Assembly (NCBI RefSeq): GCF_023277115.1
Contig: NZ_JALQCS010000001.1
Coordinates: forward strand, 248,001 to 312,000
Origin: Acidithiobacillus acidisediminis
GTDB lineage: Bacteria; Pseudomonadota; Gammaproteobacteria; Acidithiobacillales; Acidithiobacillaceae
Direction of reading: 5' to 3'
Length of the DNA stretch: 64,000 nucleotides
Part shown: positions 1-64,000 of the stretch, piece after piece
How the letters are laid out: the number at the start of each line of letters is the position of its first letter
Position numbering within the stretch: the first letter of the stretch is position 1
Translations under genes and position numbers: made by a program
Notes under the pieces: generated by a model
What the model was told of the DNA's origin: nothing
The model's input: only the letters and a program-made list of their open reading frames with translations
Databases searched by the model: none

Positions 1-107
1 AAGAGCTAAATAATCGCCCAAGGAAATCTTTGGGATTCCGAACGCCAGCCGAAGTAATGGCACAACAAATCAGGCACTTAAACAACAGTGTTGCACTTCA
101 AAATTGA
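1..107 (+). CDS. IS30-family transposase, C-terminal fragment (partial)
   Basis: In frame from the window edge this encodes the final residues of the IS30 transposase, ending ...NNSVALQN before a TGA. It is identical to the C-terminus of the three complete copies in the window. Only the 5' part is missing, because of the window edge, so the gene may be intact. Confidence 0.85.
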   Translation, partial: ELNNRPRKSLGFRTPAEVMAQQIRHLNNSVALQN

Positions 108-114
108 AACCGCC
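1..114 (+). mobile_element. Right end of an IS30-family element (copy A, cut by window edge)
   Basis: These bases are identical to the last 114 bases of the complete IS30-family copy at 2226-3302, including the right inverted repeat that ends in AAACCGCC. The element continues off the left edge. The three bases after it (AGG, 115-117) would be one half of a 3-bp target duplication. It is inserted in the 3' part of a Mrr-type nuclease gene. Confidence 0.9.
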
Positions 115-381
115 AGGATTTTCCTGATAGCGCTTCCTGGACTGCATCTACCCCAACCGTTCCTTGCCAACGCTTGGCTTGCACAACGATGCGTCGCTCA
201 TTTCTGGTTAGAATCAAATCTCCACCAAAATCACCAGTGGCGGGTGTCTGCTTTACCAAATAGCCCATGGCGGTGAAAAGTCCATCGAGATAGTCCTCAA
301 ATTCTGTTCCGCTCATGGCGTCGATCACGGGCATTCGTGCGTCGCCCCATCTCTTTGCCCAAATTTCAGCCTCTGCCCTAA

Positions 382-1573
382 GGAACCTCTGAACTGGCCC
401 TAAAAATCGTCGGGTTTTGCATGGCTTTTGACACACAGATCGACTTTCGGCGACGAACATCGTCATTTTCGGCCCCAGAGGGGCAAAAGGGCACCCTGCG
501 GCCTCTGCACTGGCCCATTTTTCCCTCTTTGGACGGATTACGCCTTTAGCCAGCATAGCTCTCGTCGCTTCATGTAGAGGTTGACCAGAGCAAACAGTGT
601 GGTCAGTTGAGCGCCATTCTTGGTCAGTCCTCGATAGCGGGTCTTGCGGAAGCCAAACTGGCACTTCAAGACGCGAAAGGCATGTTCCCCCCGTGCGCGA
701 AGGCGTGCCACGCTACGATTGAAGCGCTGCAGGGCTTGTAGCCCCTTTTGCTGACCCGGATAACGCCGCCGGGCGACGGCATCCTGAATGCCGTGCCCTT
801 TCAGACATTCGTGAACCTGGGGATAGTCGTAGCCTCGATCCCCCAGAACGACTGGCTCGTCGCCGGTGAGTAGGTCTTCCAACACTTGATGGTCCGGGAC
901 ATTGGCGGCCGTGACCTCAACGCTCTGGACCAGGCCTTGGGTGTCCGTCGCCACATGGGCCTTCATGCCGAAATACCACTGATTCCCTTTCTTGGTTTGA
1001 TGCATCTCCGGGTCCCGTTTGTGGTCACGGTTTTTAGTGGAGCTGGGGGCATGAATGAGGGTGGCATCCACCATCTTGCCTTCTTGGAGAATGAGGTGCG
1101 CGGCCTCCAGCAGTTCTTGGACCTCGGCAAAAATCTTTTGCGCCAAGCCGTGCTTTTCCAGCAGGCGACGAAAACGCAGAATAGTGGACTCGTCGGGGAT
1201 CAGGTCACGGCCAGTGTCGATGCCGGCAAAGGAGCGCAGCAAGGGAATTTCGTGCAGGGCTTCTTCCATGCCAGGGTCGGAGTAGGCATACCATTGCTGC
1301 AAGAAATGGATGCGCAGCATCTGTTCCAGGGGCATGGGTTTGCGTCCCCCACAGGGTCCGGCCTTGGGATAACAGGGCTCAATGAGGGCAACCAGCCGTT
1401 GCCAAGGAACCACTTGGTCCATTTCCCGGAGGAAACGCTCTCGTTTGGTCTCCTTGTGCCGACGCTCCAACCCTGCGTTTTCCGCAAACGTCATCTGCCC
1501 TGCCATGTGTATTGCCTCCGGTCCCTTGCTGCTATGGCTCAGATTATATCAGATTGAGTTGTGCAGAGATTCC
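382..1573 (-). mobile_element. IS5-family insertion sequence (1192 bp)
   Basis: The ends are imperfect inverted repeats, GGAACCTCTGAAC and GGAATCTCTGCAC (11 of 13 match). It is flanked on both sides by CTAA (378-381 and 1574-1577), the 4-bp YTAR-type target duplication expected of the IS5 family. Removing the element and one CTAA rejoins the Mrr-type reading frame exactly, which fixes the boundaries to the base. One transposase gene fills it. Confidence 0.92.
538..1506 (-). CDS. IS5-family transposase
   Basis: This 322-residue DDE transposase has an N-terminal region typical of IS5 proteins. Its catalytic acidic residues lie in MVDATLIHAP (first D), VLGDRGYDYP (second D) and ARGEHAFRVLK (E). 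The length is normal and the frame intact, so the element may still be active. The ATG at 1506 has a GGAGG about 11 bases upstream. ATG at 1494 is an alternative start. Confidence 0.93.
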   Translation of the reverse strand: MAGQMTFAENAGLERRHKETKRERFLREMDQVVPWQRLVALIEPCYPKAGPCGGRKPMPLEQMLRIHFLQQWYAYSDPGMEEALHEIPLLRSFAGIDTGRDLIPDESTILRFRRLLEKHGLAQKIFAEVQELLEAAHLILQEGKMVDATLIHAPSSTKNRDHKRDPEMHQTKKGNQWYFGMKAHVATDTQGLVQSVEVTAANVPDHQVLEDLLTGDEPVVLGDRGYDYPQVHECLKGHGIQDAVARRRYPGQQKGLQALQRFNRSVARLRARGEHAFRVLKCQFGFRKTRYRGLTKNGAQLTTLFALVNLYMKRRELCWLKA

Positions 1574-1757
1574 CTAATGCAATCAGCTTTTTCAATGCGC
1601 GCGTTCAAAAACTGTATCGTTTGGTCAATGGGGTTATTCTTCTGCTGTTTTGGTGGTTCACAAACCATAACCTGTAACTTCTTTTTTCGACGGTTCTGGT
1701 AGTATCGAATGCAGAAGTAGGATACAACCCCGAAAACGATAATTATCCATAAGCTAT

Positions 1758-2225
1758 TCATGATTTAGCCTGCTTCTGGCGCCATTCTTCTAAAGTGATC
1801 TTGCGCTCTGATATTTGCTGCATAAGTGTCACAGAAAGATCTGCGAGAGCATCCCCGCCATCCGCATCGGCCTCCTCAACCCTTTTCATCAGCATAAAAT
1901 AATCGTCAGCATGGAGAGCCTCAAGTTCTCTGCTAATCTCATCAATGCGACGACGCATCTGTGCGAGCTTTCTGATGACCTTTATCATCCTAGATCCAAC
2001 ATCTTCACCCTTGATACTTTCAGGGTCCTCTCCGAATTCGGTAATTATGGTCTGGATGGTTGCCAAGTCACACTGCTCATAGGCTAGGTTTAACCTGGTC
2101 ATAAAGGTGTGGCGTCGTTCCTTTTCTGTTTGGTCGGTAGCAAGGTCTGGGTGCATCATCTTTGCCCCCGTGCGAAACGCCTGCTTAACCTCTCGTGTCG
2201 GTTCTTTGGGAGGACCGGATAGCTG
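1758..2225 (-). pseudogene. J-domain (DnaJ-like) protein gene, 5'-truncated by IS30
   Basis: The surviving C-terminal ~155 residues begin at the edge of the IS30 copy (2226). They include the end of a J-domain: REVKQAFRTGAKMMHPD with the HPD motif that stimulates DnaK ATPase, then helix III (TRLNLAYEQCD). A charged, probably coiled-coil region (MRRRIDEISRELEALH) and a C-terminal helix follow. There is no Gly/Phe or zinc-binding region, so this is not canonical DnaJ. The stop overlaps the start of the Mrr-type gene by ATGA. The missing N-terminal part is not on the other side of the IS30 copy, so it was lost or moved by rearrangement. Confidence 0.75.
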
Positions 2226-3302
2226 GGCGCGCTCAAAAATGAAATGCAACACCTGTGGTCCAAAGGGGCCGGAGGTGGAAGATGGGCAGCAAGTACCAGC
2301 AGTTGAGCATGGATGAGAGAAATCGATTGCAGAGAGGATTGAACCAAGGGATGAGCCTGCGGGCCGTGGCGAGAGAGTTACAGCGCCCCCCAAGCACCTT
2401 GAGTCGGGAGTATCGCAGAGGCTGGGTGGGCAACAGCTATGACGCCGTAGCGGGGCGGGAGACGGTGTGGGCAAGGAGGCGGCGGGGAACGCGCAAGCTG
2501 GTGGCCGGCAATGCCTTGACCGAACGGGTCACCGCCACCATCCTGGAGCGGAAGTGGTCGCCGGAACAGGTGGCCGGGAGGCTGCGTGTGGAACACCCCG
2601 AGGACAAGTCCCAACAGGTCAGTCACGAAACGATCTACCAGTATATCTATGCCCACCCCGCAGGAGAGCTGAAGGCGGCACTCATCGATGCGCTGCGCCA
2701 AGGGCACCAGAAGCGCCGCCCCCGCAGTCGAGGCAAGGACCGCCGCGGTGGCATACGGAACATGCGTTCCATCCGCGAGCGGCCCGCAGAGGCCGAGGGT
2801 CGGGAGGTACCAGGCCATTGGGAAGGGGATCTCATCAAGGGGGCTTTCAACGGCAGTGCCATCGGCACACTGGTCGATCGGAGCAGCCGTTTCGTGATCC
2901 TGGCACGGGTCGATGACGCCACAGCGGAATCGATTCTGGAGGGCTTTACCAGGCGGCTACGCACTCTGCCCAAAGCGTTTCGACAGACCCTGACCTACGA
3001 CCAGGGGCGAGAGATGGCCCGGCATCAGGAACTGGAGCAACGGGTGAGTATTCGGGTGTTTTTCGCTGATCCCCACAGTCCATGGCAACGCCCCACGAAC
3101 GAAAATACCAATGGCCTGCTGCGGCAATATTTCCCCAAAGGGACGGATTTATCGGGATATTCGCAGCGGCACTTGACGCGGGTAGCGGAAGAGCTAAATA
3201 ATCGCCCAAGGAAATCTTTGGGATTCCGAACGCCAGCCGAAGTAATGGCACAACAAATCAGGCACTTAAACAACAGTGTTGCACTTCAAAATTGAAACCG
3301 CC
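2226..3302 (+). mobile_element. IS30-family insertion sequence, copy B (1077 bp)
   Basis: The boundaries come from comparison with two other full copies. The left end is GGCGCGCTCAAAAATG and the right end, read inward, is GGCGGTTTCAATTTTG; these are imperfect inverted repeats of about 25 bp. Unlike copies C and D, the flanking triplets differ (CTG at 2223-2225, CCT at 3303-3305). The J-domain gene on the left does not continue on the right, which suggests recombination between IS copies. Confidence 0.92.
2282..3295 (+). CDS. IS30-family transposase (copy B)
   Basis: This 337-residue IS30-type transposase has an N-terminal helix-turn-helix (SMDERNRLQRGLNQGMSLRA). Its DDE catalytic core has acidic residues in HWEGDLIKGA, LTYDQGREMA and PTNENTNGLLRQYFPKGTDL; the last is the characteristic IS30 signature. 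I chose ATG at 2282 because a GGAGG lies about 8 bases upstream; in-frame GTG at 2255 is a weaker option. The protein is identical in all three complete copies, implying recent spread. Confidence 0.95.
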   Translation: MGSKYQQLSMDERNRLQRGLNQGMSLRAVARELQRPPSTLSREYRRGWVGNSYDAVAGRETVWARRRRGTRKLVAGNALTERVTATILERKWSPEQVAGRLRVEHPEDKSQQVSHETIYQYIYAHPAGELKAALIDALRQGHQKRRPRSRGKDRRGGIRNMRSIRERPAEAEGREVPGHWEGDLIKGAFNGSAIGTLVDRSSRFVILARVDDATAESILEGFTRRLRTLPKAFRQTLTYDQGREMARHQELEQRVSIRVFFADPHSPWQRPTNENTNGLLRQYFPKGTDLSGYSQRHLTRVAEELNNRPRKSLGFRTPAEVMAQQIRHLNNSVALQN

Positions 3303-3392
3303 CCTTGCTTGTCCTCGCTCATTAGCTTTCCTCACACTCACTATAGCTACAAATAATTCGCAAGTCCTATAGCGTAAGTACCCTTCCCGCGC

Positions 3393-4835
3393 TCACTGAG
3401 AGGCACGGCCGTAGACATCGTCAAAACGCACGATATCGTCTTCTCCCAAATACTCTCCGCTTTGCACTTCGATCATCACCAAATCCACGACGCCAGGGTT
3501 GATCAAGCGATGCGCGTTTCCCGCCGGGATGTAGGTTGACTCATTGGTCAGTACCAGCCGTTCTTCCTCGCCATTGACAATTTTCGCGGTGCCGGAAACC
3601 ACAATCCAATGCTCACTCCGGTGGTGATGCATCTGCAGAGATAGGGCGGCTCCGGGTTTGACGAGAATCCGTTTGATCTTGAAGCGCGGCCCTTCCTCCA
3701 GGACGGTATACGTACCCCAGGGGCGATAAACCGTTCGGTGCAGATCAAAACTCTCATGCCCACGACGCTTCAGCTCTGTAACAATCTTTTTGACCTCCTG
3801 GTCGCGATCTTTGTGAGCGACCAAGAGTGCGTCTGGGGTATCCACCACAACCAGGTCATCGACTCCCAGCAAAGCGGTCAGCCGTACTTGGCCATGGACA
3901 ATGCAATTTTTGCTGTCCTGGACGACACTCTCACCCAGCACGCGATTCCCTGCGTCATCCAGATCCATCAACTGCCCAAACGCGCTCCAAGAGCCAATGT
4001 CGCTCCAGGTGAAGGCAGCAGGAACCATCGCCACATTCTCTGCGCGCTCCATGACGGCATAGTCGATGGAAATATCCTCAAGAGTCGCAAAGTCTGCCGC
4101 CATCTCACAAAAGTCACTCGACCGGCGCCCCTTTTCCCATGCCTCGCGCACGCCATTCAACAAAGCTGGCTGCCACCGCTCCATCGCCTGCAAAAACACA
4201 TCGGCACGCATGCAAAACATGCCACTGTTCCAAAAATGCCGACCGTCGACCAAAAAGGCCTTTGCGGTGGAGGCATCTGGCTTTTCAACAAAACGACGCA
4301 CCGCAAAGCCCACCTCCGCACTAGCCAAAACCAACGCCTCGCCGGCCTCGATATAACCGTAGCCCGTCTCTGGGCGACTCGGCTGGACGCCAAATGTCAC
4401 TAGGTACCCTTCACTGGCGAGTGTCGCAGCATTTGCAACGGCTGCCGCAAATGCTTCTTGATCCTGAATCAGGTGGTCTGCCGGCAACACCAAGAGCAAT
4501 GATTCTTCACCATTGTTCGCCGCCGCTTCAAACGCAGCAGCAGTAATGGCTGGAGCGGTATTTCGGCCTTCCGGCTCGAGCAGAAAATTGGCATTTACCA
4601 GGCCATTTTTCGCGTACTGCGCATAGATATCCCGTGTCTGAAAATAATATTCACGATTGGTTACCGTTAGCCACCGCTCGACTCCTGGCAGCATCAAGGC
4701 GCGCTGCAGAGTCTTGCCAAGCAGCGTCTCTCCGTCTGGCAGCGTCAAGAATGGCTTTGGATAACTCCGGCGCGATAGCGGCCAGAGACGAGTTCCAGCT
4801 CCACCAGCAACAATCACCGGCAATACACTTTTCAT
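3393..4835 (-). CDS. manC: Mannose-1-phosphate guanylyltransferase / mannose-6-phosphate isomerase
   Basis: This 480-residue bifunctional ManC/XanB/AlgA-type enzyme makes GDP-mannose for polysaccharide synthesis. The N-terminal nucleotidyltransferase begins with VIVAGGAGTRLWPLSRRSYPK, holding the GGxGxRLxPLS and PK motifs; FVEKP follows further on. The C-terminal cupin isomerase domain has QMHHHRSEHW, with metal-binding histidines. The length is typical. It is the last gene of the minus-strand polysaccharide cluster, 15 bases after the ligase gene. No GDP-mannose-modifying genes are in the window. Confidence 0.93.
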   Translation of the reverse strand: MKSVLPVIVAGGAGTRLWPLSRRSYPKPFLTLPDGETLLGKTLQRALMLPGVERWLTVTNREYYFQTRDIYAQYAKNGLVNANFLLEPEGRNTAPAITAAAFEAAANNGEESLLLVLPADHLIQDQEAFAAAVANAATLASEGYLVTFGVQPSRPETGYGYIEAGEALVLASAEVGFAVRRFVEKPDASTAKAFLVDGRHFWNSGMFCMRADVFLQAMERWQPALLNGVREAWEKGRRSSDFCEMAADFATLEDISIDYAVMERAENVAMVPAAFTWSDIGSWSAFGQLMDLDDAGNRVLGESVVQDSKNCIVHGQVRLTALLGVDDLVVVDTPDALLVAHKDRDQEVKKIVTELKRRGHESFDLHRTVYRPWGTYTVLEEGPRFKIKRILVKPGAALSLQMHHHRSEHWIVVSGTAKIVNGEEERLVLTNESTYIPAGNAHRLINPGVVDLVMIEVQSGEYLGEDDIVRFDDVYGRASQ

Positions 4836-4850
4836 ACAGTCCTTCCTTCG

Positions 4851-6887
4851 TCATCCATCAGACGTACTTCGCGCTTTATGCCCAATTTGCCGCAACAGGT
4901 CCAGGGCCGGGGCAAAATCCGGCTGATCCTTCAGGCTTGCCTGCAGGCTGTGGATGGCCGCCGGGGCATCGTGGGCTAGTTGCCACTGGTCGCGGGCAAT
5001 GACCCATTCCAGCACCGCTCGCGGCTCGGGGAAGAGTGGTCGCGCCAGACCGGCTTCTAAAAAGGCGATGCCGCCTTGGACATCGCCACGAGCGAAAAAG
5101 GCGTTGCTGGCGATCTCACTGCGCAGATTGATGCTTTCGGGCTCGATAGCCAGCCCCTTGCGCCAAGCCAGCAAGGCCTTGTCCCGCGCCTGGGTGGGCG
5201 ACAGGCCCAGAATCGCAGCATTCTGGCTGTAGACATTGCCGATGGCGTTATAGACCCCCGCCTGCCGGGTGATACCTACCAGCGATTGGCGATATTGCTG
5301 CAAGGCCGCCTCCAGCAGCACCCGCTTCTGCGCCTCGGGCATTGCCCGGTCCGTCACCGCCAGGTTCTGGTAAGCATTGCCCATATAGACCCAGGGCTGG
5401 GTGGCCAGAGGCCGCGCCACTTCCAAAAAGCGCGCGGCACGCATCAAAAACACCGCCCGCGTGTTGGCATTGGGCAGGAAGGTATTGAGCCAGCCATTGG
5501 CGCTGAACAGTCCGTAGACCGCCGCATCCAGGGCCAGAAACCAGATTACCGCGGCAATCACCAAGACCAGCGCCAGGCGTGGGATGCTCGCATGGATGAT
5601 ACCCATGCGCGGCAGCAGCGGCGCCGTCTCCTCACCCGAACCATACAGATGCCAGGCCATGGCCAGGAAGAGCCCACCCAGGATGCTCAGGGGCAGGTTG
5701 TAAAAAATGAAATTGCCCAAAGCATGGCCGGTGATGGCAAAGACCCCCAGGACTAGGCCAATGGCCCAGTAGCGGCGCGCTTCCGTAATGACCAGGCTCC
5801 GGCCCGCACGAAAGATCAACTTGTAGAGGGCGTACATCAGCGCCCCAGCAAAGGCCAGCAAAAACCCCAGGTTGATCACGCCACCCTCGGCCAGATATTC
5901 GATGTAGTCGTTATGGGCGTAGGTTCCCGCCGAGGCCAGTTCTCCCGGCAAACGGTAGGCAGGATAGTAGAGGAAATAGCTGCCCAGGCCGGTGCCCAGG
6001 TAGGGATGGGCGAGGAAGATGTGCCAGGTGGCAATCCACATCAGGCCGCGGGAGACGGTACTTGCCTGGGACGCAATGAAACCTGGCGCTAAATGCCCAA
6101 TCATGTCGTAATGATGCAGATAGCCAAAGAGGGCATAACTGGCCAAGACCATACCCCAAACCAAGGCCATGCGAGGCCAGTATTTTGGCGTCTTGCGCAA
6201 CGCAACCATGGCGATCGCCATGGTAAAGACCCACGCTAGGGCACCCCCGCGACTGTAGGTTGCCCAAAAGGCAAAGGTGAGGAACAGCAGGGTCAGGAGT
6301 AGGAACAGGGCGTAAGCATCAACACCCTTGCCCTGCCGTTGCCCGTCTCGGTGGAAGTAACGGAACAGAACAGGGAAGTAGAGCAGGTTCATCCAGGCAG
6401 CGAAGCTGTTGGTGTCCATGAGGGGGCCCTTGACCCGCAACACAAACTCGGCTTCCCCGCGATCCATCGCTGAAAAATATTGGCTTAAAGCTAGGAAACT
6501 CAAGACCCAAGCGAGTAGCAATACCCCATGCCACAACCAAGGCATGATGCGTTCTCGCTCCGTTGGCAACATGCAGGCGTAGCCCAAAAACGCCAATGGG
6601 AGCGAGCCCAAGGTCCAAAAATAGAACCAACTACTGTAGGGCTCAGTGCTCCAGAACAAGGTCAGCCAGAACCAGACAAACCAGACGAGCATGAAGAGGG
6701 GCACGAATCCCTTTGGCCAGGGCAAACCCGCCCCCAAGCGCGGCCATAGCGCCGCACCGACCCAGAGCAGCAAGAATGCCGAACTCAAGACCAGCAAGGG
6801 GATGACCTGCCCGTTATAGTACCAACTGCTCAGGTAGGCGAGCAGCGGAAGTGCGATAAGAATGGGGGAGCGCAGCAAGAAATTCAT
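4851..6887 (-). CDS. O-antigen ligase / Wzy_C-family membrane protein with C-terminal TPR-like region
   Basis: This is a 678-residue protein. Residues 1 to ~460 form about 12 hydrophobic membrane segments. A periplasmic loop carries YLGTGLGSYFLYYP and AHNDYIEYLAEGG, which match the conserved H-N-D-Y/E region of WaaL/PglL-type ligases. The last ~200 residues are soluble and helical with TPR-like repeats (QQYRQSLVGITRQAGVYNAIG and others). Such proteins transfer polyprenyl-linked glycans to lipid A core or protein, or polymerise them. The cluster has a separate Wzy (8800-9999), so ligase is preferred, but O-oligosaccharyltransferase is possible. Confidence 0.75.
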   Translation of the reverse strand: MNFLLRSPILIALPLLAYLSSWYYNGQVIPLLVLSSAFLLLWVGAALWPRLGAGLPWPKGFVPLFMLVWFVWFWLTLFWSTEPYSSWFYFWTLGSLPLAFLGYACMLPTERERIMPWLWHGVLLLAWVLSFLALSQYFSAMDRGEAEFVLRVKGPLMDTNSFAAWMNLLYFPVLFRYFHRDGQRQGKGVDAYALFLLLTLLFLTFAFWATYSRGGALAWVFTMAIAMVALRKTPKYWPRMALVWGMVLASYALFGYLHHYDMIGHLAPGFIASQASTVSRGLMWIATWHIFLAHPYLGTGLGSYFLYYPAYRLPGELASAGTYAHNDYIEYLAEGGVINLGFLLAFAGALMYALYKLIFRAGRSLVITEARRYWAIGLVLGVFAITGHALGNFIFYNLPLSILGGLFLAMAWHLYGSGEETAPLLPRMGIIHASIPRLALVLVIAAVIWFLALDAAVYGLFSANGWLNTFLPNANTRAVFLMRAARFLEVARPLATQPWVYMGNAYQNLAVTDRAMPEAQKRVLLEAALQQYRQSLVGITRQAGVYNAIGNVYSQNAAILGLSPTQARDKALLAWRKGLAIEPESINLRSEIASNAFFARGDVQGGIAFLEAGLARPLFPEPRAVLEWVIARDQWQLAHDAPAAIHSLQASLKDQPDFAPALDLLRQIGHKARSTSDG

Positions 6888-6992
6888 GGGACCCTGATCG
6901 GTTTAAGAAACGGCACGTCACGCAAGATAGACGGGACCAAGCGATTTTGCCAACAACTCGGTCAGGCGGGTATCAGGCCAGCCGGTCCCTTA

Positions 6993-7928
6993 TCATTGGT
7001 CCTTCCAATATCCACGATGCATACTGAGCTTCTGCTTGATGGACAGTGGCAACCGTTGTGAATGCTGTCCGATCTTGTAGCCAATAAGTTTTGCCGCCGT
7101 ACGAACGACCGCCGACGGCAACAGCCACGGAGCACGACGCGCAAGATAAGCAAACTCTGAACGCACAAAGCGGGCCCCCTCACCTTCAGGCTTGCCGAAT
7201 TCTTCCAAGATCCAATGCTGGTCTTGGTGCAGAACGCCAATATCGAAATATCGCTTGAACTCTTGCCGGATGGTGTAGGCATGGGAGTGATAGACTTGGG
7301 CATCTGCCTGATAAGCAACGAGCCATCCAGCCTGTAGCATGCGTGCTGCGACTACCATGTCTTCCCCCAGGATAAGCTTCTTGGGGAATCCACCAACTTG
7401 CATAAGCGCTGCCCTGCGGTAGGCTGAGAAAGAATTAGAGATAAATGCTGCTTTTATACCATATCTAGATTTATCATCAAAGCTACGAACATGAGATTGA
7501 TCTGGGTAATTGAAAAGTCGCACATGTGCTTCCACAGCTCCAGCCCCAGGTCTTGGCAGCTGGCGCCCGTATACTGCTCCTACGTGAGGGTCATCAAACG
7601 CTGCCACTAGCCGAGAAACAGCCTTTTGATCTGCGAGCACTGCATCCTGAGTTAGGTAAACAAAAATATCGAAGTCCTGGCATATTTCAACAACCATCTG
7701 TCGGGTGCCGCCATGATCAAATTCACCTTGAACTATAGATATAATTTCATAAGAATAGCTCTTCGCAATATCTAAAGACCCATCGGACGAGCCGGAATCA
7801 ACGATACACACATGTTCTTGCCGAGGCTCCTGTTGCGATAATGCGAACAAACAGTTCACAAATAGCTGGCCCCCATTCCACACAGGCATGACAATCAACA
7901 GCTTAATTTTTTCCAAAATTAACTCCAT
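6993..7928 (-). CDS. GT2-family glycosyltransferase, probable rhamnosyltransferase
   Basis: This 311-residue cytoplasmic GT-A-fold transferase has an N-terminal nucleotide-sugar region LLIVMPVWNGG, then CIVDSGSSDGSL. QGEFDHGGTRQ follows; the F-(D/N)-HGGTR motif is characteristic of dTDP-rhamnosyltransferases of the GT2 family. VYLTQDAVLAD holds the DxD-equivalent. The C-terminus is basic. It lies in the polysaccharide operon between another GT2 gene and the ligase, with a 33-base gap from the upstream gene. The sugar specificity is inferred. Confidence 0.78.
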   Translation of the reverse strand: MELILEKIKLLIVMPVWNGGQLFVNCLFALSQQEPRQEHVCIVDSGSSDGSLDIAKSYSYEIISIVQGEFDHGGTRQMVVEICQDFDIFVYLTQDAVLADQKAVSRLVAAFDDPHVGAVYGRQLPRPGAGAVEAHVRLFNYPDQSHVRSFDDKSRYGIKAAFISNSFSAYRRAALMQVGGFPKKLILGEDMVVAARMLQAGWLVAYQADAQVYHSHAYTIRQEFKRYFDIGVLHQDQHWILEEFGKPEGEGARFVRSEFAYLARRAPWLLPSAVVRTAAKLIGYKIGQHSQRLPLSIKQKLSMHRGYWKDQ

Positions 7929-7961
7929 CCATACAACTAATAACTCGCGACGGAACGAGGA

Positions 7962-8822
7962 TTAATAAAACAATCTATTAATTGAGTAATAAGCTTTTAT
8001 CGCAACCCACATGACAAACGGCATCTTCATCCCAGCCGCACGGGCTTGGCGGTAGACCGATACAATATTTTCAATCGTCAGACCCAGATTAAAGATTTTT
8101 CCACCCACATGCCTAAGTCCATATTTTTGATGTCCTATTGTGTTACTTTGGTGCTGCCGATACCTGATCGTGGGCAGATCAACAAACGCGACGCTTCCAC
8201 CTGCTTGCAGAGTCTTCAAACCAATCCACCAATCATGCATTATAGCTTCTTCCGGCATGCAATGCCCCAACTCCGCAGCCTTTTTATTGATCAGCATAGT
8301 GCATCCAGTAATGTTATTAACAAAAAAAAGTAAATTTTTATCTTTACTGTTTTTTCTTAGCCTCTGCGACCAAAACATAGACGGTGAGATTATATCAAGA
8401 TTCTGATCAACCACCTCAAGATCAGTGTGAACAATTATTGGCACGTCAACATAAGCCTTCTCTGCTGCCATCATTGCATCAAGACTCACCTCTATTTTCT
8501 TATCCATCCATACGTCATCCTGATCACAAAACATAACATATTGAGACCGAGAGATTTGAAGCAGGTGTTGGAAGTTTCTCTTTGCGCTACCAAAACTTAT
8601 TCCATCATTGATTATGAAAATTTTTTCTGGATTATTCCTCCTAAACTCTTCAACAATCACCATAGTAGCATCCGACGAACTGTCATCATGAACCATAAGA
8701 CGCCAGCCCGTATATGTCTGCGCTAAAATTGACTGTATCAGCTCTCGCACATACCGCTCACCATTATATGTTGCCAAAAGAATATCTATCGAGCACACCT
8801 TATATGACCTTAAAAGAGCCAA
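7962..8822 (-). CDS. GT2-family glycosyltransferase
   Basis: This 286-residue transferase has the GT-A core: IDILLATYNGERYVRELIQS, then VHDDSSSDAT, then MFCDQDDVWMDKK, which holds the QDD metal/nucleotide motif. HDWWIGL in the acceptor half is typical of rhamnosyl- and glucosyl-transferases of the RgpB/WbbL-like group. Its start overlaps the end of the wzy gene by 23 bases, so the genes are coupled. The gene is AT-rich compared with housekeeping genes of the window, as is common for horizontally acquired glycan genes. Donor sugar is not determinable. Confidence 0.78.
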   Translation of the reverse strand: MALLRSYKVCSIDILLATYNGERYVRELIQSILAQTYTGWRLMVHDDSSSDATMVIVEEFRRNNPEKIFIINDGISFGSAKRNFQHLLQISRSQYVMFCDQDDVWMDKKIEVSLDAMMAAEKAYVDVPIIVHTDLEVVDQNLDIISPSMFWSQRLRKNSKDKNLLFFVNNITGCTMLINKKAAELGHCMPEEAIMHDWWIGLKTLQAGGSVAFVDLPTIRYRQHQSNTIGHQKYGLRHVGGKIFNLGLTIENIVSVYRQARAAGMKMPFVMWVAIKAYYSINRLFY

Positions 8823-9999
8823 ACCGAAAACGAAACAATGATAATATTAGAATAATCTCGGTTATGATCGTTATGTTTATCATCATGTTCCAAAAAAATG
8901 AAAGCGCTATTGATGAAAGAATGATTGCATTTATTGCTTGATACAAAGGCTTCCGTCTAGCAATGGATTTAAAATTAACATACCCAGAAGTAACACCGAT
9001 AATAAAATAATATAACGCCACCCCAACCCAACCAAAATCGAGATATGGTATAGCTGCCGCAGTTGCCATATTATTCAAAGGTGATGAGAATATCGCGTCG
9101 ACAGGATTATAAAGGCTGTCAAATGTACTAATATGGAATATTTCTACCATAATTGGCGGGAGAGAACTAGATAATGTCATAGCTCCAAGATACAGGTGGT
9201 GAAAATTTTGAATTATCACAATCATATTCGACAAAGGCAAAGATAGATATGAAAAAAACCAAAGAAAGAGGGTGGGGACGAATTGGTACGATCTCTTAAT
9301 TTCCATCACACTTAGAAAGACTTCACTTCCAGATCTTACATCTCCCCATAACCCAAATAAAATAATAATAATAATTATAAATGACGACACTTTAAGAATA
9401 AGTTTCCGGTTAAACTTCAGCCTGTGCCTGTAGATGTATAGAAAAAAGAACTGCAATATTCCTTGAATCAGGAACCCTCTGCTAACAAACAATACGAGCG
9501 TCATTACAGACATGATTACTACGGATATGAACAATATTCTCTTTTTTATGTGAAACACAGAGATCATTATTATACCCATTGCAGATGCGAATAGTGGATA
9601 TTTAAAGAACCCATAATTTAAGTAATTATATTTGCTCTGCAACCCCATCGCTGCCGTTAAAAATGGCGGAAGCCCAAATCTAACTATATTTAATGCAGCA
9701 ACTAAAATCATTATAACCGTTAACACCCACAAAACAGAGATAGCTTTCTTATATTCGAAATCTTTTTGGATAAAGTCAACTCTTTTAATTACGCCATCCT
9801 TGAACACTAGAAATCCAGATATAAGGACTCCTACTGAAAACGGAACTATCGACATAATAAATAAACTTATGACTATGACGAAAGAATTAAACGTATATAT
9901 TTGTAGACGAGAGTATGGAATTAGGTAGACCAACAACTGACTAACCAATGATACCAAAAGCACAACTATTGGAAGTAAGGCCAACGTACGTATATTCAC
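8800..9999 (-). CDS. wzy: Oligosaccharide repeat-unit polymerase (Wzy-like)
   Basis: This 399-residue integral membrane protein has about 11-12 hydrophobic segments and a large periplasmic loop (about residues 230-310). Conservation in Wzy proteins is low, so the call rests on topology, size and position among wzx, wzz, wbaP and glycosyltransferase genes. It is the most AT-rich gene in the window, the usual mark of a serotype-specific polymerase. It would join undecaprenyl-linked repeat units in the periplasm. IS30 copy C sits just upstream, which may have separated it from the promoter of the rest of the operon. Confidence 0.7.
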   Translation of the reverse strand: MNIRTLALLPIVVLLVSLVSQLLVYLIPYSRLQIYTFNSFVIVISLFIMSIVPFSVGVLISGFLVFKDGVIKRVDFIQKDFEYKKAISVLWVLTVIMILVAALNIVRFGLPPFLTAAMGLQSKYNYLNYGFFKYPLFASAMGIIMISVFHIKKRILFISVVIMSVMTLVLFVSRGFLIQGILQFFFLYIYRHRLKFNRKLILKVSSFIIIIIILFGLWGDVRSGSEVFLSVMEIKRSYQFVPTLFLWFFSYLSLPLSNMIVIIQNFHHLYLGAMTLSSSLPPIMVEIFHISTFDSLYNPVDAIFSSPLNNMATAAAIPYLDFGWVGVALYYFIIGVTSGYVNFKSIARRKPLYQAINAIILSSIALSFFWNMMINITIITEIILILSLFRFRFGSFKVI

Positions 10000-10148
10000 T
10001 ATTTAATCAATCCGATAAATATTAGGAAAATTATTTGCTACCATATCCACATGATCTGCCTAATAAACGATTACAGGTTCCGCAACATTTCAAGTGGTTA
10101 GCCCTAAATCCGGACAACCTAGACTCAGGCAGCTCCTCTCGATAACCT

Positions 10149-11225
10149 GGCGGTTTCAATTTTGAAGTGCAACACTGTTGTTTAAGTGCCTGATTTGTTG
10201 TGCCATTACTTCGGCTGGCGTTCGGAATCCCAAAGATTTCCTTGGGCGATTATTTAGCTCTTCCGCTACCCGCGTCAAGTGCCGCTGCGAATATCCCGAT
10301 AAATCCGTCCCTTTGGGGAAATATTGCCGCAGCAGGCCATTGGTATTTTCGTTCGTGGGGCGTTGCCATGGACTGTGGGGATCAGCGAAAAACACCCGAA
10401 TACTCACCCGTTGCTCCAGTTCCTGATGCCGGGCCATCTCTCGCCCCTGGTCGTAGGTCAGGGTCTGTCGAAACGCTTTGGGCAGAGTGCGTAGCCGCCT
10501 GGTAAAGCCCTCCAGAATCGATTCCGCTGTGGCGTCATCGACCCGTGCCAGGATCACGAAACGGCTGCTCCGATCGACCAGTGTGCCGATGGCACTGCCG
10601 TTGAAAGCCCCCTTGATGAGATCCCCTTCCCAATGGCCTGGTACCTCCCGACCCTCGGCCTCTGCGGGCCGCTCGCGGATGGAACGCATGTTCCGTATGC
10701 CACCGCGGCGGTCCTTGCCTCGACTGCGGGGGCGGCGCTTCTGGTGCCCTTGGCGCAGCGCATCGATGAGTGCCGCCTTCAGCTCTCCTGCGGGGTGGGC
10801 ATAGATATACTGGTAGATCGTTTCGTGACTGACCTGTTGGGACTTGTCCTCGGGGTGTTCCACACGCAGCCTCCCGGCCACCTGTTCCGGCGACCACTTC
10901 CGCTCCAGGATGGTGGCGGTGACCCGTTCGGTCAAGGCATTGCCGGCCACCAGCTTGCGCGTTCCCCGCCGCCTCCTTGCCCACACCGTCTCCCGCCCCG
11001 CTACGGCGTCATAGCTGTTGCCCACCCAGCCTCTGCGATACTCCCGACTCAAGGTGCTTGGGGGGCGCTGTAACTCTCTCGCCACGGCCCGCAGGCTCAT
11101 CCCTTGGTTCAATCCTCTCTGCAATCGATTTCTCTCATCCATGCTCAACTGCTGGTACTTGCTGCCCATCTTCCACCTCCGGCCCCTTTGGACCACAGGT
11201 GTTGCATTTCATTTTTGAGCGCGCC
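10149..11225 (-). mobile_element. IS30-family insertion sequence, copy C (1077 bp)
   Basis: Full-length copy in reverse orientation with the same ends as copies B and D. It is flanked by CCT on both sides (10146-10148 and 11226-11228), a clean 3-bp target duplication. It landed in the remnant of an ISL3-family element inside the polysaccharide cluster. Confidence 0.93.
10156..11169 (-). CDS. IS30-family transposase (copy C)
   Basis: This 337-residue transposase is identical in sequence to copies B and D, with the same helix-turn-helix and DDE residues. The start is ATG at 11169, by analogy with copy B (GGAGG upstream). It is intact and possibly active. Confidence 0.95.
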   Translation of the reverse strand: MGSKYQQLSMDERNRLQRGLNQGMSLRAVARELQRPPSTLSREYRRGWVGNSYDAVAGRETVWARRRRGTRKLVAGNALTERVTATILERKWSPEQVAGRLRVEHPEDKSQQVSHETIYQYIYAHPAGELKAALIDALRQGHQKRRPRSRGKDRRGGIRNMRSIRERPAEAEGREVPGHWEGDLIKGAFNGSAIGTLVDRSSRFVILARVDDATAESILEGFTRRLRTLPKAFRQTLTYDQGREMARHQELEQRVSIRVFFADPHSPWQRPTNENTNGLLRQYFPKGTDLSGYSQRHLTRVAEELNNRPRKSLGFRTPAEVMAQQIRHLNNSVALQN

Positions 11226-11228
11226 CCT

Positions 11229-12072
11229 TCTTGTCGGTGCGTTAACCCGCGCGCCTTAGACTTGGCGACCTGCAGCTGACTATAGGATCCCTCCAGGATG
11301 CCGCCGGTGATGTGCCTGTCGAACCAGCACAGATTAGCGCCCCTAGTGACCCATGAGGGCGAGGAAACCCTTATCCAGAGGACGGTAATCGCCGGCCTTG
11401 GCTGCTTCCTTCCATTCGTTAAGCTCGGTGGCCCCTCATAATGATTCTGTATGGCTAAAGTTTTCGTGACACTTGAGGCAAAGCAAACAATAGTCTGGGC
11501 ATCCGTGCCAGGTGTAGCAAAAGGCAGGGGCTTGGCCAGAAGATCCGCAAAATGCGTGGTGTAGTCATGACCGCGATGACTACTGGTTTCATCCATGCCC
11601 ACGGAATACACGTCGGAGAGGGCTGGCAGGGTAGAGCGTGTCATTTTCACGTAATAATCGATGACTCGCCAGAAGTGCTGGCATATCTCCCCGAACAACT
11701 GAGCCATAGTCTTGATTGGCATCTCTCCCACCATAACCATCACTAGGGCGTCATAGAGCAAGTTGAAGCATGACCCTTCCCGTGCCCATGGAAGGAAAAC
11801 CAAGTGACCTCCTTGCTCCGGGCACTTCACGCGTGGCACCCGGGCATGGAGATAGGCCGCATGCTGAAAGACATCAAGTGACGCCTCACCTTATCCTGCA
11901 CGTCCTGGACAGGGCAGCTCTGCGAACATACCGGGCAGGGAAAGCGGCTGCGTCTCGAAGAATCTGCAAAGAGATCTAGATGCTCGTCCTCAACCGAGAA
12001 ACGTACATCCTCCACCGCCCACGGGGAATCAACGCCCATCGCAGCCGTGAAGATCTGTTTCCCTTGCCTCAT
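11229..12072 (-). pseudogene. ISL3-family transposase remnant (frameshifted, deleted, IS30-interrupted)
   Basis: The N-terminal part (MRQGKQIFTAAMGV, then FPCPVCSQSCPVQDV with paired cysteines of the ISL3 zinc-ribbon) is in one frame. The frame is lost near 11880. The next part (PRVKCPEQGGHLVF, then a DDE-type core with DVYSVGMDETSSHRGHDY) is in another frame. After about 11450 conserved sequence is abridged, ending with GGILEGSYSQLQVAKSKARG, the usual C-terminal ISL3 motif. IS30 copy C cuts it at 11226. It is a decayed element with no coding capacity. An old ISL3 insertion here probably helped assemble the cluster. Confidence 0.75.
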
Positions 12073-12125
12073 CTTTGTTGCCTCTCCCAAGATGCCATCG
12101 TTAACATTGTTGTGTACCCGCACCG

Positions 12126-13112
12126 TTATAATCTTTCGAGAAGCTTACTTTTAAACGTTTGCAGAAGTCGTGCTGGCTTATCATTATCGAATTCTCCAAC
12201 CCACCCATCAATGACCGCATTAATATAAAAGCGTATTCTTATTAGTTTATGGTCGTCATAGATTAGAATCCCGACCACTCTTTTAAAATGAAACAACCCG
12301 ACGCAGGATAACAAAGTGGCCACCCCGCATTTGGAGTTCCTCTGAAGCCATGTGTAGTTTCTCACCCCATAGTAAGAGATCCATAGGCCAGAAATAGAAT
12401 GCCTATTGCTTTTTCTACCAAATAAGGAAGCGCTTTGATAACGAGTTCCCCTGCCATCTTTGTGCACAATAATACTCTCTGGCACCATACATATATTACC
12501 AATTTGTCTAAGCCTTGTACAGTATTCTACGTCATCATAATGTATGAATAATTCCCTTTTTGGATATCCAATTTCTGCTATCGCTATCGAGCTAACCAAT
12601 ATCCCAACAAAAGATGCATGGTCTATAAAGATCGGGCCTACCAAATCCCTATCTGATATTGGCCTAATTATCGCACTGCTACGACAAAAATTAAACCAGC
12701 CCCGATGGCCATACTGCGGCCTTCCATCCTCACCAACCTTCAAGTTAGCAAAGGCGACCACCCCATCAAACTGCCCAAAATGATTACTAACCTTAGTCAA
12801 GGCATCAGTGTTTGGCTCGGCATCATCATCCATCAACCACAACCAATCGTATCCTGCTTCGTAGCCGCGCTTTACACCCTCATAAAACCCACCGGCACCG
12901 CCCGTATTCTCCGACAAGCGTACATAATCGATTTTGTTATTGGGAAGATAGCCCCGCTCTGTAAGAAACTCTGGTGTCCCGTCAGTGCTGGCGTTGTCAA
13001 TCACGATAATTTTATCAACAGTCCTTGTCTGGCCAAGGAGCGCATCCAAACATTCACAAAGGAGTACCTTTCGATTGAATGTCACGACTACCGCTACGAC
13101 GGTATCAGCCAC
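12126..13112 (-). CDS. GT2-family glycosyltransferase, probable galactofuranosyltransferase (GlfT/WbbL-like)
   Basis: This 328-residue protein has the GT-A core VVAVVVTFNRKVLLCECLDA, then IIVIDNASTDGTPEFL. YDWLWLMDDDAEPN holds the DDD motif typical of the GlfT1/WbbL group, which uses UDP-galactofuranose or dTDP-rhamnose. It overlaps glf by 8 bases, so product and transferase are likely coupled, which supports galactofuranose. The gene is AT-rich. It is the last intact gene of the marR-wzx-glf transcription unit before the ISL3 remnant. Confidence 0.75.
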   Translation of the reverse strand: MADTVVAVVVTFNRKVLLCECLDALLGQTRTVDKIIVIDNASTDGTPEFLTERGYLPNNKIDYVRLSENTGGAGGFYEGVKRGYEAGYDWLWLMDDDAEPNTDALTKVSNHFGQFDGVVAFANLKVGEDGRPQYGHRGWFNFCRSSAIIRPISDRDLVGPIFIDHASFVGILVSSIAIAEIGYPKRELFIHYDDVEYCTRLRQIGNICMVPESIIVHKDGRGTRYQSASLFGRKSNRHSISGLWISYYGVRNYTWLQRNSKCGVATLLSCVGLFHFKRVVGILIYDDHKLIRIRFYINAVIDGWVGEFDNDKPARLLQTFKSKLLERL

Positions 13113-14211
13113 GTTGGATTTCCTCCAGTAAAGTCCTAGCAGATTTCAGCGCTGCAGCTACCACCTGATCCATATTGTAGTATCGATACTGCGCCAAGCG
13201 CCCGACGAAACTCACGTTGCGTTCTTGCTCGGCGAGCGATTTATATTTTTGGTAAAGTGCCTCGTTTTCAGGTCGAGGAACCGGGTAATAAGGATCGCCC
13301 TCATCTTGGGGGTATTCGCGAACAATGGATGTACCTGTATGTACCTGCCCGGTGAGATGCTTAAACTCGGTTATGCGGGTGTAGGCATGATCGTTGGGGT
13401 AGTTAACGGTACCGACTTCTTGATAATGCTCTGATTGTGCAAGATGTTGATGTTCGAATCGTAAAGATCGGTACGGCAGTTTGCCATATCGATAGTGGAA
13501 GAAGGCGTCAATGGGCCCGGTATAGATGGTGTGTACAAACTCCTTTGCATTTTTGATCTGTGCGTAGTCCGTGCCGACCTGCACATGGATATTCGGATGA
13601 TCGAGCATCCGCTCGAACATCGCGGTATAGCCCTCTCGGGGCATGGCCTGGAAGGTATCCGTGAAGTACCGATCGTCATCATTGCAACGGGTAGGTATGC
13701 GTGATGCGACACCGGCGCTCAACTCGCTTAAATCGAGACCCCATTGTTTTCGGGTGTAACCTCGGAAAAACTTCTCACACAGGTCACTACCTACACTGTT
13801 TAGAACCACATCCTCACTGCTCTGTATCGTATCTCGCGGAACACGTACGCGTTCTAGATAGTGTTGCACCCCGGCTTCATCCAGATCAAGGCCATACAGG
13901 CCATTGATGGTACGTCGATTGATGGGGATGGGATATAAGTTTTCCTCGACTTGAGCGAGAACGCGGTGCTCGTACGGGCGCCATTCGGTGAATTGGGAAA
14001 GCCACGCAAACACTTTTTCGGAGTTTGTGTGGAAGATATGCGGTCCATAAGGATGGATCAGCACTCCCGCATCGTCATACCTATCGAAGGCGTTTCCACC
14101 GATATGGGGACGTTTATCAATTAGGAGAATCGAATACCCGGCCTCCGCCATTTCCCGCGCGCACACGCTACCCGCAAAACCTGAGCCCACTATCAGCAAG
14201 GTCTGATTCAT
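13105..14211 (-). CDS. glf: UDP-galactopyranose mutase
   Basis: This 368-residue flavoenzyme interconverts UDP-galactopyranose and UDP-galactofuranose. The N-terminal FAD-binding motif is LLIVGSGFAGSVCAREMAEA, followed by IDKRPHIGGNAFD. HPYGPHIFHTNSEKVF and the later RFEHQHL and TGRPAQYRYYNMDQ-like segment (here GRLAQYRYYNMDQVV) match the family. It overlaps wzx upstream (ATGA) and the GT2 gene downstream. With galE in the window, a UDP-Galf supply route is complete from UDP-glucose. Confidence 0.95.
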   Translation of the reverse strand: MNQTLLIVGSGFAGSVCAREMAEAGYSILLIDKRPHIGGNAFDRYDDAGVLIHPYGPHIFHTNSEKVFAWLSQFTEWRPYEHRVLAQVEENLYPIPINRRTINGLYGLDLDEAGVQHYLERVRVPRDTIQSSEDVVLNSVGSDLCEKFFRGYTRKQWGLDLSELSAGVASRIPTRCNDDDRYFTDTFQAMPREGYTAMFERMLDHPNIHVQVGTDYAQIKNAKEFVHTIYTGPIDAFFHYRYGKLPYRSLRFEHQHLAQSEHYQEVGTVNYPNDHAYTRITEFKHLTGQVHTGTSIVREYPQDEGDPYYPVPRPENEALYQKYKSLAEQERNVSFVGRLAQYRYYNMDQVVAAALKSARTLLEEIQRG

Positions 14212-15473
14212 GCAGCCTCCGGACGAAATCGATGCAAATGAATACCTTTCCGTTCCAGCACTATAGCCATGGTAGCGGTCACGAATATTTCTGTAAAAAG
14301 CATAGACATTGCCGCTCCATTTCCTTGAAATATCGATGCCAATGGAATGACCAGAATCATATTGAGTGCCGCAGATGCCAACAAAATGCGACTGAATATT
14401 TTATTCATTTCAAAAGTGAGCATGGTTTGTATGCCATACACATTACTTAACGCAATGATGAAGGGTAATAAAGCCAACCAACGCAAGATCGATACCGCTG
14501 CGACGTACTGTGCCCCCAGAATGACTTGCACTAGCCAAGGGGCACCGAACAGTACTACCAGCGAGACCAGCAACGATCCTGCCGCCAGATATCGCAATAT
14601 ATTCCGTATGAACCGCAAGGCTTGCTCCTGCGATTGGGTACGCAAGGCACTGATGTGCGGATAGATGGCCTGACTCACCGGGGTGAGCAATCCTTGTGCT
14701 GCCTGAACGATTTTGTTGGCGGCACTGAAATATCCAACCGCGACTGGGCCAGCGATAAGCCCTAATACGAAGGTGTTGCTACTGGTGTAGACGTTGATAG
14801 CAGCAGTGGACAGAAACACGTGCCAGCCCGCGACCAACTGTTGCCGCAGCAAGCCAATACTCGGTACCTGGATTTTTATGCGCTGCACTCTTTTCAAGGT
14901 CCACCACGCAGGTAGTGCAGCCAACAGCACCGGCGCAGACTGGATCGCTGCCGCCAACACATAATCATTGGGTCGGCGGATATATACAAAGATCGCGGAC
15001 GTTGTCACCAAGCGCGCGCCAACGTTCATCCAGGTGATATCGCGCATGCGCTCCAGCCCCTGAAACAGCCAAGTGGGGAACAAAGTTGCTCCCAGTACAC
15101 TCAGATATACCACCAAATAGAGTGGCCAATGCTGATGAAAGGTGGGAACAAGCCACAGCAATGCCATCAGGGCGCCGAAGCCAAGGACCGCCAGGAGCAG
15201 TTTGATGGTCAGCACCGAGCTTACAATCGCCCCAAGCTTGTCCGCATTACCCCTATGCACCGCAATGTCACGTGTCGCACTGAGATTAAATCCATAGTCC
15301 GTCGCAACAATAAAATACTGCATAAACGCCTGAGAAAAGGCGATCAACCCGAATTTTTCCGGACCCAACACCCGTACCAAATAAGGCAGCGTCACTAGCG
15401 GCAGGATATAATTTGCTCCCTGCAAAGTAAAAAGCGAGGCCATGTTACCCAGCAAGCGGCGGCGGTCGCTCAT
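14208..15473 (-). CDS. wzx: O-antigen/polysaccharide flippase (Wzx, MATE/PST family)
   Basis: This 421-residue protein has about 12 membrane segments and begins with the conserved MASLFTLQGANYILPLVTLP and YLVRVLGPEKFGLIAFSQAF of the polysaccharide-transport (RfbX/Wzx) family. It would flip undecaprenyl-linked repeat units to the periplasmic face for Wzy. Its start overlaps the stop of the MarR-type gene by ATGA, and its stop overlaps the glf start by ATGA. Confidence 0.9.
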   Translation of the reverse strand: MSDRRRLLGNMASLFTLQGANYILPLVTLPYLVRVLGPEKFGLIAFSQAFMQYFIVATDYGFNLSATRDIAVHRGNADKLGAIVSSVLTIKLLLAVLGFGALMALLWLVPTFHQHWPLYLVVYLSVLGATLFPTWLFQGLERMRDITWMNVGARLVTTSAIFVYIRRPNDYVLAAAIQSAPVLLAALPAWWTLKRVQRIKIQVPSIGLLRQQLVAGWHVFLSTAAINVYTSSNTFVLGLIAGPVAVGYFSAANKIVQAAQGLLTPVSQAIYPHISALRTQSQEQALRFIRNILRYLAAGSLLVSLVVLFGAPWLVQVILGAQYVAAVSILRWLALLPFIIALSNVYGIQTMLTFEMNKIFSRILLASAALNMILVIPLASIFQGNGAAMSMLFTEIFVTATMAIVLERKGIHLHRFRPEAA

Positions 15474-15883
15474 CGCCCTTCCCCCTGCTGCAGGGGCGAC
15501 ACGTCCTCCATACCCTCCACCTCCCGCCGCAACACCTTGATCTCGTCTTGGAGGGCATCATATTCCTCCATCTTTCGTTGCAAGAAGCGGACGGTAACGC
15601 GGGCCTTCTCTTGCACGCCCTCGGGGGTAAGCAGGTAGGCGTAGCTGCCTTTGTTCGGGCTACGGCGGAAGTTGCCAGCCTTGATCAGACCTTTTTCTAC
15701 CAGGGCATTGAGGCAATAGTTGGCCTTACCCAGGCTGATGCCCACCGCGGCAGCCAGTTCCCGCTGGGTGCAGTCGGGGTGCTCCGTAAGGTACTTGAGC
15801 AGGCGGTAGCGAGTGCTGTCGTCGAGCATGGCCTTGTTCATCAGTTGAACTTGATGCGCACGATAGTGCCCGGCCATAGGCAT
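15470..15883 (-). CDS. MarR-family EPS-associated transcriptional regulator
   Basis: The protein has 137 residues. The winged helix spans about residues 20-85: DDSTRYRLLKYLTEH, TQRELAAAVGISLGKANYCL and GLIKAGNFRRSPNKGSYAYL. A C-terminal coiled coil follows (RVTVRFLQRKMEEYDALQDEIKVLRREV). This pattern is the small MarR-like family found at exopolysaccharide loci (TIGR04176-type). It is the first gene of the minus-strand operon, overlapping wzx, and divergent from the interrupted wzz. ATG at 15883 has a GGAGG upstream; ATG at 15841 or 15829 could be the true start because family members usually begin near LDDSTRY. Confidence 0.82.
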   Translation of the reverse strand: MPMAGHYRAHQVQLMNKAMLDDSTRYRLLKYLTEHPDCTQRELAAAVGISLGKANYCLNALVEKGLIKAGNFRRSPNKGSYAYLLTPEGVQEKARVTVRFLQRKMEEYDALQDEIKVLRREVEGMEDVSPLQQGEGR

Positions 15884-16201
15884 GTCAAGCCTCTGCCTCC
15901 GCCGAGCATTCTAAAAGTGCTCCAAAACTGATTGAGATATACGGAATAGTATGGTTTACTGTTATGCTCTTGGTCGCAACAATGGCTACTAGGCAAAACT
16001 CGGATGAATGCTTCTACCCAAGACGAAGTTTCTCTATATGATCTTTTCGCCACACTTCGCCGCCAAAAGTGGGTCATTCTCGGATTTGTCCTGCTCTTCA
16101 TCCTGGTAGCAATAGCATATGCGTTACTTAGGCCCAGAGAATATGCGTGCGAAGCCTGTGTAAGCATGGGGATTATCGGACGCACGACGACGGGAGACCT
16201 G

Positions 16202-17278
16202 GGCGGTTTCAATTTTGAAGTGCAACACTGTTGTTTAAGTGCCTGATTTGTTGTGCCATTACTTCGGCTGGCGTTCGGAATCCCAAAGATTTCCTTGGGC
16301 GATTATTTAGCTCTTCCGCTACCCGCGTCAAGTGCCGCTGCGAATATCCCGATAAATCCGTCCCTTTGGGGAAATATTGCCGCAGCAGGCCATTGGTATT
16401 TTCGTTCGTGGGGCGTTGCCATGGACTGTGGGGATCAGCGAAAAACACCCGAATACTCACCCGTTGCTCCAGTTCCTGATGCCGGGCCATCTCTCGCCCC
16501 TGGTCGTAGGTCAGGGTCTGTCGAAACGCTTTGGGCAGAGTGCGTAGCCGCCTGGTAAAGCCCTCCAGAATCGATTCCGCTGTGGCGTCATCGACCCGTG
16601 CCAGGATCACGAAACGGCTGCTCCGATCGACCAGTGTGCCGATGGCACTGCCGTTGAAAGCCCCCTTGATGAGATCCCCTTCCCAATGGCCTGGTACCTC
16701 CCGACCCTCGGCCTCTGCGGGCCGCTCGCGGATGGAACGCATGTTCCGTATGCCACCGCGGCGGTCCTTGCCTCGACTGCGGGGGCGGCGCTTCTGGTGC
16801 CCTTGGCGCAGCGCATCGATGAGTGCCGCCTTCAGCTCTCCTGCGGGGTGGGCATAGATATACTGGTAGATCGTTTCGTGACTGACCTGTTGGGACTTGT
16901 CCTCGGGGTGTTCCACACGCAGCCTCCCGGCCACCTGTTCCGGCGACCACTTCCGCTCCAGGATGGTGGCGGTGACCCGTTCGGTCAAGGCATTGCCGGC
17001 CACCAGCTTGCGCGTTCCCCGCCGCCTCCTTGCCCACACCGTCTCCCGCCCCGCTACGGCGTCATAGCTGTTGCCCACCCAGCCTCTGCGATACTCCCGA
17101 CTCAAGGTGCTTGGGGGGCGCTGTAACTCTCTCGCCACGGCCCGCAGGCTCATCCCTTGGTTCAATCCTCTCTGCAATCGATTTCTCTCATCCATGCTCA
17201 ACTGCTGGTACTTGCTGCCCATCTTCCACCTCCGGCCCCTTTGGACCACAGGTGTTGCATTTCATTTTTGAGCGCGCC
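16202..17278 (-). mobile_element. IS30-family insertion sequence, copy D (1077 bp)
   Basis: Full-length reverse-oriented copy with ends identical to copies B and C. The target duplication CTG flanks it (16199-16201 and 17279-17281). Precise removal restores the wzz reading frame, which confirms both boundaries. Confidence 0.96.
16209..17222 (-). CDS. IS30-family transposase (copy D)
   Basis: The 337-residue protein is identical to those of copies B and C and is intact. ATG at 17222 is preceded by the GGAGG noted for copy B. Confidence 0.95.
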   Translation of the reverse strand: MGSKYQQLSMDERNRLQRGLNQGMSLRAVARELQRPPSTLSREYRRGWVGNSYDAVAGRETVWARRRRGTRKLVAGNALTERVTATILERKWSPEQVAGRLRVEHPEDKSQQVSHETIYQYIYAHPAGELKAALIDALRQGHQKRRPRSRGKDRRGGIRNMRSIRERPAEAEGREVPGHWEGDLIKGAFNGSAIGTLVDRSSRFVILARVDDATAESILEGFTRRLRTLPKAFRQTLTYDQGREMARHQELEQRVSIRVFFADPHSPWQRPTNENTNGLLRQYFPKGTDLSGYSQRHLTRVAEELNNRPRKSLGFRTPAEVMAQQIRHLNNSVALQN

Positions 17279-18152
17279 CTGCTTTATGTAGATCAACCAC
17301 AAAATGCGGTTGCGCAGATAGAAACCGCGTATCTCCCTACTCTTATTTACCAACTGAACTCCAAGGCCACCCCGTCTCACAAGATTGGCAAACAATTCTT
17401 TACGGTATCCTCACCAGACAAATCGACATTGGTTTGCATTACAGCTCACGCGCCCAAGAAGCGGGCCAGCATGGTAACCAATATTGAATCTTCCGCATTA
17501 GGGTTACTGGTCAGCGACAATGCTAAATTAACCGCCGTTTCGCGCGCCTCAGACGAGGCCAACATCGCTAACATGCAGGCTAACGCACAACAAATCAAGA
17601 CTTCTCTACAGAATACATTGGATCAGGAAAAAGCAGCCCAAAGCGAGTTTGGCCTTCTTAAGAAGACTGACGCCCTTCTACAGCGGCAAATTGAAAAAAT
17701 CCAGAACAATCTTTCAATGGTTCTGCCGCTGACTGCGAGATCGTCCACAAAGATTCAAAGCAACGCTACCGCCTTGACCACAATCATTCAGAGCAATCAG
17801 GTAAGTCAGGAGCAGCGGCATTTATTCGCACTGCAAATGCAAAGAGCAGTGTCTCTGCCGAAAGAGCAGATCTCTCTGCAAAATCAGATCAAAGCTTTGC
17901 AACGAAAGCAAGTAGATTTGGTATCACAGCAGGCGACCACTTCTGCGCAGATACAGGCTGCCAAGTCGGCGCTGTCTGCAATACAGGCCACCCATGTGGT
18001 TCGTCCGCCCTCACCATCGACATTCCCCGTCGGACCGAGCAACGCGGTAATCGTCGCGCTGGGCGCTTTCCTGGGACTCCTGCTTGGAATATTCGCTGCC
18101 TTCTTGCGCAGCGCCATGAAAGCTGCCTGAAGCACCAACGTCTAAGTATTGG

Positions 18153-18959
18153 CTATGAGTGCTGAGGAAGCCCACGAAGCAGAGCCACGAAGACCCCTAG
18201 CATCAGGCCACCGATGAATGCCAGCACCAGAATGACGGCCCGCTTAGGTGATACCGGTATGGGGTTGTAGCGTGCAGACAAGGTAACAACTGTGGGATTG
18301 GTTTGCGTAGCAGAAAGCTTTTCCTGAAGCGCACCGATTTGTGCCAACATCCCGGAGAGTGCGCTCAATCTTTGCGACTGGGAAATGGCAGCAAGCGGCA
18401 CATCCGCGCCTTTGCCCAAGGGCGAAGGGGTTTCAATCTGATGACGGATGCTTCTGTAGTCTTTCTGCACTTCTTCCAACTGAGTTTTCTGTACTTTTAC
18501 CGCATCCCCATATTGCTTTTGCTGAGTTGAAAGCAACTGCTGAACTATCTTATCCAAAAATTCTTGCGCCTGTTGGGGTGTTTTCCCGCGCGATTCCAAA
18601 GTCAGCACGCGGCTGTTGTCCTTATCCGCCACAACAGACTCCAGACGAGGCAATTGCTTCTTCGCCAGCACGGTATTGATTGGAAGATATTGATTATATA
18701 GTTGGCTGGCCAGCAGCGGACCGCTCTCCAAAGGCTGACCGCCCACTTCACCGATCTGCACCATCGCGCTGCTCTGATACTGGGAAGGGGTCAAAGCAAG
18801 ATAGACCAATGCGAGGAGGACAGCCAAGATGGTGATGGCCAGGATGCTGACTTTCCGCTTCCAGAGCCGCTGCCAAAGATCTCTCAGGCTGATCTCGTCA
18901 TCCGGCGGGGGCGGGTTGGGGTAGGCTAACTGAATGGTGATGGGATTTTGATTTTCCAT
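18153..18959 (-). CDS. Wzz-like polysaccharide chain-length regulator
   Basis: This 268-residue protein has the Wzz layout. There is a short cytoplasmic N-terminus (DDEISLRDLWQRLWKRKVSI) and a first membrane helix (about residues 36-56). The periplasmic domain has a coiled-coil part (KVQKTQLEEVQKDYRSIRHQ). The proline-containing second helix near the C-terminus is PIPVSPKRAVILVLAFIGGL. It lacks a tyrosine-kinase domain. It is convergent with the IS-split wzz-like gene 22 bases away. With that gene disrupted, this one is probably the only functional length regulator in the locus. Confidence 0.85.
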   Translation of the reverse strand: MENQNPITIQLAYPNPPPPDDEISLRDLWQRLWKRKVSILAITILAVLLALVYLALTPSQYQSSAMVQIGEVGGQPLESGPLLASQLYNQYLPINTVLAKKQLPRLESVVADKDNSRVLTLESRGKTPQQAQEFLDKIVQQLLSTQQKQYGDAVKVQKTQLEEVQKDYRSIRHQIETPSPLGKGADVPLAAISQSQRLSALSGMLAQIGALQEKLSATQTNPTVVTLSARYNPIPVSPKRAVILVLAFIGGLMLGVFVALLRGLPQHS

Positions 18960-19045
18960 AGCGGAAACCCTAGCAGAGTTTTCACCCCACTTGTAGCATG
19001 ATTATGTATCGAAAAGTTTCAGTTCTGAGGTAAGCTTAGCGCATC

Positions 19046-20515
19046 ATGCGGATGAAAACGTCAAAACAGCGTGGGGTATGGCAACGCTGGGTGCCTTACT
19101 CCCTAATGTTAGGGGATGCCGTCGCCTTTTTTGCGGCCTTTTACTGGAGCCGTCTCGCGCACGCCTTTTACTACGGCGAGAATCCGGTCTGGGTCCTGGG
19201 GCACTGGTGGGGCAGTGCGGCCGAGATCAACCTGCTGCTGTTCTTTTTGCTGGCAACCATCGGGATTCTGGTGTTCTTGGTGAAGGGCCACTATGCGCGG
19301 CGCAAGGTCTTCTGGGACGAAGTCGGGGAGATCTTTGCCGCCTTCACCCTGCTGCTTGCGCTGAATTCGGCCATCGCTTTTGGCGGACACTGGATGCTGT
19401 CGCGGCTCTGGCTCTTTACCACGTGGCTTCTCGCTCTGCTTTTCGTGCCTCTCATTCGCCTGTTGTTGCGCTGGGCCCTCTTGCGTCTGGGGCTATGGAG
19501 GCGTCACGTGGCGATCATTGGGAGCGGGCAGAACGCTCTGGAGGCCATGCGCGCCTTGGAGAGTGATCCCATGCTGGGAATGCAGGTGCGCTGGCTGCTC
19601 CTGCCGGAAGATTCTGAAGTAGAGCCTGACCTGTCTTTGCCCGAAGGGGTTTCGATGCAGCAGCTGGGGTCCAATGCCCTCGCCACGCTGGCGACCTTGG
19701 GCAATCCGCAGACCGTACTGGCGCTGGAGCAACGCCAGTGGGAAAGTCATGAGCCGCTGCTGCGCACCCTGGGCCTGCATTACCCCCATCTGACTATCGC
19801 CCCGCCCTTGCGCGGATTGCCCCTCTTTGGCCTGGAGGTCATGCACTTTTTCAGCCATGAAGTGCTGATGCTGCGGGTGCGCGATAACCTGGGTCGGCCT
19901 TGGCCAAGATTAATGAAGCGCTGTTTCGATGTATTGGCAGGTACTGTCTTGGTCATTTTGCTGTTGCCCGCCTGGATATGGATATCTTGGCAGATTTGGC
20001 GTAGCGATAGAGGACCCGTGTTCTATGCCCAGGAACGAATTGGGCGAAATGGCCAGGCTTTTCGATGCCTGAAATTCCGCAGTATGGTCATGGATGCTGA
20101 CCAACGACTGGCAAGCTATCTTGCGGCACATCCCGAGCTGCAGGAGGAGTATGACCGCACTTTCAAGCTGAAAGATGATCCGCGGGTAACTTCCATCGGC
20201 AAATTTCTGCGTAAAACCAGTCTGGACGAGCTGCCGCAGTTGTTTAATGTCTTACGGGGTGAGATGAGTCTTGTGGGGCCTCGACCGGTCGTCCGCAAGG
20301 AACTGGATAAGTATTACGGCGACGCGGCAGCACTCTACAAGATGGTACGTCCGGGAATCACTGGCTTGTGGCAGGTCAGCGGCCGCTCCGATACGACTTA
20401 TTCCGAGCGGGTGTATCTGGACTCCTGGTACGTCAAAAACTGGGCCCTCTGGTACGACATCGTCATCCTGCTGCGCACCGTCAAGGTGGTGTTCCGCCGC
20501 GAGGGGGCGTACTAA
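19046..20515 (+). CDS. wbaP: Undecaprenyl-phosphate hexose-1-phosphate transferase (WbaP-like)
   Basis: This 489-residue polyisoprenyl-phosphate hexose-1-phosphate transferase would start repeat-unit synthesis on undecaprenyl phosphate. Four N-terminal membrane segments (residues ~15-135) and a central Rossmann-like region ([18 protein letters not shown]) are followed by the catalytic domain. That domain holds [52 protein letters not shown] and [10 protein letters not shown], the signature of the family. The length matches WbaP rather than short PglC-type enzymes. Galactose-1-phosphate is the likely substrate given glf and galE; glucose-1-phosphate is an alternative. Confidence 0.9.
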
Positions 20516-20580
20516 GCCGTGAAAGTCCGGCTGGCGGCTGGCCTGCTTTGTTGCCTCCACTCGGGCACCCGTCCTGACAA

Positions 20581-20640
20581 CTGTCCGAAAATAGGCTGAA
20601 CGCCTTCTGGACAAAGGGAGAGATTCGGACAGGAGTTTTT
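20581..20640 (+). terminator. Possible intrinsic terminator after wbaP
   Basis: CTGTCCGAA (20581-20589) can pair with TTCGGACAG (20624-20632), and GAGTTTTT follows. The 34-base loop is long, so the call is weak. It sits 65 bases after the wbaP stop. Confidence 0.35.
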
Positions 20641-20666
20641 CATCATTCCAAGCATCCAGAACTGGA

Positions 20667-20930
20667 TTATTCCTGGTCTGCGGCATGACGTCGCTCTGCA
20701 ATCATTTCTTCAGCCAATTGTCGATCCTTTACGCCTTCCGGTGCCATCGTACGCAGTAGGCCGCGGCCCTTGCGGGCGATCTCTGCGGCGCTGGTCAGCC
20801 GTATTTCCTCCTCCTGGATGGTAAGGATCACCGTGCTTCCCCGCTGAATCCCTAGTTGCTGGCGTAGGTCGGCAGGCAATACCAAACGCCCACGTTGGTC
20901 TACCGCAACGGTGTATTGGTGATTATCCAT
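20667..20930 (-). CDS. AbrB/MazE-type antitoxin-like DNA-binding protein (orphan)
   Basis: The 87-residue protein has an N-terminal SpoVT-AbrB swapped-hairpin domain (TVAVDQRGRLVLPADLRQQL, then GIQRGSTVILTIQEEEIRL). A helical C-terminal tail follows (GLLRTMAPEGVKDRQLAEEM), as in VapB/MazE antitoxins that neutralise PIN or MazF toxins. No toxin gene follows in the ~150 bases before wbaP and none precedes it, so the partner is absent. It may be a leftover or an autonomous regulator. Confidence 0.75.
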   Translation of the reverse strand: MDNHQYTVAVDQRGRLVLPADLRQQLGIQRGSTVILTIQEEEIRLTSAAEIARKGRGLLRTMAPEGVKDRQLAEEMIAERRHAADQE

Positions 20931-21059
20931 GTACCCTCAACCCACAATAGCTATTATTCCCACTGTAATGCATTACCCATAACTCGAAAAGGATCAAGGC
21001 CAATCAGCACGTCTTTTGTGACGGAATCCATGATGATGGCGGCGCGGTCCTCGCCATCG

Positions 21060-21548
21060 CTATGACCGCTCGATAATCCCGCGCTGGGCCAAGTCCGCCA
21101 GCAGGGCATCAGCAGCGTCAGTCAGCACGGTGAGATGGGTATGGGCCGTGTTCAGCGCATTGCTCAGTACCGAAGGGTCCTCGATGTATTCATGCATCAT
21201 CTGGTTCCGTAGCCGCCGCAGACCAAGCCAGAGATCGGCGGAGGGGATAAGCCCCAGGCGTTCGGCACGATCCAGATTGTCCGCCACCGTTGCGGGGGTT
21301 TCTCCCACTGCACTACGCCAAGCCGGGAGCAGTTTGTCACCCACCGTGTCCTGCAGGCGCCCAAAGCGGCTAACGAACGCATCTACGCGCTCGGCCAGAT
21401 CTGGGGCCGAGTCCAGACGCTTTACTTCTTCGAGGCCGAAACCGTTGGCGAAGAGGCGCTGGTCCGTTTCGCGCAACTGCCGGACTTCCCGGACCACAAC
21501 ACGAGCGAGAAACTGCAGGCGCTCCTGCAAGTCTTTGGGGAGACTCAT
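21060..21548 (-). CDS. hepT: HEPN-domain ribonuclease toxin (HepT-like)
   Basis: The 162-residue all-helical protein ends with the HEPN motif RNQMMHEY, an exact R-x4-H-x-Y. In characterised HepT toxins R and H form the RNase site, and the Tyr is AMPylated by MntA to neutralise the toxin. It overlaps the upstream nucleotidyltransferase gene by ATGA, the usual type VII antitoxin-toxin order. Upstream of the motif the sequence is longer than minimal HEPN proteins, but no second domain is recognised. Confidence 0.85.
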   Translation of the reverse strand: MSLPKDLQERLQFLARVVVREVRQLRETDQRLFANGFGLEEVKRLDSAPDLAERVDAFVSRFGRLQDTVGDKLLPAWRSAVGETPATVADNLDRAERLGLIPSADLWLGLRRLRNQMMHEYIEDPSVLSNALNTAHTHLTVLTDAADALLADLAQRGIIERS

Positions 21549-21844
21549 AGGGGGATGCCGTTTTTTTGGGCGATGTCGTGGATGGGCAAGCGGCGCAGAT
21601 TGGGGGCGAGGAACAATACATCAACCTTGCGACCCTCCATGCTCCGCTCGAGGCGAGCGGCAAGCTGAGCAGCCAGCCAGGCCGGCTCGCCGATGGCCTG
21701 AGCGCTTTCTATCAGTAGGTCCACATCCCCACCTTTTTTGCTGTCATCGACTCGCGAGCCAAAAAGCGATACCTGAACTTCTGGACCAAAGATTTCGGCT
21801 ACAGTCTGGCGGATGATGCTAACTTGCTCCGCGCTGAGGCGCAT
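21545..21844 (-). CDS. mntA: MNT-domain nucleotidyltransferase antitoxin (MntA-like)
   Basis: The protein has about 99 residues from ATG at 21844. The polymerase-beta-type motif is SLFGSRVDDSKKGGDVDLLI (GS-x9-DxD), which carries the catalytic acidic pair; a third acidic residue is probably in RKVDVLFL. MntA adenylylates the Tyr of its HEPN partner. I chose 21844 over the in-frame ATG at 21856 because it forms an ATGA overlap with the stop of the preceding Uma2 gene. The stop overlaps hepT likewise. Confidence 0.87.
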   Translation of the reverse strand: MRLSAEQVSIIRQTVAEIFGPEVQVSLFGSRVDDSKKGGDVDLLIESAQAIGEPAWLAAQLAARLERSMEGRKVDVLFLAPNLRRLPIHDIAQKNGIPL

Positions 21845-22401
21845 CAATCCACCCACAGCCCGGCCAGGTCTAGGGTGATGGCGGCGAAGGGATCGATGTT
21901 GGCGACGTCATCGCCTCCCCAGGTACCGAGGAGTAGCCAGTGGTCATCCTGATTGGCATAAGCTTCCAGGGTGCGGATGTCGGGGTCGATGAGCCAGCAG
22001 TGGGCGACACCGGCCGCGGCATAACGGGGTAGTTTGAGGACACGGTCAGTACGGGCGGTGGCCGGGGAGAGCACTTCGCAGACCCAGTCGGGGGCCGTCT
22101 CGAACCACGCGGTTTTGGGGAGTGCGGGCATCCGCTCGCGGCGCCAGCCGGCGAGGTCCGGCACCAGAATATCTGCGCCCAGGTGGAGTTCTGGTTCATC
22201 CAGAATCCACCAACCGCCGGGACCACCGGTACCGCGGTCAAAGGGATTGCCAAGGTCCACACCCAAACCCGAGGCGGCCCGTGCATGAGTCGGTGCCGGG
22301 CGGGGATGGGTATACAGCTGACCGGCGATGATCTCGCCCACAACGTTGTCGGGGAGGGCAAACAGATCTTCGTAGCGGGCGAAACGCTGAGCGGCCGTCA
22401 C
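21844..22401 (-). CDS. Uma2-family (DUF820) putative endonuclease, 185 aa
   Basis: This is a PD-(D/E)xK-fold protein. The nuclease core is seen in LHLGADILVPDLAGWRRERM (the D of PD) and DWVCEVLSPATARTDRVLKL (ExL core followed by SP-T-x2-D). AGVAHCWLIDPDIRTLEAY is typical of the family. The function of Uma2 proteins is not established. They are common in multiple copies beside toxin-antitoxin genes. It is the first gene of an ATGA-linked trio with mntA and hepT. Confidence 0.82.
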   Translation of the reverse strand: MTAAQRFARYEDLFALPDNVVGEIIAGQLYTHPRPAPTHARAASGLGVDLGNPFDRGTGGPGGWWILDEPELHLGADILVPDLAGWRRERMPALPKTAWFETAPDWVCEVLSPATARTDRVLKLPRYAAAGVAHCWLIDPDIRTLEAYANQDDHWLLLGTWGGDDVANIDPFAAITLDLAGLWVD

Positions 22402-22458
22402 TTGGCACCTCTGGGTAGCGATCTATGGGAAAGTATACTCATACAGCACGAGCCCGCT

Positions 22459-23049
22459 CTATCCCATCTGTTTGGGCGGCACGGGTAACTGCTCCCAATC
22501 CACGACCAAGCCGGGAAGAACGGTTACGGTAGCCGTGCCTTTCAACTCGCGAATGTCGGGCATGGTGTAGGCGCCATGTTCCAGCCGATAGATGGTGACG
22601 ATGCCGTCCGTAGGATGCACCAGCCAATACTCCCGTACCCCTGCGCACTCGTAGACCCGGCGCTTCTGGATCTGATCATGACTGGCCGTGCTGGGCGAAA
22701 GCACTTCCAGCACCCAGTCGGGCGCGCCACGGCAACCGTGCTCGTCGAGCTTCTGCGGATCACAGACCACACAGAGATCGGGCTGAACGACGGTGTCGAT
22801 CTCCGCATCCGCCTCGTTTTCCTTAGGCAGACGAACGTCGAAGGGGGCAATAAAGGGCCGGCAGCTCTGGTCGCGCAGGGCGTTGGCTACTTGGCGTGCC
22901 AACTCCAGCAAGATCATTTGGTGTTTTGGACTGGGCGCCGGTGCCATGGCATACGCGAAGCCATCAATGAGCTCGTAGCGGACGTCTTCCGGCCACTGGC
23001 AGTATTCGCCGTAGCTGTGACGCCCATCGTCCCGTTTCGGTAGGCCCAT
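22459..23049 (-). CDS. Uma2-family (DUF820) putative endonuclease, 196 aa
   Basis: This second Uma2 protein begins with YGEYCQWPEDVRYELIDGFA, the usual family opening. The core is AEIDTVVQPDLCVVCDPQKL (PD) and DWVLEVLSPSTASHDQIQKR, then GVREYWLVHPTDGIVTIYRL. It is clearly different in sequence from the 21844-22401 paralogue, so it is not a recent tandem duplicate. It is followed after 57 bases by the Uma2-MntA-HepT operon and may be co-transcribed. Confidence 0.85.
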   Translation of the reverse strand: MGLPKRDDGRHSYGEYCQWPEDVRYELIDGFAYAMAPAPSPKHQMILLELARQVANALRDQSCRPFIAPFDVRLPKENEADAEIDTVVQPDLCVVCDPQKLDEHGCRGAPDWVLEVLSPSTASHDQIQKRRVYECAGVREYWLVHPTDGIVTIYRLEHGAYTMPDIRELKGTATVTVLPGLVVDWEQLPVPPKQMG

Positions 23050-23122
23050 CGGTTTTCTCCCTGCAGCTATCGCAGAAATCCGCTCCTTATCCTAGCAACC
23101 GAACGTAGGCGGAGAAAGCGCC

Positions 23123-24112
23123 CTACCAGCGCTTGCCCTTCTGTTGTTCCCAGGCCCAGGCATGGGCCAGGATGGTGTCGAGGTCTGCATATTCCGGCTG
23201 CCAGCCCAGACGCTCCCGCGCCTGCGCGCTGTCGGCAACGAGGGTGGCCGGGTCGCCGGCACGCCGCGCCTCTTGGCGCACGGGGATCTTCCGGCCCGTT
23301 ACTCGGCCCGCCCCGTCGATGACCTCCTGTACCGAAAAGCCCAGCCCATTGCCCAAATTCAGCGCCAGACTCTCGCCGTCCGCCAGCAGATGCTGCAGGG
23401 CCAGCAGATGGGCTTGGCAGAGATCCCAAACGTGGATGTAATCGCGGATGCAGGTGCCATCACGGGTGGGATAGTCCGTACCGAAGACGGCAATGTGACT
23501 GCGCCGGCCACTCGCCGCCTGAAGGATGAGGGGAATCAGGTGGCTTTCGGGGTCGTGGCGCTCCCCCAATTCTCCCTCGGGGTCAGCGCCCGCGGCATTG
23601 AAGTACCGCAGGGCAACGCTGCGCAGTCCAAAGCTGTGTCCGTAGTCGGCGAGAATCTCCTCCACCATGCGCTTGCTGCGCCCGTAGGGGTTGATGGGGC
23701 GCTGGGGGTGCGCTTCCGTAATGGTGGCGCTCTCGGGCTCGCCAAAGATGGCCGCCGTTGACGAAAAGATGAAGCGCTGCACCTGATGCCGGCCCATGGT
23801 ATCGAGCAGATTCAGGGTATTGGCAACGTTGTTCCGATAGTAGCGATCTGGTGCCTGCACCGATTCGCCCACCTGACTCAGGGCGGCAAAATGCAGGACC
23901 GCGGCAAATTCGTGCGCCGTAAACAGGGCCTCCAAGGCAACGGGGTCGGCCAAGCCACCCACGACCAGAGTGCCGTAGCGGGCGGCGTCGGCAAAGCCGG
24001 TACAGAGGTTGTCCAGCACAACCACCCCATAGCCGGCCTGGGCCAACATCTTGCCCATATGCGAGCCGATATAGCCCGCACCGCCCACGACCAACAGCGT
24101 TTCCTGTGCCAT
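23123..24112 (-). CDS. galE: UDP-glucose 4-epimerase
   Basis: This 329-residue short-chain dehydrogenase-fold enzyme interconverts UDP-glucose and UDP-galactose. The N-terminal NAD motif is LLVVGGAGYIGSHMGKMLAQ. The catalytic SST...YGRSK pattern appears as FSSTAAIFGEPES and PINPYGRSKRMVEEI. RDGTCIRDYIHVWDL and NLGNGLGFSVQEVI are family signatures. It supplies UDP-galactose to Glf and WbaP of the polysaccharide cluster 3 kb away, although the accessory block lies between them. Confidence 0.95.
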   Translation of the reverse strand: MAQETLLVVGGAGYIGSHMGKMLAQAGYGVVVLDNLCTGFADAARYGTLVVGGLADPVALEALFTAHEFAAVLHFAALSQVGESVQAPDRYYRNNVANTLNLLDTMGRHQVQRFIFSSTAAIFGEPESATITEAHPQRPINPYGRSKRMVEEILADYGHSFGLRSVALRYFNAAGADPEGELGERHDPESHLIPLILQAASGRRSHIAVFGTDYPTRDGTCIRDYIHVWDLCQAHLLALQHLLADGESLALNLGNGLGFSVQEVIDGAGRVTGRKIPVRQEARRAGDPATLVADSAQARERLGWQPEYADLDTILAHAWAWEQQKGKRW

Positions 24113-24311
24113 TTTCTGTCCTCAACCATCGCCGTTACGGTATGCAAGACCGCTTCGGCGAACATCTTCAGCATCTACTGATTCTAACCGGGACCCGTCG
24201 CTCAGCGATAGTTGTCACCGAACAACCAACGCTGCCACCCCGCTCACCGCCTGCAATCATCAAAAATTGTTCTATGTTTCTGAATAGTGATTGCCGCAAA
24301 ACGGAAGAGCT

Positions 24312-24449
24312 ATGTTTCTGAAGGACTGGGACCAAAGTTGGCGCACTCTGGCAGAACAGGAGTTGGAGTTGCTACGGCACGCCACTACCGAGGCCGGGGC
24401 GTTCGGTCAATCTCGACCTCAGCTATCAGTTCTGATTCCGGCCGGGTGA
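24312..24449 (+). CDS. Possible small protein (45 aa), low confidence
   Basis: ATG at 24312 has GGAAG seven bases upstream and opens a 45-codon frame (MFLKDWDQSWRTLAEQELEL...), ending at TGA 24447-24449 inside the 3' end of the antisense MFS gene. The first half has a plausible amphipathic, acidic composition. I recognise no family. Otherwise the 24113-24418 gap between galE and the MFS gene holds nothing that I can name. Confidence 0.25.
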   Translation: MFLKDWDQSWRTLAEQELELLRHATTEAGAFGQSRPQLSVLIPAG

Positions 24450-25943
24450 GGCGCCGTATCCGTGTCTGTCGCCGGAGTCGATTCCGTGAGGACATGCTCG
24501 GAGACTAATACCGTTGCCACATCCCGAGGATAGGTAAAGGCGGCAAAGATCATGGCGATCCCCGCCAAGAGCAGCAAGACCAGTAAAATCAAAAAGGCGT
24601 GTCCCAAGGCCCGCGCGCCATCCAAGGAATGGCCCAGCAGTTGATCGACCAACAAGCCAATCATCAGCGGTGCGAGGCCGACCAGCGTGTAGCGAACCAA
24701 GTTCCGCACACTCTCTGCCCGCCCCCAGAGGCGGGAATGCATGATATCCAGGCGCGCCGCATCCAGGGTCGGATTGGTCGCACCAAGAAACAGCGCAGCC
24801 CAAAAAAAAACACGGGGCGGCGACCCACACGCTGGTCAACAAGAACGCAGGCAAAAAGGCCAGAACCGTCAGAAAGAACGCGCCGGCCGCGACCCAGACA
24901 CGTGCGGCGACGATATGCCGGTGCAACAGCCGATCCGCAAGCCAGCCACTAACAAGTACCCCCAACACACCGCCACTGCCGAGGGCCATGAACAGCACGC
25001 TCGCCGTATCGGAGGGCAGATCAAAACGCTGCATGAGATACAAATCGGCAAAGACCAGCAAGCCCGTAAAATAAAAATAGCTGGCGGAAGAGCCCAAAAC
25101 CAAAATGATATTGGTGCGGATGGTGACAATGTAGCGGGCGGCCCGCCACCAGGACCAGCCGGTGGGATCTTCGTGCAGGACGCGATGGGAAAAGGGCTGG
25201 ATATCTAGGCTGTGAATCAGCTCCGCCACCTTACGATGCCCCGGCGTCGGGCGAGTCGGTGTCGCCGAGGCCGAACCCTGCGCCAGCTTGCCCATCCCAC
25301 TGCGCTGGGGTTCCCGTAGATAATGACGAATCACCCAAACACCCAGCGCGCCGAGTAACGCCAGGCTCCAAAAAGCAAAGCGCCAGCCGAGGAGATTACC
25401 GACAAGACTCGCCACCAGCATGCCCAGGCCGGCGCCCACCAACTCGCCCCCAACAATCAGGCCAAAGATGCGACCTCGCTGGGAAGGGGGGAAATAGTCA
25501 CCGGTCAACGAAGCGACGACGGCACCCACGGAGATGCCGCTCGCCCCGACAAAAACCTGGGCTAGCAAGAGCTCCAGGTAACCCGAAATCAGCCCGCTGG
25601 CGGCCATCCCACCAGCCCAAACCGCGGCAAAGATTGCCAGCAGATGCACGCGATTGCGGCGATCGACCCACACCCCGGCGATCAAGGTCAGCACCGCCCC
25701 CGACAAGGATGCCACCGTGCCCACCAGACCGAAGCGGGTATCACTGATGCGCAGCGTACCCTCCAAAGCATGGGCCAAGGCCCCGAGGGCAGCCAGATTG
25801 GCCGACGCGATGCCAAGCACTGCCGCTAGGATAAAAATGACCCGTGCCCGGTCGGGTAGACATTGCAACAGGCGATACTCCAGCTGTTCGTATTCGGTAC
25901 AGAGCCAGTGTTCCAGGTTTACGAGGTTTTCCGGTGCTTTCAC
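24419..25943 (-). pseudogene. Major facilitator superfamily transporter, frameshifted at an A9 tract
   Basis: Eight or nine membrane segments are coded in one frame, starting from probable GTG 25943: LVGTVASLSGAVLTLIAGVW, VDRRNRVHL (motif A-like) and GASGISVGAVVASLTGDYFP. The frame is lost at nine A residues (24802-24810, + strand). The last membrane segments continue in the next frame (HSRLWGRAESVRNLVRYTLV and on to a stop at 24419). Removing one base of the run gives a continuous protein of about 507 residues with a normal MFS layout (Spinster/sugar-phosphate-permease-like). As read, the C-terminus is nonsense. The cause could be a true mutation, a phase-variable or slippage tract, or a sequencing error. 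Substrate unknown. It is divergent from copA. Confidence 0.75.
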
Positions 25944-26001
25944 AGTGAGAGATTTCCGTATTCGGCTTTCTTTGAGTATAAACAAGCCGAGGCCCTGCGG
26001 C

Positions 26002-26033
26002 TTGACCTTAAGGTTTGGTACAAGGTTTATGAT
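26002..26033 (+). promoter_or_regulatory. MerR/CueR-type promoter for copA
   Basis: TTGACC (26002-26007) and TATGAT (26028-26033) are separated by 20 bases, longer than the sigma-70 optimum. The spacer carries the dyad ACCTT-N12-AAGGT. This is the layout of promoters activated by CueR/HmrR copper sensors; E. coli copA has ACCTT-N11-AAGGT. No merR-type gene lies in the window. Transcription would start near 26040, essentially at the copA ATG. Confidence 0.65.
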
Positions 26034-26039
26034 AGCGGT

Positions 26040-28559
26040 ATGAGCACGACTGAAACCACATCCGGGCGCTCCGCCAAGATGGCCAACACCCCTAGCACCC
26101 AACGATTGCGAGTGGGGGTGACCGGCATGACCTGCGCCTCCTGCAGCAGCCGCGTCGAGCGGGCCCTGAACAAGGTGCCGGGCGTGCGAGCCAGCGTCAA
26201 CCTGGCGACGGAACAAGCCGAAATCGAGTTTGCGGGTTCGCAAGACGACACTCAAGCATTGGTCAATACCATCACCCGGGTGGGCTACGGGGTGGTAACG
26301 GCAGAGGCGATCCTGGCGGTGCAGGGCATGACCTGCGCCTCCTGCAGTAGTCGCGTCGAGCGCGTTCTGCGCCGCCTGTCCGGCGTTCTGGAGGCGAGCG
26401 TCAACTTAGCCACGGAGCGCGCCCAAGTACGCTATCTCCCGGCCACCTTGGACATCTCGACGATGATCGCGGCCATACAGACGGCGGGCTATGGCGCCAG
26501 AAATCTTGCGGTCACGGACGAATCCAGCGAAGAGCAACGGAAGCGAGCCGCGCTGCGGGGCATGCGGCGTGACGTATTTCTGGCTATCGCCCTGGCCATC
26601 GCCGTCTTGGTCCTGGCCATGGGTAGCGCCTTCTCACCAGCGTTTGCCAGTTGGCTGCGCGTCTTTGCCCCGCTGCCGAAATTTTGGGAGGGCGTGCAGT
26701 TTGCCTTGGCCAGCGTGGTGCTGTTCTGGCCTGGGCGCCGATTCTTCCGCCCGGGTTGGGCGGCGTATCGGCATCTCTCGCCGGACATGAATTCCCTGGT
26801 CGCCACAGGTACCGGTGCGGCGTGGTTGTACAGCAGCCTGGTGCTGTTCATTCCCACGATCTTTCCCGAAAGCGCTCGTCACCTCTACTTTGATTCTGTG
26901 GCCGTCGTCATCGCTGCGGTATTGTTGGGAAAATATCTGGAGGAGGTCGCCAAAGGACGCAGCTCTGCGGCCATCCGCGGCCTCTTACAGTTGCAGGCCA
27001 AGACGGCGCGCCGCATCGATGCCCTGGGTCAGGAACAAGAGGTTGCCATTGCCCAGCTGCAGTCGGGCGACCAGCTCCTGATTCGTCCGGGCGAACGCCT
27101 TCCCGCGGATGGAAAGATCCTCGAGGGCAGCGCCCATGTCGACGAATCCATGCTTAGCGGCGAGCCTCTACCCCAGCGCCGTAGTGCAGGGGACGAGGTG
27201 ATAGGCGGTACCCTGTGCCAGGATGGCCGATTGCTCGTGGAGGTCAGCGCCGTGGGCAAGGATGCCGTACTGGCGCAGATCATCTCTTTGGTGGAGGCGG
27301 CGCAAACCGGCAAACTGCCGATTCAGGGACTGGCGGATCGCGTTATCCGCGTGTTTTCCCCTCTGGTCCTGGCCATTGCCCTGCTCTGTTTTCTGTTCTG
27401 GTCCCTGTATTCCGGCGATCTCAGCCTTGCCCTGGCCACCGCCGTGGCGGTGCTGGTGGTGGCTTGCCCTTGTGCCATGGGCCTCGCCACCCCTGCCGCG
27501 ATCATGGTCGGTACCGGCCGCGCGGCAGAGCTGGGGGTACTGTTCCGCAAGGGATCGGCGCTGGAGATGCTGTCCCGCGTGGATACCGTCCTCTTCGACA
27601 AGACCGGTACCGTCACCCGCGGCCATCCGGAATTGCTCGCCCAGGGCGGCAGCGCCGACACTTTGGCCTTGGCGGCAGCAGTGGAGCAGGGTTCCGAGCA
27701 TCCCCTCGCCCGCGCTATTGTCGCAGCCGCAGCAGCCCCACTACACCCCCTTGAGGACTTTCGAGCAATACCCGGCCAAGGCGTGGAGGGACGGGTGGCC
27801 GGCGACTGGATTCGGGTGGGTACCCGCGAATTTCTTTCTGGCGAGGGCATTGCCGTGCCGGAGGATGCCGAACTGCAGGCGCAAGAAGCGGCTGGCGCCA
27901 GCGTGGTCCATGTGGGCCGCGCCGATCAGTATCTCGGCTGGCTCGCCATTGCCGATGCCGTGCGTCCGGAGGCGGCTGCGGTGACGAAGGCCTTGCGGCA
28001 GATGGGGCTGCGCCTGGCTCTGATCACAGGAGACAGCGTAGCGAGCGCGCAGCGCGTGGCAGCAGAACTGGGCATCGACACCGTCCATGCCCGGGTACTG
28101 CCCCAGGACAAGGCGAGAATTGTACAAGAGGCTCAGGCGCAAGGGCGGCGAGTGGTCTTTGTCGGCGACGGGATCAACGACGCCCCAGCCCTCGCCCAAG
28201 CCGAGGTAGGCATCGCCCTGGCGAGTGGCACGGACATCGCCCTGGAGGCCGCTGACGTCACCCTGACCCACGGCGACTTACGCAGCCTGATCACAGCCAT
28301 ACAAGCCGCGCGGCAGACCCTGGGACGGATTCGCGGAAATCTCTTCTGGGCCTTCTTTTACAACATCCTGCTCATCCCCTTTGCCGCAGGCGCCTTCTTG
28401 CCCTGGGGCTGGCAACTCAACCCCATGCTGGCGGGGGTAGCCATGGGTTGTTCCTCCCTCTTTGTCCTGGGCAACAGTCTGCGGCTGCGCCGGCTGCGTC
28501 CCTTTTCTTCGGCTGGGGCCATCGCACCCAGCTTCCAGCAACGTCCACAGGAGTCCTGA
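26040..28559 (+). CDS. copA: Copper-exporting P1B-type ATPase
   Basis: This 839-residue Cu(I) efflux pump has two N-terminal metal-binding domains, each with GMTCASC (residues ~30 and ~98). It then has the eight-helix membrane domain with the CPC motif (VVACPCAMGLATPAA), the actuator loop with SGEP, the phosphorylation motif DKTGTVT, the HP motif (SEHPLA) and the hinge GDGINDAPALAQ. ATG at 26040 lies at the predicted transcription start, so the message could be leaderless. ATG at 26079, still before the first metal-binding domain, is the alternative. A separate metallochaperone gene follows. Copper resistance fits a metal-rich acidic habitat. Confidence 0.95.
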   Translation: MSTTETTSGRSAKMANTPSTQRLRVGVTGMTCASCSSRVERALNKVPGVRASVNLATEQAEIEFAGSQDDTQALVNTITRVGYGVVTAEAILAVQGMTCASCSSRVERVLRRLSGVLEASVNLATERAQVRYLPATLDISTMIAAIQTAGYGARNLAVTDESSEEQRKRAALRGMRRDVFLAIALAIAVLVLAMGSAFSPAFASWLRVFAPLPKFWEGVQFALASVVLFWPGRRFFRPGWAAYRHLSPDMNSLVATGTGAAWLYSSLVLFIPTIFPESARHLYFDSVAVVIAAVLLGKYLEEVAKGRSSAAIRGLLQLQAKTARRIDALGQEQEVAIAQLQSGDQLLIRPGERLPADGKILEGSAHVDESMLSGEPLPQRRSAGDEVIGGTLCQDGRLLVEVSAVGKDAVLAQIISLVEAAQTGKLPIQGLADRVIRVFSPLVLAIALLCFLFWSLYSGDLSLALATAVAVLVVACPCAMGLATPAAIMVGTGRAAELGVLFRKGSALEMLSRVDTVLFDKTGTVTRGHPELLAQGGSADTLALAAAVEQGSEHPLARAIVAAAAAPLHPLEDFRAIPGQGVEGRVAGDWIRVGTREFLSGEGIAVPEDAELQAQEAAGASVVHVGRADQYLGWLAIADAVRPEAAAVTKALRQMGLRLALITGDSVASAQRVAAELGIDTVHARVLPQDKARIVQEAQAQGRRVVFVGDGINDAPALAQAEVGIALASGTDIALEAADVTLTHGDLRSLITAIQAARQTLGRIRGNLFWAFFYNILLIPFAAGAFLPWGWQLNPMLAGVAMGCSSLFVLGNSLRLRRLRPFSSAGAIAPSFQQRPQES

Positions 28560-28560
28560 G

Positions 28561-28761
28561 ATGTCGGAAATACAGCTTGAAATTACTGGAATGACCTGCG
28601 GGCACTGCGTGCGCGCCGTGACCCAGGCACTGGAGCAAGTCCCTGGCGTCGAAAAGGTCGAGGTGCAACGCGAGCCCAAAGGCGAGGCGCGGGTTTGGGG
28701 CAATGCCGAGCGCAGTGCCCTGCTGGCCGCTATTGAGGAAGAGGGCTATCAGGCCCGTTGA
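28561..28761 (+). CDS. copZ: CopZ-like copper chaperone (HMA domain)
   Basis: This 66-residue single heavy-metal-associated domain has GMTCGHCVRAVTQALEQVPG, with the CxxC that binds Cu(I). The rest is a ferredoxin-like beta-alpha fold ending in AAIEEEGYQAR. An AGGAG lies just upstream, inside the end of copA; the two genes are one base apart. It probably carries Cu(I) to CopA or its regulator. Confidence 0.9.
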   Translation: MSEIQLEITGMTCGHCVRAVTQALEQVPGVEKVEVQREPKGEARVWGNAERSALLAAIEEEGYQAR

Positions 28762-28766
28762 TGGCC

Positions 28767-30533
28767 TCAGTCCACCGGCTCGGCGTGGCGGATCTGTAAT
28801 TGCAGGCGGCTTTCGCCGCGCCAGTCGTTGCGCTCCAGAGCACAGGCAAAGCGGATGTGTTGGCCGATCTGGAGGGGACTATTGCCATCCTCACTGGCAA
28901 AAAACCAGATGGCATCCTGATCAGCACCCTGCAGGCGCAGGGTCAATTTCAAATGGCGGCCGTCACCCACCGGGCGCAGCGCGGTGACTTCCGCCTCGCC
29001 CGCAAAGAGCGGCGCCTCCCATTGGCGACCAAAGGGTTCCAGCGCCCGCAGTTCGTCCAGCAGTTTCAGGTCCGGCGCCGCAGGCAGAGCGCCATCGGTC
29101 CAGATTTTCGGGGCCAAGGTCTGCCCGGCAAAATGCCCTGCCGCCAGGGCCTGCCAGGTGGCGGCAAAGCGCTCCAAGCCGCCACGGCGCAAAGTTACCC
29201 CGCCCGCCCCGGCGTGCCCGCCCCAGGCGAGGAAATCCTCGGGATGCTGGGCGGCGATCTCCGCCAAGGCATTGCGGACGTGAAATCCGTCGAGGGTGCG
29301 CAAGGAGGCGCTGAGCAAATCGGGATCGTCCTTGGGGGAAAAAAATGCCACCGGGCGACCCGTCGCCTCGACAATCTTGGCCGCGCAGATCCCCTGCACT
29401 CCGGCGTGGCCCTCGGGATCGAAGATGCACAGGGCGGCATGGCCAGCCCGTAGCTGGGCCCGCACTTGCGCCTGCGCCTCCTGCAGCATCTGTCCCTGTA
29501 CCGCCTTGCGCGCCTCGTTGTCCTCTTGGAGCACACTGGCCAGAGGCTCTGCCTCGGGCAAGCTCTCGCTCAAAAAGAGGCGGACGCTATCTTCCGCCGA
29601 ATCCAGACGACCGCGGGCGTTGATCAGCGGCGCGAAGCGAAAGGCCAAGGTCGCCGCATCGATGCTGCCCCCCGCCCGGCTGAGGGCCGCGAGCGCCGTC
29701 CACACCGGACGACGCTGTGGGCGATTCATCAGGCGCAACCCGCGCGCCACCACGGCCCGATTGTTGGGTGAGCGTGCAAGATCGACGCAATCCGCCACCG
29801 TACCCAGGGCAACCAGATCGAGCAGACTCCCGAGTTTGGCTGCCGCCGATGGCAGCATCCCTGCCGCGATCAGGCCTTGCCGCACCGCGCAACAATAGAG
29901 CCAAGCCACGTGCACCCCGGCGATATAGGGATCGGGAAAGTGGCTATCGCGGCGCACCGGATTCACGCAGGCCACCGCTGCTGACGGCGGTCCCTCCTCG
30001 GGTACACCATGATGATCGGTGACGATCACCGTAAAGCCCGCTGCCTGCAGGCGGGCGATGCGGGTATGGTCGGTACTGCCCTGATCGGCGGTAATCACCA
30101 AGGCCGGACGGGGCGCTTCGGCCAGGATGCGCTCCGTGAGATTTTCCGAAACGCCGTAGCCATCGCGCAGGCGGTGCCCAATATAGCTGTGGATGCGTTC
30201 TTCCGGCACAGCGAAGTGATCGCGAAAGGCAATCTTCAGGACGGCATGGGCAGAGGCACCGTCGGCATCGAAGTCGGAGATGATCAGCACTGGATGGCCC
30301 TGGCGTATGGCAGCAAGGGTGGCTTGCACCGCCACATCGATATCTGGCAGAGCCTCTGGCGGCGTCAGATCGCCCACACCGCTTTGCAGGAGCGTTGCTA
30401 AGGCTGGCGCGCTCTCGTCGTGCAGACGCCCAGCAATGATGCGCGCCTGTAAATCACTGTAACCAAGGTTCTTGGCCGCTTGCAGCACTGCCGGCGCCAA
30501 TGGACGTTGCACGATCTGTGGTCGTTCCTTCAT
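28767..30533 (-). CDS. recJ: Single-stranded-DNA-specific exonuclease RecJ
   Basis: The 588-residue protein is in the DHH phosphoesterase family and acts 5' to 3' on single-stranded DNA in recombination and mismatch repair. Metal-binding motifs are LIISDFDADGASAHAVL, VIVTDHHGVPEE and VALGTVADCVDLARSPN; the DHHA1 domain has AWGGHAGAGGVTLRRGGLE. I chose ATG 30533 because it makes an ATGA overlap with the upstream gene and is followed by the normal RecJ N-terminus (QAAKNLGYSDLQARIIAGRL). It is convergent with copZ, five bases apart. Confidence 0.93.
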   Translation of the reverse strand: MKERPQIVQRPLAPAVLQAAKNLGYSDLQARIIAGRLHDESAPALATLLQSGVGDLTPPEALPDIDVAVQATLAAIRQGHPVLIISDFDADGASAHAVLKIAFRDHFAVPEERIHSYIGHRLRDGYGVSENLTERILAEAPRPALVITADQGSTDHTRIARLQAAGFTVIVTDHHGVPEEGPPSAAVACVNPVRRDSHFPDPYIAGVHVAWLYCCAVRQGLIAAGMLPSAAAKLGSLLDLVALGTVADCVDLARSPNNRAVVARGLRLMNRPQRRPVWTALAALSRAGGSIDAATLAFRFAPLINARGRLDSAEDSVRLFLSESLPEAEPLASVLQEDNEARKAVQGQMLQEAQAQVRAQLRAGHAALCIFDPEGHAGVQGICAAKIVEATGRPVAFFSPKDDPDLLSASLRTLDGFHVRNALAEIAAQHPEDFLAWGGHAGAGGVTLRRGGLERFAATWQALAAGHFAGQTLAPKIWTDGALPAAPDLKLLDELRALEPFGRQWEAPLFAGEAEVTALRPVGDGRHLKLTLRLQGADQDAIWFFASEDGNSPLQIGQHIRFACALERNDWRGESRLQLQIRHAEPVD

Positions 30534-31468
30534 CGCTCCTCGCGCGCCCCTCCGGGCAGGCGGGGGCGACGCCAGAAACGCCAGCGATCTTGCGATCGCC
30601 ACCGCAGATGCTCTGCCTGTTCCCGCTCGGCAAAGCGCCCCGTCCAGATTTCGAGTGTGGTGACGGGGCGAATCTGCTGCCACAGTTCGGCGAAGGCCGT
30701 CGGAGTCTCGGGCAAAAACCACGGCTGCGGCCACAACCACAGGAGATCGTCGGGCATTGCCCCCTGCCCATCCCAGAGGCGCATCCCAGCCCACTGGGCG
30801 ACGGCATGGAGAAGCTCATCCGCACCATAGAGCGCCTGCCAGAGCGGAATGGGGCGATCCACCGGCAGGCTTCCCTCCCCCCAAGCCCAGAAATGACAGC
30901 AGGGCTCCTCGGCTGCCGCCTCGCGGGCGCGATTACTAGGCTGGACGGCCAGAAACATCTGGAGGGCGTTCAGAAAACGTTGAAACTCTGCTGCATCCTG
31001 CCCCTGCCAAGGCCGCAGGGGAGGTTCCCGACCCCAAAGTTCGTTGGGATCGCTGCTGTGAAGATCGGGTGCGACATCCCGCAGGACATACCAACGCCTT
31101 GCACCACACGCCAATTGCCAGGGACTATCGGAAAATTCGGCGGTGGCGGCCGCAAAGAGCGCTGCGGATTCTGCCTCACCAGGCAGTACGGCAGGCGCCA
31201 GAGCCAGACGCCCGGCCTGTCCACCAAAGCTTACTGGCTCCAGCGCCATGACCCAGCGCCCTGCCACCTCGACGCCCTCCGCCACCGCGAGAAAGGCCGC
31301 AGCCGCAAGTGGCTCGGGCAGCCCGAGCAAGCGTGCGGCCAGGTGCAATGTCGAAGGGGCAGCGACGCTTTCTCCCTCGCCCTGTCCCCACAGAGCTGGC
31401 AACACTCTGCCATAGCGTTCCTCCGGCAGAGCCTGCAGGCCGCGCAACCACAGCCCCAAACGGGCCAT
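30530..31468 (-). CDS. RpfE-type conserved protein (phosphoglycerate-mutase-like, function unknown)
   Basis: This 312-residue Trp-rich protein has NALQMFLAVQPSNRAREAAA and HFWAWGEGSLP, matching the LNE-QM-L--HPVN--RE / LW-WGGG pattern of RpfE-type proteins, which are often annotated as cofactor-independent phosphoglycerate mutase-like. I see no intact metal-binding alkaline-phosphatase motifs. Position next to recJ is the same as for rpfE in Xanthomonas, which supports the call. It overlaps recJ by ATGA and the end of thrC by one base, so these genes likely share a transcript. The biochemical role is unknown. Confidence 0.6.
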   Translation of the reverse strand: MARLGLWLRGLQALPEERYGRVLPALWGQGEGESVAAPSTLHLAARLLGLPEPLAAAAFLAVAEGVEVAGRWVMALEPVSFGGQAGRLALAPAVLPGEAESAALFAAATAEFSDSPWQLACGARRWYVLRDVAPDLHSSDPNELWGREPPLRPWQGQDAAEFQRFLNALQMFLAVQPSNRAREAAAEEPCCHFWAWGEGSLPVDRPIPLWQALYGADELLHAVAQWAGMRLWDGQGAMPDDLLWLWPQPWFLPETPTAFAELWQQIRPVTTLEIWTGRFAEREQAEHLRWRSQDRWRFWRRPRLPGGAREER

Positions 31469-32598
31469 CAGCGCTCCAGAATGGCGCGCTGCACCGCCTC
31501 CAGATTGGCGTCGACAGTCACCACCGAACCGCCCTGGGCAATAGCGGTGTCGGGATCCTTCAAACCGTGACCGGTGAGGGTACAGACCACCGTCGCGCCG
31601 GCCTCGATCTTGCCCGCCCGGGCGGCGGCGACCACCCCGGCCACCGAAGTGGCCGACGCCGGCTCACAGAAAACCCCCTCGTGCTGGGCCAACCAACGCT
31701 GGGCCTCCAGAATCTCGGCATCGCTGTGGCCTGCGAACCAGCCACCACTCTCCTTTTCGACCTGGTGCGCCTGCTCCCAGGACATGGGGCGACCAATCCG
31801 AATGGCCGTGGCGATGGTCTCGGGCTCGCGGACGAAGTCGCCGACAATGAACGGAGCACTTCCCGCCGCCTGAAAACCCAACATCTTGGGGCGCTTGCCC
31901 GCCTTGCCGTGGCCATAAGGGCACTGACCCGCGCAGAACTTGCAGGCGCCCGTCAGCACATCCTGGGTGTCGCAGCGCGGGTCCGTGGCCTCACAGTAGC
32001 CCATCCAGTGAGCGGTGATGTTGCCGGCATTGCCCACGGGCAGGGCATGGTAGTCCGGCGCCTCGCCCAGGGCTTCGATGATCTCGAAGGCGGCGGTCTT
32101 TTGCCCCTGCAAGCGATAGGGATTGACGGAGTTGACCAGGGTGATGGGCGCACTGGCGGCGACGTCCTGGACGATCTGCATGCCGGCATCGAAGTTGCCA
32201 CGAATCTGCAGCACCAGGGCCCCATGCATCATCGCCTGGGAGAGCTTGCCCAGGGCGATCTTGCCCTCGGGAATGACCACGAAGGCGCGCATCCCCGCCC
32301 GCGCCGCATAGGCTGCCGCGGCCGCCGAGGTATTGCCCGTAGAGGCGCAGATGATCATCTCACTGCCCTCCTCCTTGGCCTTGGTCACCGCCATGGTCAT
32401 GCCACGGTCCTTGAAGGAACCGGTGGGATTCAGGCCCTCAAACTTCACGAACATGCGGATATCGATACCCAGTTGCCGCGGCAGGTTGACGCATTCGATC
32501 AACGGGGTGTTGCCCTCTCCCAAGGAAACAGCGGGTGTTTCCGGGTCCAGGGGCAGAAAAGCGCGATAGCGGTCGATGATGCCGGTGTAACGGGTCAT
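31468..32598 (-). CDS. thrC: Threonine synthase
   Basis: This 376-residue PLP enzyme makes threonine from O-phosphohomoserine. The PLP lysine is in NPTGSFKDRGM. CASTGNTSAAAAAYAARAG is the substrate/phosphate-binding loop and LPVGNAGNITAHWMGY is the PLP-phosphate region. A Cys-rich insertion follows that region (five Cys between GYCEATDPRC and AGQCPYGHG), where ordinary short ThrC proteins are compact. I chose ATG 32598 from family alignment; the much longer upstream frame is spurious. It follows hom after 29 bases. Confidence 0.93.
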   Translation of the reverse strand: MTRYTGIIDRYRAFLPLDPETPAVSLGEGNTPLIECVNLPRQLGIDIRMFVKFEGLNPTGSFKDRGMTMAVTKAKEEGSEMIICASTGNTSAAAAAYAARAGMRAFVVIPEGKIALGKLSQAMMHGALVLQIRGNFDAGMQIVQDVAASAPITLVNSVNPYRLQGQKTAAFEIIEALGEAPDYHALPVGNAGNITAHWMGYCEATDPRCDTQDVLTGACKFCAGQCPYGHGKAGKRPKMLGFQAAGSAPFIVGDFVREPETIATAIRIGRPMSWEQAHQVEKESGGWFAGHSDAEILEAQRWLAQHEGVFCEPASATSVAGVVAAARAGKIEAGATVVCTLTGHGLKDPDTAIAQGGSVVTVDANLEAVQRAILER

Positions 32599-32627
32599 GG
32601 ATGGTCCTTCATGCCAGACAGATGATT

Positions 32628-33950
32628 TCAGCCCTCCGCCAGAGCCTCGACGCGCAGGCGCAGGACGGGTGCGGTGACGACGGCCAAGGCCTCGACGCGG
32701 GTGATGGCGCGTTCCAGATCGCCCTCGCGGCACCGATGCAGGAGCAGCACGATGGGTACCGAGGCGGCTCCGGGCCGCTCCCGCTGCACCAGAGCCTCGA
32801 TGGAGATCTGGTACTCGGCGAGGATGGTCGCCACCTGGGCCAGCACCCCAGCGCGATTCTCGGCCTGGATGCGCAGGTAGTAGGCACTCTCCACCGCCGC
32901 CATGGGCAGCAGGGGCAGCGGGCTCAGGGCTGCGGGCTGGAAGGCCAGATGCGGCACGCGATTGCTGGGGTCGGCGGTCATGGTGCGCGCCACGTCCACC
33001 AGGTCGGCCACCACCGCACTGGCGGTGGGGTCGCCACCTGCACCCCGACCATAATACAGGCTCTGGCCAGCGGCATCGCTGTCCGCCAGCACCGCATTGA
33101 AGGGGCCTTCGACGTGGGCGAGCAGATGATCCTGGGGAATGAGGGTAGGGTGCACCCGGAGTTCGACCCCATCCTCCCGCCGCCGGGCGATGCCCAGCAG
33201 CTTGATGCGGTAGCCCAGCTCCGCCGCATAGACGACATCCTCCCGCTGCAGGGAGCGAATGCCCTCCACATGGCAGTGGGCAAAGTCCACCGGGATGCCG
33301 AAGGCGATGGAGGCCATCAGAGTGATCTTGTGCGCCGCATCGCCGCCATCCACGTCCAGGGCCGGATCGGCCTCGGCGTAGCCCAGCTCCTGGGCCTTGC
33401 TCAGGGCTTCGGCAAAGCTCCAACCCTCGCGGAACATTTGGGTGAGGATGTAGTTGCTGGTGCCGTTGATAATCCCCGCCAACCAGTGGATGCGGTTGCC
33501 CGCCAAGCCTTCGCGGATGGCCTTGATGATGGGGATGGCGCCAGCCACCGCCGCCTCGAAGGCAACCATGACCCCCTTGGCCTGGGCGGCGGCAAAGATC
33601 TCATTGCCGTGTTCCGCCAGCAGGGCCTTGTTGGCGGTGACCACATGCTTGCCGGCATGGATGGCCGCCAGAATAAGCTCCCGCGCCAGCCCGGTGCCGC
33701 CCATGACCTCCACCAGCACATCGACATCGGCATCGCGCACCACGGCCCACGGATCTGCACTGACCCGGCCAGCAAAATCGAGCGCTTTCAATCGTTCCGG
33801 ACTGCGCACTGCGGCATGTACTACGCGCAGTTCCCGCCCCACACGCCGGCTGATCTCTTCGGCATTGCGGCCCAACACCCGCACCGTACCCTGGCCCACG
33901 GTGCCCATGCCGAGGATACCGACGCGCACCGGGCTCACGTCCACACTCAC
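32628..33950 (-). CDS. hom: Homoserine dehydrogenase
   Basis: This 440-residue NAD(P)-dependent enzyme reduces aspartate semialdehyde to homoserine. The N-terminal Rossmann motif is [17 protein letters not shown]. The catalytic region holds [39 protein letters not shown] and [14 protein letters not shown]. The C-terminal ACT domain ([20 protein letters not shown]) probably gives threonine feedback. It overlaps alaC by ATGA and precedes thrC. Confidence 0.95.
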
Positions 33951-35131
33951 GACCAGCCCTCCCGGAACATCTGCTTGATACCGCGAGTGGCTTGCCGGGT
34001 GCGATGTTCATTCTCTACCAGACCAAAACGGACATACTCGTCCCCCAGTTCGCCAAAACCGATGCCGGGGCTGACCGCCACCTTGGCGCGATCCAGCATC
34101 ATCTTGGAAAACTCCAAGGAGCCCATACCGCGCAACGCCTCTGGGATCCGCGCCCAGACGAACATGGTGGCCTTGGGCACCTGGACCTCCCAACCTGCCG
34201 CCTGCAGGCCTTCGCAGAGCACGTCGCGACGCTGTTCGTACATTTTGCGGATGTCTTCGACGCAATCCTGGGGACCCTCCAGGGCCGTGATGGAGGCAAC
34301 CTGGATGGGCGTAAAGGTGCCATAGTCGAGATAACTCTTGATCCGCGCCAGGGCGCCGATGAGTTTGGGGTTGCCCGCGGCAAAGCCCACCCGCCAGCCT
34401 GGCATATTGTAACTCTTGGACAGGGTAAAGAATTCGACGCCCACGTCCTTGGCCCCGGGCACCTGCAGAAAACTCGGTGCCTGATAACCGTCAAAGACGA
34501 TATCGGCGTAGGCCAGATCGTGCACCACCCAGATCCGATGCTCCTTGGCGAACTCCACGATGCGGGCGAAGAAATCCAGGTCCACCACCTCCGCTGTCGG
34601 GTTGTGAGGGAAATTGATCACCAACATCTTGGGCTTGGGCCAGGCCGCCTTGACCGCCTTTTCCAGCTCGGCGAAGAAATCCAGGCCCGGCAGCATGGGC
34701 ACATGGCGCACGTCGGCGCCGGCTATGACAAAGCCGTAGGGATGGATGGGATAAGTGGGACTCGGCACCAGGACCGTATCTCCCGGCCCCATGGTCGCCA
34801 GGGCCAGATGCGCCAGCCCCTCCTTGGAGCCGATGGTAACGATGGCCTCGGACTCAGGATCGATGGAGACGCCAAAGCGACGCTCATACCAGCCGGAAAT
34901 GGCCTTGCGCAAGCGGGGAATGCCGCGGGAGACGCTGTAGCGGTGGGTATCCCCGCGCTGGGCGGTCTCACAGAGCTTGTCGACGATGAATTGCGGGGTC
35001 GGCTGATCCGGGTTGCCCATGCCAAAGTCAATGATGTCCTCGCCCCGCTTACGGGCCTGCAACTTGAGATCCGTGACGATGTTGAAGACATAGGGCGGGA
35101 GGCGACGAATCCGCTCGAAATCGCTATTCAT
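33947..35131 (-). CDS. alaC: Alanine-type aminotransferase (AlaC-like, class I/II)
   Basis: This 394-residue fold-type I PLP enzyme has [12 protein letters not shown] near the N-terminus, [26 protein letters not shown] and the PLP lysine in [20 protein letters not shown]. The alaC-hom-thrC order is common in proteobacteria and links amino-nitrogen transfer to threonine synthesis. ATG 35131 is chosen because the conserved N-terminus ([11 protein letters not shown]) follows at once. It is divergent from the MTH938-like gene. Confidence 0.87.
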
Positions 35132-35218
35132 GGCTATGAGAACCTTGGCCTTGAGGCTTGCACCGAAATCGAAGAACAATAGAGAGGCAAAGAGGTGCTG
35201 TCAATCGAGGAGAAGGGA

Positions 35219-35593
35219 ATGAAATTACATCGACAAATCGGCGAACTGCGGCATGCGCTGCAATCCTACGACGCGGCCGGCTTTGTCATTGATGGCCGTC
35301 ATTATAGCGGTGGTGTCCTTTTGAGTCGCACATTGCTGCATCACCCTTGGGGTCCAGCGCAGGCGGCCTTGCTGTGCGTGGAAGACTTTCAGTTGCTAGC
35401 CCCTGAGATGCCAGAAGTCCTGTTGTTGGGAACCGGCCAAAAACAACACCTCGACGTTGCACTGTTGCGCGAATTACGCCGGGCTGGCTTTGCCGTGGAG
35501 GTAATGGACAGCGCCGCAGCCTGCCGCACCTACGGTGTTTTACTGGCGGAAGATCGGCAGGTAGCCGCTGCACTGCTGCCCTTGAGCGCGTAA
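35219..35593 (+). CDS. MTH938/NDUFAF3-like (DUF498) domain protein
   Basis: This 124-residue protein has a beta-rich MTH938 fold: FVIDGRHYSGGVLLSRTLL, then PEVLLLGTGQKQHL, then FAVEVMDSAAACRTYGVLLA. In mitochondria the homologue assists complex I assembly. In bacteria the role is unclear. ATG 35219 has GAGAAGG just upstream. It is convergent with rpoS, one base between the two stops. Confidence 0.85.
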   Translation: MKLHRQIGELRHALQSYDAAGFVIDGRHYSGGVLLSRTLLHHPWGPAQAALLCVEDFQLLAPEMPEVLLLGTGQKQHLDVALLRELRRAGFAVEVMDSAAACRTYGVLLAEDRQVAAALLPLSA

Positions 35594-35594
35594 G

Positions 35595-36527
35595 TCACAC
35601 AAAAAGATTGTATGGGTCGAGCCCTTCAGCCTCGATACGCCGACGCAGCAGCAGCAAACTTTCCACCTGGATCTGCCGCACCCGTTCCCGCGTCAGCCCC
35701 AAACGCCCGCCCACATCTTCCAGGGTAGCACCATCGTTGCCATCCAGGCCAAAACGCCAGAACAGGACCAGACGTTGTTTTTCTTCCAGGGCCGCAATCC
35801 AGCCATGCAGGCGCTGGGTAAGATCCAGCTCGGAGAAACGATCTTCTGGGCCAGCCACCTCGGGGGCGTGGACCACCTCCGCCAGACTACGGTCGTCATC
35901 GCGCCCAGCGCCCGAGTCCAGGCTGGTTACCCGACCATCCAGGTCCAGACACTGACGTATCTGCTCTACCGAGCGGTCAAGAGCAGTAGCCACCTCTTCC
36001 GGGCTGGGATCGCGCTGCAGCTTTTGCTCCAAACAGCGCGCCGTACGCAGGATGGAGGAAATTTCTTTCATAACATGGATGGGCAGGCGAATGGTACGAG
36101 TCTGATTCATCAGGGCGCGCTCGATATTCTGCCGGATCCACCAGGTCGCATAGGTAGAGAAGCGAAAGCCCTTTTCCGGATCGAACTTTTCGACCGCATG
36201 AATGAGTCCGAGGTTACCCTCTTCAATCAGATCCAGCAGTGGCAAACCGCGATTGATGTAGCGCCGCGCCAGGCGCACCACCAGACGCAGATTGCACTCG
36301 ATCATGCGCCGCCGCGCCTTAGCATCGCCCTGCTGCACCAGCCGCCCCAGGGTGACCTCCTCTTCGGCGCTGAGCAGGGGGTTGTGACCAATTTCCTGCA
36401 GATAGCACTGGGTCGCGTCCCAGTCTGGACCATGCTCAGTGAAGACCGAATCCGTTGCGTCGTTGTTGCCGGAACTCTCTTCCTCCACTTCCAACTCCGA
36501 CTCCAGATCCAGGGCTTCGCTGCTCAT
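35595..36527 (-). CDS. rpoS: RNA polymerase sigma factor RpoS
   Basis: The protein has 310 residues. Region 1.2 is [20 protein letters not shown]. Region 2 has [40 protein letters not shown] and [20 protein letters not shown]. Region 3 has [13 protein letters not shown]. Region 4 is HTH ([20 protein letters not shown]). There is no long region 1.1, so it is RpoS-type, not RpoD. The surE-pcm-rpoS order supports this. ATG 36527 follows GGAG and starts just 2 bases after the pcm stop. It directs stationary-phase and stress genes. Confidence 0.93.
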
Positions 36528-36529
36528 CG

Positions 36530-37189
36530 TCACACTCCTATTTGATCCTTCTGATTGACCGTCCCGGGGAGTAGAGGGACAAAGCGGCATTCCCCGAGAT
36601 CTTCCTCTTCTGCGTCCTGCCCATTCCAGCGGTAACATTTCAGGCGCTGTTCCTCAGCGCGGCCAGCCTGCGGCATAAGCAGGCAGCCACCAGCAAGCAA
36701 TTGATGGAACAGGGGTGGCAAGGCACAGGGTACGGCAGCGGTGAAAATAATGGCATCGAACGGGGCGTTCTCCTCCCAGCCCCGGCTGCCATCTCCCAAG
36801 CGCAGACGCAGCCTTGGAACCTCCAAGTGGCGCAAAAGTTCCTGGGTCGCCAGATACAGCCCCTCTACCCGCTCGATACTGAAGACCTCCATTCCCAGAG
36901 CGGCCAGCAACGCGGTCTGATAACCCGAGCCAGTACCGATTTCCAGCACGCGCCGCGGCGATCCCGCAGCGAGGACGGCGGAAAGCATGCGCGCAACGAT
37001 GAGCGGCTGCGAAATGGTTTGCCCCCAACCAATCGGCAGGGAGACCGGTTCATAGGCACGGCTGGCAAGCGCTTCCGCCACGAAGAGATGCCGGGGCACC
37101 TGCGCCATCACCGCCAAGACCCGCTCGTCCGTGATACCGGCGCTGCGCAAGCCAGCCACCATCCGCTCGCGCGTGCGCGGTGAGATCAT
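36530..37189 (-). CDS. pcm: Protein-L-isoaspartate O-methyltransferase
   Basis: This 219-residue SAM-dependent repair enzyme for damaged aspartate residues has [20 protein letters not shown], then [16 protein letters not shown]. The SAM motif is [20 protein letters not shown], followed by [11 protein letters not shown]. It lies between surE (14-base gap) and rpoS. ATG 37189 fits the family start ([12 protein letters not shown]). Confidence 0.94.
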
Positions 37190-37203
37190 CCCGACTTCCG
37201 GGT

Positions 37204-37962
37204 TCAGGAAGCGCAGCAACGCAGCCACTGCGACAGATCTTCCATGAAGGTGTAGCGGGTCATGTCCAGGTCCAGGGGGGTAATGGAGACACAACCACGC
37301 CGTATGGCGTCGAAATCGGTGCCAGGCCCAGCATCCGCCTCCCGCCCGGACGGACCAATCCAATAAACAGGCTCTCCGCGCGGGTCGGCGGCGGGCATAA
37401 GCATTTCACTCTTGTGCCGACGCCCCAGGCGAGTCACTTCGAAACCCTGGATTTGCTGGTAAGGCAAATCCGGAACATTGACATTGAGAATGGTATCCGC
37501 GGGCAAGGGATTGTTCAGGAGACCGCGCAGGAGGTCAGCCGCAACCTGGGCAGCACTGACAAAGTGTTCGGGATCGCGGCCAGCGAGAGAAATCGCCATG
37601 GCCGGCATACCCAAATGGCGCCCTTCCATGGCGGCGGCAACCGTACCGGAATAGAGTACATCGTCGCCCATATTGGCGCCCCGATTGATCCCAGACACCA
37701 CCATTTCCGGCGGCTCCGGCAGAATTCCCGTGGCCGCCAGATGCACACAGTCCGTGGGCGTTCCACCCACCAGATAATGGAAACCATTCAGGCCTTTGCG
37801 CACGCGCAACGGTCGATCGAGGGTCAGAGAATTACTGGCACCGCTGCGATCCTGTTCCGGCGCCACGACTTCGATGGTACCCAGGGGCTGTAAGGCCTCG
37901 GCCAAGGCAGCAAGACCGGGAGCCAGATAGCCATCATCATTACTGAGAAGGATTCGAGGCAT
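37204..37962 (-). CDS. surE: 5'-nucleotidase / survival protein SurE
   Basis: This 252-residue metal-dependent phosphatase hydrolyses nucleoside monophosphates. The N-terminal metal site is [20 protein letters not shown], then [17 protein letters not shown] and [23 protein letters not shown] 37962 gives this exact conserved start. It is the first gene of surE-pcm-rpoS. An IS lies 90 bases upstream and may have altered its promoter. Confidence 0.95.
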
Positions 37963-38054
37963 AAACCATCCGTTGCTGGGTCCGACACGGCGGCACCTTA
38001 CCGGAGCGTCGCTGCGCCATGATACGCTGGCGGCAGCCGGATGGTCTAGCTTTA

Positions 38055-39454
38055 GCCTCTTCCAATGACAGATGAGCCTGAAGGGAGAGCGTGATTCCAA
38101 GGTGACATGAGCCTGAGCGGTCTGAGTTTGGGATCATCGGAGGATGATCGTGACACTCAAGACCCAGGGACTACAGACCCTCGACCAGATCCGCGCCTTT
38201 GTGGAAGGCGCTCAAGGCCTCGATTTTGCCGCTCCAGCCCGAGAGGAGGCATATGATTGGATTACTGGCGAGTTGCGCCGCTTCCAGTACGCGCACTTGG
38301 GCAAAGTTGCCCGAGGATGGGTGCATCGCTACTTGGAGAAGGTGACGGGCTTGTCTCGCGCGCAGGTGACCCGTCTGATCTCGCAATTTCGCGCTGGCGG
38401 GCAGATCCGGGACCGGCGTGGTCTGCCCAGCAAGCCCTTTCCGCGTCGCTATACCACCGCCGACGTGCAGGCGCTGGCAGCGTTAGATGCCTTGCATGAT
38501 AGCTTGTCGGGTCCGGCCACCCGCAAGCTCTGCGAGCGCGCTTATCGGGTATTCCATGACGCCCGCTATGAGCGTCTGGCGACGATTTCCAACGGCCATC
38601 TCTACAATCTCCGCCACTCTCCGGGCTATCAACGCCAGCGTGGCAGCATGGACAAGACACGACCCGTCCAGGTGGCCATCGGCCAACGGCGCAAACCCCA
38701 CCCTGACGGGAGGCCCGGCTTTCTGCGCGTGGATTCTGTCCATCAGGGTGATCTGGATGGCATCAAGGGGCTGTACCATATCAACCTCGTCGACGAAGTG
38801 ACACAGTTTCAGTTCGTGGGCTCCGTCGAACGCATCAGCGAGCGTTTCCTGCTGCCCGTTCTGGAGGCCCTGATCGACGCCTTTCCCTTTGTCGTACACG
38901 GCGTTCACTCCGACAATGGCTCGGAATACATCAACCAACGCGTCGCCAGATTGCTGGAGAAACTGCGCGTCGAGCAGTTCACCAAATCCCGCGCCCGGCG
39001 CAGTAACGACAATGCGTTGGTGGAGTCCAAGAACGGGTCGGTGGTCCGCAAACATTTGGGCTACGCCCACATCCCGGGGCGCTTTGCCCGACAGGTCAAC
39101 GCCTTCGCTCAGGAGCTGCTCTCCCCGTACCTGAACTTCCATCGGCCGTGCTTCTTTCCGATAGAGGAGATCGACGCCAGAGGCCGACTACGGAAACGTT
39201 ATCCCTACGCACAGATGATGACCCCGTACGACAAGCTCAAGTCTTTGGATCAGGCCAGCCAGTACCTCAAGCCAGGCGTCACCTTCGCAGCACTGGATGC
39301 CATCGCCTACGCCAAGAGCGATAATGACGCCGCTCTTTGCCTCCAAAAGGCGCGGGCAAAGCTCTTTCGTTCCATCAACAATGCCCAACACTCAGCCGCC
39401 TGACAGGCTCATTCCTGCCCCTCCTTCAGGCTCATCTCTGGATTGGAAAGAACT
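38055..39454 (+). mobile_element. Insertion sequence with rve-type transposase (about 1400 bp)
   Basis: The termini contain AGATGAGCCTGAAGG (left, 38070 on) and its inverted copy (right, 39423-39437), each flanked outward by TTCCAAT in matching orientation. A second ATGAGCCTG lies inside each end. GCTTTA occurs immediately outside both ends (38049-38054 and 39455-39460) and is a probable 6-bp target duplication. The right copy contains the TAA stop of the neighbouring DUF4124 gene, so that gene is intact. I do not assign a family with certainty. Confidence 0.75.
38144..39403 (+). CDS. Transposase with integrase (rve) catalytic core
   Basis: The 419-residue protein has an N-terminal winged-helix/HTH region (KVTGLSRAQVTRLISQFRAG). 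The rve domain has D in FLRVDSVHQGDLDG, D in HGVHSDNGSEYINQ and E in NDNALVESKNGSVV. The C-terminus is basic. It resembles integrase-type transposases of the IS481/ISNCY kind. The frame is intact and nothing is missing, so the element may be active. ATG 38144 is the first start after the terminal repeats. Confidence 0.85.
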   Translation: MIVTLKTQGLQTLDQIRAFVEGAQGLDFAAPAREEAYDWITGELRRFQYAHLGKVARGWVHRYLEKVTGLSRAQVTRLISQFRAGGQIRDRRGLPSKPFPRRYTTADVQALAALDALHDSLSGPATRKLCERAYRVFHDARYERLATISNGHLYNLRHSPGYQRQRGSMDKTRPVQVAIGQRRKPHPDGRPGFLRVDSVHQGDLDGIKGLYHINLVDEVTQFQFVGSVERISERFLLPVLEALIDAFPFVVHGVHSDNGSEYINQRVARLLEKLRVEQFTKSRARRSNDNALVESKNGSVVRKHLGYAHIPGRFARQVNAFAQELLSPYLNFHRPCFFPIEEIDARGRLRKRYPYAQMMTPYDKLKSLDQASQYLKPGVTFAALDAIAYAKSDNDAALCLQKARAKLFRSINNAQHSAA

Positions 39455-39457
39455 GCT

Positions 39458-39964
39458 TTACTGAGCGTTTGAACCGTTACTGGGCGACGCTTGCTGCAGC
39501 TGCCGTTCCAGCAACAGAACGCGCAGTTGCGCATCGTGGACCGCCTGCTTCAGGCTGTTGATCCGCTCTAAATAGCGGGCGTAGTTGCGCTCGTTGCCAT
39601 AGCGCACCGCTTTCCCTTTCTCATAAGCCTGCATGGCCTGGAGAAGCTGTAAGCGGGCCGCCGCTAGTTCCGTCTGCAAGGCCTGATGCTCCTGCGTGGG
39701 ACCCGTCGGGGCTTGCTTTTCCCTCATTGCAGGGGGGGTCACCGGCGCCGTCTCTGCCGGCGCAGCACTTTGCGCCGGGCTGACGGGGAGACCATCCAGC
39801 GTTTCCACATGGCGCGCGTTGGCGGGCGGGTTACTGCCGTAACTTGCGACACCATCGGGGGACACCCAGCGATAGATCGTGGCTTCAGCCTGGACCGACA
39901 GGGCCATCAGGCAAAGGGCCGCGCAAAGCCCTATGGCACCAGTCAAACACTTGGATTGCTGCAT
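39458..39964 (-). CDS. DUF4124-domain secreted protein with coiled coil
   Basis: This 168-residue protein has a signal peptide (hydrophobic residues 8-27, AxA-like cleavage near VQAEA). The DUF4124 domain (ATIYRWVSPDGVASYGSNPP) and a Pro/Ala linker follow. The C-terminal coiled coil (LQTELAAARLQLLQAMQAYE to LLLERQLQQAS) completes it. It is probably periplasmic and of unknown function. ATG 39964 places the signal peptide correctly. The TAA stop lies in the duplicated target of the adjacent IS. The gene is downstream of glnA and separated by a terminator. Confidence 0.8.
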   Translation of the reverse strand: MQQSKCLTGAIGLCAALCLMALSVQAEATIYRWVSPDGVASYGSNPPANARHVETLDGLPVSPAQSAAPAETAPVTPPAMREKQAPTGPTQEHQALQTELAAARLQLLQAMQAYEKGKAVRYGNERNYARYLERINSLKQAVHDAQLRVLLLERQLQQASPSNGSNAQ

Positions 39965-40028
39965 AGTCAGACTCCAGTACCCACGAGAGAAATATGGCAA
40001 TTAGAGGAAAAATGCTCCTTCGGCAAGA

Positions 40029-40053
40029 CAAAAAGCCCCGCCAAAGCGGGGCT
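40029..40053 (-). terminator. Intrinsic terminator after glnA
   Basis: AGCCCCGC (40034-40041) pairs with GCGGGGCT (40046-40053) around a 4-base loop. In the minus direction TTTTTG follows the stem. It is 24 bases beyond the glnA stop. Confidence 0.85.
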
Positions 40054-40076
40054 TGTCTGCGACACAACAAGCGAGC

Positions 40077-41492
40077 TCAGAGACTGTAATACATCTGATA
40101 TTCGATTGGGTGGGTGGTGACGCGCAGGGCCTGAACTTCGGCCCACTTCACTTCCAGGTAGCCTGCCAGCCAGTCGGGGGTGAAGACCCCGCCCTTCATC
40201 AAGAACTCATGATCGGCCTCTAGGGCACGCAGCGCCTCTTCCAAGGAAGCGGCCACGCCGGGGATCTGCTCCTGCTCTTCCGCCGGTAGGTCATAGAGGT
40301 TCTTGTCCATGGCATCGCCGGGGTGGATCTTGTTCTGGATGCCATCCAGGCCCGCCATCATCATCGCCGCAAAGGCCAGATAGGGGTTGGCGGTGGAGTC
40401 GGGGAACCGTACCTCAATGCGCCGCGCCTTGGGATTGCTCACATAGGGGATGCGGATGGAGGCAGAGCGGTTCTTGGCCGAGTAGGCGAGCAGCACCGGG
40501 GCCTCGAAGTGGGGTACCAGGCGCTTGTAGCTGTTGGTGCTGGGGTTGGTCAGGGCGTTGATGGCCTTGGCGTGCTTGATGATGCCGCCGATGTAGTACA
40601 GGGCCAGCTCGGACAAGCCACCATAGGCGTCACCGGTAAAGAGGTTCTTGCCGTCCTTGGCCAAGGACTGGTGCACGTGCATGCCGCTGCCGTTGTCACC
40701 AACAATGGGCTTGGGCATGAAGGTGGCGGTCTGCCCATAGGCGGCCGCGACGTTGTGGATCACGTACTTGAGAATCTGTACCTCATCGGCCTTGCGGGTG
40801 AGGGTGTTGAAGCTGACACCGATCTCATGCTGGCCAGCGGTGGCGACTTCGTGATGGTGCACCTCGACGGTCAGACCCATCTCTTCCAGGGCCAGGCACA
40901 TGGCCGAACGCAGGTCTTGGGCGGAGTCGACAGGGGGTACGGGGAAGTAGCCGCCCTTGACGCCGGGACGATGGCCCATATTGCCGGACTCGTATTCCTT
41001 GCCCGAGTTCCAGGCGGCCTCTTCGGCATCCACCTTGTAGCCGCAGCCACTCATGTCGATGTGCCAGGTGACGGAATCGAAGACGAAGAATTCATTCTCG
41101 GGGCCAAAGTAGGCGGTATCGGCAATGCCGGTGCTCTTCAGATAGGCCTCGGCACGCTTGGCCACGGAGCGGGGGTCGCGCTCATAGCCCTGGCCGGTGG
41201 CGGGCTCGATGACGTCGCAACGGATGTTGAGGGTGACCTCGTCGGTAAAGGGGTCCAGCACCGCGCTCTCCGCCTCGGGCATGAGGATCATGTCCGACTC
41301 GTTGATGCCCTTCCAGCCGGTAATGGAGGAGCCATCGAACATCTTGCCTTCGACAAAGGTCTTCTCTTCGATGGTGTGGGACGGCACCGAGACATGCTGC
41401 TCCTTGCCCTTGGTGTCCGTAAAACGGAAATCAATAAACTTTACGTCTTTGTCTTCAATCAACTTCAACACGTCTTGCGGGCTGTAACCCAT
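40077..41492 (-). CDS. glnA: Glutamine synthetase type I
   Basis: This 471-residue GSI-beta enzyme makes glutamine from glutamate and ammonia. It has [17 protein letters not shown], the ATP/glutamate site [26 protein letters not shown] and the adenylylation loop with Tyr in [11 protein letters not shown], so it is probably controlled by GlnE. ATG 41492 has GGAGGAGAGG upstream. It is the only gene of its unit, divergent from the rhodanese gene. Confidence 0.96.
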
Positions 41493-41644
41493 GAGCCTCT
41501 CCTCCAATGCAGCCATTGCCAAAACCCAATGCCCCAAAACAGGGCTCCCTCGTCGCAGTGTACGGCGGAATCCTTGCCGCGCCTAGGGTGCTCTTTCCCT
41601 GCAGCGGAGTGCTATGCTCAGCACAGGAGAAGGAGGGAATTACG

Positions 41645-42091
41645 ATGTCATCAACGGAAGAAATCCTGGCCCGGGCCGCCGCTCGGGCGGTCGGCAAAAG
41701 GCATGCGGGGGATTTGACCCCGGAAGAGGCACACGCGTTGTTGCGGGAGCACCCCAAGGCCAAGCTGGTGGATGTGCGCTCCCATCCCGAGCTGGAGTTT
41801 TCCGGCTTTATTGAGGGCTGTTGCCATGTTCCTTGGCAACTCTATCCCGGCATGGTGCCCAACCCGAACTTTGACGCGCAGATTCAGGCCGTAGCGCAAC
41901 CCGATGATCTATTGCTCTTGCTCTGCCGCACGGGCGGACGCTCTACGGCTGCCGCCGAGCATCTGCGTACGCTGGGCTATCAGCACGCCTACAACATCCT
42001 GGGCGGCTTTGACGGCAAGGGCGACGAGAAGGGACAACGCGGCACCGTGGAGGGCTGGAAGGCTAGTGGCCTGCCTTGGCGCCATCCCTGA
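41645..42091 (+). CDS. Rhodanese-domain sulfurtransferase
   Basis: This 148-residue single-domain rhodanese has AKLVDVRSHPELEFSGFIEG and the active-site loop LLLCRTGGRSTAAAEHL (C-x5-R). An N-terminal helical extension precedes the domain (EEILARAAARAVG). It would transfer sulfane sulfur, in keeping with sulfur metabolism of the presumed host. ATG 41645 has AAGGAGGG upstream. Confidence 0.9.
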   Translation: MSSTEEILARAAARAVGKRHAGDLTPEEAHALLREHPKAKLVDVRSHPELEFSGFIEGCCHVPWQLYPGMVPNPNFDAQIQAVAQPDDLLLLLCRTGGRSTAAAEHLRTLGYQHAYNILGGFDGKGDEKGQRGTVEGWKASGLPWRHP

Positions 42092-42098
42092 TCTTTCG

Positions 42099-42899
42099 TT
42101 AAACCTGGCAGGCGGGACAGAACAGCGCTGATTTCCCGCCGATCGAAAGCGGCTCCAGGGCGCCACCGCAGGAAGGACAGTGCCCATCCTCGCGGTGGCG
42201 GGTGAGAAAGCCCTTGGGCAGCAACGGGGTCTTAGCCTGAGAACGCAGCACCCGCTGCAGAACCATTGGGATCTGTTCCAGAAGCCGTTCACGTTCTTCA
42301 TCGCTCAGACTCGGCACCAGACGGTCGGGACGCAGACGGGCCTGGAACAGGATCTCATCGGCCCAGATGGGACCGATACCGGGTACAAAACTGTCATCCA
42401 GCAGTACATTGCGCAGGGCGCTGCGGCGGCGACTCAGGGCTTCCCGCAAGTGACCAAGTCCCTCGGCTGGGACCAGCAGAGGATCAGGCCCCAACTTGGT
42501 CAGAAAATCCACATCACTGGTTTCATCCAAAAGCCGCAGGCGACTCCCGAGTTGGGCTCCCTGGAGACGCAGGCGCAGCTGCGCATTGATGGCAAGCTCC
42601 AGGCCAGCGCGATTCTCGCCACCCGCCTCGGGGGAGGTGCCGCGCTCCAACTCCATCGTCAGCTCGCCACCCAGTTGCAAGGCGAGGATCTCCCGGCGAT
42701 CCAACTCACAGAAGATCTGCGTGCCATAGCGGTGGATATCGGAGATTTCCTTGCCCTGCAGCGCATCTTCAGCGAGCCCGCCAGCTTCCGCGAGCAACTC
42801 ACCCTTGGCATTCTGCAGGCGTAGCGATCCCAATTTCTTGCGCAACACGTTGCGCTGCATTTTCTGTTTGAACAGCTCAATTTCGGGCAATTCTGCCAT
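42099..42899 (-). CDS. Fpg/Nei-family protein lacking the catalytic N-terminal proline
   Basis: The 266-residue protein has the Fpg layout: N-terminal beta-sandwich, the H2TH region (LREALSRRRSALRNVLLDDS, then VPGIGPIWADEIL) and a C-terminal zinc finger (CPSC ... CPAC). The start is M-A-E-L-P-E-I-E, so Pro2, the Schiff-base nucleophile of Fpg/Nei, is Ala. The Lys of the RR-K-Y beta-hairpin also appears replaced (HRYGTQIF). Glu3 is kept. A canonical mutM (MPELPEVE) starts at 63896. This paralogue may use the Ala amine weakly, or act in DNA binding only. It is convergent with the rhodanese gene. Confidence 0.85.
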   Translation of the reverse strand: MAELPEIELFKQKMQRNVLRKKLGSLRLQNAKGELLAEAGGLAEDALQGKEISDIHRYGTQIFCELDRREILALQLGGELTMELERGTSPEAGGENRAGLELAINAQLRLRLQGAQLGSRLRLLDETSDVDFLTKLGPDPLLVPAEGLGHLREALSRRRSALRNVLLDDSFVPGIGPIWADEILFQARLRPDRLVPSLSDEERERLLEQIPMVLQRVLRSQAKTPLLPKGFLTRHREDGHCPSCGGALEPLSIGGKSALFCPACQV

Positions 42900-43023
42900 T
42901 TTCTCTACTCTCTTCTCATCATTTCGGGCCTAGTCTACCGCGCCCGTCCGCCATGCGGAAACTTGGCAGCCTTCAGGCAGGGGAATAGACTGAAAATCCT
43001 GATCACGCTAGGAGTCAAACTGT

Positions 43024-43401
43024 ATGAGCGTACCGACCGAGATCCAGATTCAGGTCGAAACCCGCTACATTCCTGAACAATCCAGTCCGGAGCAGGACCA
43101 CTACGTCTTTGCCTATCAGATTCGCATCGAGAATCATGGCCCGCAGCGGGCGCAACTCCGCAATCGCCATTGGATCATCACCGATGCCGAAGGGCGGATT
43201 CAAGAGGTACGCGGCCCCGGGGTCGTCGGTGAGCAACCCACTCTCGCGCCCGGTGAGCGCTTTCAGTACACCAGCGGCACGGTCCTTCCTACGCCCGTCG
43301 GCAGTATGCACGGTAGCTATGAGTGGGTGAGCGAAAACGGCGAAGACTTCGAAACCCCCATTCCGCCTTTCCGTCTCGCCGTGGCTACTGTTTTCCATTG
43401 A
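43024..43401 (+). CDS. apaG: ApaG-domain protein
   Basis: This 125-residue protein has the fibronectin-like ApaG fold: IQVETRYIPEQSSPEQDHYV, YQIRIENHGPQRAQLRNRHW, ITDAEGRIQEVRGPGVVGEQ and YTSGTVLPTPVGSMHGSYEW. ApaG is linked to Co/Mg resistance and Ap4A metabolism in enterics. GGAG lies 10 bases before ATG 43024. The next gene starts within its stop (TTGA). Confidence 0.93.
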   Translation: MSVPTEIQIQVETRYIPEQSSPEQDHYVFAYQIRIENHGPQRAQLRNRHWIITDAEGRIQEVRGPGVVGEQPTLAPGERFQYTSGTVLPTPVGSMHGSYEWVSENGEDFETPIPPFRLAVATVFH

Positions 43402-44000
43402 GCTACCGCAGCCTGCAGCGCGCCTACCAGATTTGGGCACCGATCTATGATCGGGCCGTTGTCGGCTTCTCGGCAGCCCCACGAGCCGCCAATATTGCCC
43501 AGATTCCTGCCGCAGCGCGGAAGATTTTGATCATTGGCGCCGGCACCGGCCTGGATTTCCCCTATCTACCTACAGACACTATGAATGTGGCCCTGGACTT
43601 CAGTGCCGCCATGCTCTCCCGCGCCGTTCCCCGCGCGGCAGGGCAGGTCCAACTGGTACAAGCCGATGCCGAACACCTCCCCTTTCTGGATGGAGGCTTC
43701 GACGTTATTCTGATGCATTTGATTCTGGCGGTGGTTCCCCATCCGTCCCGCGCCCTGGCCGAAGCGAGCCGGGTCTTGCGCCCAGGCGGCACCTTGCTGA
43801 TCTTTGACAAGTTTCTTCGGCCTGGTCAGCGCGCACCGCTGCGCCGCCTGCTCGCCCCCCTCTCCGCCAGCCTGGCGACCCGCACCGATGTGGTCTTTGA
43901 GGATTTGCTGACCCAACGCCCGGAACTAGACCTGGTGGAAGACCAACCAGCCGCACTGGGCGGCTGGTTCCGTCGGCTACGTCTGGAGAAACGCGTCTGA
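43398..44000 (+). CDS. Class I SAM-dependent methyltransferase
   Basis: This protein of about 200 residues has LQRAYQIWAPIYDRAVVGFS at the start. The SAM motif is KILIIGAGTGLDFPYLP, followed by QADAEHLPFLDGGFDVILMH and SRVLRPGGTLLIFDKFLRPG. It is UbiE/PmtA-like, so the substrate could be a lipid or quinone. I chose TTG 43398, which overlaps the apaG stop (TTGA) and gives the family N-terminus; upstream codons would extend into apaG. Confidence 0.8.
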   Translation: MSYRSLQRAYQIWAPIYDRAVVGFSAAPRAANIAQIPAAARKILIIGAGTGLDFPYLPTDTMNVALDFSAAMLSRAVPRAAGQVQLVQADAEHLPFLDGGFDVILMHLILAVVPHPSRALAEASRVLRPGGTLLIFDKFLRPGQRAPLRRLLAPLSASLATRTDVVFEDLLTQRPELDLVEDQPAALGGWFRRLRLEKRV

Positions 44001-44016
44001 GCTGAAGCGGGTGGCC

Positions 44017-45834
44017 TCAGCCGCCGCTGCGCGCTGCCTTCTTCCGCTCATTCTCCGTGAGGAAGCGCTTGCGAATGCGGATCGACTGGGGCGTCGCCTC
44101 CACCAATTCGTCATCGGCAATAAACTCCACCGCCGCCTCCAGCGTCATTTTAATGGGCGGGGTGAGCATGATGTTTTCGTCGGACCCCGACGCGCGCATG
44201 TTGGTGAGTTTCTTTTCCTTCAGCGGATTGACCACCAGGTCGTTGTCGCGGCTGTGGATGCCAATGACCATGCCTTCATAGACCTTGTCGCCAGGACTGA
44301 CAAACATGCGCCCGCGGTCCTGCAGATTGAAGAGCGCGAAGCCCACGGCCTCACCCTCTTCGGCCGAGATCAACACCCCATTGTTGCGCGCCGGGATAGC
44401 ACCCTTGACAGGTCCATAGCCATCAAAAATATGGCTGATGACGCCGGTGCCGGAGGTGGCAGTCAAAAACTCTGTATGAAAACCAATCAGGCCACGGGCG
44501 GGAATTTTATATTCCAGGCGCACCCGGCCCCGCCCATCGGGCTGCATATCCTGCAAATCGCCACGTCGGATACCCAGCCGTTCCATGATGGTACCCTGAT
44601 GAGTCTCTTCCACATCCACCGTCAGGGCTTCGTAGGGCTCTTCCCATACCCCATCCACCTGCCGCTGAATCACGCGTGGACGGGAGACCGCCAGTTCATA
44701 ACCTTCGCGGCGCATGTTTTCGATGAGTACCGTCAGATGCAATTCCCCGCGACCCGATACCATGAAGACATCGGCGTTGTCCGTATCTTCGACGCGCAAT
44801 GCCACGTTGGTGAGCAATTCTTTATAGAGACGATCGCGCAGTTGGCGGCTGGTCACGAACTTTCCCTCGCGCCCAGCAAAGGGGCTGGTATTCACCTGGA
44901 AGGTCATGTTCAGGGTCGGTTCATCGATGGGCTTCCAGGGCAGGGCCTCGGGGGCCTCGGGGGCGGCAATGGTGGCGCCGATGGAGGGTTCCTCCATGCC
45001 GGTCACGGCAATGATGTCGCCGACGCTGGCCTCTTCCCAGGGCACCCGCTTGAGGCCGTCAAAGCCCAACACCTGCAGGATGCGCGCCTTGACCGGCTTG
45101 GCTTCCTGCCCCTGCAGCATGACCACGTCCTGGCCCGGGCGAATCCTGCCACGCCGCACCCGACCGATGGCGATCCGCCCCACATAGCTGGAGTAATCCA
45201 GGTCGGCAATCTGCATCTGCAGTGGCGCCTCGGGGTCGCCCTCAGGGGCTGCCACCTTGTCCAGAATCAACTCAAAGAGGGGACGCATGTCCCCTTCGCG
45301 CACACTGGGATCTTCGCCTGCGTAGCCTTGCAGGCCCGAGGCATAGATCACCGGAAAGTCCAGCTGCTCTTCCGTAGCGCCCAACTTGTCAAAAAGATCC
45401 AGGGTGGCGCTGATCACATAGTCGGGCCGCGCTCCAGGACGGTCGATCTTGTTGATCACCACAATGGGGTGCAAACCCAGCTCCAGGGCCTTGCGGGTGA
45501 CGAAACGGGTCTGGGGCATGGGCCCTTCCACCGCATCGACCAAGAGCAGCACGCCATCCACCATGCCCAACACCCGCTCCACCTCGGCTCCAAAGTCGGC
45601 GTGGCCAGGGGTATCGACAATGTTGATGTGGGTCTCGCCCCACTGCACCGCTGTATTCTTGGCCATGATAGTGATGCCACGCTCTTTTTCCAGGGCGTTG
45701 CTGTCCATCACCCGCTCCTCCACCTGCTGGTGGGCCGCAAAGGCGCCGGACTGCTTGAGCAATTGATCCACCAGGGTGGTCTTACCGTGATCGACGTGGG
45801 CGATGATGGCGATGTTACGAAGTTGACGTGACAC
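44017..45834 (-). CDS. typA: Ribosome-associated GTPase TypA/BipA
   Basis: This 605-residue translational GTPase has G1 [20 protein letters not shown]2/G3 [15 protein letters not shown] and DTPGHADFG, and G4 [13 protein letters not shown]-like domains and the TypA C-terminus ([20 protein letters not shown]) follow. I take GTG 45834 as start: it has GGGGA 8 bases upstream and gives the normal length and N-terminus ([17 protein letters not shown]). It helps 50S assembly and stress or cold growth. An intrinsic-terminator-like hairpin sits directly before its ribosome-binding site. Confidence 0.95.
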
Positions 45835-45843
45835 AAAATTCCC

Positions 45844-45889
45844 CAAAAAAACCAGAAGAGAGCCGACTACCGAGGCAGCGGGCTCTCTT
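45844..45889 (-). terminator. Terminator-like hairpin in the bipA leader (possible attenuator)
   Basis: On the minus strand AAGAGAGCC (45889-45881) pairs with GGCTCTCTT (45864-45856). Then come CTGG and seven T (45851-45845), immediately followed by GGGG, which is the bipA ribosome-binding site, and GTG 45834. Transcripts entering bipA must pass it, because there is no room for a promoter downstream. It may end porin transcription, attenuate bipA, or both. Confidence 0.65.
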
Positions 45890-45917
45890 ATAGCGACAAG
45901 ACTCCCAAAAAGCAAAC

Positions 45918-45948
45918 CGCCCCGCCACAAAGAACCCGTGACGGGGCG
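45918..45948 (-). terminator. GC-rich hairpin after the porin gene
   Basis: CGCCCCG (45918-45924) pairs with CGGGGCG (45942-45948) around 17 bases. The minus-strand downstream sequence has an interrupted T-run (GTTTGCTTTTTG). It is 39 bases after the porin stop, so it is a probable porin terminator. It stands in tandem with the bipA-leader hairpin. Confidence 0.5.
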
Positions 45949-45986
45949 AAAAGTGGGGCAAGCGCCCCGCGGCACACTAAGCGAAC

Positions 45987-47276
45987 TTAGAAGCCAGCCT
46001 GGAACTGCAAAGCCAGGGTGTTGTAGATGTAGCCGTTGGTCGGAATAGTCCCATAGTCCCCCGCTTTGTAGGCTGTACGGAATGCCGCACCTTGGGTCGG
46101 GATGACATAGTTGAGCTGCACCCGCGCCGCATAGGGATTGTTCGGATTGAACGAATAGTTCACACCGATCGTGGTGTTATTCAAATACATCTTGCTGCCG
46201 TTGTAATTCCAATCAAAGCGCTCGAAACGCACCGCTGGCTCGATATCCAACCAGTCGGGCGTCAAGGTCATCTGATGGAGATTGGCCGCCAGAGCAACAT
46301 ACCAATCATTGGCATTCAAGCCACCGATACCCTGATAGCTGGTGACATGGCTGTATTCCGCCATGTATTTCAAGCCCATCAGACCGCCATCTGCGCCCAC
46401 GTTCCAAGAAGTAATGGAATTAGCAAACCCAGGGCCGGCGAGAAGAGTATCTGCGCGAGCACCAGACAGCTCGACGTTCAACAGTGGGTTGAGCTTATAG
46501 CCCACCATGCCCGCAAAGAGATACTTACCGGTGCCATTAGACAACACTCCGCCGACGGTATTCTGACCACTACTAGCATCGGCTGGGAGGCTCGGAGCAC
46601 CAAATACCTTTGAATTAGTACTGACTGGATGAATGTTCGGGCCGCCGAAAGGAACGCCAACGTTCGCATATCCGGTGGGATTTCCGTTACCAAACAGGGT
46701 GAAGGCATTGTTCCCATCCAGAGAGTGGTTATCAAAAATGCCCAAGCTGTAGTAGATACCGGTATTCAGCACATCACTACTGTGGAACATCGCGCCAGCG
46801 CTACGATCCGCGCCCAAGGATTGGTTCATAGAACGCTGAATGAACCACAAATCGTTACCGCTGTATTGCGTGCGCTCCAGCCCAACCGGCACACGGAACT
46901 TACCGACCTTGAGCTGCACTTCGGGAATAAAGCCGAAATTGATCCAGGCATCCTGCACCCCTGACTCCCCGTTTACGCCAGGGAACAGCGCGCTTGCACC
47001 AGCCAAGGAACCACCACTCATCCAGGCACCATCCCACTTGTACTGGAAGTTGTAGGTTACGCCGGGGGTGGCTTCACCCTTGACACCCAAACGGATCCGG
47101 TGGGCACCAAAAATCAGGCCCTCGGGGCCACCCGTTCCAAACTGCTGGCTGCCGGTGATCTGGGCATAGCCGTACAGGACAGGACCGTTATCCTTGGCCG
47201 AACTATCTGCCGCAAAGGCAGCACCGGGCACGAGCACAGCAGCTGCAACTGCAAAAGCTACAAGATTCTTCTTCAT
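45987..47276 (-). CDS. Outer-membrane porin (OprO/OprP-like)
   Basis: The 429-residue protein has a signal peptide (KKNLVAFAVAAAVLVPGAAF, cleavage after AFA). A beta-barrel follows with alternating hydrophobic residues, ending in the aromatic-terminated FQAGF that targets the Bam complex. VYN...KWDGAW, QDAWINFGFIPEVQLKVGKF and RVPVGLERTQYS resemble phosphate-selective porins O/P. Substrate is not proven. ATG 47276 has GGAGGAG upstream. It stands alone with its own terminators. Confidence 0.88.
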   Translation of the reverse strand: MKKNLVAFAVAAAVLVPGAAFAADSSAKDNGPVLYGYAQITGSQQFGTGGPEGLIFGAHRIRLGVKGEATPGVTYNFQYKWDGAWMSGGSLAGASALFPGVNGESGVQDAWINFGFIPEVQLKVGKFRVPVGLERTQYSGNDLWFIQRSMNQSLGADRSAGAMFHSSDVLNTGIYYSLGIFDNHSLDGNNAFTLFGNGNPTGYANVGVPFGGPNIHPVSTNSKVFGAPSLPADASSGQNTVGGVLSNGTGKYLFAGMVGYKLNPLLNVELSGARADTLLAGPGFANSITSWNVGADGGLMGLKYMAEYSHVTSYQGIGGLNANDWYVALAANLHQMTLTPDWLDIEPAVRFERFDWNYNGSKMYLNNTTIGVNYSFNPNNPYAARVQLNYVIPTQGAAFRTAYKAGDYGTIPTNGYIYNTLALQFQAGF

Positions 47277-47509
47277 GACAAAGCTCCTCCTCATGAGCCG
47301 TTGTTAAAGTACAACGAGAGATTTATAGCACCGCCTTTGCGCCTTTGCAACACCCTGCCAAGAACTTTTTGCAACGACCAGCCAGGTAGTTTCGACGTCG
47401 CTGTTCTTAGCAAGCCTTTACGAGCCTTTGCACGAACGGCCTCACGGTTTGACATCCAAACGCTTGCACCGTATGGGCTGGCACATTTGAGTCCCCGAAG
47501 AGACTTTTT

Positions 47510-47782
47510 TCAGTTGTTTGCCGGTGGAGTCATGTGCGCCGCCATGTTGGCGCGCAGGAGGGTGATGGCACGGCGATACTGGCACAGCTCGCGATCGACC
47601 TCGAGCACCTGATCGAGGAGTTCTGCCGGGGAGGCAGCCGGCAAACGGCGCAAGAGGCGGTGCCAACGGTCATTGACGCGCTCCTGACCAGCCAGCAAGG
47701 CATCAAGAATACAAAGGGAATCGAAGGAGTCTGTGGGGCAGTTGGCGTCACAGAGCTGATGGAGAAGAGCGGTGCTGTTCAT
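47510..47782 (-). CDS. Hypothetical helical protein, 90 aa
   Basis: I do not recognise a family. The sequence is helical and amphipathic (SFDSLCILDALLAGQERVND, LLDQVLEVDRELCQYRRAIT) and has no membrane segment. The coding frame is open from ATG 47782 to a stop at 47510, between the cyd terminator and the porin gene in the same orientation. The 233 bases downstream to the porin gene contain only the porin promoter region. Whether it is translated is uncertain. Confidence 0.5.
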   Translation of the reverse strand: MNSTALLHQLCDANCPTDSFDSLCILDALLAGQERVNDRWHRLLRRLPAASPAELLDQVLEVDRELCQYRRAITLLRANMAAHMTPPANN

Positions 47783-47843
47783 GGCTACCTGCTTTGCGGC
47801 ATTCTGGGATTATGGGCGTTCGACCAGCGAACGCGGAAAAAGT

Positions 47844-47874
47844 TGCGCAAAAAAACCGGGGCAGTGCCCCGGTT
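47844..47874 (-). terminator. Intrinsic terminator after cydB
   Basis: AACCGGGGC (47854-47862) and GCCCCGGTT (47866-47874) form a 9-bp stem with a 3-base loop. A run of T follows in the minus direction. It is 16 bases after the cydB stop. Confidence 0.88.
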
Positions 47875-47889
47875 CTCTTTCTCCCAGAC

Positions 47890-48978
47890 TCAGTGGGCGG
47901 CGTAGACACTCTTTTTGGTGAAGCGTCCGCGGAAGACCCAGATCTGGTACCAGTTGTACATGATCATGACCGGCACGAACCCGGTCATGAACAAGGTGAA
48001 CACCGCGAGAGAATTGGCCGGATTGGCAGCATTATGGATGGTCCAGGTGCCAGGCACGATGTAGGGGTACATGGTCGCCCACATCGCCGCCCAGAGCAGC
48101 GCCACGACACCCTCGCCCCAGAGCAGGGCAATAAAATTATGCCCGGTAGAGTGGTTGCTCATGGACTTGAAGGCGAAGAACAGAACCACCACCATCCAGA
48201 TCGCCCAAATCCACCAATTGGGGCCAGTCCACTTGGCCGCGGCCCAGGGGAAAATGGCATAAGACCAGACCAGGGTAACGACGATGGCCGCCAGGGCAAG
48301 CAAGGAAAACAGGGTGGTCCAACCCTTGGCGCGCTCGTGGATGACATCGCCGGGCACAAAACGGGCACAGAGATACAGGCCGCCGGCCAATCCCGCCGCA
48401 ATGACCGCGCCAAAGCCGGTCCAGATGCTGAACCAACTCAGCCAGACAAAGGCACCGCCGGAGAAGTGCAGGACCGGGGTGCTGTAGTCTCGGCCCGCAA
48501 TGTGGGACATGGCGAGACCGCTCTGCATAGGGAAGCCCTGTAGGCTAGCACCCAGGGCCACGCCCGCGAAGAAGGGCGCCAGCAGGCTGCCAATGGCGAA
48601 AAACCAGCCCCAGAGGCGCCGGCTGCTGCGCGCATGAATGTGGAATTCAAAGGCCACGGCGCGCATGATGATGGCCCATAGGGCAATCATCAGGGGAATC
48701 ATCAGATAGTTGAAGGCCGAGCCATAGACCAGAGGAAAGGCGCCGAAGAGGACGCCCCCAGCAACGACCAACCAGGTTTCGTTGCCATCCCAAAAACCGG
48801 CCATCGACGCCATGATGGCGCCGCGCTCGTCTTCATCCTTGGAAAACAAAGCAAAGATCCCGGCGCCGAGGTCAGCGCCATCCAACGCAATGTAAAAAAG
48901 AAACATCAGCCCCAACAACATCCACCACCAGGTGGAAAGGGCTGAGGTAATCCGCACGATATCGTGGGCAAAATCCAT
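47890..48978 (-). CDS. cydB: Cytochrome bd-type quinol oxidase subunit II
   Basis: The 362-residue protein has about 9 membrane helices. It starts with WWWMLLGLMFLFYIALDGAD, followed by GAGIFALFSKDEDERGAIMA and FWDGNETWLVVAGGVLFGAFP, the family signature. ATG 48978 has AAGGAGGT 5 bases upstream. It follows cydA by 55 bases. A 374-residue reading from the upstream in-frame start is less likely. The oxidase transfers electrons from quinol to oxygen and may be the cyanide-insensitive type. Confidence 0.94.
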   Translation of the reverse strand: MDFAHDIVRITSALSTWWWMLLGLMFLFYIALDGADLGAGIFALFSKDEDERGAIMASMAGFWDGNETWLVVAGGVLFGAFPLVYGSAFNYLMIPLMIALWAIIMRAVAFEFHIHARSSRRLWGWFFAIGSLLAPFFAGVALGASLQGFPMQSGLAMSHIAGRDYSTPVLHFSGGAFVWLSWFSIWTGFGAVIAAGLAGGLYLCARFVPGDVIHERAKGWTTLFSLLALAAIVVTLVWSYAIFPWAAAKWTGPNWWIWAIWMVVVLFFAFKSMSNHSTGHNFIALLWGEGVVALLWAAMWATMYPYIVPGTWTIHNAANPANSLAVFTLFMTGFVPVMIMYNWYQIWVFRGRFTKKSVYAAH

Positions 48979-49033
48979 GGTGACCTCCTTCACAATCAAC
49001 AACAGGGGCGGCACCGAGCCGCCCCGTCTACTC

Positions 49034-50497
49034 TCAGCGTTCTGCTTTCAAGACCGGCTTGGCAAAGCTAGCCTGGGCGTGACCACCACCAGCGTGGGCG
49101 TCATCCGCACTGCTAGAGTCGTGATGAAACAGGTGCTCGGAAGGCGCAATACCATCTACCCCCTTGGCAATCACGCGAGCGAAGAAGTACCAAGCCCCCG
49201 CCCAAACCAAGAGTTCGAAGACAATGTAGCCAGCAAACCAGACCAATTCCTGTGCCACGCTCATGTGGCTGACGCCCTCGTAGGTACGCATCAACCCGTA
49301 CACTACCCATGGCTGACGCCCGATCTCGCGTACCCACCAGCCCGTCCAGATGGCCAGGTAGGGGAGGAAGCCCGCGAAAATCACCGCGCGGAGAAACCAC
49401 TTATTCTGGCGCAGGGAGACGCCGTCCAACTTACCGCGCAGCCGCAGCCAATTGCCCCAGAGTGCTACGAAGAAGAGGAAGAAACCAATCGCCACCATCG
49501 CGCGGAAGGCATAGAAGGGCACCCAGACGTCTGGGCGATCCTGCGGAGCAAACTGGTCCATACCCTTCACCGTTCCATCCCAGGTATGGGTCTCGAGCAA
49601 GCTCAGCACGTGGGGAATAGCGATCTGGAATACGTTGCCATCATTGTTGGCATTCGGAAATGCGATCAGGTTCCAGTTGGTGTTCGGCTTCCCGTCCGGC
49701 AGGTAGGTGTGGTAATGACCTTCCATCGCCGCCAGAGAAGTCGGCTGAGTATCAGCAACATCCTTGCCCGCACTATCGCCGATGAAGATCTGCAATGGCG
49801 TGACAATGAGCAGGGCCAGCAAGGTCGGTTTCAGGAGCTTGGCGAAGAGATCCGCATGGCGGTTCTTCAAAATGAACCAGGCACTGACACTGGCGAACAC
49901 AAAGAGCGAGAGCTCAATGGTCGCTACCCACATGTGCGGAAATCCCCAAACGAAATTGTCATTGATAATCGCATGCCACCAGTTCTCCACCTGGAACAGG
50001 CCATCCTTGAGCACGACGCCATTGGGCGTTTGCATCCAGGAGTTCGCGACCAGAATCCACATGGCCGACAAACTGGAGGAAATGCCAACGTTCAAAGTAG
50101 CAAAAAGATGCATGCCTTTGCTGATCTTGCCCCAGCCAAAGACCATCAGACCAATGAAACCGGCCTCGTACATGAAGGCGGTAATGGTCTCGAAGCCGAG
50201 AATATTGCCAAAGAAGGGCCCGACGGCCTGGGAGAACGGCCCATAGAGAATACCGAAGGCCATTTCCATGGTGACGCCGGTGGCAACACCAGCACCAAAA
50301 TTGATGATGAAGATCTTTTCGAAGAAACGATTGAGCTTGTACCAGCGCTCATCCCCGCTGCGCAACCACGCAACTTCGAGAAAGAACAGTAACCAGGACA
50401 TACCGATGGTCAGCGGCGTCCAGAGAATGTGCATGGTGGTAATCCATGCAAAATCGAGCCGACTGAGCAAAACCGGCAAACTATTTTCGATGATCAT
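49034..50497 (-). CDS. cydA: Cytochrome bd-type quinol oxidase subunit I
   Basis: The 487-residue protein has about 9 membrane helices. Heme-ligating His residues lie in LSRLDFAWITTMHILWTPLT (His near residue 19) and a later His; the Met ligand is probably in the GTVKGMDQ-to-helix region. The quinol-binding loop with GRQPWVVYGLMRTYEGVS is short, as in CioA/short-Q-loop enzymes. The companion cydB follows. No cydX-like or cydCD genes are present. It would allow growth at low oxygen or under sulfide/NO stress. Confidence 0.94.
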   Translation of the reverse strand: MIIENSLPVLLSRLDFAWITTMHILWTPLTIGMSWLLFFLEVAWLRSGDERWYKLNRFFEKIFIINFGAGVATGVTMEMAFGILYGPFSQAVGPFFGNILGFETITAFMYEAGFIGLMVFGWGKISKGMHLFATLNVGISSSLSAMWILVANSWMQTPNGVVLKDGLFQVENWWHAIINDNFVWGFPHMWVATIELSLFVFASVSAWFILKNRHADLFAKLLKPTLLALLIVTPLQIFIGDSAGKDVADTQPTSLAAMEGHYHTYLPDGKPNTNWNLIAFPNANNDGNVFQIAIPHVLSLLETHTWDGTVKGMDQFAPQDRPDVWVPFYAFRAMVAIGFFLFFVALWGNWLRLRGKLDGVSLRQNKWFLRAVIFAGFLPYLAIWTGWWVREIGRQPWVVYGLMRTYEGVSHMSVAQELVWFAGYIVFELLVWAGAWYFFARVIAKGVDGIAPSEHLFHHDSSSADDAHAGGGHAQASFAKPVLKAER

Positions 50498-50609
50498 GAC
50501 TGATTCCTCGATTCCGTTAGGGTATTGATCGAACTACTGCACGTTAGGAGCAAAGCACGTGCCATCAAGTAGCGGGTCAGGAGAGCAAGAAATATAAGGA
50601 GTTGGTGAT

Positions 50610-50678
50610 ATGGTCTGGAGAACCCTGTGCAAATGCACCAGATTGACCGGTTGTTTTACACCACACCCGGTGAAATAA
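50610..50678 (+). CDS. Possible 22-residue leader peptide upstream of pgi
   Basis: ATG 50610 has AAGGAG eight bases upstream, a strong site for such a short frame, and ends at TAA 50678. The product (MVWRTLCKCTRLTGCFTPHP...) has three Cys. It lies in the 308-base gap between divergent cydA and pgi. No hairpin typical of amino-acid attenuators follows that I can see, so translation is uncertain. Confidence 0.22.
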   Translation: MVWRTLCKCTRLTGCFTPHPVK

Positions 50679-50805
50679 CCCAATATAAACATATACGTAG
50701 ATATTTTTATTGGCTTTTCATTCTGTCGCTTGCGGACGTCGCGTGCTTCTCCTACGCTTTTCTTGAGACTCTATGAACGTAACTCTCAGCCCCAGGAGAA
50801 TAGAC

Positions 50806-52425
50806 ATGAGCGCAGCACAATTGCAGGACTCCCCAGCGTGGCAACGATTGCAACAACTGCGTGCCGATTGGGGCAAAACCAGCATCGCCGAACTCTTCGC
50901 CGCGAGCCCCGAGCGCGGCACGCGGATGGTGGCTGAAGGCTGTGGCATTTATCTCGACTACTCGAAAAACTGGCTGCGCGAAGATACCCTCGCCGCACTC
51001 CTCGCCCTTGCGCAAGAGCGCGGCTTGGAAGCGCGCCGTGCCGCCATGTTTGCTGGTGAACACATCAATGGCACGGAAGACCGCGCCGTTCTGCATGTCG
51101 CCCTGCGCGCACCGGCCAGTGCGCAGATCCATGACCAGGGAAGTAATGTGGTTCCCGAGGTACAGGCCGTCTTGGACCGCATGGCGGCCTTTTGTGAGCA
51201 GGTCCACCAAGGCGACTGGTTGGGGGCAACGAGCCAGCGCCTGCGGCAGATCGTCAACATTGGCATTGGTGGCTCTTACCTGGGCCCAGAAATGGCCTAT
51301 CAGGCCTTGCGTCGGCAACGCCTGCCCGGGATCCGTGAATATTTTGTCGCCAATGTCGATGGCGCCGCTCTGGAGGCGGTACTGGCGGAGCTCGATCCCG
51401 CGCAGACGCTGTTTATCATCGCTTCGAAAACCTTCACCACCCTGGAAACCATGACCAACGCCCATGCGGCACGACGCTGGTTGGTCGCGGCCTTGGGCGA
51501 GGCTGCAGTAGAGCGACATTTCGTGGCGGTATCCACCAACCACGAGGCCGTTGCCGCCTTTGGCATGAATCCGGAGCACAGCTTTGGCTTTTGGGATTGG
51601 GTGGGGGGGCGCTATTCCATGGATTCGGCCATCGGTCTGGCGACGATGCTGGCCATCGGCCCAGAGGCCTTCCGGGAAATGTTGCGCGGTTTTCATGCCA
51701 TGGACGAGCATTTCCTGCATACCCCGTTGGCGCAGAACCTGCCCGTTCTGCTGGGCATGATTGCGATCTGGTACAACAATTTCTGGGGGGCGCAGAGCCA
51801 GGCGATTCTGCCCTACGCCCACGATCTTGCGCGCTTCCCCGCCTATCTGCAGCAATTGCAGATGGAAAGCAACGGCAAACGGGTCGATCTCCATGGAACA
51901 ACGCTGACGGTGGACAGCGGGCCGATCATCTGGGGCGAGCCGGGCACCGATGGCCAACATTCCTTTTATCAGCTGCTACACCAAGGTACGCGCCTGGTAC
52001 CCAGCGATTTCATTGGTTTTGTCCAGCCGTTGAGTGATTTCGGCGCGCAGCATGACCTGCTCATGGCCAATCTCTTCGCCCAGAGCGAGGCCCTGGCATT
52101 TGGTCGCTCGGCGGAAGAGCTGCGCGCTCTCGGCGTCGCCGAGACGCAGATTCCCCATCGCGTCTCCCCTGGCAATCGACCGAGCAACCTGCTGCTCGTC
52201 GATGCCCTGACACCGTTTTCCCTCGGCGCCCTGGTCGCACTCTATGAGCACAGCGTCTTCACCCAAGGGGTGATCTGGGGTATCGACTCTTTCGACCAGT
52301 GGGGGGTGGAGCTGGGCAAGGTCCTCGCGCAGCGGGTAGAAACCGACCTGCAGGGGAAGACGAAGAACACCCATGACCGCTCTACACAGAACCTGATCGA
52401 GCGGTATCGGTCGCAACGCAGCTAG
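50806..52425 (+). CDS. pgi: Glucose-6-phosphate isomerase
   Basis: This 539-residue enzyme interconverts glucose-6-phosphate and fructose-6-phosphate. It has [57 protein letters not shown] and [23 protein letters not shown] 50806 has AGGAG 7 bases upstream. GDP-mannose and UDP-glucose synthesis for the polysaccharide cluster depend on its product. Confidence 0.96.
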
Positions 52426-52494
52426 GCAGCGGGAACTTTTCCCGGCGGCAGTTTTTCCAAGGGAAAATCTTTCTCACTGAGACCTGCCGCCCCT

Positions 52495-53646
52495 ATGAAA
52501 AAATCTGCTGCTTTTTTTGCCTTCTTCCTGGTCTCGGGTAGTGCCTACGCGGTGGTACCGACGCCTACCCTGCCAGCGCCACCTCCCATGCCCGCGCCCC
52601 AGATTGGCGGCGTCAAGGCGGCGGTATTGCTCGACGTCAATACCGATCAGATCCTCCTTGATCAGAATGGGAACACGAGTTTCGATCCCTCGGGCTTGGT
52701 GAAGCTCATGACGGCCTATCTCCTCTATCAAGCCGAGGCACAAAAGATGGTACAGCCGGGCGAGCGAATTTCCGTCTCGGTCGATGCTTGGCACGCCCCC
52801 GGTTCGCGCATGTTCATTCAACCAGGCTTGCCGGTGACAGTGGACCAGCTTACCCATGGCTTGTTGATCGATGGGGGAAATGACGCTGCCATCGCCATTG
52901 CGCAGGCGGTAGCGGGCAGTGTCGGCGGCTTTGTCGATCTGATGAACCGCGAGGCGGCCGGGATGGGACTGCGGCAGACCCATTTCGTCAATCCCGACGG
53001 GATGCCGACACCGGGGCAGCGCAGCACTGCAGTGGACATGGCGCGTCTGGCGCGGGCTCTGCTGGTGAAATTTCCCCAGGTGGCGAAGATCGCTGGCCAG
53101 GCAAGCTATCAGTACAACCACATTACCCAGTACAACTACAATCCCCTGGCCGGCCAAAAGGACATCACTGGCCTGGGGGTGGGCCTGGCATCTGCCGACA
53201 ACTGGGATCTGGCGGTCAGTGCCAGCAAGGATGGACGCGGCTTGGTGGCGGTGATTTTGGGCGCCAGCTCGCGCGCCGTCGCCGGTACCGACGCCTCGGC
53301 CATGCTCCACTATGGCTTTCACGGCTGGCAAGAGCGCCAGGTCTACCCCGCCGGCGCCATCGTCGCACAGCTCAAGCGCGTGGACTGGTCGCCGGAAACG
53401 CTTTCGGTGATCACGCCCAAGACGATTCAGGTGGTCGTTCCCAAGCCCAGTCAAGGCAAGGTAGAGAGCCGCTTCGTTGCTGATCCTACATTGCAGGCGC
53501 CGCTGAAGGCCAATACTCAAGTTGGTACTCTCGATCTTCTCTGGAATGGTAAGGTGCTGAAGAGCGAACCGGTGCTGGCGAAAAACGCCGTTGCCAAGGC
53601 CGGTTGGTTCAGTCGCCTCTGGCATCGGGTGCGGGGGTCGCTGTGA
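52495..53646 (+). CDS. PBP5-like D-alanyl-D-alanine carboxypeptidase homologue with degenerate active site
   Basis: This 383-residue protein has a signal peptide (AAFFAFFLVSGSAYA), a proline-rich linker and a peptidase S11 fold. The fold shows through KAAVLLDVNTDQILLDQNGN, PGSRMFIQPGLPVTVDQLTH and MNREAAGMGLRQTHFVNPDG. The catalytic motifs are changed: SxxK is GLVK (DPSGLVKLMT), SxN is GGN (IDGGNDAAIA) and KTG is ITG (KDITGLGVG). A C-terminal beta-domain (PBP5_C-like) follows. It may be a non-enzymatic peptidoglycan binder. It is followed by the class A PBP gene after 41 bases. Confidence 0.85.
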   Translation: MKKSAAFFAFFLVSGSAYAVVPTPTLPAPPPMPAPQIGGVKAAVLLDVNTDQILLDQNGNTSFDPSGLVKLMTAYLLYQAEAQKMVQPGERISVSVDAWHAPGSRMFIQPGLPVTVDQLTHGLLIDGGNDAAIAIAQAVAGSVGGFVDLMNREAAGMGLRQTHFVNPDGMPTPGQRSTAVDMARLARALLVKFPQVAKIAGQASYQYNHITQYNYNPLAGQKDITGLGVGLASADNWDLAVSASKDGRGLVAVILGASSRAVAGTDASAMLHYGFHGWQERQVYPAGAIVAQLKRVDWSPETLSVITPKTIQVVVPKPSQGKVESRFVADPTLQAPLKANTQVGTLDLLWNGKVLKSEPVLAKNAVAKAGWFSRLWHRVRGSL

Positions 53647-53687
53647 TTTTTCCGTGCCACTCTGCACCGCTACACGCGGTTTGAGCC

Positions 53688-56168
53688 ATGGGTAGGAGCG
53701 CCTTTTTTCGCCACCGGAGCTGGCGGTTCTGGTTCGTGTTGATTGTCCTCTTTGTGTTGCTGGATGCCACCGTCGGCGCCGGCTTCTGGACCTACCGCAT
53801 CTGGCAAAAGTTGCCACCAGTACGCGAGTTACAGCATTGGCACCCGGCCGAACCACTGCGCATCTACGCAAACAATGGGCAGTTGCTGCAGGTCATTGGC
53901 CCGCAATTACGCTATGCCCTGCCCTTGGACCAAGTCCCTAAGCATTTGCAGGATGCCTTCATCGCGGCAGAAAACTCCAAGTTTTACAGTCACAACCCGC
54001 TCTATTACCCGGTCAGTTTTCCCGGCATTTTTCGCGCCGCCTGGGTGGATCTGATTCATTGGGGACCGGTGCAAGGAGCGAGCACCATTACCGAGCAGGT
54101 GGCGCGGAATTTCTATCTGACGCCGAAAAAGACCATTACGCGCAAGGTGGCGGAAATCCTTCTGGCCTACAAATTGGCGCATCACTTGGATCGGGCGCAG
54201 ATTCTCGATCTCTACGTGAATAAGATCTATTTGGGTGAGGGGGCCTATGGGGTACAGGCGGCGGCCGAGACCTACTATGGCAAGACGGTTTCGCAACTCA
54301 GCTTGGGGGAGATGGCGACCCTGGCTGGCCTGCCCGCCGCGCCCTCGGCCTTCAACCCCATCGCCTCGCCTGCCTCGGCAAAGACCCGCCGGGATTATGT
54401 TCTACGGCGTATGGCTAAACTCGGCTTCATCAGCGAAGCTGCCGCCCAGCGTGCCATCGCCAAACCCATCGAGGCGCGCTATCACGCCCCGGCCAGCAAC
54501 CTGGCGCCCTACGCCACCGACTGGATCCGCACCTGGCTGGAAAAACACTTCGGGCCAGACTTTACCTATCGCAGCGGTTTACGGGTGTATACGAGCATCG
54601 ATCCGCGCGATCAACAGGCGGCCAGCAAGGACATGGCCATTGGCCTGGAGAACTATGGCATGGGCCTGGACAGCATGGACCCCAAGGCCTGGCGCGGCCC
54701 GATCGCCCAGCTTCACGGACAGATGCTGTACACGGCCCTGCGCGGCCAGCGCCCCCCCATGTTGCCGGACTATGATCCCGCCAATCTCCGTTGGGCCGTT
54801 GTAAAGAACGTGAATGCCCGCGAAGCGCAGATCGAGATCGAAGGGCAGCAGGCAGCCACGCTGAGCCTGCGACAAGTGGGCTGGGCGCGCCTACGGCCCA
54901 ATGGCGAGCGCCCAACGGCGGTGGATCAGGTGCTGGTGCCGGGGGATCTCATCTGGGTCCGGCATTACGTTGCAACCACCACCGAAGGCACGGGAAATCC
55001 GGTCTGGGGTACCAGGGTTTGGCATGACGTTCCCCACGGCGGCTGGCAATTGGCACAGATTCCGCACGTGCAAGGCGCGCTGGTTTCGTTAAACAGCCAC
55101 AGTGGCGCAATCCTCGCCCTGGTAGGAGGCTTCAGCTATGACCTCAGCCACTTCGACCGCGCTCTGTACTCTTACCGACAACCGGGTTCTGGCTTCAAGC
55201 CCTTCGTCTACGCGTCGGCGATCGATGCCCCCGCCTTGCTGGCCAGTGGACACAAGGGTTACTACACCCCAGTATCCTTGATTGCGGATACGCCCCTCGT
55301 CATTCACCTGGCGGATGGGCAGATCTACGCACCCACCAATTACAGCCGCACCTTCTCCAAGGTCCCATTCCCCATCTGGGAAGACCTCGCCGACTCCCAT
55401 AATGTGCCCAGCGTGCGCCTGCTCATGGATGTCGGCATTCCCTACGCGAAAACCTACGTGCAGCGCTTTGGCTTCCCTGCCAAGCAGATCCCGGCTACGC
55501 CCTCCATGGTCCTGGGAGCTGGGGATTTCACACCGCTGCAGATGGCCAAGGCCTACGCCACCTTCTCTAGCGGCGGTTTCCTGCCCCATCCCTACCTCAT
55601 CCGCAAGGTGGTCACCGCCGATGGCACCCAGGTCGCACTGCTGCATTGCCCCCTGGCCTATCAGCCACCAGCAACGCAGACGGTAATCCCGCCTGGGGTT
55701 GCCTATCTGATGACGCGGATGATGGAACGGGTGATTCGCGTCGGAACCGGGGTGGCAGCGCAGATCCTGCACCGTCATGACCTAGCGGGCAAGACAGGGA
55801 CCACCAATGCGGAAGAGAATGCCTGGTTCAATGGTTTCAATCCGCAGATCACGACATCCGTATGGGTAGGCTATGACGATAACCATACGATGGGGACCTG
55901 GGCGGCGGGGGCGCGAGAGGCCTTGCCCATTTGGATCCGCTACATGGGAACGGCGCTACAGGGCATGCCCGACAACGGCTTTTTCATACCTCCAGACGTG
56001 GTCACCGCACAATACAATCCCCGCACTGGCACCTTGGCGGATCCTGGAGCCCATGCCGGCCCCAGTAAAGGGGGATACTTTCTGGCTGGCTATTTGCCGC
56101 CCAAACCAAAGGCGCAAGAGCAGCGCGAAGAGCAAAGTTTCGTGCACGCACTGATGAGGATGTTCTAG
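53688..56168 (+). CDS. mrcA: Class A penicillin-binding protein 1 (transglycosylase/transpeptidase)
   Basis: The 826-residue protein has an N-terminal membrane anchor (residues ~12-34). The GT51 domain has AAENSKFYSH (E of the ED/EN motif), GASTITEQVARN and ILDLYVNKIYLGEGAYGVQA. The transpeptidase domain has intact SxxK (RQPGSGFKPF), SxN (ADSHNVPS) and KTG (LAGKTGTTN). An OB-like insert lies between. It builds and cross-links peptidoglycan. Its neighbour upstream is the degenerate DD-carboxypeptidase, and the two are probably co-transcribed. Confidence 0.93.
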   Translation: MGRSAFFRHRSWRFWFVLIVLFVLLDATVGAGFWTYRIWQKLPPVRELQHWHPAEPLRIYANNGQLLQVIGPQLRYALPLDQVPKHLQDAFIAAENSKFYSHNPLYYPVSFPGIFRAAWVDLIHWGPVQGASTITEQVARNFYLTPKKTITRKVAEILLAYKLAHHLDRAQILDLYVNKIYLGEGAYGVQAAAETYYGKTVSQLSLGEMATLAGLPAAPSAFNPIASPASAKTRRDYVLRRMAKLGFISEAAAQRAIAKPIEARYHAPASNLAPYATDWIRTWLEKHFGPDFTYRSGLRVYTSIDPRDQQAASKDMAIGLENYGMGLDSMDPKAWRGPIAQLHGQMLYTALRGQRPPMLPDYDPANLRWAVVKNVNAREAQIEIEGQQAATLSLRQVGWARLRPNGERPTAVDQVLVPGDLIWVRHYVATTTEGTGNPVWGTRVWHDVPHGGWQLAQIPHVQGALVSLNSHSGAILALVGGFSYDLSHFDRALYSYRQPGSGFKPFVYASAIDAPALLASGHKGYYTPVSLIADTPLVIHLADGQIYAPTNYSRTFSKVPFPIWEDLADSHNVPSVRLLMDVGIPYAKTYVQRFGFPAKQIPATPSMVLGAGDFTPLQMAKAYATFSSGGFLPHPYLIRKVVTADGTQVALLHCPLAYQPPATQTVIPPGVAYLMTRMMERVIRVGTGVAAQILHRHDLAGKTGTTNAEENAWFNGFNPQITTSVWVGYDDNHTMGTWAAGAREALPIWIRYMGTALQGMPDNGFFIPPDVVTAQYNPRTGTLADPGAHAGPSKGGYFLAGYLPPKPKAQEQREEQSFVHALMRMF

Positions 56169-56176
56169 GAGTGGAA

Positions 56177-56398
56177 ATGAGTGAAGAGAGCAGCAGTGGT
56201 GGAGCGACTTGGATTTGGGCCCTGGTGATTCTAATCTTGGCGGTCCTGGCCTACTTCTTTTTGCACGCTTGGCTGGTCAACGGAGTAGATCGCCCCGACC
56301 CCCATTCCTTGACCGTGATTCCAGGGCAACCAGCCCAAGCCACGCTGAAATTACCCCAGCTGAAAACTCTGGATGGGCAGGCAGCGCCCTATTCCTGA
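56177..56398 (+). CDS. Small single-pass membrane protein, 73 aa
   Basis: A short acidic N-terminus (SEESSSGGATW) leads into a membrane helix (IWALVILILAVLAYFFLHAW) and a ~40-residue periplasmic tail with PGQPAQATLKLP. I recognise no family. It starts 8 bases after mrcA (AGGAG precedes ATG 56177; GTG 56171 is an alternative). It is convergent with prs. Co-transcription with the PBP gene suggests envelope function. Confidence 0.6.
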   Translation: MSEESSSGGATWIWALVILILAVLAYFFLHAWLVNGVDRPDPHSLTVIPGQPAQATLKLPQLKTLDGQAAPYS

Positions 56399-56399
56399 C

Positions 56400-57347
56400 T
56401 CAGTCCATGAACAAGGAGCTGACGGAGTCTTCTTCGGCAATGCGACGGATGGTTTCGGCAAAGAGTTCGGCTACGGAGAGCACGCGGATCTTGGCGCAAG
56501 CCTTGGCCTCGCTGCTCAGGGGGATGGTATCTGTGACCACCAACTCATCCAGCGAAGAAGCGCTGATGCGTTCGATGGCCTTCCCGGAAAGCACGGGGTG
56601 GGTACAATAGGCACAGACCCGTAGGGCGCCCCGCGCCTTGAGGGCATGTGCCGCCTCGCACAGGGTATTGGCGGTATCGACCATATCGTCGACCAGCACA
56701 CAGCTGCGCCCCTCCACCTCGCCGATGATATTCATCACCACTGATTCATTGGGACGCGGGCGACGCTTGTCGATGATGGCCAAATCCACTTCCAGACGCT
56801 TGGCAATGGCGCGCGCGCGCACCACACCGCCAACATCGGGAGAGACCACCATGAGTTTTTCCGGATTCTGGCGCCAGATGTCGCCGAGAAGGATCGGTGA
56901 GGCGTAGATATTGTCGACGGGGACATCAAAGAAGCCCTGAATTTGGTCGGCATGCAGATCCATGGTCAGCACCCGGTGCGCCCCGGCGGTGGTCACCAGG
57001 TCCGCGACCAGCTTGGCGGTAATGGCGGTGCGGGCACGGGATTTGCGATCCTGGCGTGCATAACCAAAGTAGGGCATGACGGCGGTGATGCGGTTGGCCG
57101 AGGCACGTTTCAAGGCATCGATCATGGTCAGGAGTTCCATGAGATGATCGTTGGTCGGTGCGCAGGTCGGTTGCAGCACGAACACATCGTGACCGCGAAC
57201 ATTTTCCAGGACCTCGACGAAGACCTCACCGTCGCTAAAGCGACTGACCTCGACACGACCTAAAGGAATCTGGAGAAATTTGACGACTTGTGCCGCCAAG
57301 GCGGGATTGGCATTCCCGCTGAACACCATCAGGCTACCGTGAGACAT
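56400..57347 (-). CDS. prs: Ribose-phosphate pyrophosphokinase
   Basis: This 315-residue enzyme makes PRPP from ribose-5-phosphate and ATP. It has [73 protein letters not shown] and the PRPP loop [18 protein letters not shown]. It follows tRNA-Gln in the lolB-ispE-tRNA-prs unit, a widely conserved proteobacterial order. Confidence 0.96.
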
Positions 57348-57386
57348 GAAAGGATCGGTCCCTCTGTACTGCCGGCAAAAATAAAA

Positions 57387-57461
57387 TGGCTGGGGCGCCA
57401 GGATTCGAACCTGGGAATGCCGGAATCAAAATCCGGTGCCTTACCGCTTGGCTACGCCCCA
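57387..57461 (-). tRNA. tRNA-Gln (anticodon TTG)
   Basis: A cloverleaf folds from the minus strand. The acceptor stem is TGGGGCG/CGCCCCA, the anticodon stem CCGGA/TCCGG has loop TTTTGAT (TTG at positions 34-36), and the T-loop is TTCGAAT. An encoded CCA follows the discriminator G. It decodes CAA. The first 10 bases are also the end of ispE, whose TAG stop is tRNA positions 8-10. Confidence 0.97.
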
Positions 57462-58315
57462 GCAGGGATTTCCGGGAGGAGCTCGAGGAGCGGGTGCTGA
57501 TTACACCCTCGCACTGCCCAGCCGCGCCATGCCGACGGTAGCTGGGCAAGAAGGGCTGCACCGTCCAACCCCTCCGCAAGCTCGGCAAAGCAACAAGCAC
57601 CGCTACCCGTCAAGCGTGCGTTTCTCAAGCCCTGCGCGCTCAGCCAATCGATGCATTCTGCAATGACCGGATAACGACGCCGAACCAGGGGCTCCAGGGT
57701 ATTCTCCTGCTCCCCCCCCAAAAACGCCGATATTGTGCTGGGCAGGTGTTGGCGTGTCAATTCGGGGTCCCGAAAAATCTCTGCGGTAGGAACGGAGACG
57801 CCTGGATGCACGAGCAAATAGCGCAGTTCCGGGACGGGCGGCATCGCCTGCAAACGTTCACCGATACCCTCTGCCCAGGCGCTGCGTCCGAATAGGAAGA
57901 TGGGGACATCAGCACCGAGAGAGCTGCCGAGTTCGATCAGTTCGGCACGGGTGAGGCCGCAATTCCAGAGTTGATTGAGCACCAGCAACGTCGTGGCGGC
58001 ATCGGAAGAGCCGCCACCGACCCCACCCCCCTCGGGAAGGCGCTTACGCAGGGTGATTTCCACGCCTTCGCGCCGGCCGCAGCGCTCCGCGAGCAGGCGC
58101 GCAGCGCGCAGGGTGAGTTCCTTCTCCGGCGGAATGTCGCCGGGTCCACCGGAGGAACGGAAGATCCCTGACGGTAGCGAGGAAAAGTGCAAATCATCGC
58201 CGAGGTCGAGAAACTGAAATACGCTCTGCAGCAGGTGATAGCCGTCCGCCCGGCGTCCCACCACCCGCAACATCAAGTTCAGCTTGGCCGGAGCCGGATA
58301 CCAGGCGTCGCTCAT
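57452..58315 (-). CDS. ispE: 4-diphosphocytidyl-2-C-methyl-D-erythritol kinase
   Basis: This 287-residue GHMP kinase of the MEP isoprenoid pathway has PAPAKLNLMLRVVGRRADGY at the N-terminus. The ATP motif is GGGVGGGSSDAATTLLVLNQ, and RNARLTGSGACCFAELAEG is near the C-terminus. ATG 58315 fits the family. It overlaps the lolB stop by 4 bases (ATGA), and its own stop lies inside tRNA-Gln. Confidence 0.95.
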   Translation of the reverse strand: MSDAWYPAPAKLNLMLRVVGRRADGYHLLQSVFQFLDLGDDLHFSSLPSGIFRSSGGPGDIPPEKELTLRAARLLAERCGRREGVEITLRKRLPEGGGVGGGSSDAATTLLVLNQLWNCGLTRAELIELGSSLGADVPIFLFGRSAWAEGIGERLQAMPPVPELRYLLVHPGVSVPTAEIFRDPELTRQHLPSTISAFLGGEQENTLEPLVRRRYPVIAECIDWLSAQGLRNARLTGSGACCFAELAEGLDGAALLAQLPSAWRGWAVRGCNQHPLLELLPEIPAGA

Positions 58316-58929
58316 CCTCGCCCCAGACGCCAATCGCTGACGGCGATGCGCATTTGCACCCCGTCTGGGCCCGTGGCCTGCAGCAAGGCCGGCATGCGCA
58401 AGCCCCCCACGGCCTCGTAGTGCAGATATTGCAAGTGCCAGGCGCCCCAGTCTGCCGTGCGCGGCAAGCCCTCCGCATCATAGGCACCAACTTGGCCACG
58501 CGCAGGAATCCCCAACAGCCAATCCGGCAGTTCGTGGACCGGCAACGAAACCCCCAGGACCCTTTGCAAGAGTTCGCCCATATTCGCGGCGACCAGCCGC
58601 TTGCCGTTGGCCTCCACGAGGGAGGCCTGCTGCTCATTCTCCTGCAGCTCAGCCACGGTATTGCCCAATGGCCCCAGGATCATCAGGTGCGCACCCTGCG
58701 GCTCCTGCCGCCAGATAAAGCCAAAACTCTGGCTGCCCTGAGGGCTGCGCAGGGAGGCCTGCCCATTGGCGGTCCAACGCTGCAGCGATGTCAGCACCTG
58801 CGCCCGCTGTTCCGCGGGCAGCAGCAGGTGTGCGGCCGGGGGTGCAGGCGGGAGCTGGGCACAGGCGCTCAAGAAAAGGAGGGCAGGGAATATCAGGCCC
58901 TTCCAGGTGGGCCGTGCCAGGCGATTCAT
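58312..58929 (-). CDS. lolB: Outer-membrane lipoprotein receptor LolB
   Basis: The 205-residue protein has a lipoprotein signal with lipobox LSAC (FPALLFLSACAQLPPAPP). The beta-barrel-like fold has SLQRWTANGQASLRSPQGSQ, FIWRQEPQGAHLMILGPLGN and LGVSLPVHELPDWLLGIPA, typical of LolB. It accepts lipoproteins from LolA and inserts them in the outer membrane. The start ATG overlaps the TPR gene stop (ATGA). Confidence 0.9.
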   Translation of the reverse strand: MNRLARPTWKGLIFPALLFLSACAQLPPAPPAAHLLLPAEQRAQVLTSLQRWTANGQASLRSPQGSQSFGFIWRQEPQGAHLMILGPLGNTVAELQENEQQASLVEANGKRLVAANMGELLQRVLGVSLPVHELPDWLLGIPARGQVGAYDAEGLPRTADWGAWHLQYLHYEAVGGLRMPALLQATGPDGVQMRIAVSDWRLGRG

Positions 58930-60575
58930 GGATGCAGCAAATCCTCTTGTAAACGGCGACTGGTGGGATGGCGCTTCAAACCCTGCTGCCATAGGGTTCG
59001 CGCCTCCTTCTTCTGGCCCATTTTCCATAAAACGCGACCCAGATGGCTCAATACCTCTGGCTCCTCTCCCAAGCCGGCGTGTGCCTGCTGCAGGTATTTG
59101 AGGGCCTGCGCTTGGTCGCCCTGCAAATGATACAGCCATCCCACGCTATCCTGGATGTTGGGATCCTCCGGAGCGAGCTGGATGGCTTTGTGCAGGTAAT
59201 GGGCAGCAGTGGCGAGCTCGTCCCTCCGTTGCAGCAGGCTGTAGCCGAGAAAGTTGTAGGCTTGAGCATCCTCCGGGCGCAAATCGATGACGATCTTCAT
59301 AGCCTTTTCCATGCCCGCATAATCCCCCTGCTGCTCTGCCACCGTACCACGGGCATACCACAGGTCTGCATCGCGGGGGTGTTGTTCCAAGGCCTGATCC
59401 AGCACCTGCACGGCCGATGCCACCTGTCCTTGCTCCTGCAACAACTCAGCCCGCAACAAGGGAATTTGCACATTATCAGGATGCCGGGCCTGCAATTTTT
59501 CCACCTGCAGCAGGGCCTTCTTCTTCTGCCCCTGTGCATAATAGATCTGCACCATACGCAGCTGCGCCTCGTCCGCCAGGGGTGTACCACTGAGCTTGTC
59601 GTAAGCTGCCAGCGCTGGCGCCCAGTCCTTTTGCTCCTCGGCAAGCCGCCCCTGGTAATAAGATAACAACGGGCTGTGCGGCAGGAGCTCGCGCAGATGC
59701 TCGAGTGCTTGCTGGCTACCCGTCCAGTCCTTTTCGGCTATTCCCAGGAGCAGAAGCTGCTCCCAGATTTGCGGCTGCTCGGGCCGCAGCAGACTGAGCT
59801 GCTGCAGCACCCGGTACGCTTGCGTCTGACCCCCAAGGCTCAGATAGAGCTTGGCAAGATAGACGCGCGCGGCTTCCGCATTGGGATGGGCAGCACAAAA
59901 CCCTTGTATAGACCGCAGGGCGGCCAGGGCATTTCCCTGCTGATGCAGGGTCTCCGCATGGAGAATGGCTGCCTCGTCCCAGTCGGGACGCAACTCTAGC
60001 GCGCGGGCAAAGGCGCTTTCTGCTTTTTCCGGTTGCTTTTCCAGCAGGGCAATACGGCCAAGGGTCATCTGTGCCGCCGCCGATTGCGGGTGCTGTTGCA
60101 GAACGCTGTGGATCAAGCGCTCCGCGTCTCCCAGACGACCATGCTGGGCCAGGAGTTCCGCCAACTCGCTACTGACGCGCTCATCGTCCGGAAAGCGGGC
60201 CAGCGTCGCTTGCAGCAGGTCAATGGCGGCGGAATCCTGGCCATCGGCCAACAGTAAACCCGCCTCAAAACGGGCTGACTCGCTGTCTTCCGGGGCCAAT
60301 TCATGCCAGTGCTTGGCCCAGTGCAGGGCCTGCGGCAAATCGCCCAGCTGCGCTGCCGCCTTGGTTGCCGCCGCCAATACCGCCGCCGTAGGCAGTTGGT
60401 CGACGCTGTGCTTCCAGGCCGCCAGGGCATCCTGTCGATCCCCTTGCTGGGTGGCCATCTCCGCGCTGAGGAGATAGAACAGGCCTTCGCCAGTCAGGGT
60501 CACGCTGGCCGGGGCAAGGGGTGCCGCAAGGAGCAAGGCTAACGCTGTCCACCGCCACCACACTCTGCTGCCCAT
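58926..60575 (-). CDS. Secreted tetratricopeptide-repeat protein
   Basis: This 549-residue protein has a signal peptide (VWWRWTALALLLAAPLAPAS). About ten or more TPR units follow (for example SAFARALELRPDWDEAAILH, KALLQVEKLQARHPDNVQIP and ATAAHYLHKAIQLAPEDPNI). It is likely periplasmic or outer-membrane attached and may scaffold envelope proteins. ATG 60575 gives the signal peptide; a longer reading frame upstream lacks support. It heads the lolB-ispE unit and is divergent from hemA. Confidence 0.85.
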   Translation of the reverse strand: MGSRVWWRWTALALLLAAPLAPASVTLTGEGLFYLLSAEMATQQGDRQDALAAWKHSVDQLPTAAVLAAATKAAAQLGDLPQALHWAKHWHELAPEDSESARFEAGLLLADGQDSAAIDLLQATLARFPDDERVSSELAELLAQHGRLGDAERLIHSVLQQHPQSAAAQMTLGRIALLEKQPEKAESAFARALELRPDWDEAAILHAETLHQQGNALAALRSIQGFCAAHPNAEAARVYLAKLYLSLGGQTQAYRVLQQLSLLRPEQPQIWEQLLLLGIAEKDWTGSQQALEHLRELLPHSPLLSYYQGRLAEEQKDWAPALAAYDKLSGTPLADEAQLRMVQIYYAQGQKKKALLQVEKLQARHPDNVQIPLLRAELLQEQGQVASAVQVLDQALEQHPRDADLWYARGTVAEQQGDYAGMEKAMKIVIDLRPEDAQAYNFLGYSLLQRRDELATAAHYLHKAIQLAPEDPNIQDSVGWLYHLQGDQAQALKYLQQAHAGLGEEPEVLSHLGRVLWKMGQKKEARTLWQQGLKRHPTSRRLQEDLLHP

Positions 60576-60699
60576 GCCTGTCCCTGTGCGACACAATGCG
60601 CTGACAATAGCGCCAGCACCTGCGGCTTGCAATCCGGCCAAGCCTTGCGGACAATGCGCCGGTAGAGAGTAATGCCCCATATTTACGGACGATACAGCC

Positions 60700-61959
60700 A
60701 TTTTTTGCTACGGGTTAAGTCATTACAGTGCGCCCATCGAGGTGCGCGAGAAGGTCGCATTTGCGCCCGATCAGTTGGCCGCGGCACATCGTGATCTCCT
60801 GGCGCAACATCTGGCCAAAGAAGCCCTCATCCTTTCTACCTGCAATCGTACCGAAATCTACACCTACGGCGGTGCCGGACCGCAAGAGCCGCGACTGCGG
60901 CAATGGCTGGCCCAATTTCATGGTATCGATGCCGAGCTGCTCACCGGTAACAGCTTCTCCTTCCAAGACGCCGCTGCGGTACAGCACCTGTTCCGGGTAG
61001 TGTGTGGACTGGATTCGATGATCATCGGCGAGCCACAGATCCTCGGACAAGTGAAGGACGCCTATCAAATAGCCGCCGATATCGATAGCACCGGGCCGGT
61101 ACTCAATCGCTTGCTGCATTGGGCCTTTCGCGTTGCCAAACAGGTCCGCACGGAAACCGCCATTGGTTCGGCACCCGTCAGCGTCGCCTATGCGGCCGTC
61201 AGCCTGGCACGCCAGCTCCTTGGTTCGCTGCAAGACAAGCGGGTGCTGCTCATCGGTGCCGGAGAAACCATCGAACTGGTCGCCACCCATCTGCGCGAGC
61301 ATGAGCTCGACGGCTTTCATGTCGTCAATCGCAGTCCGGATCGGGCCCGCCTGCTGGCGGGTCGGCTCGGTGGTCAAGCCCATCCCTTGGAAGATGCCGC
61401 AGCCCTCCTTCCCCACGTCGATCTGGTCTTGAGTTGTACCGCCAGCCCACAGATCCTCTTGCGCTCCGCCGACCTGCAGCAGGGTCTTCCTCGCACGCGG
61501 GGCAGCCTGCTGCTGCTCGATCTCGCCGTGCCTCGCGACATCGATCCGGCGATTGCCGATCTGGACGACTGCTACCTGTATACCATCGATGACCTGAACG
61601 ATATCGCCCAGGCCGGTGTACAGGCGCGACGGGAGGCGGCGAAGGAGGCGGAACAGATCATTGCGCAGGAGGCCGAGGGCTTCCAACATTGGCGCGACAG
61701 CCTGGAGGTGGTGCCGGCCATCCGCCGCCTGCGCGAGCATGTGGAACAGGCGCGTCTGATGGAGTTGCAGCGCTTTCGCCACTATCTGCAGCAAGGCCAG
61801 GACCCGGGTGCCGTGCTCGACGCCTTCTCCAAGGCCCTGATGAACAAGGTCTTGCACGATCCCATCTCCACCCTGCGCCAGCCCTGCCAGGAAGCCACGA
61901 GCGAGGCCTTGGTCGCCTCACTGGATATCCTCTTCCATCTCAGCGACGCCGAAGGATGA
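60700..61959 (+). CDS. hemA: Glutamyl-tRNA reductase
   Basis: This 419-residue enzyme starts tetrapyrrole synthesis by reducing Glu-tRNA. It has STCNRTEIY with the catalytic Cys, [28 protein letters not shown] and [13 protein letters not shown]. The conserved [12 protein letters not shown]-terminus is in frame upstream of GTG 60742. No ATG, GTG or TTG lies between it and the in-frame stop (60670). AUU 60700 gives [12 protein letters not shown] and normal length, so it is my choice of start. A frameshift at the adjacent T6 tract from ATG 60672 is the alternative. prfA follows with an ATGA overlap. Confidence 0.87.
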
Positions 61960-63053
61960 GTCTCAGCCCCCGTCTGGAGGGCCAACTCGAGCAGTTGAGC
62001 CTGCGCGCCGAAGAGCTGGAACACCGCCTAGCAAGCCCGGAGATCCTTCAGGATCCGCAACAATACCAAGCCTTGTCGCGGGAATTGGGCGAGATCCAGC
62101 CTCTGCGTGACCTCCTCGCTCGCCAACAACGCCGACAGCGGGACTATGATGATGCGGCGCGCATCCTGCGCGAAGAAGCGGATGCGGACTTGCGCGCCCT
62201 GGCGGGCGAGGAGCTGACGGCCGCGGAAGCGGAAATTGCCGAGCTGGAGGCGGAATTGCGCCTGCGTCTCCTGCCCAAGGATCCGCAGGATGAACGCAAT
62301 GTCTTTCTCGAGGTACGGGCAGGTACCGGCGGAGAGGAGGCGGCCCTTTTTGCTGGTGATCTGGCACGCATGTACAGCCGCTATGCCGAGAGCAAGCGCT
62401 TTGGCGTAACCATCCTCTCCGCCTCCGAATCGGAGCGCGGCGGCTACCGCGAAGTGGTCCTGGAAATTGCCGGACGTGGAGCCTATTCCCGCTTCAAATT
62501 TGAATCGGGTGGGCACCGCGTACAGCGCGTGCCGGAAACCGAGGCGCAGGGCCGCATCCACACCTCGGCCTGTACCGTTGCGGTCCTGCCTGAAGTGGAC
62601 GAGATCGAGGGCATACAGATTCAGAGCAGTGATCTGCGCATCGACACCTTCCGCGCCAGTGGCGCCGGCGGACAGCACGTCAACAAGACCGATTCGGCAG
62701 TACGGATCACCCATCTTCCATCGGGGCTGGTGGTCGCCTGCCAGGAAGATCGCTCGCAGCACAAAAACCGCGCCAAGGCCATGGCCCTGTTGCAAGCACG
62801 CTTGATGGAGATGGAGCAGGAAAAGCAGCAGAGCGCCACGGCTGCGGCGCGACGCTCTCTGGTAGGCTCGGGTGATCGCTCCGAGCGTATTCGCACCTAC
62901 AATTTTCCCCAGGGTAGAGTGACCGATCACCGCATCAACCTCACGCTCTACCGTCTGGAGGCCGTCATGGCTGGCGATCTCGACCCACTCTACGAGGCGC
63001 TCTTGCGCGAACACCAGGCGGACCTTTTACAAAGTCTCGGTGATGAGCCCTGA
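61956..63053 (+). CDS. prfA: Peptide chain release factor 1
   Basis: The 365-residue protein has the PxT-equivalent codon-recognition region, [20 protein letters not shown] and the ribosome peptidyl-transfer motif GGQ ([20 protein letters not shown]). It recognises UAA/UAG stops. ATG 61956 overlaps the hemA stop by ATGA, and the family N-terminus follows. prmC, which methylates the GGQ glutamine, begins inside its end. Confidence 0.95.
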
Positions 63054-63903
63054 GACACCCACGGCGGCGGACTCCCTGCGCCAATGGCAACAATGGCTGA
63101 TCCATCAGCTGGCAACGCAAAGCGATGATGCCTCCCAAGAGGCGCGCTGGATTCTTGCCGACCTGCTGGGCAATGGGCAGACGCTCTGGCGCGACCCGCA
63201 GATGGCCCTGGGAGAGGAGCGACGTGCGCGCCTGCTGGCGCTGCTCGCCCGGCGCCTCGACGGTACGCCGCTGGCCTACTGTTTGGGGCACTGGTCCTTC
63301 ATGGATCTCGATCTGCGGGTCGATCCCCGGGCACTGATTCCCCGCCCGGATACCGAAACGCTGGTGCGTTGGGCCCTGGAGCAGTTGCCAAAGAGTGGAG
63401 CGGTACTCGATCTGGGCACGGGTTCCGGTGCAATCGTCCTTGCCCTGGCGCAGGCGCGGCCCGAACTCGACTATTGGGCGGTGGACAACAGTACGGAAGC
63501 CTTGACCCTGGCCCGGCAGAATGCCGAAGCGCTGAGACAACAGATCCACTGGTGCCAGGGCGACTGGTGTGCCGCACTCCCGGCAACACAGCAGTTTGCA
63601 TTGATTGTGAGCAATCCACCCTATCTGGCGGCCGACGATCCGCATCTTCCCGATCTGCACGCAGAGCCACGCGCTGCCCTGGTGGCCGGGGAAAGCGGCC
63701 TCGAGGCCTATCAGGCCATCCTCTCCGGTCTGGCGCCGCACCTGCGCCCCGGCACCCGCCTCGGCTTCGAACATGGCGTCGCGCAAGGCCCAGCCGTGCG
63801 TGCGCTGATGGCCGCCCATGGCTGGCAGGACCTTGCCGTGCTTTGGGATCTCGCCGGCCGGGAACGCGCGAGCACCAGCATCTGGAGGGGAGAAGATGCC
63901 TGA
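63043..63903 (+). CDS. prmC: Release-factor glutamine N5-methyltransferase
   Basis: This 286-residue SAM enzyme methylates the Gln of the RF1/RF2 GGQ motif. It has [20 protein letters not shown], the SAM motif [19 protein letters not shown] and the catalytic NPPY in [22 protein letters not shown] 63040 is one codon upstream and also possible. It overlaps prfA and mutM, so the four genes form one operon. Confidence 0.94.
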
Positions 63904-64000
63904 ATTGCCCGAGGTGGAGGTCACGCGCCTCGGCATTGCGCCCCACCTCATCGATCGGCGCATCAGCACCGTGATCGTGCGCGAGCCACGCCTGCGTCGG
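63896..64000 (+). CDS. mutM: Formamidopyrimidine-DNA glycosylase, N-terminal part (cut by window edge)
   Basis: The first 35 residues ([20 protein letters not shown]...) are the canonical Fpg N-terminus with catalytic Pro2-Glu3. It removes oxidised purines such as 8-oxoguanine. GGAGGGG lies 7 bases upstream of ATG 63896. It contrasts with the degenerate paralogue at 42099-42899. Confidence 0.92.

Follow-up and report, generated by a model that had tools for sequence, protein, structure and literature searches.

What might a DD-carboxypeptidase of the PBP5 type be kept for once its catalytic residues are gone? The question is raised by a gene in the window, by which we mean the whole stretch of 64,000 nucleotides from Acidithiobacillus acidisediminis that was analysed. 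An earlier note, made from the letters alone, had read this gene as a PBP5-like protein with all three catalytic motifs lost, had suggested a stable pseudo-enzyme, and had proposed that it may regulate or anchor the class A penicillin-binding protein (PBP) encoded downstream. Here, we set the gene against its relatives within the Acidithiobacillaceae and beyond, and find its product to be a new, clade-wide branch of the known S11 family.

Results

Gene, product and fold

The features to which we refer are the following.

50773..52425, + strand: glucose-6-phosphate isomerase (Pfam PF00342, 664.2 bits), with a 69-base gap before the pseudo-enzyme gene
52495..53646, + strand: pseudo-DD-carboxypeptidase gene (PBP5-like), recognised by its open reading frame, its Pfam matches and a model with the S11 fold (mean pLDDT 77.3)
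52495..52551, + strand: probable Sec signal peptide (residues 1-19), then a Pro-rich linker; read from the sequence
53326..53598, + strand: PBP5_C pedestal domain (residues 278-368; Pfam PF07943, 49.1 bits)
53605..53643, + strand: C-terminal helix, probable membrane anchor (about residues 371-383; helix 371-382 in the model)
53688..56168, + strand: class A PBP of the PBP1A family (PBP_a), motifs intact; possible co-transcribed partner

The pseudo-enzyme gene runs from ATG to TGA free of frameshifts and encodes 383 amino acids. Its product matches Peptidase_S11 over residues 41-258 (1.7e-48, 165.6 bits, gathering cut-off 27.6) and PBP5_C over residues 278-368 (6.5e-13, cut-off 21.2 bits), Beta-lactamase2 being the only other Pfam family that it matches. 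Its scores for the NCBIfam equivalogs of DacA, DacD and the PRK10001 carboxypeptidase all stay below the curated cut-offs; the best, 204.3 bits for NF008489, compares with a required 610. By sequence, the nearest solved structures are 4k91 (the best, 2.8e-59), 5tr7 and 3it9, all of them PBP5/PBP6 enzymes, and the AlphaFold2 model, for which seven sequences were supplied, agrees with this assignment. VIA-align superposed it on 4k91_B with a Z of 33.4 (330 residues, rmsd 12.7 Å) and on 5tr7_A with a Z of 32.4 (242 residues, rmsd 2.0 Å), and Foldseek matched it to the PBP6 structure 3it9_A at 2.4e-28; the fold is thus PBP5/PBP6-like, and the high rmsd over two domains is probably caused by the angle between them in a model of moderate quality.

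The signal peptide would place the protein in the periplasm, and we regard its C-terminus as a probable membrane anchor because of its position and its predicted helix. The hydrophobic moment of this segment did not exceed that of shuffled sequences in the window copy (p 0.21), and amphipathicity was above shuffles in six of nine other orthologues (p < 0.05, uncorrected, with the best stretch picked in each). On the opposite strand, a frame of 465 amino acids with a TTG start (52474-53871, - strand) spans the whole gene; it is probably not a gene itself, and further long antisense frames are also present in the window.

Loss of the three catalytic motifs

The three motif positions are occupied as follows.

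52690..52704, + strand: dead SxxK motif (S66-G67-L68-V69-K70; active relatives have mostly A-S-L-T-K)
52873..52881, + strand: dead SxN motif (G127-G128-N129)
53176..53184, + strand: dead KTG motif (G228-V229-G230)

In motif 1 (P65-S66-G67-L68-V69-K70), the SxxK serine is replaced by Gly67 and the lysine is kept; in motif 2, Gly127 stands in place of the SxN serine and Asn129 is kept. Both agree with the earlier readings of GLVK and GGN. The third motif had been read as ITG (residues 224-226, 53164-53172), which lies four residues off register: alignment with active homologues sets DGLKTGLT opposite TGLGVGLA, so that the motif columns are 228-230 with the residues GVG. Here the lysine and the threonine are both lost and only the final glycine is kept, which makes the loss slightly greater than first reported. 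The claim of a PBP5-like frame with three lost motifs is otherwise borne out, as the S11 and PBP5_C domains are present and none of SxxK, SxN and KTG/KSG, the marks of an active DD-carboxypeptidase, is found.

We placed the 27 orthologues described below in one alignment of 74 sequences together with 47 other S11 proteins, namely 16, 9 and 5 members of the paralogue groups parA, parB and parC and 17 sequences from genomes outside the family; 12 further parA sequences were used for substitution counts only. PSGLVK, GGN and GVG occur in 27/27 orthologues and in none of the 47 others, all of which have a serine nucleophile, SGN and K-T-G (K-S-G in five parC rows). With the same substitutions in every orthologue and in no other protein, the motif loss is not due to chance. 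Judged by its sequence, the protein is very likely catalytically dead, and it would be expected to show no activity in vitro; with its catalytic residues gone and its fold retained, it has the character of a pseudo-enzyme.

The remainder of the pocket has not drifted. K70, N129, D130, S104 and G230 are kept in both the pseudo-enzyme and the active paralogues. Nineteen columns are at least 96% conserved within the pseudo-enzyme clade and, as a different residue, at least 85% conserved in the active paralogues, and seven of these (66, 67, 69, 127, 228, 229, 232) belong to the three motifs or adjoin them. One such change, at residue 66, is serine in 27/27 pseudo-enzymes and alanine in the 47 active relatives, and was fixed together with the serine-to-glycine change at 67. 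All ten former active-site columns (66, 67, 69, 70, 127, 129, 228, 229, 230 and 232, chosen by hand) are at least 96% conserved, against a background of 110/218 columns in the catalytic domain (hypergeometric 0.0009). Since protein cores are conserved anyway, this frozen pocket is support for, not proof of, a use of the pocket.

Distribution and age

A homologue search of 57 genomes gave matches in 56. Within the Acidithiobacillaceae, 27/29 genomes carry an orthologue (at least 57% identity); the exceptions are G005 (completeness 61%) and G012 (71%), where the best matches fall in with the active parA. Two of the 27 copies, both in draft assemblies, are interrupted in frame (G001, and G025 near residue 50), interruptions that may stem from faulty assembly or from incipient decay; G025 is also without PBP_a. 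A maximum-likelihood tree joins the 27 orthologues in one clade with support of 100/100 on a stem of 1.28. This clade adjoins parA and parB of the same family (a pair supported at 96/86), and parC together with the S11 genes of the 17 outside genomes falls on the other side. The root was placed at the midpoint and the software flags long branches, but that the 27 pseudo-enzymes are monophyletic is not in doubt. Their placement indicates that the duplication and the loss of catalysis predate the diversification of the family. In the host genome, the pseudo-enzyme is one of four S11 genes, the other three being paralogues with intact motifs, by which catalysis is covered elsewhere. In several genomes of one genus (g2), parB and the pseudo-enzyme share a contig and lie about 8-12 kb apart (L093; G015:C168, G021:C25, G017:C13).

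The strict signature was matched in 27/31 genomes of the order, those without it being two of its other family as well as G005 and G012. Across 369 genomes sampled from the class, the pattern P-x-G-[LF]-x-K-[LIVMF]-M-T matched in six, two of which (G000, the host, and G010) are the family's own; the other four matches lie at loci without an S11 match at E 0.1, and a reversed-pattern control matched in five. Within this sample, the signature in S11 genes is therefore confined to the Acidithiobacillaceae. As such a pattern finds near-identical signatures only, other kinds of dead S11 proteins may exist elsewhere.

The earlier note had named intact motifs in near relatives as the sign of decay. 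This comparison has now been made, and the orthologues are motif-dead throughout, which leads us to reject recent decay. Together with the single old clade and the low dN/dS described below, it upholds the suggestion of a stable pseudo-enzyme.

The neighbouring synthase

The isomerase gene lies upstream of the pseudo-enzyme in 24/27 genomes; of the remaining three loci, two run into a contig edge and one, that of G009, has the isomerase about 6 kb away. In the window, two adjoining genes that read as cytochrome bd-type oxidase subunits lie upstream of the isomerase (47890-50497, - strand). Downstream, a gap of 41 bases (53647-53687) precedes PBP_a, as the earlier note had observed. This protein reaches 518.2 bits against TIGR02074 (PBP_1a_fam, cut-off 508.75) and looks intact, since SGFK, SHN and KTG are all present in its translation. 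No promoter-like sites were found between 50500 and 56500, where terminator-like sites numbered 5 vs 4.3 by chance.

PBP_a directly follows the pseudo-enzyme in 20/27 genomes of four genera, a conserved adjacency. It is absent, locally and genome-wide, from the remaining seven (G004, G011, G019, G020, G022, G025 and G026), all of which keep a motif-dead pseudo-enzyme, so that the two genes do not strictly co-occur. Mapped on the pseudo-enzyme gene tree, these absences amount to about four independent losses. What these seven genomes retain is PBP_b, a second class A PBP with 64-68% identity to PBP_a, and G019 and G020 have an additional, distant match at 29%. In G014, the pseudo-enzyme is followed by PBP_a and then a potassium-channel gene, and in G019, G020 and G022 directly by the channel gene, as if PBP_a had been removed; a similar gene lies 6-7 kb downstream in G011 and G026. 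The channel is named by reading of the sequence (loci L084, 7273-8589, - strand; L092, L083, L085, L086 and L087).

Two broken synthase genes were seen in passing. In G022, which is without PBP_a, the sole class A PBP found, PBP_b, is broken by a stop into two frames (C1:350035-352327); either the sequence is in error here, or the last class A PBP of this genome has been disrupted. In G002, a genome of six contigs, PBP_a is split into two frames (L007, C1:1155684-1158157) beside an intact pseudo-enzyme.

Selection

For pairs with dS < 1, the pseudo-enzyme has a dN/dS (Nei-Gojobori) of 0.05-0.27 with one outlier at 0.54, and parA in the same pairs has 0.045-0.128. The gene is thus under purifying selection and has been conserved over the long term. 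At larger distances (dS > 1, near saturation), values rise to 0.34 for the pseudo-enzyme as against 0.20 for parA, which suggests a somewhat higher rate of evolution in the pseudo-enzyme than in its active relative.

To assess relaxation, we took the ratio of amino-acid to silent changes in the pseudo-enzyme and set it against that in parA, using non-overlapping, hand-chosen pairs and no correction for multiple tests. The odds ratio (OR) was 2.21 in contrasts lacking PBP_a and 0.92 in contrasts retaining it (p 0.0023); other choices of pairs within the trio G019/G020/G022 gave 1.75 and 1.82 (p 0.026 and 0.015), and the neighbouring isomerase did not show this shift in these contrasts (p 0.31-0.44). 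Of the three contrasts on which the signal depends, G019-G020 (OR 6.3, p 0.001) and G025-G028 (OR 2.6, p 0.008; only G025 lacks PBP_a) showed the shift. It was not found in G011-G026 (OR 1.07, p 0.86), none of five PBP_a-retaining pairs was significant, and neither was the contrast within genus g2 alone (z 1.6). Looser selection after the loss of PBP_a is a hint of coupling between the two genes, not proof of it.

Discussion

We consider it somewhat more probable than all other outcomes taken together (roughly 0.55) that the protein is anchored in the membrane and takes part in peptidoglycan synthesis without catalysis, its main, though not its only, partner in most species being the PBP1A-type synthase encoded beside it. 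On this account, a PBP5-type DD-carboxypeptidase would have been duplicated before the Acidithiobacillaceae diversified, giving rise to a putatively periplasmic protein. The loss of its nucleophile, of the SxN serine and of the KTG lysine and threonine would have ended both cleavage of D-Ala-D-Ala and acylation by penicillin, while the fold, the pedestal domain, K70, N129 and G230 with their neighbours, and the C-terminal helix are retained around a remodelled, now invariant pocket. Anchored in the inner membrane beside the synthase encoded next door, the protein might then govern the contacts of this synthase, or of the nascent strand, with other PBPs; where the synthase was lost, a second, smaller role would remain.

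Two precedents make such a non-catalytic role the most likely one. The first is the S44G variant of E. coli PBP5, which is reported to bind no penicillin, to have no carboxypeptidase activity and to be dispersed (PMC2909392). Cells carrying it bulge and those with a dacA deletion are nearly normal, for which the authors suggest that divisome proteins are titrated or that elongation is interfered with (PMC5596342). The second is found in EnvC and NlpD, degenerate LytM factors described as inactive descendants of cell-wall hydrolases that regulate cell-wall enzymes (PMC8416486). Like them, the pseudo-enzyme is very likely a catalytically inactive descendant of a cell-wall hydrolase, for which we here propose regulation; unlike it, EnvC and NlpD belong to the LytM family and have amidases as partners.

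With respect to the synthase, the proposal that the pseudo-enzyme regulates or anchors it holds in part. Adjacency in most genomes and the apparently looser selection after loss speak for a connection, and persistence in the seven genomes without PBP_a speaks against an exclusive one: the synthase cannot be the sole reason for the existence of the protein, and we reject PBP_a as an obligate partner. A bolder version, to which we would assign distinctly less than even odds, holds the protein to be the natural, family-wide counterpart of PBP5 S44G, which would regulate the PBP1A-type synthase without catalysis or sense stem peptides for it. Its pocket would then have been re-engineered and selectively maintained, and it would found a class of cell-wall regulators derived from PBPs, much as the degenerate LytM factors derive from hydrolases. 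The identical serine-to-glycine change at the nucleophile invites this comparison. S44G, however, is a single, artificial change, and the natural protein adds six clade-specific residues at the motifs or next to them (S66, V69, G127, G228, V229 and A232).

The conserved pocket might also serve directly. The dead groove could bind D-Ala-D-Ala stems non-covalently, as a reader or a shield that guards pentapeptides from the active carboxypeptidases and leaves them as donors for transpeptidases, an idea that we think unlikely. It would explain why the pocket positions have stayed fixed instead of drifting, and the shared residues K70, N129, D130, S104 and G230 line the groove in this fold. A protective role has been proposed for the weakly active PBP6a of E. 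coli (PMC5596342). Against it, S44G is reported to be without substrate binding and septal localisation (PMC2909392, PMC5596342), and the pseudo-enzyme has in addition lost the KTG lysine and threonine.

About equally improbable, in our estimation, is a partnership with the active paralogues, in which the pseudo-enzyme would dimerise with the parA and parB enzymes and tune them. Such paralogues do exist in the family, self-interactions of PBP5 and PBP6a that are altered by active-site mutation have been described in E. coli in vivo (PMC5596342), and persistence without PBP_a would be accounted for. The conserved position before PBP_a and the looser selection after its loss would be left unexplained.

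We hold it very improbable that the nucleophile has merely moved, with Ser66 or another residue performing new chemistry in the remodelled pocket. The joint fixation of the changes at 66 and 67 beside a retained Lys70 speaks for it, yet the spacing is now SxxxK, and with the SxN serine and the KTG lysine and threonine gone the usual relay residues are missing. Least credible of all is a decaying pseudogene or an assembly artefact, to which the two frame breaks in draft assemblies might point and against which stand 25/27 open copies, motifs identical throughout, low dN/dS and an old clade.

In fold and in the order of S11 domain, PBP5_C domain and C-terminal helix, the protein resembles PBP5, PBP6 and PBP6b of E. 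coli (DacA, DacC and DacD; MEROPS S11), being about 27% identical to PBP5, and it differs from them in the fixed absence of the nucleophile, the SxN serine and the KTG lysine and threonine. Among the papers searched, mostly openly available ones, we found none describing a PBP5-type protein that is dead and fixed throughout a family of bacteria. A membrane-vesicle proteome of 'Fervidacidithiobacillus caldus' lists carboxypeptidases 'DacC and MrcA', with no link to the pseudo-enzyme gene established (PMC10853474). Annotation of this protein by domain content as a carboxypeptidase and penicillin target would very probably be wrong. The roughly four lineages that lost the synthase and kept the pseudo-enzyme amount to a natural experiment on the function of an inactive PBP5, the question posed by the S44G phenotype, and the answer may bear on cell-wall management in extreme acidophiles. 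Overexpression of PBP5 is reported to rescue a PBP1A mutant of A. baumannii (PMC9765026).

Class A PBPs can have non-catalytic partners in the envelope. LpoA and LpoB are activators of PBP1A and PBP1B, and the pseudo-enzyme resembles them in its proposed role only: it is not homologous to them, and no LpoA or LpoB domain was detected in it at E 0.001. Of 12 genomes tested, 11, the host among them and G009 being the exception, encode an LpoA-type activator as a gene of its own, so that activation of PBP1A may already be covered. The idea of a substitute for a missing LpoA is weakened accordingly. LpoB gave a single sub-threshold match in the 12 genomes searched, at G000:C1:199516-199674 (L122) of the host, where a weak LpoB-like similarity scores 20.3 bits against a cut-off of 22.3.
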